From a virus, in the IMG/VR virus record IMGVR_UViG_3300045970_000274, positions 1 to 29,816 of that record: a stretch of DNA of 29,816 nucleotides; one strand, written 5' to 3'. The position numbers and the translations under genes were made by a program. The first letter of the stretch is position 1, and each line of letters begins with the position of its first letter. Positions 1-29,816 of the stretch are shown here, in pieces. The notes under the pieces are model-generated. The model was not told the origin of the DNA. It ran no database searches and was given only the letters and a program-made list of their open reading frames with translations.

Positions 1-23
1 CCGTGACGGTCGGTTGGCAGCAT
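1..23 (-). CDS. 5' end of an unidentified gene (partial)
   Basis: The glycosyltransferase stop codon at 25-23 shares its last base with an ATG at 23-21 (TGATG junction), the same coupling style used elsewhere in this phage. Only seven codons (MLPTDRH) lie inside the window, so no function can be given. Confidence 0.3.
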
Positions 24-667
24 CAGTCCCACGACAGGTCCCTTCGCCTGGTCAGGTCCCACGCGCCGGGGCCGTAGTCGCCCCGTGACCTCTTGCCCAG
101 GTAGTACGCCTCGTTCGCGGGGTAGGTGGCGTTGTTGTCCTCGGCGTGGCCGTCGTTCAGGGTGGAGGAGTTGTCGTGGTGGACGGGGATACGGGTCCGG
201 TGGACGCGCAGTCCCGCGGCCTCGGTCCGCCGCTCGTAGTCGGTGTCCTCGAAGTAGCAGGGATGGAAGCCCTCGTCGAACAGGCCGGCCTGCTCGACGA
301 CGTGGTCCCCGAGGGCGAAGGCGCACCACGGTGGCAGGCCGCCGGACAGGACGATCCCGCTGCGGTCCGCGGCCTCGTCGAACATCGCCAGCGACCCGGC
401 GGGGAACCAGGCGTCGGAGTTGACGATCAGCCAGTAGGGCGCGAACGGCAGCGCCTTGATGCCCAGGTTCCATGACCCGGCGACCCCGAGGTTGCTCGGC
501 ATCTTGATGACGTGGGTCCGCTCGACGTGCTCGACCGGTTCCCACGCGGGGAACACGTTGCCGTTGTCGATGATGACGAGGTCCGCGACAGGGTGGTCGA
601 TGGAGTCGAGCATCCGGTGCAGCAGTTCGGGGCGGTTCAGGATGGGCACGATCAGCGCGGGGATCAC
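23..667 (-). CDS. Family 2-type glycosyltransferase
   Basis: 214-aa protein with the GT-A (family 2-like) layout. It opens with a Rossmann-type strand (ALIVPILNRPELL), followed by IIDNGN near residues 32-37, SNLGVAGSWN near 58-67 and a metal/sugar-nucleotide motif IVNSDAW (81-87, Asp85). The frame is open eight codons further upstream, but the GTG at 667-665 makes a GTGA overlap with the stop of the preceding GT4-type gene and starts just before the first strand, so I use it. Known for the family: transfer of a sugar from a nucleotide-sugar donor. Inferred: it works with the upstream glycosyltransferase to glycosylate a virion protein (the capsid gene is close upstream) or, less likely, a host surface polymer. 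Acceptor and sugar cannot be read from sequence. Confidence 0.85.
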   Translation of the reverse strand: MIPALIVPILNRPELLHRMLDSIDHPVADLVIIDNGNVFPAWEPVEHVERTHVIKMPSNLGVAGSWNLGIKALPFAPYWLIVNSDAWFPAGSLAMFDEAADRSGIVLSGGLPPWCAFALGDHVVEQAGLFDEGFHPCYFEDTDYERRTEAAGLRVHRTRIPVHHDNSSTLNDGHAEDNNATYPANEAYYLGKRSRGDYGPGAWDLTRRRDLSWD

Positions 668-1836
668 AGCGACGCCAGGAACGGTCGCCATGCCTGGTCG
701 TACACGAGGTCAGCGTCGTAGTTCGCGGCGTGCTCGATGGCCTTGGCGGAACGCTTGCGGCCCGACTGGTACGCGGCCTCCAGCTGCTCGATGATCGACT
801 CGATGAGCGGCATCGCGAACCATGACGCCTGCCCGCCGTCCCAGTACGGCTGCGTGTCGACGAGGAACCCGTCGGCGGCCAGTTCCGGCTGCGCGGAGAA
901 GTTCGACACGATCGACCGAGTGCCCGTGGATGCGGCCTCCAGCACCGTCAGCCCGAAGCCCTCCCCCATCGTCGACGCGAGGCAGATGTCGGTGGCGGTC
1001 ATCAGTGCCGCCATGCCCTCCGCTGGGATGCCGAGACGATTCGCGAACTGGTTGATGAACACCACCTGGCTGGGGTCCAGCCCGACCGCCTCGCACAGGC
1101 GGGGCAGGTCCAGTCCCGCCATCGCGGGCGACTTCTCCGTGTGGATGAACAGGACCGCGTCGTCGCGGGCGAACCGCTTCGTCCACAGGCTGAAGGCGAC
1201 GAGGTTCTCCCCCCACGCCTTCCGGCTCGGGGTGGAGCCCTTGTTCGCGTTGAATGCCCCCACGACCCAGCGGTCCTCGGGGATGCCCATGATCTCCCGG
1301 CCGCTCATCAGCCGGCCGCTGATCGTGACCCGTGCCGTCGGCTTCCACGTGTCCAGTTCGATGGCGTGCGGGATGTACGTGCATTCGATGCCCGCCGCCT
1401 CGATCATCTGCTGCCCGAACAGCGACATGGCGATCGGCTTGATGTTGTCGCGGTTGAGGAACTCCAGCACCTTCTCCGGTGCGGGCGCGTGGTCGATGGG
1501 GACCCAGATCGCAGTCGGGATGTCATCGAATCGCTCGCTGTCGCACACCCAGGCGTCGAACAGGACGAAGGCGTGATGGCGCCAGCCCGGATGCTGGGAC
1601 GTCCAGTCGTCGTAGGTGGGTCCGAACATGTCGCCGGAGTAGGCGTCCAGTCCCCTCGGGTAGTGGGGGACGCCCTCGATCTCGGCCATCCGGGACTCGA
1701 CGCCGTAGTTCGCGGCGACCGCGACCCGGTGCCCGTCCCTCCACATGCGGGACACCACCTGGCGGGTCTGCGTCCCGTACCCGGTGTTCGCGTGCATGGC
1801 GTTCGACAACCACGTTCCAGCGATCTTGTCAGTCAT
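664..1836 (-). CDS. Family 4-type (GT-B) glycosyltransferase
   Basis: 390-aa protein starting at ATG 1836, with an AGAGG-type ribosome site about 10 nt upstream; the longer open frame to 1890 has no such signal. The N-terminal half carries an acceptor-side GT-B pattern (SNAMHANTGYGTQTRQVV near residues 11-28). The C-terminal half carries the donor-site E-x7-E motif, MGEGFGLTVLEAASTG, with Glu292 and Glu300. Nucleotide-sugar-dependent transfer by a retaining mechanism is known for this family. It overlaps the GT2-type gene downstream by GTGA, so the two are probably translated together. The position after the major capsid gene suggests virion glycosylation (inference). Confidence 0.88.
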   Translation of the reverse strand: MTDKIAGTWLSNAMHANTGYGTQTRQVVSRMWRDGHRVAVAANYGVESRMAEIEGVPHYPRGLDAYSGDMFGPTYDDWTSQHPGWRHHAFVLFDAWVCDSERFDDIPTAIWVPIDHAPAPEKVLEFLNRDNIKPIAMSLFGQQMIEAAGIECTYIPHAIELDTWKPTARVTISGRLMSGREIMGIPEDRWVVGAFNANKGSTPSRKAWGENLVAFSLWTKRFARDDAVLFIHTEKSPAMAGLDLPRLCEAVGLDPSQVVFINQFANRLGIPAEGMAALMTATDICLASTMGEGFGLTVLEAASTGTRSIVSNFSAQPELAADGFLVDTQPYWDGGQASWFAMPLIESIIEQLEAAYQSGRKRSAKAIEHAANYDADLVYDQAWRPFLASL

Positions 1837-1859
1837 GGCAGCAGGGCCTCTCGTGAGGT

Positions 1860-1888
1860 GGGGAGCCGGCCCTGCTCGGCGGCTCCCC
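1860..1888 (-). terminator. 9-bp hairpin between head and glycosyltransferase genes
   Basis: A perfect 9-bp inverted repeat (GGGGAGCCG at 1860-1868, CGGCTCCCC at 1880-1888, 11-nt loop) lies between the 50-aa gene and the GT4-type gene. There is no U tract, so it may be a weak terminator or processing site that lowers glycosyltransferase expression relative to capsid. Confidence 0.45.
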
Positions 1889-1901
1889 ACCCGTCCACGG
1901 G

Positions 1902-2054
1902 TCAGCGCGTGCGCGCTGATGGGACCGAGCGGGCGTTCTCCAACGGGAGGAGACGCTCGATCTCGGCTGTGAGATCCGCGATCGTCTGCGGATCGGTGGC
2001 CCTGCCCAGTTCCTCGCGCAGGGCTGCGAGGTAACCGGATCTGATGCTGTCCAT
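1902..2054 (-). CDS. Small 50-aa protein after the capsid gene
   Basis: A 50-aa acidic helical protein starting MDSIRSGYLAALREELGRAT and ending ARTR; the middle (TAEIERLLPLENA) looks amphipathic. It starts 43 bp after the capsid stop at the only in-frame ATG, without a clear ribosome site. No family recognised. Small ORFs here in HK97-like phages can be head accessory proteins, but nothing in the sequence proves that. It is probably translated from the same message as the capsid gene. Confidence 0.55.
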   Translation of the reverse strand: MDSIRSGYLAALREELGRATDPQTIADLTAEIERLLPLENARSVPSARTR

Positions 2055-2097
2055 CGGGTCAGCCGGGGACGCGGTGAGCGCCCCCGGCCTGGTCCGA

Positions 2098-3399
2098 CTA
2101 GTAGCCAGCCGACGGGATGGTGCCCGTGCCGGCGAGCTTGAAGATGCCCGTCGGGTAGCGGGCAGCGATCGCCGCGTAGGAGTACAGCTGGTAGCGCATC
2201 GTCAGCCCCGCGGAGCCGACGTCCGGCAGCACCCGTGTCCGCAGCGCGCCCTCGAACAGGATCGTGTCCGAGAACTTCGCGATGAGGATGGGCAGCTGCG
2301 TCGACTCGGCCGCGATGGCCGCGTCGAGGTGGACCGGGACACCCATGAGGGTGCCGACCGCGCCCTGCGCGCCACCGGGATCGGTGATCACGCCGGAGGC
2401 GTTGAACGGCCCGCCGACGGTCGGGACGACGAGCGGGCGGCCCGCCGTGTCCGTCTGCGAGGCGAGGAAGTACCACAGCGACGGGGCCATGACGATGCCC
2501 TCCGCGCCACGGAACCGGTTCTTCGCGATGAGGCTGATGCCCTTGACGACCTCGGTGTACAGCGCCGTGCCCGTGGGAGTCCCAGAGGTGTAGGTGCCCG
2601 CGAGGATGCCGGACGTGGTCATCATGCCGTACATCTGGCCGGCGGTGCCGACGCCCTGCAGGACCTGCTGGTCCAGCTTGTAGGCGTGGTCGGCCATGAG
2701 GTCCTGGAAGATCAGCCGGTCGAGGCCGCCCGCGAGCGGGGACTGCTCGATCAGCTGGATGGCGGCGTCGACGTAGCCCGTGATGGTGCGCACGGGTGCG
2801 GCGACGGAGCCGGTGACCGGGTCGGTGGTCGACGTGGCGGCGTTGTCCGCCGTCTGCGCGGCCACGGTGGCGCCGGTCGTGATCTTCGGGACGTTGATGG
2901 AGTCCGTGCCCGCCGGGAGGGCGAGGCCGGTGAGGAGGTCCGCAGTGACGCGGCCCGGACGCAGGTAGCCGGCGGTGAGCTCCAGCAGCCATGCGGGCGG
3001 GACGAGCTCGCCCATCGAGGAGGTGTCGGTGCGCGAGGCTGCGCGCTGCTCCTCCATGTGACGGTTCAGCGCATCCCAGGAGCCGCGGTCGTTGCGGATG
3101 GTGGCGTTGAACATGTCGCGGATGAACGACCGCTCACCGTGCTCGGTGTACATGTCCGGCTCGGTGACGGTGGTGCGTGCGGTGGTGATGCCGGCGTCGG
3201 CCCGCGACTCGATGATCGCGGCCGAGCGGGCCTCGGTGGCCTCGACGGACGCGATCTGCGTGTCGAGGGTGCCGATCTCAGACTGACGTGCCTCGACGGT
3301 TGCCAACGATTCCTCGGTCGGCTCGCCATCGAGGAGGGCCGCGGCCTCGGACGCCTTCGCGTCACGCTGCTCGCGGAGGGAGTCCAGCATTCTGGACAT
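2098..3399 (-). CDS. Major capsid protein (HK97 fold)
   Basis: 433-aa HK97-type major capsid protein. The first roughly 75 residues are charged and helical (SLREQRDAKASEAAALLDGE, VEARQSEIGTLDTQIASVEA), matching the delta/scaffold domain that the prohead protease removes. The rest carries the usual features: a PAWLLELTAGYLRPG N-arm, a P-domain with long helices, an FRGAEGIVMAPSLWYFLAS segment and the C-terminal ILFEGALRTRVLPDVGSA region. An excellent AAGGAG site lies about 6 nt before ATG 3399. The 86-bp gap to the protease gene plus the strong site fits the high translation a capsid protein needs. Head-shell role: known from the family. Confidence 0.95.
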   Translation of the reverse strand: MSRMLDSLREQRDAKASEAAALLDGEPTEESLATVEARQSEIGTLDTQIASVEATEARSAAIIESRADAGITTARTTVTEPDMYTEHGERSFIRDMFNATIRNDRGSWDALNRHMEEQRAASRTDTSSMGELVPPAWLLELTAGYLRPGRVTADLLTGLALPAGTDSINVPKITTGATVAAQTADNAATSTTDPVTGSVAAPVRTITGYVDAAIQLIEQSPLAGGLDRLIFQDLMADHAYKLDQQVLQGVGTAGQMYGMMTTSGILAGTYTSGTPTGTALYTEVVKGISLIAKNRFRGAEGIVMAPSLWYFLASQTDTAGRPLVVPTVGGPFNASGVITDPGGAQGAVGTLMGVPVHLDAAIAAESTQLPILIAKFSDTILFEGALRTRVLPDVGSAGLTMRYQLYSYAAIAARYPTGIFKLAGTGTIPSAGY

Positions 3400-3485
3400 G
3401 TCTGCTCCTTGGGTTGATGGGATGGTGATGCCGCCGGGGCCGTGGCGCCGGGGGCGGTCCGTCGAGCAGGGACGGAAGCGTGTGG

Positions 3486-4523
3486 TTACAGGCCGAGCAG
3501 TCGGGCGCGCAGTTCAGCGGCGCGCCACCGCAGGAGGAAGTCGCCGTCGGCGACGTCCGCGTCCCGCAGTCCGACATCGGTCTGGGAGTAGGCGCCCCAC
3601 GTGGTCACCGACGCCTCGAACAGGTCGAGGTCAGTGAGTTCGCGCAGGCCATCCTCGCCCTTGGAAGATCCGCCGGGGGCGACCTTGAACGCGAACGACA
3701 TCTCCGAGACGTCGCTGCGGGACAGGGCGGAGATCAGTTCCGCTGCCCGCGGGTTCGCGGGATCCAGCTCGGCCTCGACGAGGAGGCCGTGGTCGTCCTC
3801 GGACACCTCGAGCGTGCCGGAGGAACGCCGGGCCAGTGGCAGCTCGTCGGTGTTGTGGTTGATGAGGAGGTAGCACTCGTCACCTCGGTCGAGCGACCGC
3901 TTGAACGCGCCACGGCGGATGACCTCGCGGAACGGCAGGCCCGTCGCCTCCTGGTCGAAGACGGCGGCGTAGCCGCGCATCGTGACGGTGCCGTCCTCCG
4001 CGGTGGTGGCCCGGACCTCTGTGGCGAAGGACCGCTTCTCGCAGGAGTCGACCTGCGACCTGCGGACCTCGGCGGCCTCCGGGGTAGCGGAGTACCAGGC
4101 CACTTCCTCGGCAGGCACGTCGTCGTCGCGCAGCCACGACGGAAGGCAGCGGTTCCGCGACTCCCATGCGTCGCAGTAGGACGTCGCCTCGACGGCGGCA
4201 TCCCACTTCTCGCACACGGATGCGACCATTATGGTCTCGGTCTGGATGCCGCCACGGAAGTACTCGCACGTCTCGCAGGACGGGGTGAACGTCGGAACGT
4301 CGGCGTCGGTCGATGGGCGCAGCGACGGGGGCAGTGCTCGTGTTTCCATCGTGATCTCCTTGATGAGGGCAGCGCGCTGCTCCAGTCCGTGGACGATTCC
4401 TCGCGCCCACGCCCCGGTCTGTCCGACGTGGTCCCGCAGGGCTGACACCTGCGCCGCGCTCAGCACCGGCGGCAGGTCGATCTCGGCCCGTACCGCCTTC
4501 GGAGGCCGGTACGTCTCCGCCAT
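3486..4523 (-). CDS. Prohead protease (S78-like) with N-terminal Cys-rich domain
   Basis: 345 aa from ATG 4523, which overlaps the portal stop (TGATG). Residues about 160-345 form the HK97-family prohead protease: CEKRSFATEV start, RGYAAVFD, candidate catalytic His223 in LLINHNTDELPLAR and Ser in DVSEMSFAF (Ser273 or 276). It processes the capsid delta domain and matures the head. The extra N-terminal part holds CETCEYF (Cys83, Cys86), VCEKW (Cys104) and YCDAWE (Cys117), spaced like a high-potential iron-sulphur protein motif, plus Cys126. A second start, ATG 4349 (residue 59), has a near-perfect AAGGAG 6 nt upstream and would keep both the Cys-rich and protease parts. Two products are therefore possible. 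Protease identity is firm; the metal cluster is inference. Confidence 0.92.
   Translation of the reverse strand: MAETYRPPKAVRAEIDLPPVLSAAQVSALRDHVGQTGAWARGIVHGLEQRAALIKEITMETRALPPSLRPSTDADVPTFTPSCETCEYFRGGIQTETIMVASVCEKWDAAVEATSYCDAWESRNRCLPSWLRDDDVPAEEVAWYSATPEAAEVRRSQVDSCEKRSFATEVRATTAEDGTVTMRGYAAVFDQEATGLPFREVIRRGAFKRSLDRGDECYLLINHNTDELPLARRSSGTLEVSEDDHGLLVEAELDPANPRAAELISALSRSDVSEMSFAFKVAPGGSSKGEDGLRELTDLDLFEASVTTWGAYSQTDVGLRDADVADGDFLLRWRAAELRARLLGL
4347..4361 (-). promoter_or_regulatory. Strong internal ribosome site and ATG in the protease gene
   Basis: AAGGAG (4361-4356) followed 6 nt later by ATG (4349-4347) lies in frame inside the protease gene, at codon 59. The upstream candidate start at 4523 depends on coupling to portal translation. 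The internal signal may be the main start, or give a second, shorter form. Confidence 0.6.
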
Positions 4524-5716
4524 CACGCGACCACGGGCAGGTCGATGGCGGGAAGGGCCGGCGGCGGGGCGGCCTTCGACGGCTTCACGAACGCATCTCC
4601 GCCCTCGTACGGGGCCTGCCCGTCACTGGCGCGGGCCTCGTTCGGGGACCGGACCCCGGTCTCGATCTTGATCTTGTCGACGGTCGCCTTCGTCGTCGCG
4701 TCCAGTCGCAGCAGCGTGGAGGTGTCGAACTCGACGTTCACGTCCGGCGGCAGGAACTGGCTGAACGCCGTCTCCAGTCGAGTCAGCCACGGGGCGAGGG
4801 TGTACGTCAGGTAGTTGATGGAGGCCTGCTCCACGTTCTGGTACGTCTGCCCGTCCGACTTCACGTTCAGCAGGTGAGCGGGGATGCGGAAGATGCGGGC
4901 GACCTCCGCGATGATCGCGTCACGGGTCGCCGCGAACTCCATATCGACGGCGGACGTCTGCACGGGGCGCCACTTCAGGCCGTCGGAGAGGACCGCGGGG
5001 CGGCGGCGCTTGCGCTGGCTGGACTCCCACGTCTCGCGGAGGTTCTTCGCCGCCTCCGTCGTCAGCTGGCGGTCGGTCTCCAGCACGCCGGACGGGGTGC
5101 CGCCCTCCCCGTACCACTGGGCCAGGTACTTGTCCATCGCCAGGGCGAGGCCGAACATGGTGCGCTGCATCGTCAGCGGGGAGATGCCGACGAGGGACTG
5201 GGGCGGGGTGAACCAGCGGATGACGATGAGGTCCTCCCGCGGGATCTCCCGTCCCAGGTGCAGGAACGTGCGACCGGAGTAGTCCTTCGACGGCAGGACG
5301 TTCATCTGGTACGGGTGCAGCGGGGTCAGGCCCACCTCGTGGCCGCGGGAGTCGCGCTCCACGTGGGTGTAGGAGTTGCCGTGCAGGGCGAGGGTGGACA
5401 CGATCGTGTGCTTCAGCTCGAACGTGTTCGACTCGTCGGGGTCGGGGTCCTGGAGGATCGCGGGGACGGGCACGTACTCACGCTCCCCGCCGGGGACCTG
5501 CCGGTAGCACTTCAGCGGCATCGTGGCCACAGAGTCGGCGAGCAGGGTGACGGCGGACAGCACGGAGGCGATGCCCAGGGCGGTCACCTCGTCGACGCGC
5601 TCGCCCGCCGTCGACCACATGGAGATGTTCCCGTACAGCATGTTGACCGGGTTGACCATCGCGTTGTACGCGGGGTAGCCGGCACGGGCCTCCACGCCTC
5701 GTCTGATGAGACTCAT
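4523..5716 (-). CDS. Portal protein (HK97-type)
   Basis: 397-aa portal protein. Recognisable parts: SVLSAVTLLADSVATMPLK near the N-terminus, LHGNSYTHVERDSRG, VGLTPLHPYQMNV, the IRWFTPPQSLVGISPLTMQR segment and YGEGGTPSGVLET, then the crown-side region RIFRIPAHLL and YLTYTLAPWLTRLE. By family, twelve copies form the ring through which DNA enters the head. ATG 5716 is preceded by a GGGAGG site and overlaps (ATGA) the stop of the small membrane protein gene upstream. Order terminase - membrane protein - portal - protease - capsid is the standard head block with one small insertion. Confidence 0.95.
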   Translation of the reverse strand: MSLIRRGVEARAGYPAYNAMVNPVNMLYGNISMWSTAGERVDEVTALGIASVLSAVTLLADSVATMPLKCYRQVPGGEREYVPVPAILQDPDPDESNTFELKHTIVSTLALHGNSYTHVERDSRGHEVGLTPLHPYQMNVLPSKDYSGRTFLHLGREIPREDLIVIRWFTPPQSLVGISPLTMQRTMFGLALAMDKYLAQWYGEGGTPSGVLETDRQLTTEAAKNLRETWESSQRKRRRPAVLSDGLKWRPVQTSAVDMEFAATRDAIIAEVARIFRIPAHLLNVKSDGQTYQNVEQASINYLTYTLAPWLTRLETAFSQFLPPDVNVEFDTSTLLRLDATTKATVDKIKIETGVRSPNEARASDGQAPYEGGDAFVKPSKAAPPPALPAIDLPVVA

Positions 5717-5880
5717 TCAGCGCCTCCCGAGGCGAGGTATCCGGCGGCGATGAGCAGGACGCCGGTGACGGCGAGCGCGACGCCGAGGCCGAACAGGACG
5801 AAGGCGCCCGCACAGATGAGCAGTCCGCCGGCGATCTCCGCCAGCGTGGTCCACAGGTCGCGTGATGCCAGTCGCCTCAC
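5713..5880 (-). CDS. Small two-span membrane protein between terminase and portal
   Basis: A 55-aa ORF starting at GTG 5880-5878, which overlaps the large terminase stop (GTGA), and ending by ATGA overlap with the portal start. The N-terminus is basic (MRRLASRDLW) and is followed by two hydrophobic stretches (residues about 17-32 and 33-49, Gly/Ala/Val/Leu-rich) with no charge between, consistent with one hairpin or two short membrane helices. Tight coupling at both ends makes it very likely to be a real gene. No function is recognised; possible roles are docking of packaging or head assembly at the membrane, or an unrelated host-takeover role. Confidence 0.75.
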   Translation of the reverse strand: MRRLASRDLWTTLAEIAGGLLICAGAFVLFGLGVALAVTGVLLIAAGYLASGGAE

Positions 5881-7349
5881 TCGTCCTCCTCAGCCCACGG
5901 GTCGATGATCTGCGGCGTGCGTCCCTGCTCGGCGAGGAACGCCCACAGGGCCATGACGATCGCCACCAGTCCGGCGATGTCGGTCGGTGACTTCTTGCGG
6001 TCCAGCGCCCACGCATCCCCCAGCGGACGGGACACCGCGGTCGACACGGCCATCTCGATGTCGGGCTGGATGGTGTGCCGGACGGACATGGTCGTGACGG
6101 CGTCGAAGAATGAGCCGCACGCCTTCGTGATGTCGCCCCCGTTGAGCGGCAGGACGGGGACGCCGAGCCGGTTCAGGTCGTCGAGCAGGCTCGAGGCGGG
6201 TGCCCCGGACCCCTGCACCGCGACGATCAGCGGCCGGCGGCGGGCCGTGGAGTCCGCGAGCCAGCGGCACACGTCCGACGGGTCCATCGTCGCGATCTCC
6301 TGCACGTGCCACAGGCCGTCCGGTCGGGCGCCGGCGACGGACACGTGGGCCACGGAGCGGTCCCAGGACACGTCGACGGCGAGCGCGAACGGGTCCTCGG
6401 GTCCGAGGGTGGACTCCTCGTCGAGGCACTGCGCCCACTTCAGGGCGGGCAGCGCGGTCGGGGTGACCCGCTCCACCCACTGGCACAGCACCTCGGTGCG
6501 GAAGATCGCCTCCGGGTCGGACTCGCAGGCCGCCCGGACCGCCTCGTCGTCCAGGTCCGTCCATCCCATCGACGGGTTCGCCTGCACCCAGCCGTCCGGG
6601 TCATGGATGTCGCAGCCGTCGGGAGCGGAGTACTCGAAGAGCCCGATACGGGAGTCGGTGTTGCCCTCCTCGATGGCGAGGATGCCGAGGTCTCGCTGGT
6701 GGGAGAGGACGACGGACTGCATGTCGCCCGCGTTGGACAGGCACACGACGAGGGCATCCTTGCGGGCCATCGTCGTCTTCGTGATCGCCGCCCAGGCGTC
6801 CCACGTCTGATGCTCGCGCAGCTCGTCGAGGACCACGAGGTCACCGGTCAGGCCGCGACCGCCGCGCCTGGAGGCGGCGGCGACCTTGTAGCGGGGGCCG
6901 GACTGCAGGCACAGGGCCTTCTTGCCGTTCGTCCGGTTGACCGAGGCGATCTCGGAGGCGAGGTCGGGGATGCCCTCCGCGAGGTCCACGGAGCCCTGCC
7001 AGCACTCCTCCGCGACGTCGAGGTTCTGCGCGGTGCCGAGCACCAGCTGCGCGCCGTCGACGTACAGCGCCCACAGGGACAGGATCTGCACCCACAGGGT
7101 CTTGCCGTTCTGGCGGGCGATGAGGATGACCAGGGTGCGGAACCGGTAGCGGCCGGTCGGCAGCAGCTCGAGGGCGTGGATGTACAGCCACTTCTGCCAC
7201 GGCGTCAGCGTGATGCCGAGGATCTCCTCCGCGAAGGCGATCACCTCGAACCCGCGGGTCGTGTCCGGGGTCAGGTCGCGCAGCGGCGGGGTGAAGATCC
7301 GGGGCTGCTCGCGTCCCAGCAGCGGCGGGCTAGCCAGCAGTGCCGGCAC
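5877..7349 (-). CDS. terL: Terminase large subunit
   Basis: 490-aa packaging ATPase/nuclease. The N-terminal ATPase domain holds TPWQKWLYIHALEL (adenine-side motif), Walker A ARQNGKT (78-84), and Walker B LVVLDE (171-176, catalytic Glu176) followed by LREHQTWDAW. The C-terminal nuclease domain begins around FALAVDVSWDRS (near residue 345) with further acidic positions downstream. It drives DNA into the prohead and cuts the genome ends. The start is GTG 7349, overlapping the end of the small subunit gene by 20 nt; this keeps the conserved region complete and matches usual length. Confidence 0.95.
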   Translation of the reverse strand: MPALLASPPLLGREQPRIFTPPLRDLTPDTTRGFEVIAFAEEILGITLTPWQKWLYIHALELLPTGRYRFRTLVILIARQNGKTLWVQILSLWALYVDGAQLVLGTAQNLDVAEECWQGSVDLAEGIPDLASEIASVNRTNGKKALCLQSGPRYKVAAASRRGGRGLTGDLVVLDELREHQTWDAWAAITKTTMARKDALVVCLSNAGDMQSVVLSHQRDLGILAIEEGNTDSRIGLFEYSAPDGCDIHDPDGWVQANPSMGWTDLDDEAVRAACESDPEAIFRTEVLCQWVERVTPTALPALKWAQCLDEESTLGPEDPFALAVDVSWDRSVAHVSVAGARPDGLWHVQEIATMDPSDVCRWLADSTARRRPLIVAVQGSGAPASSLLDDLNRLGVPVLPLNGGDITKACGSFFDAVTTMSVRHTIQPDIEMAVSTAVSRPLGDAWALDRKKSPTDIAGLVAIVMALWAFLAEQGRTPQIIDPWAEEDE

Positions 7350-7773
7350 GGGCCTGCCTCAACTGGGCGAGTTTACCCTTCACCTCACGCTCGACACCGA
7401 GCGCCTTGCGCTCCGCGGGCGTCCCGCCGAGGGCCTTCAGGGTGGTCAGGAGCTGCGGGCCGACCTTGACGAGTCGCTCGGCGTAGGCGTCGGACTCGCG
7501 GGAGTCGTCCAGGAGGGTGGCGTACTCGAGGGCGAGCCGGGCGAGCGCGTCATCTGTTCCGGTCAGCCAGGTCATCTGGGTCAGGGCCGACTCGACGGCG
7601 GGGGCCAGTCGCTCGGCGGGCAGCAGTCGGGTCTCGTTGGTGAGCAGGGTCAGTGGTGTGCCGCGCAGCGCCTTGGCCTTGTGGCCGGCGGAGCGGCAGG
7701 TCGCGTCGCAGAACCTCGCCTGCGGCCGACGGCCCTCCAGTGATGCGCCGCAGGCGTGGCAGGACCGGGGCAT
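7330..7773 (-). CDS. Probable terminase small subunit with N-terminal zinc finger
   Basis: 147-aa protein directly before terL, overlapping it by 20 nt, with a GGAGGA site ahead of ATG 7773. It opens with CHACG and, after a short basic linker, CDATCR: two Cys pairs typical of a small zinc ribbon. The remainder is helical and charged (PAVESALTQMTWLTG, LALEYATLLDDSRESDAYAE, LKALGGTPAERKALG), as expected for a DNA-recognising, oligomerising small subunit. Position and length give the call; the zinc finger is the likely DNA-binding part. It could also be an unrelated DNA-binding protein, as small subunits diverge greatly. Confidence 0.7.
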   Translation of the reverse strand: MPRSCHACGASLEGRRPQARFCDATCRSAGHKAKALRGTPLTLLTNETRLLPAERLAPAVESALTQMTWLTGTDDALARLALEYATLLDDSRESDAYAERLVKVGPQLLTTLKALGGTPAERKALGVEREVKGKLAQLRQARAGTAG

Positions 7774-7907
7774 GGGTCCTCCATCCGTGGCCGAACCGTT
7801 GCGGGGGGAGATGGTGGGTATAGGCGGACCGGGTGGCCGTCGTCAGGGCAGAAAAACGACATATCTGGACATACACGTACACCCAAACCCCTGCGAATCG
7901 GACATAT
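7774..7907 (-). other. Gene-free spacer between HNH and small terminase: candidate cos/packaging region
   Basis: This 134-bp gap is clearly more AT-rich than its surroundings. It holds direct repeats of GACATATCT (7858-7866 and 7901-7909, the second running into the HNH stop) with a further GACATA at 7868. In HK97-like phages cos lies between the HNH gene and the small terminase gene. The repeats could be terminase-binding sites. A weak minus-strand promoter (TTGGGT, 17 nt, TATGTC) is also possible here. The nick site itself cannot be located by eye. Confidence 0.4.
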
Positions 7908-8180
7908 CTACCATCCGGGTGCAACCCACGAAAGCGTGCGAACGGTTCGCCCCGACCGCCCGTAGTTGCCCGGACAGCCGATCTCCGGGTGCTTCCTGCC
8001 ATGCGCCGGACGCCAGTTGGACGGGTCCCAGGTCAGGTCGGGGCGCACACTGCGCTCGACCACGTGGTCAACGGTGAAGTCGTCCGGGTCGATCGGGTGG
8101 CCGCACAGCCAGCAGGTGTCGCCGTAGACGCGGATGCAGTACGCCTTGGCCTTCTGGGCACGCCGCCCGTTCCATGCCAT
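7908..8180 (-). CDS. HNH endonuclease
   Basis: 90-aa HNH nuclease. CWLCG provides the first zinc-binding Cys pair, DFTVDHVVERS the catalytic His, NWRPAHGRKH the Asn and final His, and GCPGNYG ends the fold. An AGGAGG site sits just before ATG 8180. In HK97 and relatives a small HNH protein next to cos assists large terminase in genome cutting; position here immediately before the terminase genes fits that role. It is separated from the early operon by an 88-bp gap with hairpins and a possible promoter, so it probably belongs to the late packaging unit. Confidence 0.9.
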   Translation of the reverse strand: MAWNGRRAQKAKAYCIRVYGDTCWLCGHPIDPDDFTVDHVVERSVRPDLTWDPSNWRPAHGRKHPEIGCPGNYGRSGRTVRTLSWVAPGW

Positions 8181-8237
8181 GCCAGCCTCCTGACATGACG
8201 AAGGGCCGTGTCCTTCGACACGACCCCACTTGAGCAG

Positions 8238-8265
8238 ATCGTATCGGAAGTAACCCTCAAGTGAA
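8238..8265 (-). promoter_or_regulatory. Possible late promoter upstream of HNH and terminase
   Basis: On the minus strand TTCACT (8265-8260) and TACGAT (8243-8238) are spaced by 16 nt, each matching sigma-70-type consensus at four of six positions. It would drive the HNH and packaging genes. It overlaps the hairpin at 8251-8271, so the assignment is tentative. Confidence 0.3.
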
Positions 8266-8271
8266 GGGTTA
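8251..8271 (-). terminator. Hairpin at the end of the early operon
   Basis: TAACCCT (8251-8257) and AGGGTTA (8265-8271) form a perfect 7-bp stem with a 7-nt loop that includes the stop codon of the last early gene. A competing 8-bp pairing, CACTTGAG (8227-8234) with CTCAAGTG (8256-8263), and a small CGTGTC/GACACG hairpin (8207-8222) follow. There is no long U tract. This is probably a terminator or attenuator separating early and late messages. Confidence 0.45.
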
Positions 8272-9075
8272 GACGACGTGGCGTGTCGCTATCCGATACC
8301 TGCCTGCCTTGCGCTCGACCTTGCCCTCGGCGACCATCTGCCGCAGCCTGCGGTCGCTGATGCCGTAGTGCATCGCTGCCGTGATGGGGTCGGCCCAGAT
8401 GTCCTGGCAGTCAGGGTCAGACAGCACGACGGCGACCAGTTGCGGCACGTCACGGGTGACGCGGCATCTCGGGCAGCGCACCTCCTCGTCAGCATCGTGG
8501 TAGCGCAGCTTCGCGCCGCAGCCGTCGGTGGGGCAGAACGCGGCGTAGCCCATCGGCTCCCGGTCGGGGTCGAACCTGACTAGGACGCGGCGGCAGGCGC
8601 TGATCTCGCCCGCGAAGTCGTCGATCGGCTGCTCGGGATCGGACTCCCACCACGGCAGGGACGCCCGTAGGAACGTCGTGCAGGCGGTCAGTGTGGCGGT
8701 GGTCTGCGAGTACGGGGCATGGGCAGTTGTCGCCTGTGCGTGGCTCCACGGGCCGTACTGCGGCATCTGGCGCGCTTCGAGCGTCAGCCTGCACCACGCC
8801 TCGCAGATCTCCAGCACGGTCGGCCAGTTCGCGGACGGCTCCGGCGGCATCGGGACGATCGTCAGGGCGGGGTCGATCCCGTCGACGTTGATCGGCGGGC
8901 GACTGCTGGGCACGCTCCTGCCCGAGCCCCTGCCCGTCCTCGGCTCGATGGACGCCAGCGAGGCGAGGCGCACGATGTCGTCCAGGTCGTTCCCGATGCG
9001 GATGACGCAGGCGGGGCAGACGTGGCCGGCGTCGAGGCGGCGCAGGCACAGGACGCAGACGTTGGCGTAGGTCAC
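8269..9075 (-). CDS. Zinc-ribbon / helix-turn-helix DNA-binding protein
   Basis: 268 aa from GTG 9075, which overlaps the stop of the previous gene (GTGA); the frame is open to 9243, but that extension lies inside the previous gene. Two zinc-ribbon-like sets are visible: CVLC and CPAC (Cys7, 10, 20, 23), and CPTDGC with CPRC (Cys181, 186, 201, 204). The C-terminal 50 residues (DIWADPITAAMHYGISDRRLRQMVAEGKV) form a MerR/excisionase-like helix-turn-helix. It is the last gene of the early operon, just before the packaging genes, so a role as a late-gene activator or replication/packaging regulator is reasonable but unproven. Confidence 0.75.
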   Translation of the reverse strand: MTYANVCVLCLRRLDAGHVCPACVIRIGNDLDDIVRLASLASIEPRTGRGSGRSVPSSRPPINVDGIDPALTIVPMPPEPSANWPTVLEICEAWCRLTLEARQMPQYGPWSHAQATTAHAPYSQTTATLTACTTFLRASLPWWESDPEQPIDDFAGEISACRRVLVRFDPDREPMGYAAFCPTDGCGAKLRYHDADEEVRCPRCRVTRDVPQLVAVVLSDPDCQDIWADPITAAMHYGISDRRLRQMVAEGKVERKAGRYRIATRHVV

Positions 9076-9299
9076 GGGGTCGGCCCAGAACTCGGATCCG
9101 GGCGTGCTGATGGCCACGTGCATAAGGTGCAGGACGTGCCACGGTCTCCCCCACTGCCGGGGACGAGCTCGCCCTCGGCAAGGCAGTAGAACTCGACGAT
9201 GTCGGTCAGCTGCCTGCTCATCGTGATCTCGCAGGATGTGCACGCCATCCGCTCGATCGCCTGCGGATGATGGCAGATCACGCAGTTCAGAACGGACAC
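9072..9299 (-). CDS. Small zinc-ribbon protein
   Basis: 75-aa ORF with GTG start (9299) after an AGGAGG site; it overlaps the preceding gene by 13 nt and the next by GTGA. CVICHH and CTSCEI (two CxxC pairs 15 residues apart) are followed by a helix (MSRQLTDIVEFYCLAEGEL) and a late CTLC pair. This layout (CxxC, CxxC, then L-x2-I helix) closely resembles the N-terminus of the following 268-aa protein, as if one module had been duplicated. Function not recognised; probably nucleic-acid or protein binding. Confidence 0.65.
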   Translation of the reverse strand: MSVLNCVICHHPQAIERMACTSCEITMSRQLTDIVEFYCLAEGELVPGSGGDRGTSCTLCTWPSARPDPSSGPTP

Positions 9300-9706
9300 G
9301 TGGCTTCCTCCTGGCTGATCGTCTTCGCTGGCGGGGCTGGTGGGCGAGTGATCGCCCAGGTGGCGGGGATGGGCGCGTGGCACTGGTGCTCGGCGAAGAC
9401 GGGTGTGCGTCCGCCGGCGGGGCGCCCGGTGATGGTCCAGTGGTCGCGGCGGTAGAGGCGCTCGGTGGCGAGCTCGTACGTGGTGCGGCCGGCGAGGAGG
9501 GCGTGGACCTCGCCGGCCAGGGTGAGTTCGGCGAGGTCGCACCAGGTGTCGAGTGCGCAGGTGTCGTTGTCGTATCCGGCGAGGGTGGGCAGGTGGCAGG
9601 GCTTGTGGGTGCGGATTCGGGCGGTGCGGGTGAGTCCGCTCTCGCTCATCGCGCCTTTGGCGATGAGCATGTCGGTGAGCCATCGGGGCTGGGTTTGGGT
9701 GGTCAT
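9287..9706 (-). CDS. Conserved-looking early protein of unknown function
   Basis: 139-aa ORF; ATG 9706 overlaps the stop of the small repeat ORF upstream (ATGA). Its pattern (TARIRTHKPC, LAGYDNDTCALDTWCDLAEL, LLAGRTTYELATERLYRRDHW, then GRPAGGRTPVFAEHQC) resembles a protein often found in actinophage replication regions, by my recollection of the pattern rather than by search. The spaced Cys and His residues suggest metal binding. No reaction can be assigned. It follows the candidate origin and the prim-pol/helicase gene, so a replication-linked role is possible. Confidence 0.65.
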   Translation of the reverse strand: MTTQTQPRWLTDMLIAKGAMSESGLTRTARIRTHKPCHLPTLAGYDNDTCALDTWCDLAELTLAGEVHALLAGRTTYELATERLYRRDHWTITGRPAGGRTPVFAEHQCHAPIPATWAITRPPAPPAKTISQEEATCPF

Positions 9707-9912
9707 CGGGCGCCTTTGGGAATCGGTCGGGGACGACGTCGTCCCGCGTTTCGGGGACGAGGTCGTGGGGCTTCGTTGACCTCGTCCCTGCCCCGTAGGG
9801 GAGGGGGCAGGGGGGACGAGGTCAGAACACGGTCTGCCGGGGGTGTCAAAATGTCCGTTTGGGACGAGGTGGGGACGAGGTCGGGGACGAGGTCAGGGAC
9901 GAGGTCGCTCAT
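9703..9912 (-). CDS. Small repeat-containing ORF overlapping the iteron array
   Basis: 69-aa ORF joined to its neighbours by ATGA overlaps at both ends, which argues for translation. The N-terminus is MSDLVPDLVPDLVPTSS: the DLVP repeats are the direct reading of a 12-bp DNA repeat. The C-terminal half is basic and Pro/Arg-rich (RPRPRNAGRRRPRPIPKGAR). The composition is unlike a normal folded protein. The DNA repeats may be the true selected feature, with the ORF merely keeping ribosomes moving, as origins inside genes do in some phages. Confidence 0.45.
   Translation of the reverse strand: MSDLVPDLVPDLVPTSSQTDILTPPADRVLTSSPLPPPLRGRDEVNEAPRPRPRNAGRRRPRPIPKGAR
9730..9906. repeat. Iteron-like array of GGGACGAGGTC: candidate replication origin
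   Basis: The 11-mer GGGACGAGGTC occurs at 9754, 9813, 9872, 9884 and 9896, with one last-base variant at 9861 and one inverted copy at 9778-9788. The last four are spaced 11, 12 and 12 bp apart. A perfect 16-bp palindrome of the same half-site (GGGACGACGTCGTCCC) is at 9730-9745. A short AT-richer patch (9845-9860) lies inside. The array is next to the prim-pol/helicase gene and a DnaA box, which is the usual layout of an iteron origin. It could instead be an operator array. Confidence 0.65.
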
Positions 9913-12002
9913 GAGTTATCCACAGGGTCGTTGTCGTCTGTGAACGGGCGGTCGAGAACGTGGATGAGTGCCCCTCGCGGCCCCGTCTGGCGCTTGACGT
10001 ACCCCTCGGCGACGAGCGCATCGATGGCCTTGCGAACATGCACGGCTTTCCCCTCGATCGCGTCCTCGATGGCCTTCTTCGACGCCCCTTTCGGGAGGTC
10101 GGCGAGAAGGTCGGACACCTTCTGCATGTAGTGGGTGGGCCGCCAGGGGCCTCTCTCAGCGGCGGGGCGCAGGTCGGGTGCGTCGATCTGGATGCGGACG
10201 GTTCCGTCGTCGTGGGAGGTCAGGACGGCCTCTCCGGCGTATCTGGCGCCGCCGCTGATCTCGCGGACGTGCCCAGGTCGGTCCTTGTCGACGGTGAGGC
10301 GGAGCCGGCCGGTCATGCCGCGTCCGAAGGGTGAGGTGATTTCGATGGTGAGGGCGCATCCGGTGGTCATGGCGCGCTTGGCCTGGGCGCCGATGCCGCC
10401 CTTGCCGCGCTGGTCCTTGTTCTTGGGGACGTGGTCGACGTAGGCGACGGCTGCACCGGTGCGGGCGAGGGGCTTGAGGAGGGTCTGGGAGAAGCGGGTG
10501 GCGTCGGTGTTGGAGTTGAGGTCGAGGCCGAGGAGGGTCATGGCTGCGTTGAATCCGTCGAGGATGACGAGTGCGGGGGTGTGGGTGGTCAGGGTTTCGG
10601 TGAGGTCGAGGGTGGCGGTGGCGTGGAGTGATTCGTCGGGTGCGATGTAGGTCAGGTGCGCCAGGTGGGTGTCGGTTGCGCCGAGGGCGCGGAGCCGGCT
10701 GATGATGCCTGCTGCGGTGTCCTCGAAGTCGAGGTAGAGGACGTGCTGGGCAGTGGTGATGGCTTGGAGGACGGCGAGGAGCGCGATCCAGGTCTTGCCG
10801 GATTCGGATTCGCCGATGAGGCCGTTGACCTTGCCGGGGTACAGGAGGCGGTGGCCGTCCTGGCGGGCGAGGAACGCGGGGTGGGGTTCGGGGTCGTCTC
10901 CGGCGATGACGGCGACCAGGTTGCGTGGCCACCAGCTGGTGTGGTCGCGTTCGCCGGGGTCGACGTGCTCGAGGTAGTCGGGGGGAAGGTCGTTGGGGGG
11001 CAGGCTGATGGCCCAGATGGTGGCGCCTGTTGTCGTGTCGACGCCGACGGCGGGTGGTGGGGCGATGGGGTGGGTGATGCCCTGGGCGTGGAGCCTGTCG
11101 AGGAGTTCGGGGACGCGATCGGTCTCGGGGGCGGAGAGGTGGGCGGTGCGGCAGGCTGCTTGGAGGGCGGCCTGCCCGGTGGGGCGGTCGAGGCAGCCGC
11201 CGGCGATGGCTCGGGCGATGAGGGGGGCGGCTTCGAGGGCGAGGGCGTTCCACCGTCCCCCTTCACCGGCGCTGGTGATCGCGTCGACGGCGCGGCGGAG
11301 GACGGCCTGCCCGTAGGCGGTCGCGCGGCGGTCGTCGCTGTCGCTGGTGGGTGTGGGGCCGAGGAACGCGGTGGACGGGTTGATGGCGGGTGCAGGCGGC
11401 TGGGTGGGCTGCTGGTGGTCGAGCTGGTCGTACCAGTCGTCCCAGGGGACATCGCCGGTGATGACGCCATCGCCGAGGGGCTGGATCCACATGTAGGGGC
11501 GTCCGGTGACGTGCATGGAGGGTGGGGCGATGACGTACCCGCCGGCGCCCTTGATCTCGACTCCTGGGGGGAGGCCCTTCTTGCCGGAGGGGATGGTCTT
11601 GCGTCCGCCGGGTGAGCAGTAGAGGTGGAAGCCGCCGGTGTCGCGTCCGCTCATGGCGATGGCGTGGTGCTCGGGGGTGCCGTGGAGGGCCGTGTAGTCC
11701 TTCCACGCCTGGGAGGCGCCGTCGATGTCGACGACGTCGAAGGTGTGGCCGGTGGGGATGGCGATGTTGGCGTGGGGCCAGCGTCCCCACCAGCCGCGGA
11801 TGGTGTCCTCGTCGAGGGTGGCGTCGTGGAGGCCGTTCGTGGTGAGGGGGTGCTTGGCGGGGCTGTGGCAGTCGCGTTGGGGGCAGGCGCAGTGTCCGTC
11901 GATGGGCCACCAGGTGGGGAAGACGGGTTGTCCTTGCCGGGCCCACCAGAGGGCGGCGACGAGCATGGAGGGGGTGGTGTCGGGGGCCGCGGCCATGGTC
12001 AC
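9909..12002 (-). CDS. Prim-pol / RepA-like helicase replication protein
   Basis: 697-aa fusion starting at GTG 12002 (GTGA overlap with the CoiA-like gene) or the nearby ATG 11996; the frame is open to 12512, but that stretch is shadowed by the CoiA-like gene. Residues about 10-200 are a bifunctional primase/polymerase domain: CACPQRDC (Cys38/40/45), FDVVDIDG with Asp92 and Asp94, GGFHLYC with His126, then GVEIKGAGGYVIAPPS. Residues about 360-600 are a RecA/RepA-like ATPase: Walker A GESESGKT (397-404), VLYLDFED, Walker B ALVILDGF (Asp482), YVDHVPKN. The C-terminal 80 residues look like a winged helix (KGASKKAIEDAIEGKAVHVR). It likely primes, unwinds and recognises the phage origin. Confidence 0.92.
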   Translation of the reverse strand: MTMAAAPDTTPSMLVAALWWARQGQPVFPTWWPIDGHCACPQRDCHSPAKHPLTTNGLHDATLDEDTIRGWWGRWPHANIAIPTGHTFDVVDIDGASQAWKDYTALHGTPEHHAIAMSGRDTGGFHLYCSPGGRKTIPSGKKGLPPGVEIKGAGGYVIAPPSMHVTGRPYMWIQPLGDGVITGDVPWDDWYDQLDHQQPTQPPAPAINPSTAFLGPTPTSDSDDRRATAYGQAVLRRAVDAITSAGEGGRWNALALEAAPLIARAIAGGCLDRPTGQAALQAACRTAHLSAPETDRVPELLDRLHAQGITHPIAPPPAVGVDTTTGATIWAISLPPNDLPPDYLEHVDPGERDHTSWWPRNLVAVIAGDDPEPHPAFLARQDGHRLLYPGKVNGLIGESESGKTWIALLAVLQAITTAQHVLYLDFEDTAAGIISRLRALGATDTHLAHLTYIAPDESLHATATLDLTETLTTHTPALVILDGFNAAMTLLGLDLNSNTDATRFSQTLLKPLARTGAAVAYVDHVPKNKDQRGKGGIGAQAKRAMTTGCALTIEITSPFGRGMTGRLRLTVDKDRPGHVREISGGARYAGEAVLTSHDDGTVRIQIDAPDLRPAAERGPWRPTHYMQKVSDLLADLPKGASKKAIEDAIEGKAVHVRKAIDALVAEGYVKRQTGPRGALIHVLDRPFTDDNDPVDNS
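9916..9924 (+). promoter_or_regulatory. Consensus DnaA box
   Basis: TTATCCACA, an exact match to the consensus DnaA-binding 9-mer, lies 9 bp from the last iteron, inside the final codons of the prim-pol/helicase gene. In such GC-rich DNA a chance exact match is unlikely, and its position strengthens the origin call. Confidence 0.6.
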
Positions 12003-12607
12003 GCAGCCCTCCATGCGGCGATGTCGGCGACGACGTCGTCGTGGGTCGCGAGGTGTCCGTATCCGCCGTAGGGGGCGCCGGTGTTGTAGAACCGTTGGAT
12101 GACTAGGACGGCGGGTCCGAGGTCGAGGAGGACGCGTCGGGTGCAGCGCAGGATGGAGGTGCGGGGGTGCTTCCAGCGGAAGCTGCGGTAGGTGTCGCCG
12201 GCGGTCGCCTTGGTGCGGAGGTTGAGGCGGTCGGTGTCGTAGGCGTCTCGGGCGTCGAACAGCCAGGCCATGGCGTGTCCGTAGTGGTTTTCGCGTGCGC
12301 GGATGGCGTCGCCGTTGATGGTCGAGTGCTGGACCTCGAGGACAAATCCTTGGGGGGTGCGGATGTCGGCGCGGTGTGCGCCGATGGGGACCTCCTGCCA
12401 GGTGCGGGGGAACTTGTCCTGCCATGCGCGGTGCCAGGCGCTTTCGGGTTCGGCCCAGGTGTCGCAGTCGTTGGCGATGTGCGCCCAGTGCCAGGTGACG
12501 ATGTCGCCGCATTTGGCGCGGACGGGTTCCATACAGTGGGGGCAGATGCCGCGGGCCCGTGGCTCTGCCTGGGCGTTGAGGTCACCTTCATGGATCGCGT
12601 ATCTCAT
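11999..12607 (-). CDS. CoiA-like nuclease
   Basis: 202-aa protein matching the competence CoiA-like family. An N-terminal zinc knuckle (CPHCMEP, Cys22/25, then Cys33 and WHWAH) precedes a PD-(D/E)xK-like core: SAWHRAWQ, EVPIGAHRADI (Asp81), GFVLEVQHS (Glu91, Gln93), then a helix with ARENHYGH and WLFDARDA. ATG 12607 overlaps the J-domain stop (ATGA), and its own stop overlaps the prim-pol start (GTGA). Nuclease activity in recombination is known or suspected for CoiA; in this phage it sits in the replication operon, so a DNA-processing role is inferred. Active-site residues appear intact. Confidence 0.82.
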   Translation of the reverse strand: MRYAIHEGDLNAQAEPRARGICPHCMEPVRAKCGDIVTWHWAHIANDCDTWAEPESAWHRAWQDKFPRTWQEVPIGAHRADIRTPQGFVLEVQHSTINGDAIRARENHYGHAMAWLFDARDAYDTDRLNLRTKATAGDTYRSFRWKHPRTSILRCTRRVLLDLGPAVLVIQRFYNTGAPYGGYGHLATHDDVVADIAAWRAA

Positions 12608-13245
12608 GAATCGTCTCGCGTGGCTTCGAGTACGCGTGCGGCTTCTTCCACCTGATCCCATTGGACACGATGACCGTTGTTCCGATCCGGGTGTGCCAAC
12701 GCCTTCGCGCGGCGGATTGCACGCGGTAGGTCAGCGTTCACGTCGCTATGGCTGGCGTTCAGGATTGCGGCGAGAACGCCGATCGCCTCCAAGGGGCTCG
12801 GCGGCTCGGGAGCACCGCCTATCGCCTTCCAACCCGTGTACTGCTCCCCCCGCTTCGTCACCCCGTAGCGGTCCACCTTCCGCAGCGCCTCCAGCGACAG
12901 GGCGATCGCGTAAACGTTGTGCTGCCAGTCTTGCTGCATCTTCGACCCGTAGGGGCGGTGAACGAAGCGGTCCGTCGCCATGATGATCGGACCGAACTTC
13001 GACTCGAACGCGATCCGCGCCCCCGGGCTGGAGGCCGCAGCGCCGCTTCGGATCATTCCGTCGTTGCGGATCTGGTCCTCGCGCACGTCCACCTCGATGA
13101 CAAGCCGCTCCCCATCGAGGAAGTCGTACTCCCGTTCGAGGAGGTCGAGAACGGTCGTCCAAGTCACCATGAACTGGGAGAACACGCGCTCGCCGCCGAA
13201 CGCGTGGCGGTCGCTGATCGGTCGTGTCGTGTAGATGAGGGTCAC
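12604..13245 (-). CDS. J-domain-containing protein of mobile-element type
   Basis: 213 aa from GTG 13245. The C-terminus holds a J-domain core: RAIRRAKALAHPDRN with HPD at 185-187, followed by a helix (QVEEAARVLEATR). The larger N-terminal part (LIYTTRPISDRH, TVLDLLEREYDFL, then YAIALSLEALRKVDRYGV and RGEQYTGWKAI) is the arrangement seen in proteins of actinobacterial phages and integrative elements. J-domains activate Hsp70 (DnaK), so recruitment of host DnaK to the replication complex, as lambda does with DnaJ, is plausible. A 56-nt gap with a 6-bp hairpin (13253-13271) precedes the start; another in-frame GTG near 13284 is possible. Confidence 0.8.
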   Translation of the reverse strand: MTLIYTTRPISDRHAFGGERVFSQFMVTWTTVLDLLEREYDFLDGERLVIEVDVREDQIRNDGMIRSGAAASSPGARIAFESKFGPIIMATDRFVHRPYGSKMQQDWQHNVYAIALSLEALRKVDRYGVTKRGEQYTGWKAIGGAPEPPSPLEAIGVLAAILNASHSDVNADLPRAIRRAKALAHPDRNNGHRVQWDQVEEAARVLEATRDDS

Positions 13246-13301
13246 GTGCCTGCGCCCGGCTCGAACGGGCGGCTGTCCCACAGGGCAGGCGGGCGAGCGG
13301 T

Positions 13302-13946
13302 TCAGGCTGTGCTGGCGGCGACCACGTTCGCCAGGGCAGCGACGATTGTCAGCGGGAGCCCGGTGGCGGTGGCGACGTCCTGCTGGCTGATGCCCATGGC
13401 GAGGAGCTGCTTGGCGGTCTCCCCTGCGTCGGCTGCGGGGGCAGCGACGGGAGCCGGCGTAGTGGCGGCAGCGGGGGCTGGTGCGGCGTCGAGGAACTCC
13501 CCCGATGCGGCGACGGACGGCGGCTCGTATGTCGCGTCGTACTGCTTGGGGGCGTTGAACCCCTTCCGCTCCTGCTCCCCGTCGCCGGAGTACCGGATCG
13601 TCAGCCGGCCTCCGACCTCCAGGCCGTTGGCCTTCGCCTTCCGCACGGCTGCCCCGATCGCGGCGGTCATCGACTTGGACTTGGGGTCCTTGGAGCCCTT
13701 GACGTAGAGGCGGCGCAGACCGTCGTCGTCCTCGATGTCGGGGTCGCGGTCGGTGGTGGCGAGGGTGACGACGAGCATCTTCATGGTGTCGCCGTTGGAC
13801 CACGTCTTTACCTCGCCTTCGAGGTCGCGCTGCTCGTCGAGGCGGGGCTCCTCGGTGATGGTGCCGGTGACGGTTGCCCCGATCTCGGGGAACTTCGCGG
13901 AGGGGACGCCTCCGCCGAACAGGAAGTCCTGCGATTCGTTGCTCAT
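13302..13946 (-). CDS. Probable single-strand DNA-binding or recombination accessory protein
   Basis: 214-aa protein. The first 140 residues look like an OB-fold: PEIGATVTGTITEEPRLDEQ, MKMLVVTLATTDRD, RRLYVKGSKD, then LEVGGRLTIRYSGDGE and YDATYEPPS. An Ala/Pro-rich linker (about 150-175) joins a small helical tail (AKQLLAMGISQQDVATATG). It sits between the Cas4/RecB-like nuclease (ATGA overlap) and the J-domain gene. OB-fold plus flexible tail resembles phage SSB proteins, but no family match can be proven by eye. Another option is a nuclease partner. Confidence 0.5.
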   Translation of the reverse strand: MSNESQDFLFGGGVPSAKFPEIGATVTGTITEEPRLDEQRDLEGEVKTWSNGDTMKMLVVTLATTDRDPDIEDDDGLRRLYVKGSKDPKSKSMTAAIGAAVRKAKANGLEVGGRLTIRYSGDGEQERKGFNAPKQYDATYEPPSVAASGEFLDAAPAPAAATTPAPVAAPAADAGETAKQLLAMGISQQDVATATGLPLTIVAALANVVAASTA

Positions 13947-14764
13947 GCGTTCACGTGCTCCTTGGGTAGCAGGTCATCAAATGGGGTGGTGGTGCGTGCA
14001 GCCGTGGCTGCGACTCCCGGGCATGCCCGGGAGAGATCGGTGGTGTTCTTCTTGAACCAGTCGCAGTGCCTGCAGTAGGCGGCGGTCGGCTGGAGGAGTG
14101 GCAGGGTGAAGTCGGGTCCGAGGCTGGCCAGGGACATGTCGATGGCGGCGGCTCGGGCGATAGCGTCGATGGCGACCTGCTCGTCGTAGGGCTCGGACCA
14201 CACGTGCCGCTGGTGGAACTCGCCTTCGCGCAGTAGCCAGGCGATCGCGACGGTGTTGACGCGGTGTCCCTGCAGCTGCCAGCCGCGGCCGTACAGGTGC
14301 GCCTGGGCGCGGTACTGGGGGCCGGGGCCGTGCGGCTTGTAGTTCTCCCTGATCTGGTTCGCCGTCGTGGTCTTGAAGTCGATGACGGTGCCGGTGGTCT
14401 CATCGAACAGGTCGCACTGACCGGTGATGTCCACGCCGTTGATGTCGCCGACGGTGACGCGCTCCTCGACGTGCCAGCGGGGCCGCACTCCTCCGCCGCT
14501 GGTATCCGTCTCGTAGCGGTTGACCTCGTGGCGGGCGATGGCGTTGCCGATCTGCTCGTGGATCGCGGTCCCGACCCACGCCTTCCACGGGACGTCCTGC
14601 TTCGTGTTGACGGGCGGGGTGCCGGCGAGCTTGTGGCCCAGGCGCCGGTCGCACGGGGTGCCGAGCTCGGAGGGGCCGATGCGGGTCTGCAAAGTGCGGG
14701 GCTGCCCGGCGATCGCCGTCTCGATGATGGTGAACACCTCGGCCATGACCAGGTCGATGCTCAT
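13943..14764 (-). CDS. Cas4/RecB-like PD-(D/E)xK exonuclease with predicted Fe-S cluster
   Basis: 273 aa from ATG 14764, overlapping the stop of the previous gene (ATGA). Nuclease motifs: AIHEQIG (His69), GQCDLFDE (Asp118), TVIDFKTT (Asp129, Lys131) and PQYRAQAHLYG (RecB-type motif around 149-159). Four cysteines, C38 (GTPCDRR) and C231, C234, C248 (YCRHCDWF and ACPG), fit the AddB/Cas4-type 4Fe-4S staple. The family degrades or resects duplex DNA from ends; here it most likely acts in phage recombination or replication. There is no CRISPR locus here, so it is not a Cas protein in function. Confidence 0.88.
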   Translation of the reverse strand: MSIDLVMAEVFTIIETAIAGQPRTLQTRIGPSELGTPCDRRLGHKLAGTPPVNTKQDVPWKAWVGTAIHEQIGNAIARHEVNRYETDTSGGGVRPRWHVEERVTVGDINGVDITGQCDLFDETTGTVIDFKTTTANQIRENYKPHGPGPQYRAQAHLYGRGWQLQGHRVNTVAIAWLLREGEFHQRHVWSEPYDEQVAIDAIARAAAIDMSLASLGPDFTLPLLQPTAAYCRHCDWFKKNTTDLSRACPGVAATAARTTTPFDDLLPKEHVNA

Positions 14765-14928
14765 GCGGGCTCGTCGAGACGTGCCTGTGCGGCGTGGAGA
14801 CAGCCGTGGAGGCGGTGGGCGCGGGCGTTCGCCTCGCAGTCGGACTTGACGGCGACGGTGCCCTTTTCGCGGGGTGGGTAGGCCCAGCCGCAGTGGCAGG
14901 TGACGGTCCACGTGAACGAGGGCTTCAT
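14761..14928 (-). CDS. Small Cys-rich (zinc-ribbon-like) protein, 55 aa
   Basis: ORF with ATGA overlaps at both ends: start 14928 inside the stop of the 70-aa gene, stop inside the start of the Cas4-like gene. Sequence begins MKPSFTWTVTCHCGWAY; the CHC pair and later DCEAN and HGCLHAA give a Cys/His pattern that could bind zinc. Function unknown; the coupling suggests it is made together with the nuclease. Confidence 0.65.
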   Translation of the reverse strand: MKPSFTWTVTCHCGWAYPPREKGTVAVKSDCEANARAHRLHGCLHAAQARLDEPA

Positions 14929-15137
14929 GACTCGTCCGGAAGGTCCGAGATGGAGACGATGCCGGCGATGAACACAGTTCCCATGAACGCTGCCCTGCGG
15001 TACTCGTCGCTGCGGTCAATAACGGCGATGACCGGTACCTGTGAGTTTCCGTACTCCATCAATTCTTCGACCATCGGAACCCGTGGCTTCGCCACGATCC
15101 ACTGCACGCCCGAGGCCAGCTCGATGCAGGCATTCAC
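14925..15137 (-). CDS. Small protein, 70 aa
   Basis: Starts at GTG 15137 (GTGA overlap with the 123-aa gene) and ends by ATGA overlap with the next. It has beta-like hydrophobic segments (GVQWIVAKPRVP, VPVIAVIDRSDEYRRAAFMG, TVFIAGIVSISDL) suggesting a small folded domain rather than a membrane protein. No family recognised. Position is inside the recombination block. Confidence 0.62.
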   Translation of the reverse strand: MNACIELASGVQWIVAKPRVPMVEELMEYGNSQVPVIAVIDRSDEYRRAAFMGTVFIAGIVSISDLPDES

Positions 15138-15505
15138 AGTGGCACCACCGATGCACGGTTCGCCTTGCAGCAGGTGGCATAGAGGTCGTCGCCGAACAGG
15201 TTCTTCGCCTTCTGCTTGTCAAGGCGGGTGACCGTCTCGGTGACGGTGATCAGCTGCAGCAGCTCAGGGGTGTCGGCGAGGGCCGTGCGTGCGGTGTCCT
15301 CGTTCCACACCCTCGCGCCTGGCTTGATCTGGACGAGGATCTCCCCGTCCGGGGACATGCCCTGCTCGCCCTCGGCGAGGACCTTCGCGAGGATCTCCTT
15401 GCAGCGGGCGTCCTCAGCATCGAGGCCTTTGCGGATGCTGGCGTTGATGCGCAGCACCTCGGCTGCGTGCAGGTATTCGTCTTCGAGGAGGACGGGGTCG
15501 CTCAT
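15134..15505 (-). CDS. Recombination-block protein of unknown function, 123 aa
   Basis: ATG 15505 has an AAGGAG site and also overlaps the stop of the resolvase-like gene. The protein is mostly helical and acidic (LEDEYLHAAEVLRINASIRKGLDAED), then ILVQIKPGARVWNEDTARTALADT, and ends LDKQKAKNLFGDDLYATCCKANR. This resembles conserved small proteins that accompany phage Cas4-like nucleases, by context only. No catalytic motif is visible. It may be a structural partner in recombination. Confidence 0.65.
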   Translation of the reverse strand: MSDPVLLEDEYLHAAEVLRINASIRKGLDAEDARCKEILAKVLAEGEQGMSPDGEILVQIKPGARVWNEDTARTALADTPELLQLITVTETVTRLDKQKAKNLFGDDLYATCCKANRASVVPL

Positions 15506-15930
15506 GCTGATGCTCCTTGTTGATGGGTAGCGAGGTTGGCGAGTGCCCAGGCGATACGCCGGAGCCCGTGCTCGAGGGCGACGCATGCGGGTGCCTCAAA
15601 TGGCATCCGCTCGGTCCACCAGAACTCCCAAGATTCGACTCGGCCGACGCCGAAGCCGCGGCGTTGCACGACGAGGGCGCCGAGGAGGGTGGCGGCGTTG
15701 ACGCGTTCGCGTTCGGTCTCCGCGAGCCAGGCGAGCTTCTGGTTGTAGGACGCGTTCTGTGCCGTCTTCCCGGACTTGACCTCGAGGATCGCCTGGTGGC
15801 ACAGGAGGATGTCGCCCTCGTCGAGGCTGCCCTTGAGCGGTCGCCGGTCGGCGGCGGGGAATCCGTGGTCGCGGGCGTAGCGGATGACGGCGGTCTCCCC
15901 GCGGGTGCCGATGTCCTTGGAGCGGCTCAT
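15502..15930 (-). CDS. Holliday-junction-resolvase-like PD-(D/E)xK nuclease
   Basis: 142-aa protein from ATG 15930 (ATGA overlap). Motif order GTRGETAVIRYAR (Glu12), SLDEGDILL (Asp40), AILEVKSGKT (Glu50, Lys52) matches the Hjc/RecU-like nuclease core; the usual early Glu in a helix followed by Asp, E-x-K is intact. The C-terminal half has ESWEFWW and a helical tail. It would cut branched DNA during replication or packaging. A generic restriction-like nuclease is the alternative. Confidence 0.78.
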   Translation of the reverse strand: MSRSKDIGTRGETAVIRYARDHGFPAADRRPLKGSLDEGDILLCHQAILEVKSGKTAQNASYNQKLAWLAETERERVNAATLLGALVVQRRGFGVGRVESWEFWWTERMPFEAPACVALEHGLRRIAWALANLATHQQGASA

Positions 15931-16811
15931 GACGCTGCCCTCGCGTAGGTGAAGGTGACGTCGCGTCCGGCGCTGCGAGCGATGGCGAGATTCCGGACCA
16001 AGCCGCGTTCGGAGATCCCGAGGCGCTGTGCCGCGGCGGGGATGTTGCCGGCGTGGGCGTCCCACGTGTCCTGGTAGTCCTCGAGGACCCGCTCCCACGC
16101 CAGCTCGCCGGTCTGCTGCCCGAGGTCGGGGCGTGCGTCCGGGTCGTCGATCGTGTCGTCGTCCCACGCGAGTGGCGGCGCCCAGCCGTTGCGGCGTGCC
16201 ACGTTCCGGGCGATCGTCGTCCCGCGTGACGGGGCTGGGATGGTCAGGGCGAGCTCGTCGTACAGAGTGGCTACTCTCGCCCGCGTGGCAGCCTGGACGG
16301 GTGCCCCGATGTCGGCGGTCAGCAGGCCCATCGTGCGGCTGGACATGCCCAGGCGTCGGGTGAGGTACCTCGCTGTCCAGCCGAGGGCGATGAGGGCGCG
16401 CAGGCGGCGCTGCGTGCCGCACCTGTCGACGAGGCCGGACGTCTCGGGGCCGACGCGCACGGGTCGCAGGGCGAGGAGCGCGGCGTGGGTGGTGCGGGTG
16501 ATCCGCTTGGATGCTGGCCGGCCGGGGAAGTCGCCGACCAGGACGCGGATCGCGGTGCGGTGGACGCCGGACCGCTGCTCGATCTGCCCGACCGTGAGGG
16601 TTGCCAGGAGCTGTTGGACGTGGTCGCGTGCGATAGCGGCGTCGACGTAGGTGTGGGTGCCAGCGTGCGTGCGGTAGGCGATCCGCTTGTGCTGCCTCGA
16701 GGCGGCCCGCAGGCAGGGCTCGCAGCGGCAGTGGTCCTTCTGGTAGGCGAGGTGGGTGCCGTGCTGGTGGCGTGCGCGTGGGTGCGGGCAGTCCTGCAGC
16801 TTGGTGGTCAT
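15927..16811 (-). CDS. Multi-HTH DNA-binding protein with N-terminal Cys/His module
   Basis: 294 aa, ATG 16811 overlapping the stop of the 45-aa gene. The N-terminus (CPHPRARHQHGTHLAY, then CRCEPCLRA) looks like a zinc module. At least three helix-turn-helix-like segments follow: LTVGQIEQRSGVHRTAIRVL, LGWTARYLTRRLGMSSRTMG and IPAAAQRLGISERGLVRNL. Such multi-HTH proteins are frequent in actinophage early regions. A role as a transcription or replication regulator is likely; its target is unknown. Confidence 0.72.
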   Translation of the reverse strand: MTTKLQDCPHPRARHQHGTHLAYQKDHCRCEPCLRAASRQHKRIAYRTHAGTHTYVDAAIARDHVQQLLATLTVGQIEQRSGVHRTAIRVLVGDFPGRPASKRITRTTHAALLALRPVRVGPETSGLVDRCGTQRRLRALIALGWTARYLTRRLGMSSRTMGLLTADIGAPVQAATRARVATLYDELALTIPAPSRGTTIARNVARRNGWAPPLAWDDDTIDDPDARPDLGQQTGELAWERVLEDYQDTWDAHAGNIPAAAQRLGISERGLVRNLAIARSAGRDVTFTYARAAS

Positions 16812-16945
16812 GCGGTCAGCTCGCCGGTGATCCAGCCGCGGTTGACGGCGACGCGGTGGAAGATCTCGATGGTGCGCCCGGACCAGCTGGCGACCTCGAT
16901 GGGACTGAGGCCGTAGGCCTGGGCGACGGCTTCGACGCGTGTCAC
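16808..16945 (-). CDS. Small 45-aa HTH-like protein
   Basis: GTG 16945 overlaps the previous stop (GTGA) and the stop overlaps the next ATG (ATGA). A longer frame to 17008 exists but lies inside the previous gene. The sequence (VEAVAQAYGLSPIEVASWSG) looks like a short helix-turn-helix, followed by FHRVAVNRGW. Probably a small regulator; unproven. Confidence 0.6.
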   Translation of the reverse strand: MTRVEAVAQAYGLSPIEVASWSGRTIEIFHRVAVNRGWITGELTA

Positions 16946-17178
16946 GACTGCGCCTTGATGTAGGCGAGCACCAGATCGGACAGCCGCTCGGTGGCTAAGG
17001 TGCCGCATTCGATGGCGTGGATGACGTCGGCGAGACCCGGACCCGAGTCGGTCTCCTCGGTCACCAGGGTGACGGGATCAAGACATCGGTGGTCCCGACG
17101 CCAGGTAGCGGCGTCCGAGCCCGCATAGGGTCGGTCGCTGCTGAACGTGGCGCCGCAGGAGCACGTCTCGCGGATCAT
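16942..17178 (-). CDS. Small Cys-rich protein, 78 aa
   Basis: ATG 17178 overlaps the stop of the transglycosylase-like gene (ATGA). The N-terminus has CSCGATFSS and a later HRCLDP, a likely zinc ribbon of the CxCG type; the C-terminus is helical (GLADVIHAIECGTLATERLSD). No function recognised. It is one of several small metal-binding-type proteins in this operon. Confidence 0.62.
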   Translation of the reverse strand: MIRETCSCGATFSSDRPYAGSDAATWRRDHRCLDPVTLVTEETDSGPGLADVIHAIECGTLATERLSDLVLAYIKAQS

Positions 17179-17606
17179 GAGGTACCTGCGCAGTGAGTGC
17201 CTGCCCACATGGACAGTCCGCCGCGTGCGTAGGTGTGCCGGAAGGCGAGGTCCTGGATCCACGGCGGGGCGTACCTGGCGCGGGTGTAGCCGCGTGCGAC
17301 GTGCTTGCCGCGGAAGGTGACCCAGCGGGCGACGCCTCGCCAGGTCGAGTCGATCCACTGGCCGGCGCCGGACGCGCTGCTGGACCCGTTCTGAGCGGTC
17401 CAGTGACCGGCGCCCAGGCTCTCGTGGGCGCGTATGCACAGCCACACGGCGCGCTCGTGGCTGCTCGCCCCACGCCACACCTCGACGATTCCTGAGTCGT
17501 GCCAGCGGTTCTGTGCGGATCGGCTGACGGTCAGGTGGCGGTGCGGTGCCCGGTCGTCGGGGGCGGTCGCGAGGAGCCCGAGGACCAGGGCCGCGGCGGC
17601 GATCAC
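17175..17606 (-). CDS. Secreted transglycosylase (lysozyme/Rpf-like) domain protein
   Basis: 143 aa from GTG 17606 (GTGA overlap). The first about 15 residues are hydrophobic (MIAAAALVLGLLATAP), a probable signal peptide or anchor. The catalytic region CIRAHESLGAGHWTAQN with Glu62, then SSASGAGQWIDSTWRG, matches the lytic-transglycosylase/Rpf pattern (E, xGxxQW, STW). Cys57 and Cys139 could form a disulphide. The family cuts peptidoglycan glycan strands. It lies in the early operon, far from the lysis cassette, so it may remodel host wall early, but this is inference. Confidence 0.75.
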   Translation of the reverse strand: MIAAAALVLGLLATAPDDRAPHRHLTVSRSAQNRWHDSGIVEVWRGASSHERAVWLCIRAHESLGAGHWTAQNGSSSASGAGQWIDSTWRGVARWVTFRGKHVARGYTRARYAPPWIQDLAFRHTYARGGLSMWAGTHCAGTS

Positions 17607-17616
17607 GGCTTGCCCT
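17598..17616. repeat. 19-bp repeat, copy 1 (gene junction)
   Basis: GGCGATCACGGCTTGCCCT, identical to 17894-17912. On the minus strand it encodes the GKP-stop end of one gene overlapping the MIA start of the next. See copy 2. Confidence 0.7.
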
Positions 17617-17902
17617 TCAGCGCGTCGATGGCTGCCTTGACGTATGCCTTCTGTTCCTGTGCCTCTTGGGTGCTCCTGTTGATCCAGAAGGCAGTGGGCA
17701 TCGCGGCAACGACTGCGACCGCCTTGTCCAGCGCAACAGCGAAGCCCGCGTAGTAGCCTGTCTCCGGCGACCACCAGAGCAACGCCTCGGCCTCCACTCG
17801 CTGCTCGCAGGTCAGAAGCCGGTCGCAGATGCACAGGCCACGGACCCGCTTCGGCTTCAGCGGCGTATCGGTGTAGAAGCACTCGGGCAGATGGGCGATC
17901 AC
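17603..17902 (-). CDS. Small protein, 99 aa, with CxC motif
   Basis: GTG 17902 overlaps the previous stop (GTGA). It holds GLCICDRLLTCEQRVEAEALLWW (Cys at about 24, 26 and 32), a hydrophobic stretch (YYAGFAVALDKAVAVVAAMP) that could be a membrane or buried helix, and ends DALKGKP. No family recognised. The start and stop junctions share a 19-bp sequence with the neighbouring junction. Confidence 0.6.
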   Translation of the reverse strand: MIAHLPECFYTDTPLKPKRVRGLCICDRLLTCEQRVEAEALLWWSPETGYYAGFAVALDKAVAVVAAMPTAFWINRSTQEAQEQKAYVKAAIDALKGKP

Positions 17903-17912
17903 GGCTTGCCCT
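17894..17912. repeat. 19-bp repeat, copy 2 (gene junction)
   Basis: Identical 19-mer to 17598-17616, offset by 296 bp. Both copies sit exactly on GTGA junctions, so the genes between end in the same residues (GKP) and start with the same ones (MIA). Confidence 0.7.
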
Positions 17913-18138
17913 CGACGACGGTGAGGGCTTCTTCAACATTTACGTCTGAGTAGCCCTTGATTGAGGGATAGTTATCCCTTATCCATAGGCGGAGGTCACG
18001 GGCCGCGTCGGTGCGCTCGTCGGCGCGGACCTTGGCGATGATGTCGCACAGCCAGCAGTCGGCTGCCTCTGTGCCACGTCCGCTCATGGCATCGGGCCAC
18101 GACCACGCCTTGTCGCACAACGGGTTATGGGCGCTCAT
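17899..18138 (-). CDS. Small protein, 79 aa, with Cys pairs
   Basis: ATG 18138 overlaps the previous stop (ATGA). It has NPLCDKAW near the start and DCWLCDIIAKVRADERTDAARDL, giving Cys8, 28 and 31, then a charged helix, and ends VEGKP like its neighbour. A small zinc-binding protein is possible. Function unknown. Confidence 0.6.
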   Translation of the reverse strand: MSAHNPLCDKAWSWPDAMSGRGTEAADCWLCDIIAKVRADERTDAARDLRLWIRDNYPSIKGYSDVNVEEALTVVEGKP

Positions 18139-18419
18139 GGCTTCACCAGCCCGTCGAGGAGTGCGAGCCCGGCGGGGTGGCGGCGGCGCGCGTCCTGAGA
18201 CGCCAGCGTCAGCAGCTCGGTCGCCTCCTCCGCGTGCGCGATCGCGGCGTCCCGCTCGGTCCGGGCGCTGTCACGCTGGGCGGTGCGGATCCCCAGGACC
18301 CGCTCCGCGTGGAGTCGGCGGCGTCGGGCCTCCACGGTGTCGCGGTGGAACACGACCGCGGTGAGGACCGTGAGGGCCAGCAGGAACGCCAGCAGCAGGT
18401 CGAGGCTGTTCGGGTTCAT
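18135..18419 (-). CDS. Membrane-anchored coiled-coil protein, 94 aa
   Basis: ATG 18419 overlaps the previous stop (ATGA). A single membrane helix (LDLLLAFLLALTVLTAVVF, residues 6-24) is followed by a basic patch (EARRRRLHAERV) and a long charged helix (RDSARTERDAAIAHAEEAT). Likely type: N-terminal anchor with a cytoplasmic coiled coil. No family or role recognised. Confidence 0.65.
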   Translation of the reverse strand: MNPNSLDLLLAFLLALTVLTAVVFHRDTVEARRRRLHAERVLGIRTAQRDSARTERDAAIAHAEEATELLTLASQDARRRHPAGLALLDGLVKP

Positions 18420-18634
18420 CGGGGCATCGCAGCGAACTCGGCGAACAGCGCGTCCGCCTCAAGACGGTCCGCGTGGCAGGCACGCAGGTGGTCGACCTCG
18501 AAGCCGCACATCGTCGGGACGCGCGAGTAGGCCAGGCTGCCCGCCATTGAGGTCCCGGCGATACGGGCGTGCTCATCAGCGGACCTGGTGGCGGCGATGC
18601 TGGCGTGGATCACCTGCTTGCGTTCAACGTTCAT
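18416..18634 (-). CDS. Small early protein, 72 aa
   Basis: ATG 18634 is preceded by GAGGAAGGA, a good ribosome site, since no gene overlaps it from upstream; it therefore opens the second stretch of the early operon after a gap of about 200 bp. The sequence (QVIHASIAATRSADEHARIA, ACHADRLEADALFAEFAAM) is helical and soluble. No family recognised. Confidence 0.6.
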   Translation of the reverse strand: MNVERKQVIHASIAATRSADEHARIAGTSMAGSLAYSRVPTMCGFEVDHLRACHADRLEADALFAEFAAMPR

Positions 18635-18658
18635 GACGTTCCTTCCTCGGAGGGTGTC

Positions 18659-18696
18659 CCTGGCCCTGATGCCTTCCCCAAGTCAGCAGGGCCAGG
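18659..18696. promoter_or_regulatory. 10-bp inverted repeat in early-operon spacer
   Basis: CCTGGCCCTG (18659-18668) and CAGGGCCAGG (18687-18696) form a perfect 10-bp inverted repeat around an 18-nt loop, upstream of the 72-aa gene. It may be an operator or an mRNA structure. In the rest of the 18635-18835 spacer I see no clear promoter or gene. Confidence 0.4.
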
Positions 18697-18793
18697 AGTT
18701 CAATTCAGTTGTCCGGTGGGAGTGCGGGGCGGTCTGCTGGTCTTCGCATCTGCTACTGGCCCCGCGCCCGCCCCGCGCCCTCCCTCCGGGGAA

Positions 18794-18825
18794 TCCGGCG
18801 CCTGTCGGGGGGACGTGGCGCCGGA
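18794..18825 (-). terminator. Probable terminator after the 125-aa gene
   Basis: TCCGGCGCC (18794-18802) and GGCGCCGGA (18817-18825) form a perfect 9-bp stem with a 14-nt loop, 11 bp beyond the stop at 18836 and followed on the minus strand by TTCCCC. It probably reduces read-through between the first early genes and the rest. Confidence 0.55.
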
Positions 18826-18835
18826 CGTGGTGGGA

Positions 18836-19213
18836 TCAGGTGCCGGTGTCGGCTACGTCGTCATCGAGGACGGAAACACCATGCACGGCAACGCATCTCG
18901 CGTTGAACTTCTCCGCGACGATCCGGTTCGCGCTCGACCTGTTGAGATATCCGCCGATGACGATCCGGTACTGGTCGACGTCGAGCATCGACGTCTGCAC
19001 GTACTCACCATTGACGCTGACCGCGCTGGGCAGTCCACCACCGTCGGCGACGCGCAGCGCGTTGCGGACGATCGCGATGAACCCTGACCGGGTCGCGTCG
19101 TGGTAGTCGTCCTCGCTCACGTTCGCGGCGACGTGCTCAGCAATCTTCCATGCGGGCGCGTGACCACCTAGGTGCTCGATGGCCGTGACGGCGTGGTCGG
19201 AGATGTCGCTCAC
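18836..19213 (-). CDS. Early protein of unknown function, 125 aa
   Basis: GTG 19213 overlaps the previous stop (GTGA). The N-terminal part (VTAIEHLGGHAPAWKIAEHV, then GFIAIVRNALRVAD) resembles a winged-helix domain; the C-terminal half is beta-rich (YRIVIGGYLN, CVAVHGVSVLDDD). A regulator is possible, but no family is recognised. It is the last gene before a 201-bp gap. Confidence 0.6.
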   Translation of the reverse strand: MSDISDHAVTAIEHLGGHAPAWKIAEHVAANVSEDDYHDATRSGFIAIVRNALRVADGGGLPSAVSVNGEYVQTSMLDVDQYRIVIGGYLNRSSANRIVAEKFNARCVAVHGVSVLDDDVADTGT

Positions 19214-19974
19214 TTGACCCTCCTGAGGGTGACGGGACGGTTGACGAGGGCGGCGAGGTCGGATGCGCGGTCGGCAAGCGCCACTGCGATCCCGCTCCAG
19301 GTGCTCCGCTCCAGATCGCTGCCATGGGCGCAGGCATCTGCGAGGGAGTCCATGTGGTCACGGATGATGAGGTTGACCTTGGCTAGCCGGTGGAACCGGT
19401 CGGCGGCGTCGGCCCGCCATTGCGACGGGACCTCGGGCAGCGGAGTCGGCCCGTCGAGGATCTCCCCCGACTCGGTGTTGACGGCGACGTTGTGCGCCGT
19501 GCAGTAGCCGGGCTCGGGGTAGTGGTCGCCGCACGTGTCGCAGTGGGTGTGCGCGGTCTTGAAGGCAGCTCCGCAGTGACAGGACCATTCGGCGGGCTTG
19601 GTCGGCTGGATCGTCTCGCGGGCGTCGCGGATGCTCGCGGCGGTGACCTTGCCGGACTCGGCTGCGAGGTCCATCACCTCGGCGGCGATCTCCGGCGGCA
19701 GGCCGGTCAGTTCGCGAGCCTGTGACTCGGTCGTGGGACCAATTGGTCCGAGCGCCACAGTGATCTCGGCGGCTTCGACTAGGCGGTTCGCGTGGCGGCG
19801 GGTCATCCCCCACCGTTCGCGGCAGTAGTCCTCGAAGGTTCCGTACTCGACGCGGTAGAGGCGCTCGTCTCGGATCGACATGAGCGCCGCACCGACCTCG
19901 ACGAACGTGGCTAGACCGCGCTCGATGACGGCCTCGGCGTCAGTGAGCCGCTGGCCCACGAGGTCGGCGGTCAT
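19210..19974 (-). CDS. DNA-binding protein with HTH and zinc ribbon
   Basis: 254 aa from ATG 19974 (ATGA overlap with the Xis-like gene). The N-terminal 70 residues (FVEVGAALMSIRDERLYR, FEDYCRERWGMTRRHANRLV) are the helical DNA-binding pattern seen in plasmid and phage replication/partition-type proteins; LTGLPPEIAAEVMDLAAESG follows. A zinc ribbon (CHCGAAF and CDTCGDHY) is near the middle. Second gene of the early unit, so probably a regulator acting early. Its exact target is unknown. Confidence 0.7.
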   Translation of the reverse strand: MTADLVGQRLTDAEAVIERGLATFVEVGAALMSIRDERLYRVEYGTFEDYCRERWGMTRRHANRLVEAAEITVALGPIGPTTESQARELTGLPPEIAAEVMDLAAESGKVTAASIRDARETIQPTKPAEWSCHCGAAFKTAHTHCDTCGDHYPEPGYCTAHNVAVNTESGEILDGPTPLPEVPSQWRADAADRFHRLAKVNLIIRDHMDSLADACAHGSDLERSTWSGIAVALADRASDLAALVNRPVTLRRVK

Positions 19975-20153
19975 GCCGCCCTCAACTTCTCGACGTCCTT
20001 GCGGTGGAACAGGAAGGCGCCGTTGGTCTTCTCGTTGAGTCGCAATGCGGGGGTCAACTTCCCCGCCGCGACCCACCGGCTCAGGGTGGACTTGTCGATC
20101 TCGAAGATGCGGCACACGTCGCGGCTGCCGATGAGGTCTGGTTTGGCTCGCAT
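19971..20153 (-). CDS. Excisionase/Cro-like small HTH protein
   Basis: 60 aa from ATG 20153. A MerR/Xis-type helix-turn-helix is clear: SRDVCRIFEIDKSTLSRWVAAGKL, followed by the wing (NGAFLFHRKDVEKL). It is the first gene transcribed leftward from the switch region, opposite the repressor, where a Cro or Xis protein is expected. A longer frame to 20192 runs into the promoter; TATACC lies 8 nt before ATG 20153, so the message may be leaderless. Xis and Cro cannot be told apart by eye. Confidence 0.75.
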   Translation of the reverse strand: MRAKPDLIGSRDVCRIFEIDKSTLSRWVAAGKLTPALRLNEKTNGAFLFHRKDVEKLRAA

Positions 20154-20255
20154 GTCCGCACGGTATAGCAATGCCCAACAATTGCGCAACACTCACCGCG
20201 CTACGGGCGTGTCGCATGGGTTGGCATCCCCTGCCATCTATGCAACACTCATTGC
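20154..20255. promoter_or_regulatory. Divergent switch region: early and repressor promoters
   Basis: This 102-bp gap separates the repressor (plus) from the Xis/Cro-like gene (minus). The minus-strand promoter is likely TTGCGC, 16 nt, TATACC, with initiation at or beside ATG 20153. For the plus strand a -10 near 20235-20244 is likely but not resolved; neither ORF has a ribosome site, so both messages may be leaderless. Repeated GCAACACTCA (20186-20195, 20242-20251) suggests repressor operators. Confidence 0.65.
20168..20185. promoter_or_regulatory. Candidate operator overlapping the early promoter
   Basis: GCAAT, 8 nt, ATTGC inverted repeat covering the promoter spacer of the leftward early operon, overlapping a palindrome TTGCGCAA (20182-20189). 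A repressor bound here would block early transcription. Confidence 0.5.
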
Positions 20256-20256
20256 A
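20241..20256. promoter_or_regulatory. Candidate operator at the repressor start
   Basis: TGCAACACTCATTGCA: TGCAA, 6 nt, TTGCA inverted repeat ending at the first base of the repressor ATG. It suggests autoregulation, and it shares GCAACACTCA with the early-promoter side. Confidence 0.5.
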
Positions 20257-20609
20257 TGAGCACTTCACCGGAACCGGGCTACATCCCCGAGTGGGACATG
20301 GCCGACAGGATGCGAAAGACGTTGCGGGACAGCGGTCAATCCGTTGGAGCCGTGGCCGAATACTTCGGTGTCAACCGGAACACCATCGGCAACTGGATCA
20401 ACGGGCACATCACCCCGGACCTGACCACGCAGCGCCTGTGGGCGATGAAGTTCGGCGTCCCGCTGGAGTGGCTACAGACGGGCGTTGAGCCGCACGACGA
20501 CCCAAATCGGTTACGACACGGTAAGCGGGATGGCTACGGCGCGGATATATCCGACCTCGGGGAGTACCGGAGTCGCAAGCATGGACGGGCCGCCAAGCGG
20601 GTGGCCTGA
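20256..20609 (+). CDS. Immunity repressor (Cro/CI-type HTH)
   Basis: 117 aa. A helix-turn-helix domain occupies about residues 15-72 (MADRMRKTLRDSGQSVGAVA, YFGVNRNTIGNWINGHITPD, LWAMKFGVPLEWLQTG), the HTH_3-like form of temperate actinophage repressors. The C-terminus is short and basic (RKHGRAAKRVA) with no peptidase or oligomerisation domain, so no RecA-type cleavage is expected. Start ATG 20256 is not preceded by a ribosome site; leaderless translation is likely. It lies 14 bp before the integrase and is in one unit with it. Confidence 0.85.
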   Translation: MSTSPEPGYIPEWDMADRMRKTLRDSGQSVGAVAEYFGVNRNTIGNWINGHITPDLTTQRLWAMKFGVPLEWLQTGVEPHDDPNRLRHGKRDGYGADISDLGEYRSRKHGRAAKRVA

Positions 20610-20623
20610 CCTACGGGGGAACG

Positions 20624-21397
20624 ATGAACGAGGAACTGATCAGCGCATGGCTCGACTGGCTGGAGGCCGGCAACGTGTCACCCGCGACACTGCGACTGCG
20701 CCACATCCTCATCTGGACGTTCGCACGGCACCACGACCTCGCCACCGCGACCCCCGCCGACGTCCAGCGGCACCTGGCGACCCGGCCGGGCGGTGCCGCG
20801 TCCAAGGCGTCCCACCTGTCCACCCTGCGATCGTTCTACCGGTTCAGCCTGCGGGCCGGACTCGTCGACCACGACCCGACGCTGCTGGTGCATCCGATCC
20901 GGGTCCACTGCGCGCAGCAGGAGCCGATCCCCGCCACCGTCCTGGCGTCCGCGCTGGGCAGGGTCGACGCCCGGACCCGGTTCATGCTGCTCCTCGGCTC
21001 CAAGGAGGGGCTGCGCCGGTCGGAGATCGCGGAACTGTGCAGCGCGGAGATCAGCGAGACCCACCTGACGATCCTCGGCAAGGGCGGGAAGGTCCGTCGC
21101 GTGCCGATCCACCGCGACGTCCGGGCCTGCCTCGCGGCGGTGGACGGCTGGGCGTTCCCGTCGTGCCGTCGCCCCGGTGACCACATCGGGCCGGACGAGG
21201 TCGCGCACGTCGTGCGGATGGCGACGGGCTGGACGACGCACAGCCTGCGCCGCCGGTTCGCTCAGGACGCCTACGACGGGACGCTGGACCTGCGCGCCGT
21301 GCAGGAGTTGCTCGGCCACGCGGACTCCGCGACAACGAGCCGCTACGTCCGTTCGTCGCAGTCGAATCTTGAGGCCGCGGTCCTCGCGGTCGCCTAG
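20624..21397 (+). CDS. int: Tyrosine integrase
   Basis: 257-aa tyrosine recombinase with a compact N-terminal arm/core (ISAWLDWLEAGNVSPATLRL, THL-type SAM-like helices) and an intact catalytic set: Arg131 (GLRRSEI), Lys in GKGGKVRR (153/156), HSLRR (His206, Arg209), His232 (LLGHAD) and Tyr241 (SRYV). GGGGGAACG precedes ATG 20624. It would join attP to a host site. I did not see an attP core or a tRNA-like half near it. The gene is in the repressor transcription unit, so it can be made in lysogeny as well as at establishment. Confidence 0.95.
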   Translation: MNEELISAWLDWLEAGNVSPATLRLRHILIWTFARHHDLATATPADVQRHLATRPGGAASKASHLSTLRSFYRFSLRAGLVDHDPTLLVHPIRVHCAQQEPIPATVLASALGRVDARTRFMLLLGSKEGLRRSEIAELCSAEISETHLTILGKGGKVRRVPIHRDVRACLAAVDGWAFPSCRRPGDHIGPDEVAHVVRMATGWTTHSLRRRFAQDAYDGTLDLRAVQELLGHADSATTSRYVRSSQSNLEAAVLAVA

Positions 21398-21410
21398 CAA
21401 GGGAGAGGTC

Positions 21411-21665
21411 ATGAACGTGAATCGCACATCAGTAGTCATGTTCGTCATCGGGATGCTCGCGCTCATCACCGGGGCGTTCACCATTGGAATCTCGTCAGCA
21501 TCGCCGTCCGAGGCGGCCAGCCCGGCGACGGTAACGATCAACTACGTCTCGTCGAGCCAGTGCGGCTCGGTCACAGGCACGCAGAACGCACGGGTGTCCA
21601 GCGCATCACTCGCGCAGTCGGACCAACTGCGCGAGTGCACGGCCGTCTTCCGCGTCGTCCGCTGA
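21411..21665 (+). CDS. Small secreted or membrane-anchored protein in the lysogeny unit
   Basis: 84-aa ORF 13 bp after the integrase, with a GGGAGAGG ribosome site. Residues 8-27 are hydrophobic (VVMFVIGMLALITGAFTIGI), followed by a signal-peptidase-like SSASPSEAAS. The mature part (about 48 residues) is polar, with two Cys (51 and 76) able to form one disulphide. It shares the plus-strand unit with the repressor and integrase and ends just before the strong terminator, so it is probably made by lysogens. Superinfection exclusion or host-surface change is a reasonable guess, not shown. Confidence 0.7.
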   Translation: MNVNRTSVVMFVIGMLALITGAFTIGISSASPSEAASPATVTINYVSSSQCGSVTGTQNARVSSASLAQSDQLRECTAVFRVVR

Positions 21666-21682
21666 CCCACCAACGACGAAGA

Positions 21683-21718
21683 GCGGCCCCTCATCCCGAG
21701 GCAGGGATGAGGGGCCGC
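21683..21718. terminator. Strong bidirectional terminator
   Basis: Perfect 15-bp stem (GCGGCCCCTCATCCC at 21683-21697, its complement at 21704-21718) with a 6-nt loop, exactly between the convergent lysogeny unit (ends 21665) and the endolysin gene (ends 21741). No long U tract, as is common in GC-rich phages. Confidence 0.85.
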
Positions 21719-21740
21719 AGTCGTGCGAGGGCGAGCGGGT

Positions 21741-22274
21741 CTAGTTGCGGGGCGTGATCGGCTCCCCCATGGCGTTGCGGGTCCGAACGCCGTTCGCGTT
21801 GATCCCCAGGTGCGTGATGAGCGCCTTCACCTCGGCCGGCGATGCGCCGGGGGCGATCTCCCAGTGCATGAAGTCCTCGGCCCGCCAGCGTCCGCCCCAG
21901 TCGATGACGTCGCCGTAGATCGCGTCGATGGTGCGGATCGCCTTGGAGACCTCCGGCTGGGCGAAGAACGTCCGGCCCATCGTGGACGCCTGTGCGCCCT
22001 CGGCACTCCAGTTGAGATCCGCGGCCGTCCCGCTGGAGTGGTTGCTCCAGCCGCCACCGGCACGGGCCTGGCGGTAGGCGTAGCCGCCCTCGTCCACCGG
22101 TCCGACGTTCAGGGCGGAGATCCAGTAGTGGTAGTCGTGGGCGAGGGCGAGGAACAACGGGATGACGTCCTTGCGCATCGTCAGGCGGCGCCCCTTGACG
22201 CCGGGGATCGCCTTGGTGACGAGCTGGCCGCTGCCGGCCTTCAGGACAGGGAACCCGTTCAGGGAGTTAGGCAT
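21741..22274 (-). CDS. Endolysin, M15-type peptidase
   Basis: 177-aa zinc peptidase. Metal ligands: His79 and Asp86 (NHSSGTAADLNW) and His137 in DFMHWEI, with Asp134/Glu139 nearby as the catalytic acid. The fold (peptidoglycan peptidase of the VanY/L-Ala-D-Glu type) is common in actinophage lysins. No cell-wall-binding domain is present; the protein is just the catalytic part with short tails. It overlaps the holin gene by 8 nt and depends on holin for access to the wall. Confidence 0.9.
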   Translation of the reverse strand: MPNSLNGFPVLKAGSGQLVTKAIPGVKGRRLTMRKDVIPLFLALAHDYHYWISALNVGPVDEGGYAYRQARAGGGWSNHSSGTAADLNWSAEGAQASTMGRTFFAQPEVSKAIRTIDAIYGDVIDWGGRWRAEDFMHWEIAPGASPAEVKALITHLGINANGVRTRNAMGEPITPRN

Positions 22275-22440
22275 CGGGCTCGCCTGGCACGTTCAGGAAC
22301 GCCATGACGACGTTGGCGACGCCGAGTGCGGCTGCAACCCATGCGGCGGCGGCCTGCGCCTCCATGCCGATGACGATGAGCAGCGGAATCAGGACCGCGC
22401 TGAGTGCGTAAATCGCCTTGCGTACTTTGGCTGTGAGCAT
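22267..22440 (-). CDS. Holin (small two-span membrane protein)
   Basis: 57-aa protein from ATG 22440, preceded by AAGGAGG. Two hydrophobic stretches are clear: SAVLIPLLIVIGM (14-26) and AAAWVAAALGVANVVMAFL (31-49), after the basic start MLTAKVRKAIYAL; the short C-terminus ends NVPGEPDA. This resembles common actinophage holins and sits directly before the endolysin, which overlaps it by 8 nt. It likely forms the membrane lesion that releases endolysin. Confidence 0.8.
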   Translation of the reverse strand: MLTAKVRKAIYALSAVLIPLLIVIGMEAQAAAAWVAAALGVANVVMAFLNVPGEPDA

Positions 22441-22598
22441 CACTCCTCCTTGACGATCTCGTTGACGATCTCGATGGCGCGATGCAGGCCGGCGATCATC
22501 CCGACGATCAGCGCCACGGGCATGTCGTCGTGGGCGACCACGTCGTCCTTCGCCGACTTCAGCCTTGCGACGAGCGCGTCGCGTTCCTGCGGCGTCAT
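22440..22598 (-). CDS. Small soluble protein in the lysis cassette, 52 aa
   Basis: ATG 22598 lies 3 bp after the previous stop and its own stop overlaps the holin start (TGATG). The sequence is acidic and helical (TPQERDALVARLKSAKDDVV, GLHRAIEIVNEIVKEE), with no membrane segment. It may tune lysis timing; nothing identifies the family. The holin ribosome site is inside its last codons, so the two are coupled. Confidence 0.6.
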   Translation of the reverse strand: MTPQERDALVARLKSAKDDVVAHDDMPVALIVGMIAGLHRAIEIVNEIVKEE

Positions 22599-22601
22599 CG
22601 C

Positions 22602-23009
22602 CTAGTGCTGGAAGATGTCGAAGAGGAGGGCGCCGATAGCGATGACGAAGCCGAGTGCGCCGACGAGGTAGCCCCAGCCGGCGGTGAACCCGGTGGTGCG
22701 CCCGGCGCTGGTGTACTGGGCCTGCTCGAGGACGTGGATGCGGGCGTCGACCCCGGCGAGTGCCGCGGCGACGTCGCCGATCCGCTCGAACCGCTTGTCG
22801 GAGGCGATGTCGGCCTTCGCGAGGGCGTCGGAGGTGACGGTCAGCGCGAGCGCGGTCCGCTTGTCGCGTTCCTCGAAGGAGGAGCTCATCTGCGTGATGA
22901 GGTCCTCGTGCCGGGTGCGCCAGGACTCCAGTGCCGCCGCGGTGAGCTCCCGCTGCTGGCTGATGCGCAGGTCGATGTAGTCGCGCAGAGAGATGCGGTC
23001 GTCGGTCAT
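22602..23009 (-). CDS. Coiled-coil membrane protein of the lysis cassette
   Basis: 135 aa from ATG 23009 (ATGA overlap). A long charged helical region (DYIDLRISQQRELTAAALES, EERDKRTALALTV, residues 1-95) is followed by one C-terminal membrane helix (GWGYLVGALGFVIAIGALLF, about 111-130). Tail-anchored, cytoplasm-facing. Its position before the holin fits a second holin-like or antiholin protein, which are often pairs in actinophages; exact role unknown. Confidence 0.72.
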   Translation of the reverse strand: MTDDRISLRDYIDLRISQQRELTAAALESWRTRHEDLITQMSSSFEERDKRTALALTVTSDALAKADIASDKRFERIGDVAAALAGVDARIHVLEQAQYTSAGRTTGFTAGWGYLVGALGFVIAIGALLFDIFQH

Positions 23010-23119
23010 GGCCGGTCCCTGTCCAGCTCGTCGAAGCGGTCCATCAGCCAGGTGGCGAGGAGGATGAACGGGATGGACACGACGGCTGCGGTCAGGATGA
23101 CGATGGACCACCAGGACAT
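23006..23119 (-). CDS. Tiny single-span membrane protein, 37 aa
   Basis: ORF from ATG 23119 with GGGGGTGAG just upstream; its stop overlaps the next ATG. Nearly all of it is one membrane helix (MSWWSIVILTAAVVSIPFIL, residues 1-25), with a charged tail (DRFDELDRDRP). Likely part of the lysis cassette. A weak hairpin (23173-23186) lies in the 70-bp gap upstream. Confidence 0.6.
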   Translation of the reverse strand: MSWWSIVILTAAVVSIPFILLATWLMDRFDELDRDRP

Positions 23120-23189
23120 GGCTCACCCCCATGAGGTCGTGCGGTGGATGTGGCTAGGAGCCGGGCTGGCTGACTCGTTCGCGAGTGCG

Positions 23190-23432
23190 CTAGTCCGGAC
23201 CGTCAAGCAGGTTCAACGCGAGTCGTATCAGCGCGTTGTTCTGCCGGGTGAGTGCCTTCACCTGTCCGATCAGTTGCGCGTTCGTCGGGGTCGCGACGGC
23301 CAGCGCGGTGCGGTTCGCGGCGAGGGCGGCGAAGGCCTGTGTGCGGAGGGTGGCCTCGTTGACGACTTCGGGTGGGTCGGGGATCGTCACGGTGCCCGTC
23401 AGGGTGCTGGCGGTGTACGTCTCAATTCTCAT
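23190..23432 (-). CDS. Small protein after the tail fibre, 80 aa
   Basis: ATG 23432 overlaps the fibre stop (ATGA). The N-terminus is beta-like (ETYTASTLTGTVTIPDPPEV) and the rest is a helix (LIGQVKALTRQNNALIRLAL) with coiled-coil spacing. This size and position, last gene of the tail module, is common for small tail-associated or chaperone proteins. No family certain. Confidence 0.62.
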   Translation of the reverse strand: MRIETYTASTLTGTVTIPDPPEVVNEATLRTQAFAALAANRTALAVATPTNAQLIGQVKALTRQNNALIRLALNLLDGPD

Positions 23433-25387
23433 TTCGTCATCCAGACTCTCAATGGCAGGAACGTGTTACCGAACGTGACCGTGCCAGCGGGTGACGGCAG
23501 CGCCGTCTGGGAGACCGTCGAGTAGACGGTGCATGTGCGCGTCCCGGAGGCTAATGGGGCGGCGGGCAGGGCGACGAGTGACCCGACAACGGTGCGGAAC
23601 GTGATCGCGGAGGCGGCAGCAAGCGGCAGCACACCGACCCACACGATGCCCTTCGGGACGCTGACCGACAGGCCGGTGATGGCCTTGACTGCCGCGGTCG
23701 CGCCCTCAACCGTCCCGAGGTCGGCTATCAGCGTTGACGGTAGATAGCCGTTGTCGGCGTACAGTCCGACCGCGACGACGCCGTTGGCGACCCCGGCGGT
23801 TACTTCGATCGTCAGCCCGGTCAGGGTGAACGCTGTCGCCACGGGCAGCGGCGTGTAGATGATGGTGCCAATGGCGGGGGCGATAGTTGCCACGTTGAAC
23901 GGTTGCGGGGACCATGTAGCGGCCCCGGCGGGGACGGGGCCGAGGAGGGCGGGAAGGTCCGCACTAGTCAACTTGTTGGCGAGGGCGGCAGTCAGGCCCG
24001 TGACCTGCGACTGGGGGACGATCAGCCCCGACGGTGACGCGACCCATTCGGTGTCGTAGTCGGACGCGGACTTCTTGCCCAGCACCAGGCCGGTGGCACC
24101 GCCGACCGGGACGCCGACACCGGCGACCGTCAGCGTCGTCTCCACATGACTCGCGAACGTCGCGCCCTGGTACACGAAGTGCAGCACCCTCGCGGTCGCG
24201 GACGAGTTGTTCCCGATGACGCGGACCACGATCCGGTCCGTCGTCGCCAGCGCGATGTCCGCCGCGACCGTGTAGGACAGCTGTACCTCCGTCGGCGTCG
24301 ACACGCTGGTCGACGCGATAGCGGCGGACGCGGACGTGGTGAACAGGGTCGTCTCGACACCCGTCGAGGACACCTTGATGACCCGGAACTTGATCGTCGT
24401 CGTCGCACCGGCGGAGACGTATGACCAGGCGTGGAAGCGCCACTCCCCTGCCGGTATCGCCAGCGACCCGGGATAACCGGATGGCGTCAGGTACGAGTCG
24501 ATGGTGACGTCACCGTCGGCCACGACGATGCTGACACTCTCGTCCTGCTGCGTGCCGCTGGCCGGAGCGCGGGTGATCCGCTCGCGGTCCTGCCGGATCG
24601 TCACGGCGGCTCCCGCAGCCTCTGCCGTGAGTGCGTGGATCGTCGCCAGCGTCAGGGTGCCGGCGGCGACCACGGTGACCACGAACGTGCCGTTGTTGGC
24701 GCCGTTCGCGAAGCCGGAGGTGACGATCTTCTGTCCGGCGACGAAGCCGTCCGTCACGAAGGAGCCGGACGAGCGGGTGATCGTGTCGGGGTTGGAGTTG
24801 ACGGCGGCGTACACGGTGCCGGTGATCGACGGCATGGTCAGGTCGGAGGCGGTGTTGTCGAACCAGATCACCTGCCCGGTGACCGCGCCCGCGGGACCGG
24901 TCGCACCGGTGGCTCCTGTCGGTCCGGTTGCTCCCGTCGCACCAGCAGCGCCGTCCGCACCGGCAGCGCCGACGTCGCCGCGCGGGATCGCGAAGGCCAG
25001 GACCGGATGCCCCGGCGTGCCCGTGTCCGCCACGGTGGCAGCCGAGCCGGGTGCCCCCGTCGTGGTGGTGCCGACTGTCAGGCTGTCGACGCTGGCGGCG
25101 GCCTGCTCGGCGATGAGCTGCGCCGCGAGCGCATCGGAGGCGGAGCCGGAGGCGTTGGTCTCGGCTGTCTCGGCCGCCAGCTGCGCGGTCTCGGCAGCGA
25201 GTTGCGCGGCCTCCGCCGCCATTTTCGCCGCGAGCGCAGCCGGGGTCACGTCACCGGTGTCGCCCTTGACGCCCTTCGGCCCCTGCATGCCCTCGGGAAC
25301 GGACAGGATCACCGACTGGTCGACCACGTCGACGACCTGGACACTGGTGCCATCGGAGACGACCTCGATCACCTGCACGATGCTCAT
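23429..25387 (-). CDS. Tail fibre / minor tail protein with collagen-like repeats
   Basis: 652 aa. Residues 1-45 form a beta-rich start with a short GPKGVKGDTGD collagen-like stretch. Ala-rich coiled coil (about 50-100) follows, then a collagen-like G-X-Y run at about 137-168 (GATGATGPTGATGATGPAG), beta-structured repeats to about 430, and a GLVLGKKSASDYDTEW segment typical of fibre shafts, ending in a jelly-roll-like C-terminal domain. Trimerisation is expected. It probably contacts the host, as a receptor-binding or side fibre. ATG 25387 overlaps the previous stop. Confidence 0.82.
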   Translation of the reverse strand: MSIVQVIEVVSDGTSVQVVDVVDQSVILSVPEGMQGPKGVKGDTGDVTPAALAAKMAAEAAQLAAETAQLAAETAETNASGSASDALAAQLIAEQAAASVDSLTVGTTTTGAPGSAATVADTGTPGHPVLAFAIPRGDVGAAGADGAAGATGATGPTGATGATGPAGAVTGQVIWFDNTASDLTMPSITGTVYAAVNSNPDTITRSSGSFVTDGFVAGQKIVTSGFANGANNGTFVVTVVAAGTLTLATIHALTAEAAGAAVTIRQDRERITRAPASGTQQDESVSIVVADGDVTIDSYLTPSGYPGSLAIPAGEWRFHAWSYVSAGATTTIKFRVIKVSSTGVETTLFTTSASAAIASTSVSTPTEVQLSYTVAADIALATTDRIVVRVIGNNSSATARVLHFVYQGATFASHVETTLTVAGVGVPVGGATGLVLGKKSASDYDTEWVASPSGLIVPQSQVTGLTAALANKLTSADLPALLGPVPAGAATWSPQPFNVATIAPAIGTIIYTPLPVATAFTLTGLTIEVTAGVANGVVAVGLYADNGYLPSTLIADLGTVEGATAAVKAITGLSVSVPKGIVWVGVLPLAAASAITFRTVVGSLVALPAAPLASGTRTCTVYSTVSQTALPSPAGTVTFGNTFLPLRVWMTK

Positions 25388-25803
25388 GGGGTCGGCTCCT
25401 CGACGACGGTGATGCGGCCCTCGACGACCGCGGGACCGCCGCCCTTGTAGCGGGGGTCCCCGCCGGACTGGATCAGTGCCCAGTCGTGGGCGCAGGTCAC
25501 TGGTGGCAGGGTGAGGATGACGGCCTTGGGGACGGTGATGACGATCACGCCGTCGGATGAGGCGGTGGTCTCGTCGGGCAGTTGCAGGCTGGTGCCCTCG
25601 ATGACCGCGTAGTGGGCGGTGTCATCCGAGCGGATCGACAGGAGCAGGGTGGACGTCTCCGCCTGGTCGGCGCGGATGTCCTGCGCGTACTCGCAGCCCG
25701 TCAGCGACTGCCGCGTCCAGGTGACGCCGTCGGCGGATTCGCGGAATACGAGGGTGCGGGTGTAGGGCTCGCCTCGCTGGATGTGGATGACGTCGCGCTC
25801 CAT
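25384..25803 (-). CDS. Minor tail-associated protein, 139 aa
   Basis: ATG 25803 has an AAGGAG site. The protein is beta-rich (DVIHIQRGEPYTRTLVFRES, CEYAQDIRADQAETSTLLLS, VIVITVPKAVILTLPP) and matches in style the small tail or baseplate proteins with an immunoglobulin-like fold that sit before fibre genes. It overlaps the fibre gene (ATGA). No function is proven. Confidence 0.7.
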   Translation of the reverse strand: MERDVIHIQRGEPYTRTLVFRESADGVTWTRQSLTGCEYAQDIRADQAETSTLLLSIRSDDTAHYAVIEGTSLQLPDETTASSDGVIVITVPKAVILTLPPVTCAHDWALIQSGGDPRYKGGGPAVVEGRITVVEEPTP

Positions 25804-25812
25804 GCGTGCTCC

Positions 25813-26547
25813 TTACCAGGGGATCTGACGTTGACGGAGAGTCGGGCGACGTGGTGAGTCCCAGATCATTGCGGCGCCCCCGATGTCGGCGATCTCGTCC
25901 GTCGACAGGACCCGCGTCCACACGGTGAAGTGCTGAAACCGGGAGTAGTAGTCGGCGGACGAGGGGTCCCCACCGACGTGGTATCCGGTCGCGTCGATGG
26001 ATGCCCCGTGACTGCCCGACGTGTCCGCCGCCCCGTTGCGGTACAGCGCGGCAGCACCGCCAGCCGTCTTCGTGTAGATCGTGTTGACCCATTCGCCGAA
26101 GCCAAACCATCCGGCCACGTGAAACATGTTCGACGAGTCGCGGCCGATGTTGATGACCTGCACGGCGCCGGAGACGCCCTGGTAGGCGCCGAAGATGTTG
26201 AGGTTCTCGTACACTCCGCCGCCGTACAGGTTCCAGGATGCGCCGTAGGGGTTGCCGTAGCTCTCGATGTATGTGGCGAGCATGACAGTGAACCCGCCGG
26301 AGACGGCCATGTCCGCGGCGGTATTTTTCGCCCCCGTCTGGTAGTACCCGGCGGGGATGTGCATGCAACTCGCGCCCCAGCCGGTCTGGTTCGTGCTCTC
26401 CCAGCTCGTGCGGGTCAGTGCGCCGTTGTGGCCGTTGCCGGACTGGTCGATGGCCGTCAATCCTGACGTCTGCGTCAGGGGCAGGTAGGTGACCGGACCG
26501 GAGTCGACGATCCGGTTGATGTACCCCGCTGGGGTGTAGGCGCTCAC
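25813..26547 (-). CDS. LamG-like (concanavalin fold) tail protein
   Basis: 244 aa from GTG 26547 (GTGA overlap). The core has the LamG/laminin-G-like pattern: a YLPLTQTSG start, DQSGNGHNGAL, an AVSGGFTVMLATYIESYG strand, LYRNGAADTSG and FQHFTVWTRVLSTDEI before the end. Known for the fold: carbohydrate binding. It probably decorates the tail tip. The C-terminus (RRPTLRQRQIPW) shares a motif with the next upstream protein. Confidence 0.82.
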   Translation of the reverse strand: MSAYTPAGYINRIVDSGPVTYLPLTQTSGLTAIDQSGNGHNGALTRTSWESTNQTGWGASCMHIPAGYYQTGAKNTAADMAVSGGFTVMLATYIESYGNPYGASWNLYGGGVYENLNIFGAYQGVSGAVQVINIGRDSSNMFHVAGWFGFGEWVNTIYTKTAGGAAALYRNGAADTSGSHGASIDATGYHVGGDPSSADYYSRFQHFTVWTRVLSTDEIADIGGAAMIWDSPRRPTLRQRQIPW

Positions 26548-27323
26548 ATCCGCCCCCAGCTGACTCGTGGTGAACCGCCGCGCGGTCCTTGCCGCTGGCG
26601 CAGCATCGAGCGGCGGGCGGTGGCCCTGAGGAACACAACGGTTAGGTCGCCGAGCGGGACGGTGCTGTTCAGCGAGTAGGCACCCGCCGGGAACGGCCAC
26701 GGCACAATCGTCGGCGCCAGCGACGACACCCACCCCGAGTCGATGGACGCCAGCGCCCCGGCGATGCCATTGGGGTAGGGCATCCAGCCGGGCGGAGAGG
26801 GGCTGCCCGCGAACGCCGCATGAAGGAAGTTCACGAAGTAGTCAGTGGTCAGCCCGTACTTGGGCTCATAGAAGGGATTGTCGAGGTGCTGCCCCTGCCA
26901 CCACGTCGTGCCCGATTCGTAGATCGGCGTCTTGGGCGTGGTGCCCGGCGTCTCCGTGCCGAACACGGCTACGTCCGTGACACGGGCGAAGGGGAAGCCG
27001 GTGGCGAACCAGAAGGGCAGGGCGGAGCCGGGGTCGACGTGGGAGATGGTGAACCCGACGACGGGCGATGTGGTCGTCCACGAGGCGAACGGGGTCTCGT
27101 AGAACACGCCCAGTTCGCCGGGTGCGGAGAAGCTGCCATCGTTGAAGATGTAGTGGGAGCCGTCGTAGGCGCCCAGTTGCACGGGTCCTTCGACGACGGA
27201 GAGATCCTCGCCCAGGTAGGAGATGCGAAGGCTGTCGGTGACGTTGTAGACCGTCGCCGCGATTCCCACGGGGCTGACGAGAGAGAAGTTGAACGACGAG
27301 ACGGGAAGCGGCTGGTACGGCAC
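26544..27323 (-). CDS. Tail protein (upstream of LamG-like), 259 aa
   Basis: GTG 27323 has a GAGGAG site overlapping the previous stop region. The protein is beta-rich with many aromatic residues (PYQPLPVSSFNFSLVSP, YIFNDGSFSAPGELGVFYE, GSALPFWFATGFPFARV). It ends ARRSMLRQRQGPRGG, like its neighbour. No catalytic motif. Likely a minor tail protein of unknown detail. Confidence 0.75.
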   Translation of the reverse strand: MPYQPLPVSSFNFSLVSPVGIAATVYNVTDSLRISYLGEDLSVVEGPVQLGAYDGSHYIFNDGSFSAPGELGVFYETPFASWTTTSPVVGFTISHVDPGSALPFWFATGFPFARVTDVAVFGTETPGTTPKTPIYESGTTWWQGQHLDNPFYEPKYGLTTDYFVNFLHAAFAGSPSPPGWMPYPNGIAGALASIDSGWVSSLAPTIVPWPFPAGAYSLNSTVPLGDLTVVFLRATARRSMLRQRQGPRGGSPRVSWGRM

Positions 27324-27325
27324 GG

Positions 27326-29629
27326 CTACTCCTCGATGACGACGCGCGCGGTCAGCTTGAATTTCGGCGTCCCCGTGGGGATCCAGATCGCTGCCCACAG
27401 GTACGGCGGGTCGAACGAGACGAACGTCATGGAGGCGGCGTCGGAGACCTTGCCGGTGACCGACGGGACCGGGTCGTTGTCCTCCGCGGCGGGCGAGTAG
27501 CCGCAGGCCTTCCCGAACTCCCCCCAGGCCTCGATGAAGCCGTGCGCGTCGAGGTCGGTCTGGATGGCGGCCTCCGACCACCAGGACAGGCCCTTGTGGG
27601 TCGTGTTCTCCGCGAGCGGGTCCGCGACCCAGCCGTCCAGGTCACCCGTCGTGACCGCGTGGCCGAAGAACGCGAGGGCGAACTTCGACGCCGGGGTGTA
27701 GGTCTGCGCGGAGATCGCGGCGAGGCTGCCCCGCTGCGCGCCGACGAACTTCACGACATTCCAGCCGGCCGCGAGCACGGTCGGGGCGATGATCCCCGCC
27801 CCGGACTCCGCGTCCCATCCGACCGCGTCACGGAACGGGCGGGCCGGGCGGGAACGCAGCGAGTAGAACGACTTCGCGGGGTCGGTGCGGGCCTCCCGGT
27901 CCCGGTCCAGCCGGGTCGACAGGTCGAGCAGGTCCCACGGCTTCTCACTCACCGTCAGGGTCACCGGGCAGCCCTCGGTCTCCGGTGCCACCGAGACGGC
28001 CGCGACGGCGAAGTCCAGGTACGTGCCGCCTGCGAGGTTGTTGACATGGAGCCACTGCCCCGCCGAGATGTCGAGCCGGGACCGGGGGTCGCCGTTCTCG
28101 TCCGTCGGGTCCGAGGTCAAGGTGATCGTGCCCGACCACGGGCAGCCCGCAGCGGACTGGTTGACGACGCGGCGGGCGTAGATCCTCGCCCGCTCCTTTG
28201 TGATGTTGTCGCTGAACGACATCGTCTGCTCGACGCGAAGCCTGCCGTCGAACTTCGTCGCCCCCGTGTCGTTCTGCCCGATCACGTCACCGTCCGTCGC
28301 GAACAGGTACGGCTGCGACTCCGGCACCTCCGCGAGCGGCCGGAAGAAGCCACTGGAGAGGTCCGTGAACCCGGTGCCGGACTGCCACATGAGGTCCCAC
28401 TCGGCGTCGCTGGCGATGCTCGGGTCGGTGTTCGCCCAGCCGGTCTCCTCCTTCACGGAGAAGATCGCCGCCTGCAGGCCGTAGTCGAACACGTCGGTGA
28501 TCTGCACCGCGGGCCAGCCCGCGAGCCGCAACTGGGATGACAGCTGCGTGATGACGTCGTCGGTGAAGTCGGAGTCCGCGTCGGTGATGACCAGCGGGTA
28601 CGTGGTGCCGACATTCCGGTCCGGGTAGGCGGGGGCGGTGGCTGTCAGCATCGGGTACTTCGCGTTCCGCCAGCGGTCGCCGCCGACACCGGCGACGGTC
28701 GGGGACAGGCCCTCCCCGTAGATGGCGTTCAGGCCACCGGTCGTCAGGTCGCGGGTCAGGCTCAGGGCCACGCCGTACCCACCGGCGAACACCGTCGACT
28801 GCTGGACCGCGGACGCGAGGTCCTGCGGCTTGGCAAACAGGTCGTAGGTCCGGGGGACGGTCTCGGGGAACGTGGCGCCGTACTCGCGGTCGATCGTCCA
28901 CTGCCCGGTCGAGTTCTGCGCGAGCCCGAGCATCTCGTCGCAGAAGTCCAGCACCGTCTGCCCCCGCGATCCGCGGTGCCGGGTGGTGATGGACGTCGTC
29001 GCCGATGTGTACGCGAACCCGAGGAAGGGTGGCAATGGCCGGCTGTACGCCTTGACGTTCAGGGCCTGTCCGAGGCTCAGCCCCACGTCCCGGTCGTCGT
29101 CGAGCATCGTCGGCTGATGCGCGCGCATCCCGATCTCACCGAACAGCGCGCCCAGCAACTGGAGACTGACGCCCGCCGACAGGCCCGGCCCGTCGGCGGA
29201 CTCGATCGACGCGACGAAGCCATGCCAGTAGCCGAGCTCGGCGACGCCGTAGGTGATGGCGTCCTCGGCGGTCAGGACCCGGTAGATGTCGACGAACGCG
29301 CCGGGGACCAGCCACGCGGCGGCGTCGAACGGGGACAGCGACGGCAGCGTCAACTGGCCCGTGAGCTCTCTGTAGGGGGCGCCGAAGGACAGGGAGTCGA
29401 TCAGCGTCGGAACCCCGTTGATCGTGGTGATGTCAGTGCCCGCCGTCGTCACCGTCGGGTACTCGTGCGTGGACGGCACGTACTCGCAGTCCCACAGGGC
29501 GCCGACCTCGATGCGGAAGGTCCCCCACGTCGACGTGACCACGGAGTCCGGCGGTCCGACGACCCAGTGGCCGTCGACCAGTTCGGCCATCGGGTAGCCG
29601 TAGGCGGCGACCTGGACGGGGTGGGTCAT
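27326..29629 (-). CDS. Large minor tail protein, 767 aa
   Basis: 767 aa from ATG 29629 (ATGA overlap); the frame is open to 29662 but that part overlaps the previous gene. The N-terminal half (FRIEVGALWDCEYVPSTHEY, SLSPFDAAAWLVPGAFVDIY, GYWHGFVASIESADGPGL) resembles the hub/baseplate-type minor tail proteins after the tape measure. The remainder is beta-rich without enzymatic motifs. It probably forms part of the tail-tip complex. Exact homology needs a profile search. Confidence 0.8.
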   Translation of the reverse strand: MTHPVQVAAYGYPMAELVDGHWVVGPPDSVVTSTWGTFRIEVGALWDCEYVPSTHEYPTVTTAGTDITTINGVPTLIDSLSFGAPYRELTGQLTLPSLSPFDAAAWLVPGAFVDIYRVLTAEDAITYGVAELGYWHGFVASIESADGPGLSAGVSLQLLGALFGEIGMRAHQPTMLDDDRDVGLSLGQALNVKAYSRPLPPFLGFAYTSATTSITTRHRGSRGQTVLDFCDEMLGLAQNSTGQWTIDREYGATFPETVPRTYDLFAKPQDLASAVQQSTVFAGGYGVALSLTRDLTTGGLNAIYGEGLSPTVAGVGGDRWRNAKYPMLTATAPAYPDRNVGTTYPLVITDADSDFTDDVITQLSSQLRLAGWPAVQITDVFDYGLQAAIFSVKEETGWANTDPSIASDAEWDLMWQSGTGFTDLSSGFFRPLAEVPESQPYLFATDGDVIGQNDTGATKFDGRLRVEQTMSFSDNITKERARIYARRVVNQSAAGCPWSGTITLTSDPTDENGDPRSRLDISAGQWLHVNNLAGGTYLDFAVAAVSVAPETEGCPVTLTVSEKPWDLLDLSTRLDRDREARTDPAKSFYSLRSRPARPFRDAVGWDAESGAGIIAPTVLAAGWNVVKFVGAQRGSLAAISAQTYTPASKFALAFFGHAVTTGDLDGWVADPLAENTTHKGLSWWSEAAIQTDLDAHGFIEAWGEFGKACGYSPAAEDNDPVPSVTGKVSDAASMTFVSFDPPYLWAAIWIPTGTPKFKLTARVVIEE

Positions 29630-29811
29630 GGCTGCCGGGGGATGACGGCGGTGATGACGCACATGTTGTGCCGCAGGGTGTCCGGGTCATAGTCGGGGAT
29701 GACGGACGCCGCGGGCATGCACGTGTGGACGACGGACCCGCCGGAGTACGACTCGGTGATCGTGTAGGAGAACTGCGACAGCGCGTCCTTCAGCGCGTCG
29801 ACCTTGCTCAT
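29626..29811 (-). CDS. Small tail-module protein, 61 aa
   Basis: ATG 29811 overlaps an incoming stop (ATGA) and its stop overlaps the large tail gene. Sequence begins MSKVDALKDALSQFSYTITE and has SVVHTCMPAASVIPDYDPD and CVITAVIPRQP. Two Cys are present. No family. Tail-module role by position only. Confidence 0.65.
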   Translation of the reverse strand: MSKVDALKDALSQFSYTITESYSGGSVVHTCMPAASVIPDYDPDTLRHNMCVITAVIPRQP

Positions 29812-29816
29812 GAGGT
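29808..29816 (-). CDS. 3' end of the next upstream gene (partial)
   Basis: Only two codons and a TGA stop (ending Thr-Ser) are inside the window, overlapping the 61-aa gene's ATG. The rest, probably another tail gene, lies beyond the right edge. Confidence 0.35.
   Translation of the reverse strand, partial: TS

Follow-up and report, generated by a model that had tools for sequence, protein, structure and literature searches.

The array of short repeats, or iterons, that lies directly behind a primase-helicase gene in the window can with good confidence be read, on the sequence evidence, as the cognate binding site for the product of the preceding gene, and most likely as the replication origin of a phage. 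The window, which is the whole stretch of DNA analysed here, is a virus record of IMG/VR with a length of 29,816 bases, and its source, judged by integrase and repressor-like genes, would be a temperate phage.

The iteron array and its helicase gene

The gene (9909–11996, minus strand, with its stop codon at 9909–9911) encodes a protein of 695 amino acids, in which Pfam and the translation reveal a Prim-Pol domain (PF09250, E = 1.5e-32), and a RecA-type AAA_25 helicase domain (PF13481, E = 3.1e-16), and which has a predicted C-terminal winged helix. By their domains, the members of this family would be primase-helicases or helicases, and the solved structures related to the helicase are those of RecA, RAD51 and KaiC proteins. 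The gene before it (11999–12661, minus strand) matches the N-terminal domain of CoiA (Pfam PF25164, E = 2.4e-8). The next gene (9287–9706, minus strand; phrog_16156, E = 1.2e-9) is not conserved across relatives.

The array (9730–9906) lies in the 202-bp gap between these co-directional genes (9707–9908). It comprises a near-copy and six exact copies, one of them inverted, of the 11-mer GGGACGAGGTC, whose half-site also forms a palindrome of 16 bp, GGGACGACGTCGTCCC (9730–9745). The copies are located at 9754–9764 (plus strand), 9778–9788 (inverted, minus strand), 9813–9823, 9861–9871 (with a changed last base, ending in G), 9872–9882, 9884–9894 and 9896–9906 (all plus strand), the last of which lies 2 bp from the stop codon of the helicase gene. 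An earlier note on this DNA had described seven copies, one inverted and one with a last-base change, plus the palindrome within 177 bp, four copies at 11–12-bp spacing and a position directly behind the prim-pol/helicase gene, and all of this was confirmed on recounting: the four copies start at 9861, 9872, 9884 and 9896, and the array begins 2 bp past the stop codon. The note had also asked whether the 11-mer is absent elsewhere, and no exact GGGACGAGGTC is found in the rest of the 29.8-kb contig. Outside the array region, copies with one mismatch occur only at 2999, 9160, 10426 and 21192, and when the window was simulated 40 times with a Markov model, no 11-mer exceeded three occurrences per 180 bp, against the six observed. 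The window array thus has what marks an iteron origin, short direct repeats clustered at a single site of the replicon.

An inverted-repeat search and a DNA fold both reveal a hairpin at 9777–9824, whose arms are the iterons at 9778–9788 (left) and 9813–9823 (right), which form a perfect 12-bp inverted pair with further pairs inside. The fold of 9707–9930 has an energy of −48.9 kcal/mol (z = −3.2). The array has no pronounced AT-rich stretch for unwinding, 9890–9960 being mildly AT-rich. Scans for Rfam families, tRNAs, promoters and terminators gave nothing relevant, and in the array gap no sigma-70-type promoter was matched by a scan that covers actinobacterial promoters poorly. An exact search with the window's own tandem iteron pair matched no other contig.

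Conservation of the array in relatives

Relatives were collected in two ways, starting from the DNA or from the protein. A scan of IMG/VR for two adjacent 9-mers (pattern CCTCGTCCCN{0,6}CCTCGTCCC) retrieved at least 119 stretches, and among the matches listed most loci with dense arrays encode a relative of the C-terminal half of the window protein. The same matches include 28 loci of the helicase family, mostly 30–55% identical to the window protein, and in 27 of them the first downstream copy of the 9-mer lies 0–53 nt past the helicase stop codon; in the remaining one, L106, the array is within the helicase reading frame. In Microcystis phage MinS1, with 41% identity over the C-terminal half, this repeat is found 17 nt behind the ATPase gene. 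Dense arrays without a helicase gene are also present (L025, L029, L039, L051, L061, L070, L090 and L121), several of which have periods of 7 or 12 bp, as would be expected of other repeats. A check of 11 records showed a single cluster of the 9-mers, apart from isolated copies here and there, and in two records with other iterons the 9-mers are found once or not at all.

The protein-first search comprised the best 80 of 492 IMG/VR relatives and 70 relatives from bacterial genomes, nearly all of the latter titled as actinobacteria. An array was counted when an exact 8-mer recurred at least four times per 300 bp at the 3′ end of the gene, more often than in any control window of the same locus, which was the case in 130 of 150 loci (a set that was not de-duplicated and includes five earlier seeds), while 20 loci fell short. 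Two further scans contributed 32 new non-redundant loci, less than 85% identical to the first set, of which 25 carry an array. The expectation that relatives with the same protein keep the array was therefore borne out, and its location beside the putative initiator gene, conserved among relatives, is again that of an iteron origin. Spacing between iterons in the relatives peaks at 10–11 bp, and in 68 of 80 of their arrays neighbouring iterons of opposite orientation lie no more than 45 bp apart, comparable to the hairpin at 9777–9824. The carriers of gene and array are phages, prophages and two actinobacterial plasmids.

At L130–L133, L135, L212, L213 and L281 the helicase reading frame contains the array, and translation would turn the origin-like repeats into a C-terminal tail of the protein.

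An array in a gap between co-directional genes, which could repress when bound, might instead be an operator and not the start of replication, with the winged helix bound there to control how the next gene, or its own operon, is transcribed. We regard this as improbable: the array is found behind the helicase gene whatever lies downstream, and no conserved downstream gene, as expected of an operator, is common to the relatives, the largest shared family being present at 20 of 86 loci. Since there is no second cluster elsewhere in the searched records, self-repression at the promoter is unlikely there, and an array inside the helicase reading frame, as in some relatives, also argues against an operator. 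An origin bound by the helicase is thus preferred, and it is further addressed by the sequence of the iterons themselves.

Iteron sequence and the winged helix

A structure of the C-terminal part predicted by AlphaFold (75-sequence alignment; 341 residues, residue 1 corresponding to 355; mean pLDDT 94.1) consists of a RecA-type domain followed by a winged helix-turn-helix (HTH) at residues 621–681 (9954–10136, minus strand), which is built of helices 267–278, 286–292 and 297–309 in model numbering plus two wing strands. Covariation and the model together place the second HTH helix at residues 640–646 (10059–10079, minus strand), with K641 and E644, and the recognition helix at residues 651–663 (10008–10046, minus strand), with A651, V654 and R655.

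Iterons vary by clade, with ACCTCGTCCC, as at L147, ACCCTTTCCC, as at L155, CCTCGCCCC, CGTGTCCC, CGTTCCCC, GTGGTTCCC and ACTTGACCGAC among the forms found, and so does the N-terminal domain of the relatives, which is Prim-Pol, DnaB-N (MinS1, L024, L069) or neither, as far as detected. The iteron core CTCGTCC is seen with all three, at 11, 7 and 7 non-redundant loci, respectively. Over 90 non-redundant loci, a partial Mantel test that corrects for the helicase core gives the iteron a correlation of 0.29 with the winged helix (P = 0.001), and the reverse test, which corrects for the winged helix, gives it one of 0.05 with the helicase core (P = 0.16). Iteron sequence goes with the predicted C-terminal winged helix rather than with the rest of the protein, helicase core and N-terminal domain alike.

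Covariation between single residues and bases was evaluated by shuffling the iterons only within clusters of similar helicase cores, which partly removes relatedness. The top pairs are R655 with G6 (z = 11) and E644 with C5 (z = 10), followed by the residues K641, A651, V654 and K650, all of which lie in or beside the second and third HTH helices. Arginine at 655 accompanies G6 in 46 of 56 loci (lysine in 4) and T6 in 1 of 25, and glutamate at 644 accompanies C5 in 36 of 48 loci and other bases in 2 of 37. In the new loci with arrays, the E644–C5 rule recurs (11 of 15 against 1 of 10, Fisher P = 0.0036), and the R655–G6 rule keeps its direction without reaching significance (14 of 19 against 2 of 6, P = 0.14). 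The CGTGTCCC class combines R644 with D655, so the code between residues and bases is not universal; a correspondence exists, but a partial one. That the C-terminal winged helix reads the array, as the earlier note had tentatively proposed, is favoured by the predicted fold and by the covariation of HTH residues with the iteron, with one of two rules significant out of sample.

The same covariation bears on the reading of the array as a centromere-like partition site, a packaging site or a chance expansion of repeats. Partition and packaging sites also hold repeat arrays with inverted copies, but the covariation of the iterons with HTH residues of the helicase encoded next to them makes these readings very unlikely. 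Moreover, the ParA-like gene of plasmid pKRAD02 (9484–10275) is far from its array, and in the window the putative large terminase, an ORF at 5877–7349 assigned from its sequence, is not adjacent to the array either. The origin bound by its own helicase is again the better account.

The DnaA box

An exact DnaA-box 9-mer, TTATCCACA (9916–9924, plus strand), the only exact match in the window, lies 9 bp past the last iteron. The earlier note was right about the match and the distance, but the box falls in the final codons of the helicase gene. Exact boxes are enriched near arrays, with 6 within 150 bp of them (about 58 kb) compared with 4 in about 960 kb elsewhere, and those near arrays have differing positions and orientations around the gene end. 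At the helicase 3′ end, exact TTATCCACA is also found in L007 (6900–6908) and L106 (near 1529), in frames or orientations unlike those of the window, which suggests that selection on this 9-mer acts on DNA rather than on protein.

Enrichment, together with the box beside the array, would fit a DnaA-dependent origin at which host DnaA initiates and the repeats are auxiliary. An oriC-like DnaA complex needs more than a single box, and an oriC-type origin has several; the window array has one exact box nearby. As the box is present in only about 5 of some 134 array loci, such an origin has very little probability, and the box, which had been taken for a part of the arrangement, is an optional addition at most. 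The iterons bound by the helicase would then form the origin core.

Arrays in named phages and plasmids

In the plasmid p-XQ-29-C (7.9 kb, L286), an array of CCTGCCC starts at the stop codon of the helicase-family gene, and in pKRAD02, a circular plasmid of 12.9 kb, an array of GTGGTTCC occupies part of the last 200 bp of the gene (1816–1974). No other obvious replication gene is seen in the gene tables of the two plasmids, which are incomplete, and gene plus array on both is suggestive of autonomous replication. p-XQ-29-C combines the AAA_25 gene and iteron array with an FtsK/SpoIIIE gene and resembles integrative conjugative elements of actinobacteria that carry Prim-Pol/RepPP modules; Prim-Pol was not detected in the plasmid.

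Phage Dagobah has nine copies of ACCGGTTC at the end of its helicase-family gene. These palindromic iterons, of the GAACCGGTTC type (L284:3560–3690), close the AAA_25 gene and are followed by a hairpin. In the phage genome this gene end lies at 38.5–38.7 kb, and Dagobah is culturable, with Streptomyces coelicolor M600 as a host. Phage Hendrix has three weak iteron copies and a DnaA-box-like site, and in the cultured phage Zuko no array was found at the helicase-family gene.

GC skew, which the earlier note had named as a check on the origin, was computed for MinS1 and pKRAD02, the window being a fragment, and does not single out the array: the extremes are at 5.2 and 33.9 kb in MinS1 (array at 0.3–0.5 kb) and at 3.2 and 7.2 kb in pKRAD02 (array at 1.8–2.0 kb).

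The record of MinS1 (L279, MZ923504.1) names it a phage of Microcystis, but a GC content of 71.7% and an Lsr2-family gene are what actinobacterial phages would show, and the host assignment may deserve checking. The annotated hypothetical protein UIU47017.1 spans the MinS1 iteron array (L279:297–491) and is probably not a gene.

Proposed mechanism and significance

We infer that copies of the Prim-Pol/helicase would dock on iterons spaced by 10–12 bp via their C-terminal winged helices, with the iteron centre read by E644 in helix 2 and by A651 and R655 in the recognition helix. The assembled RecA-type helicase could then be loaded on DNA, probably with the help of the hairpin of inverted iterons (9777–9824), after which the Prim-Pol domain would prime and a host or phage polymerase would extend. 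The helicase-initiator would in this way open the origin at its own iterons, as is thought for SaPI Rep and SCCmec Cch2.

Beyond the window, we lean towards a widespread, undescribed class of initiator-helicases in actinobacterial phages, prophages and plasmids, in which a RecA-type motor, joined to a winged helix that reads the iterons, is fused to Prim-Pol, to DnaB-N or to nothing. Its origin would be the array at the 3′ end of its own gene, with an iteron partly readable from a few HTH residues, and origin and initiator would diverge together as one exchangeable cassette. Among the open-access papers searched, none was found to describe this arrangement for phages of actinobacteria.

Few environmental phages have a known replication origin, and for a large actinobacterial group the arrangement offers a rule, namely to inspect the 3′ end of the AAA_25–winged-helix gene. 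It also makes more than 100 natural initiator/iteron pairs available for studying how origin specificity changes, and it indicates compact replicons that can be tested in Streptomyces.

Comparison with known systems

One of the closest arrangements is that of SaPI Rep of the Staphylococcus pathogenicity islands, where the iteron origin is just downstream of the helicase gene and is recognised by the C-terminal domain of the helicase (PMC7581432). Iterons directly 3′ of the helicase gene are shared with the window, but the motor here is of the RecA type (AAA_25, KaiC/RAD51 fold) and often fused to Prim-Pol or DnaB-N, and the family is found in actinobacterial phages, prophages and plasmids. In SCCmec, the isolated C-terminal domain of Cch2, a helicase compared with MCM helicases, binds direct repeats 3′ of its gene, and a separate primase-polymerase, CCPol-MP, acts at this repeat site (PMC7581432). 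The position of the repeats is again the same; the AAA_25 domain with its RecA/RAD51/KaiC fold sets the window protein apart from the SaPI Rep/SCC Cch helicase family, its primase and helicase are one protein, and its iterons are longer and more numerous than those of Cch2. The alpha protein of phage P4 is reportedly a primase, helicase and origin-binding protein in one with short iterons, its ori and crr lying apart; the short iterons are alike and the helicase class differs.

RSF1010 likewise has a helicase, a primase and a protein for iteron recognition, but as three separate proteins, RepA, RepB′ and RepC, of which RepC and not the helicase reads the iterons (PMC4234260). The domain composition resembles that of ORF904 of pRN1, which combines Prim-Pol, an SF3 helicase and a winged helix; the stretch directly behind its gene on the 3′ side is essential and contains the proposed origin, a large stem-loop that lacks iterons (PMC4234260). 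The window shares the Prim-Pol domain, the winged helix and a stem-loop downstream of the gene, its hairpin being smaller, and differs in having AAA_25 in place of SF3 and an iteron array. Which motif this similarly built protein binds was not settled in the work on pRN1 (PMC4234260), and an equivalent motif can be named here.
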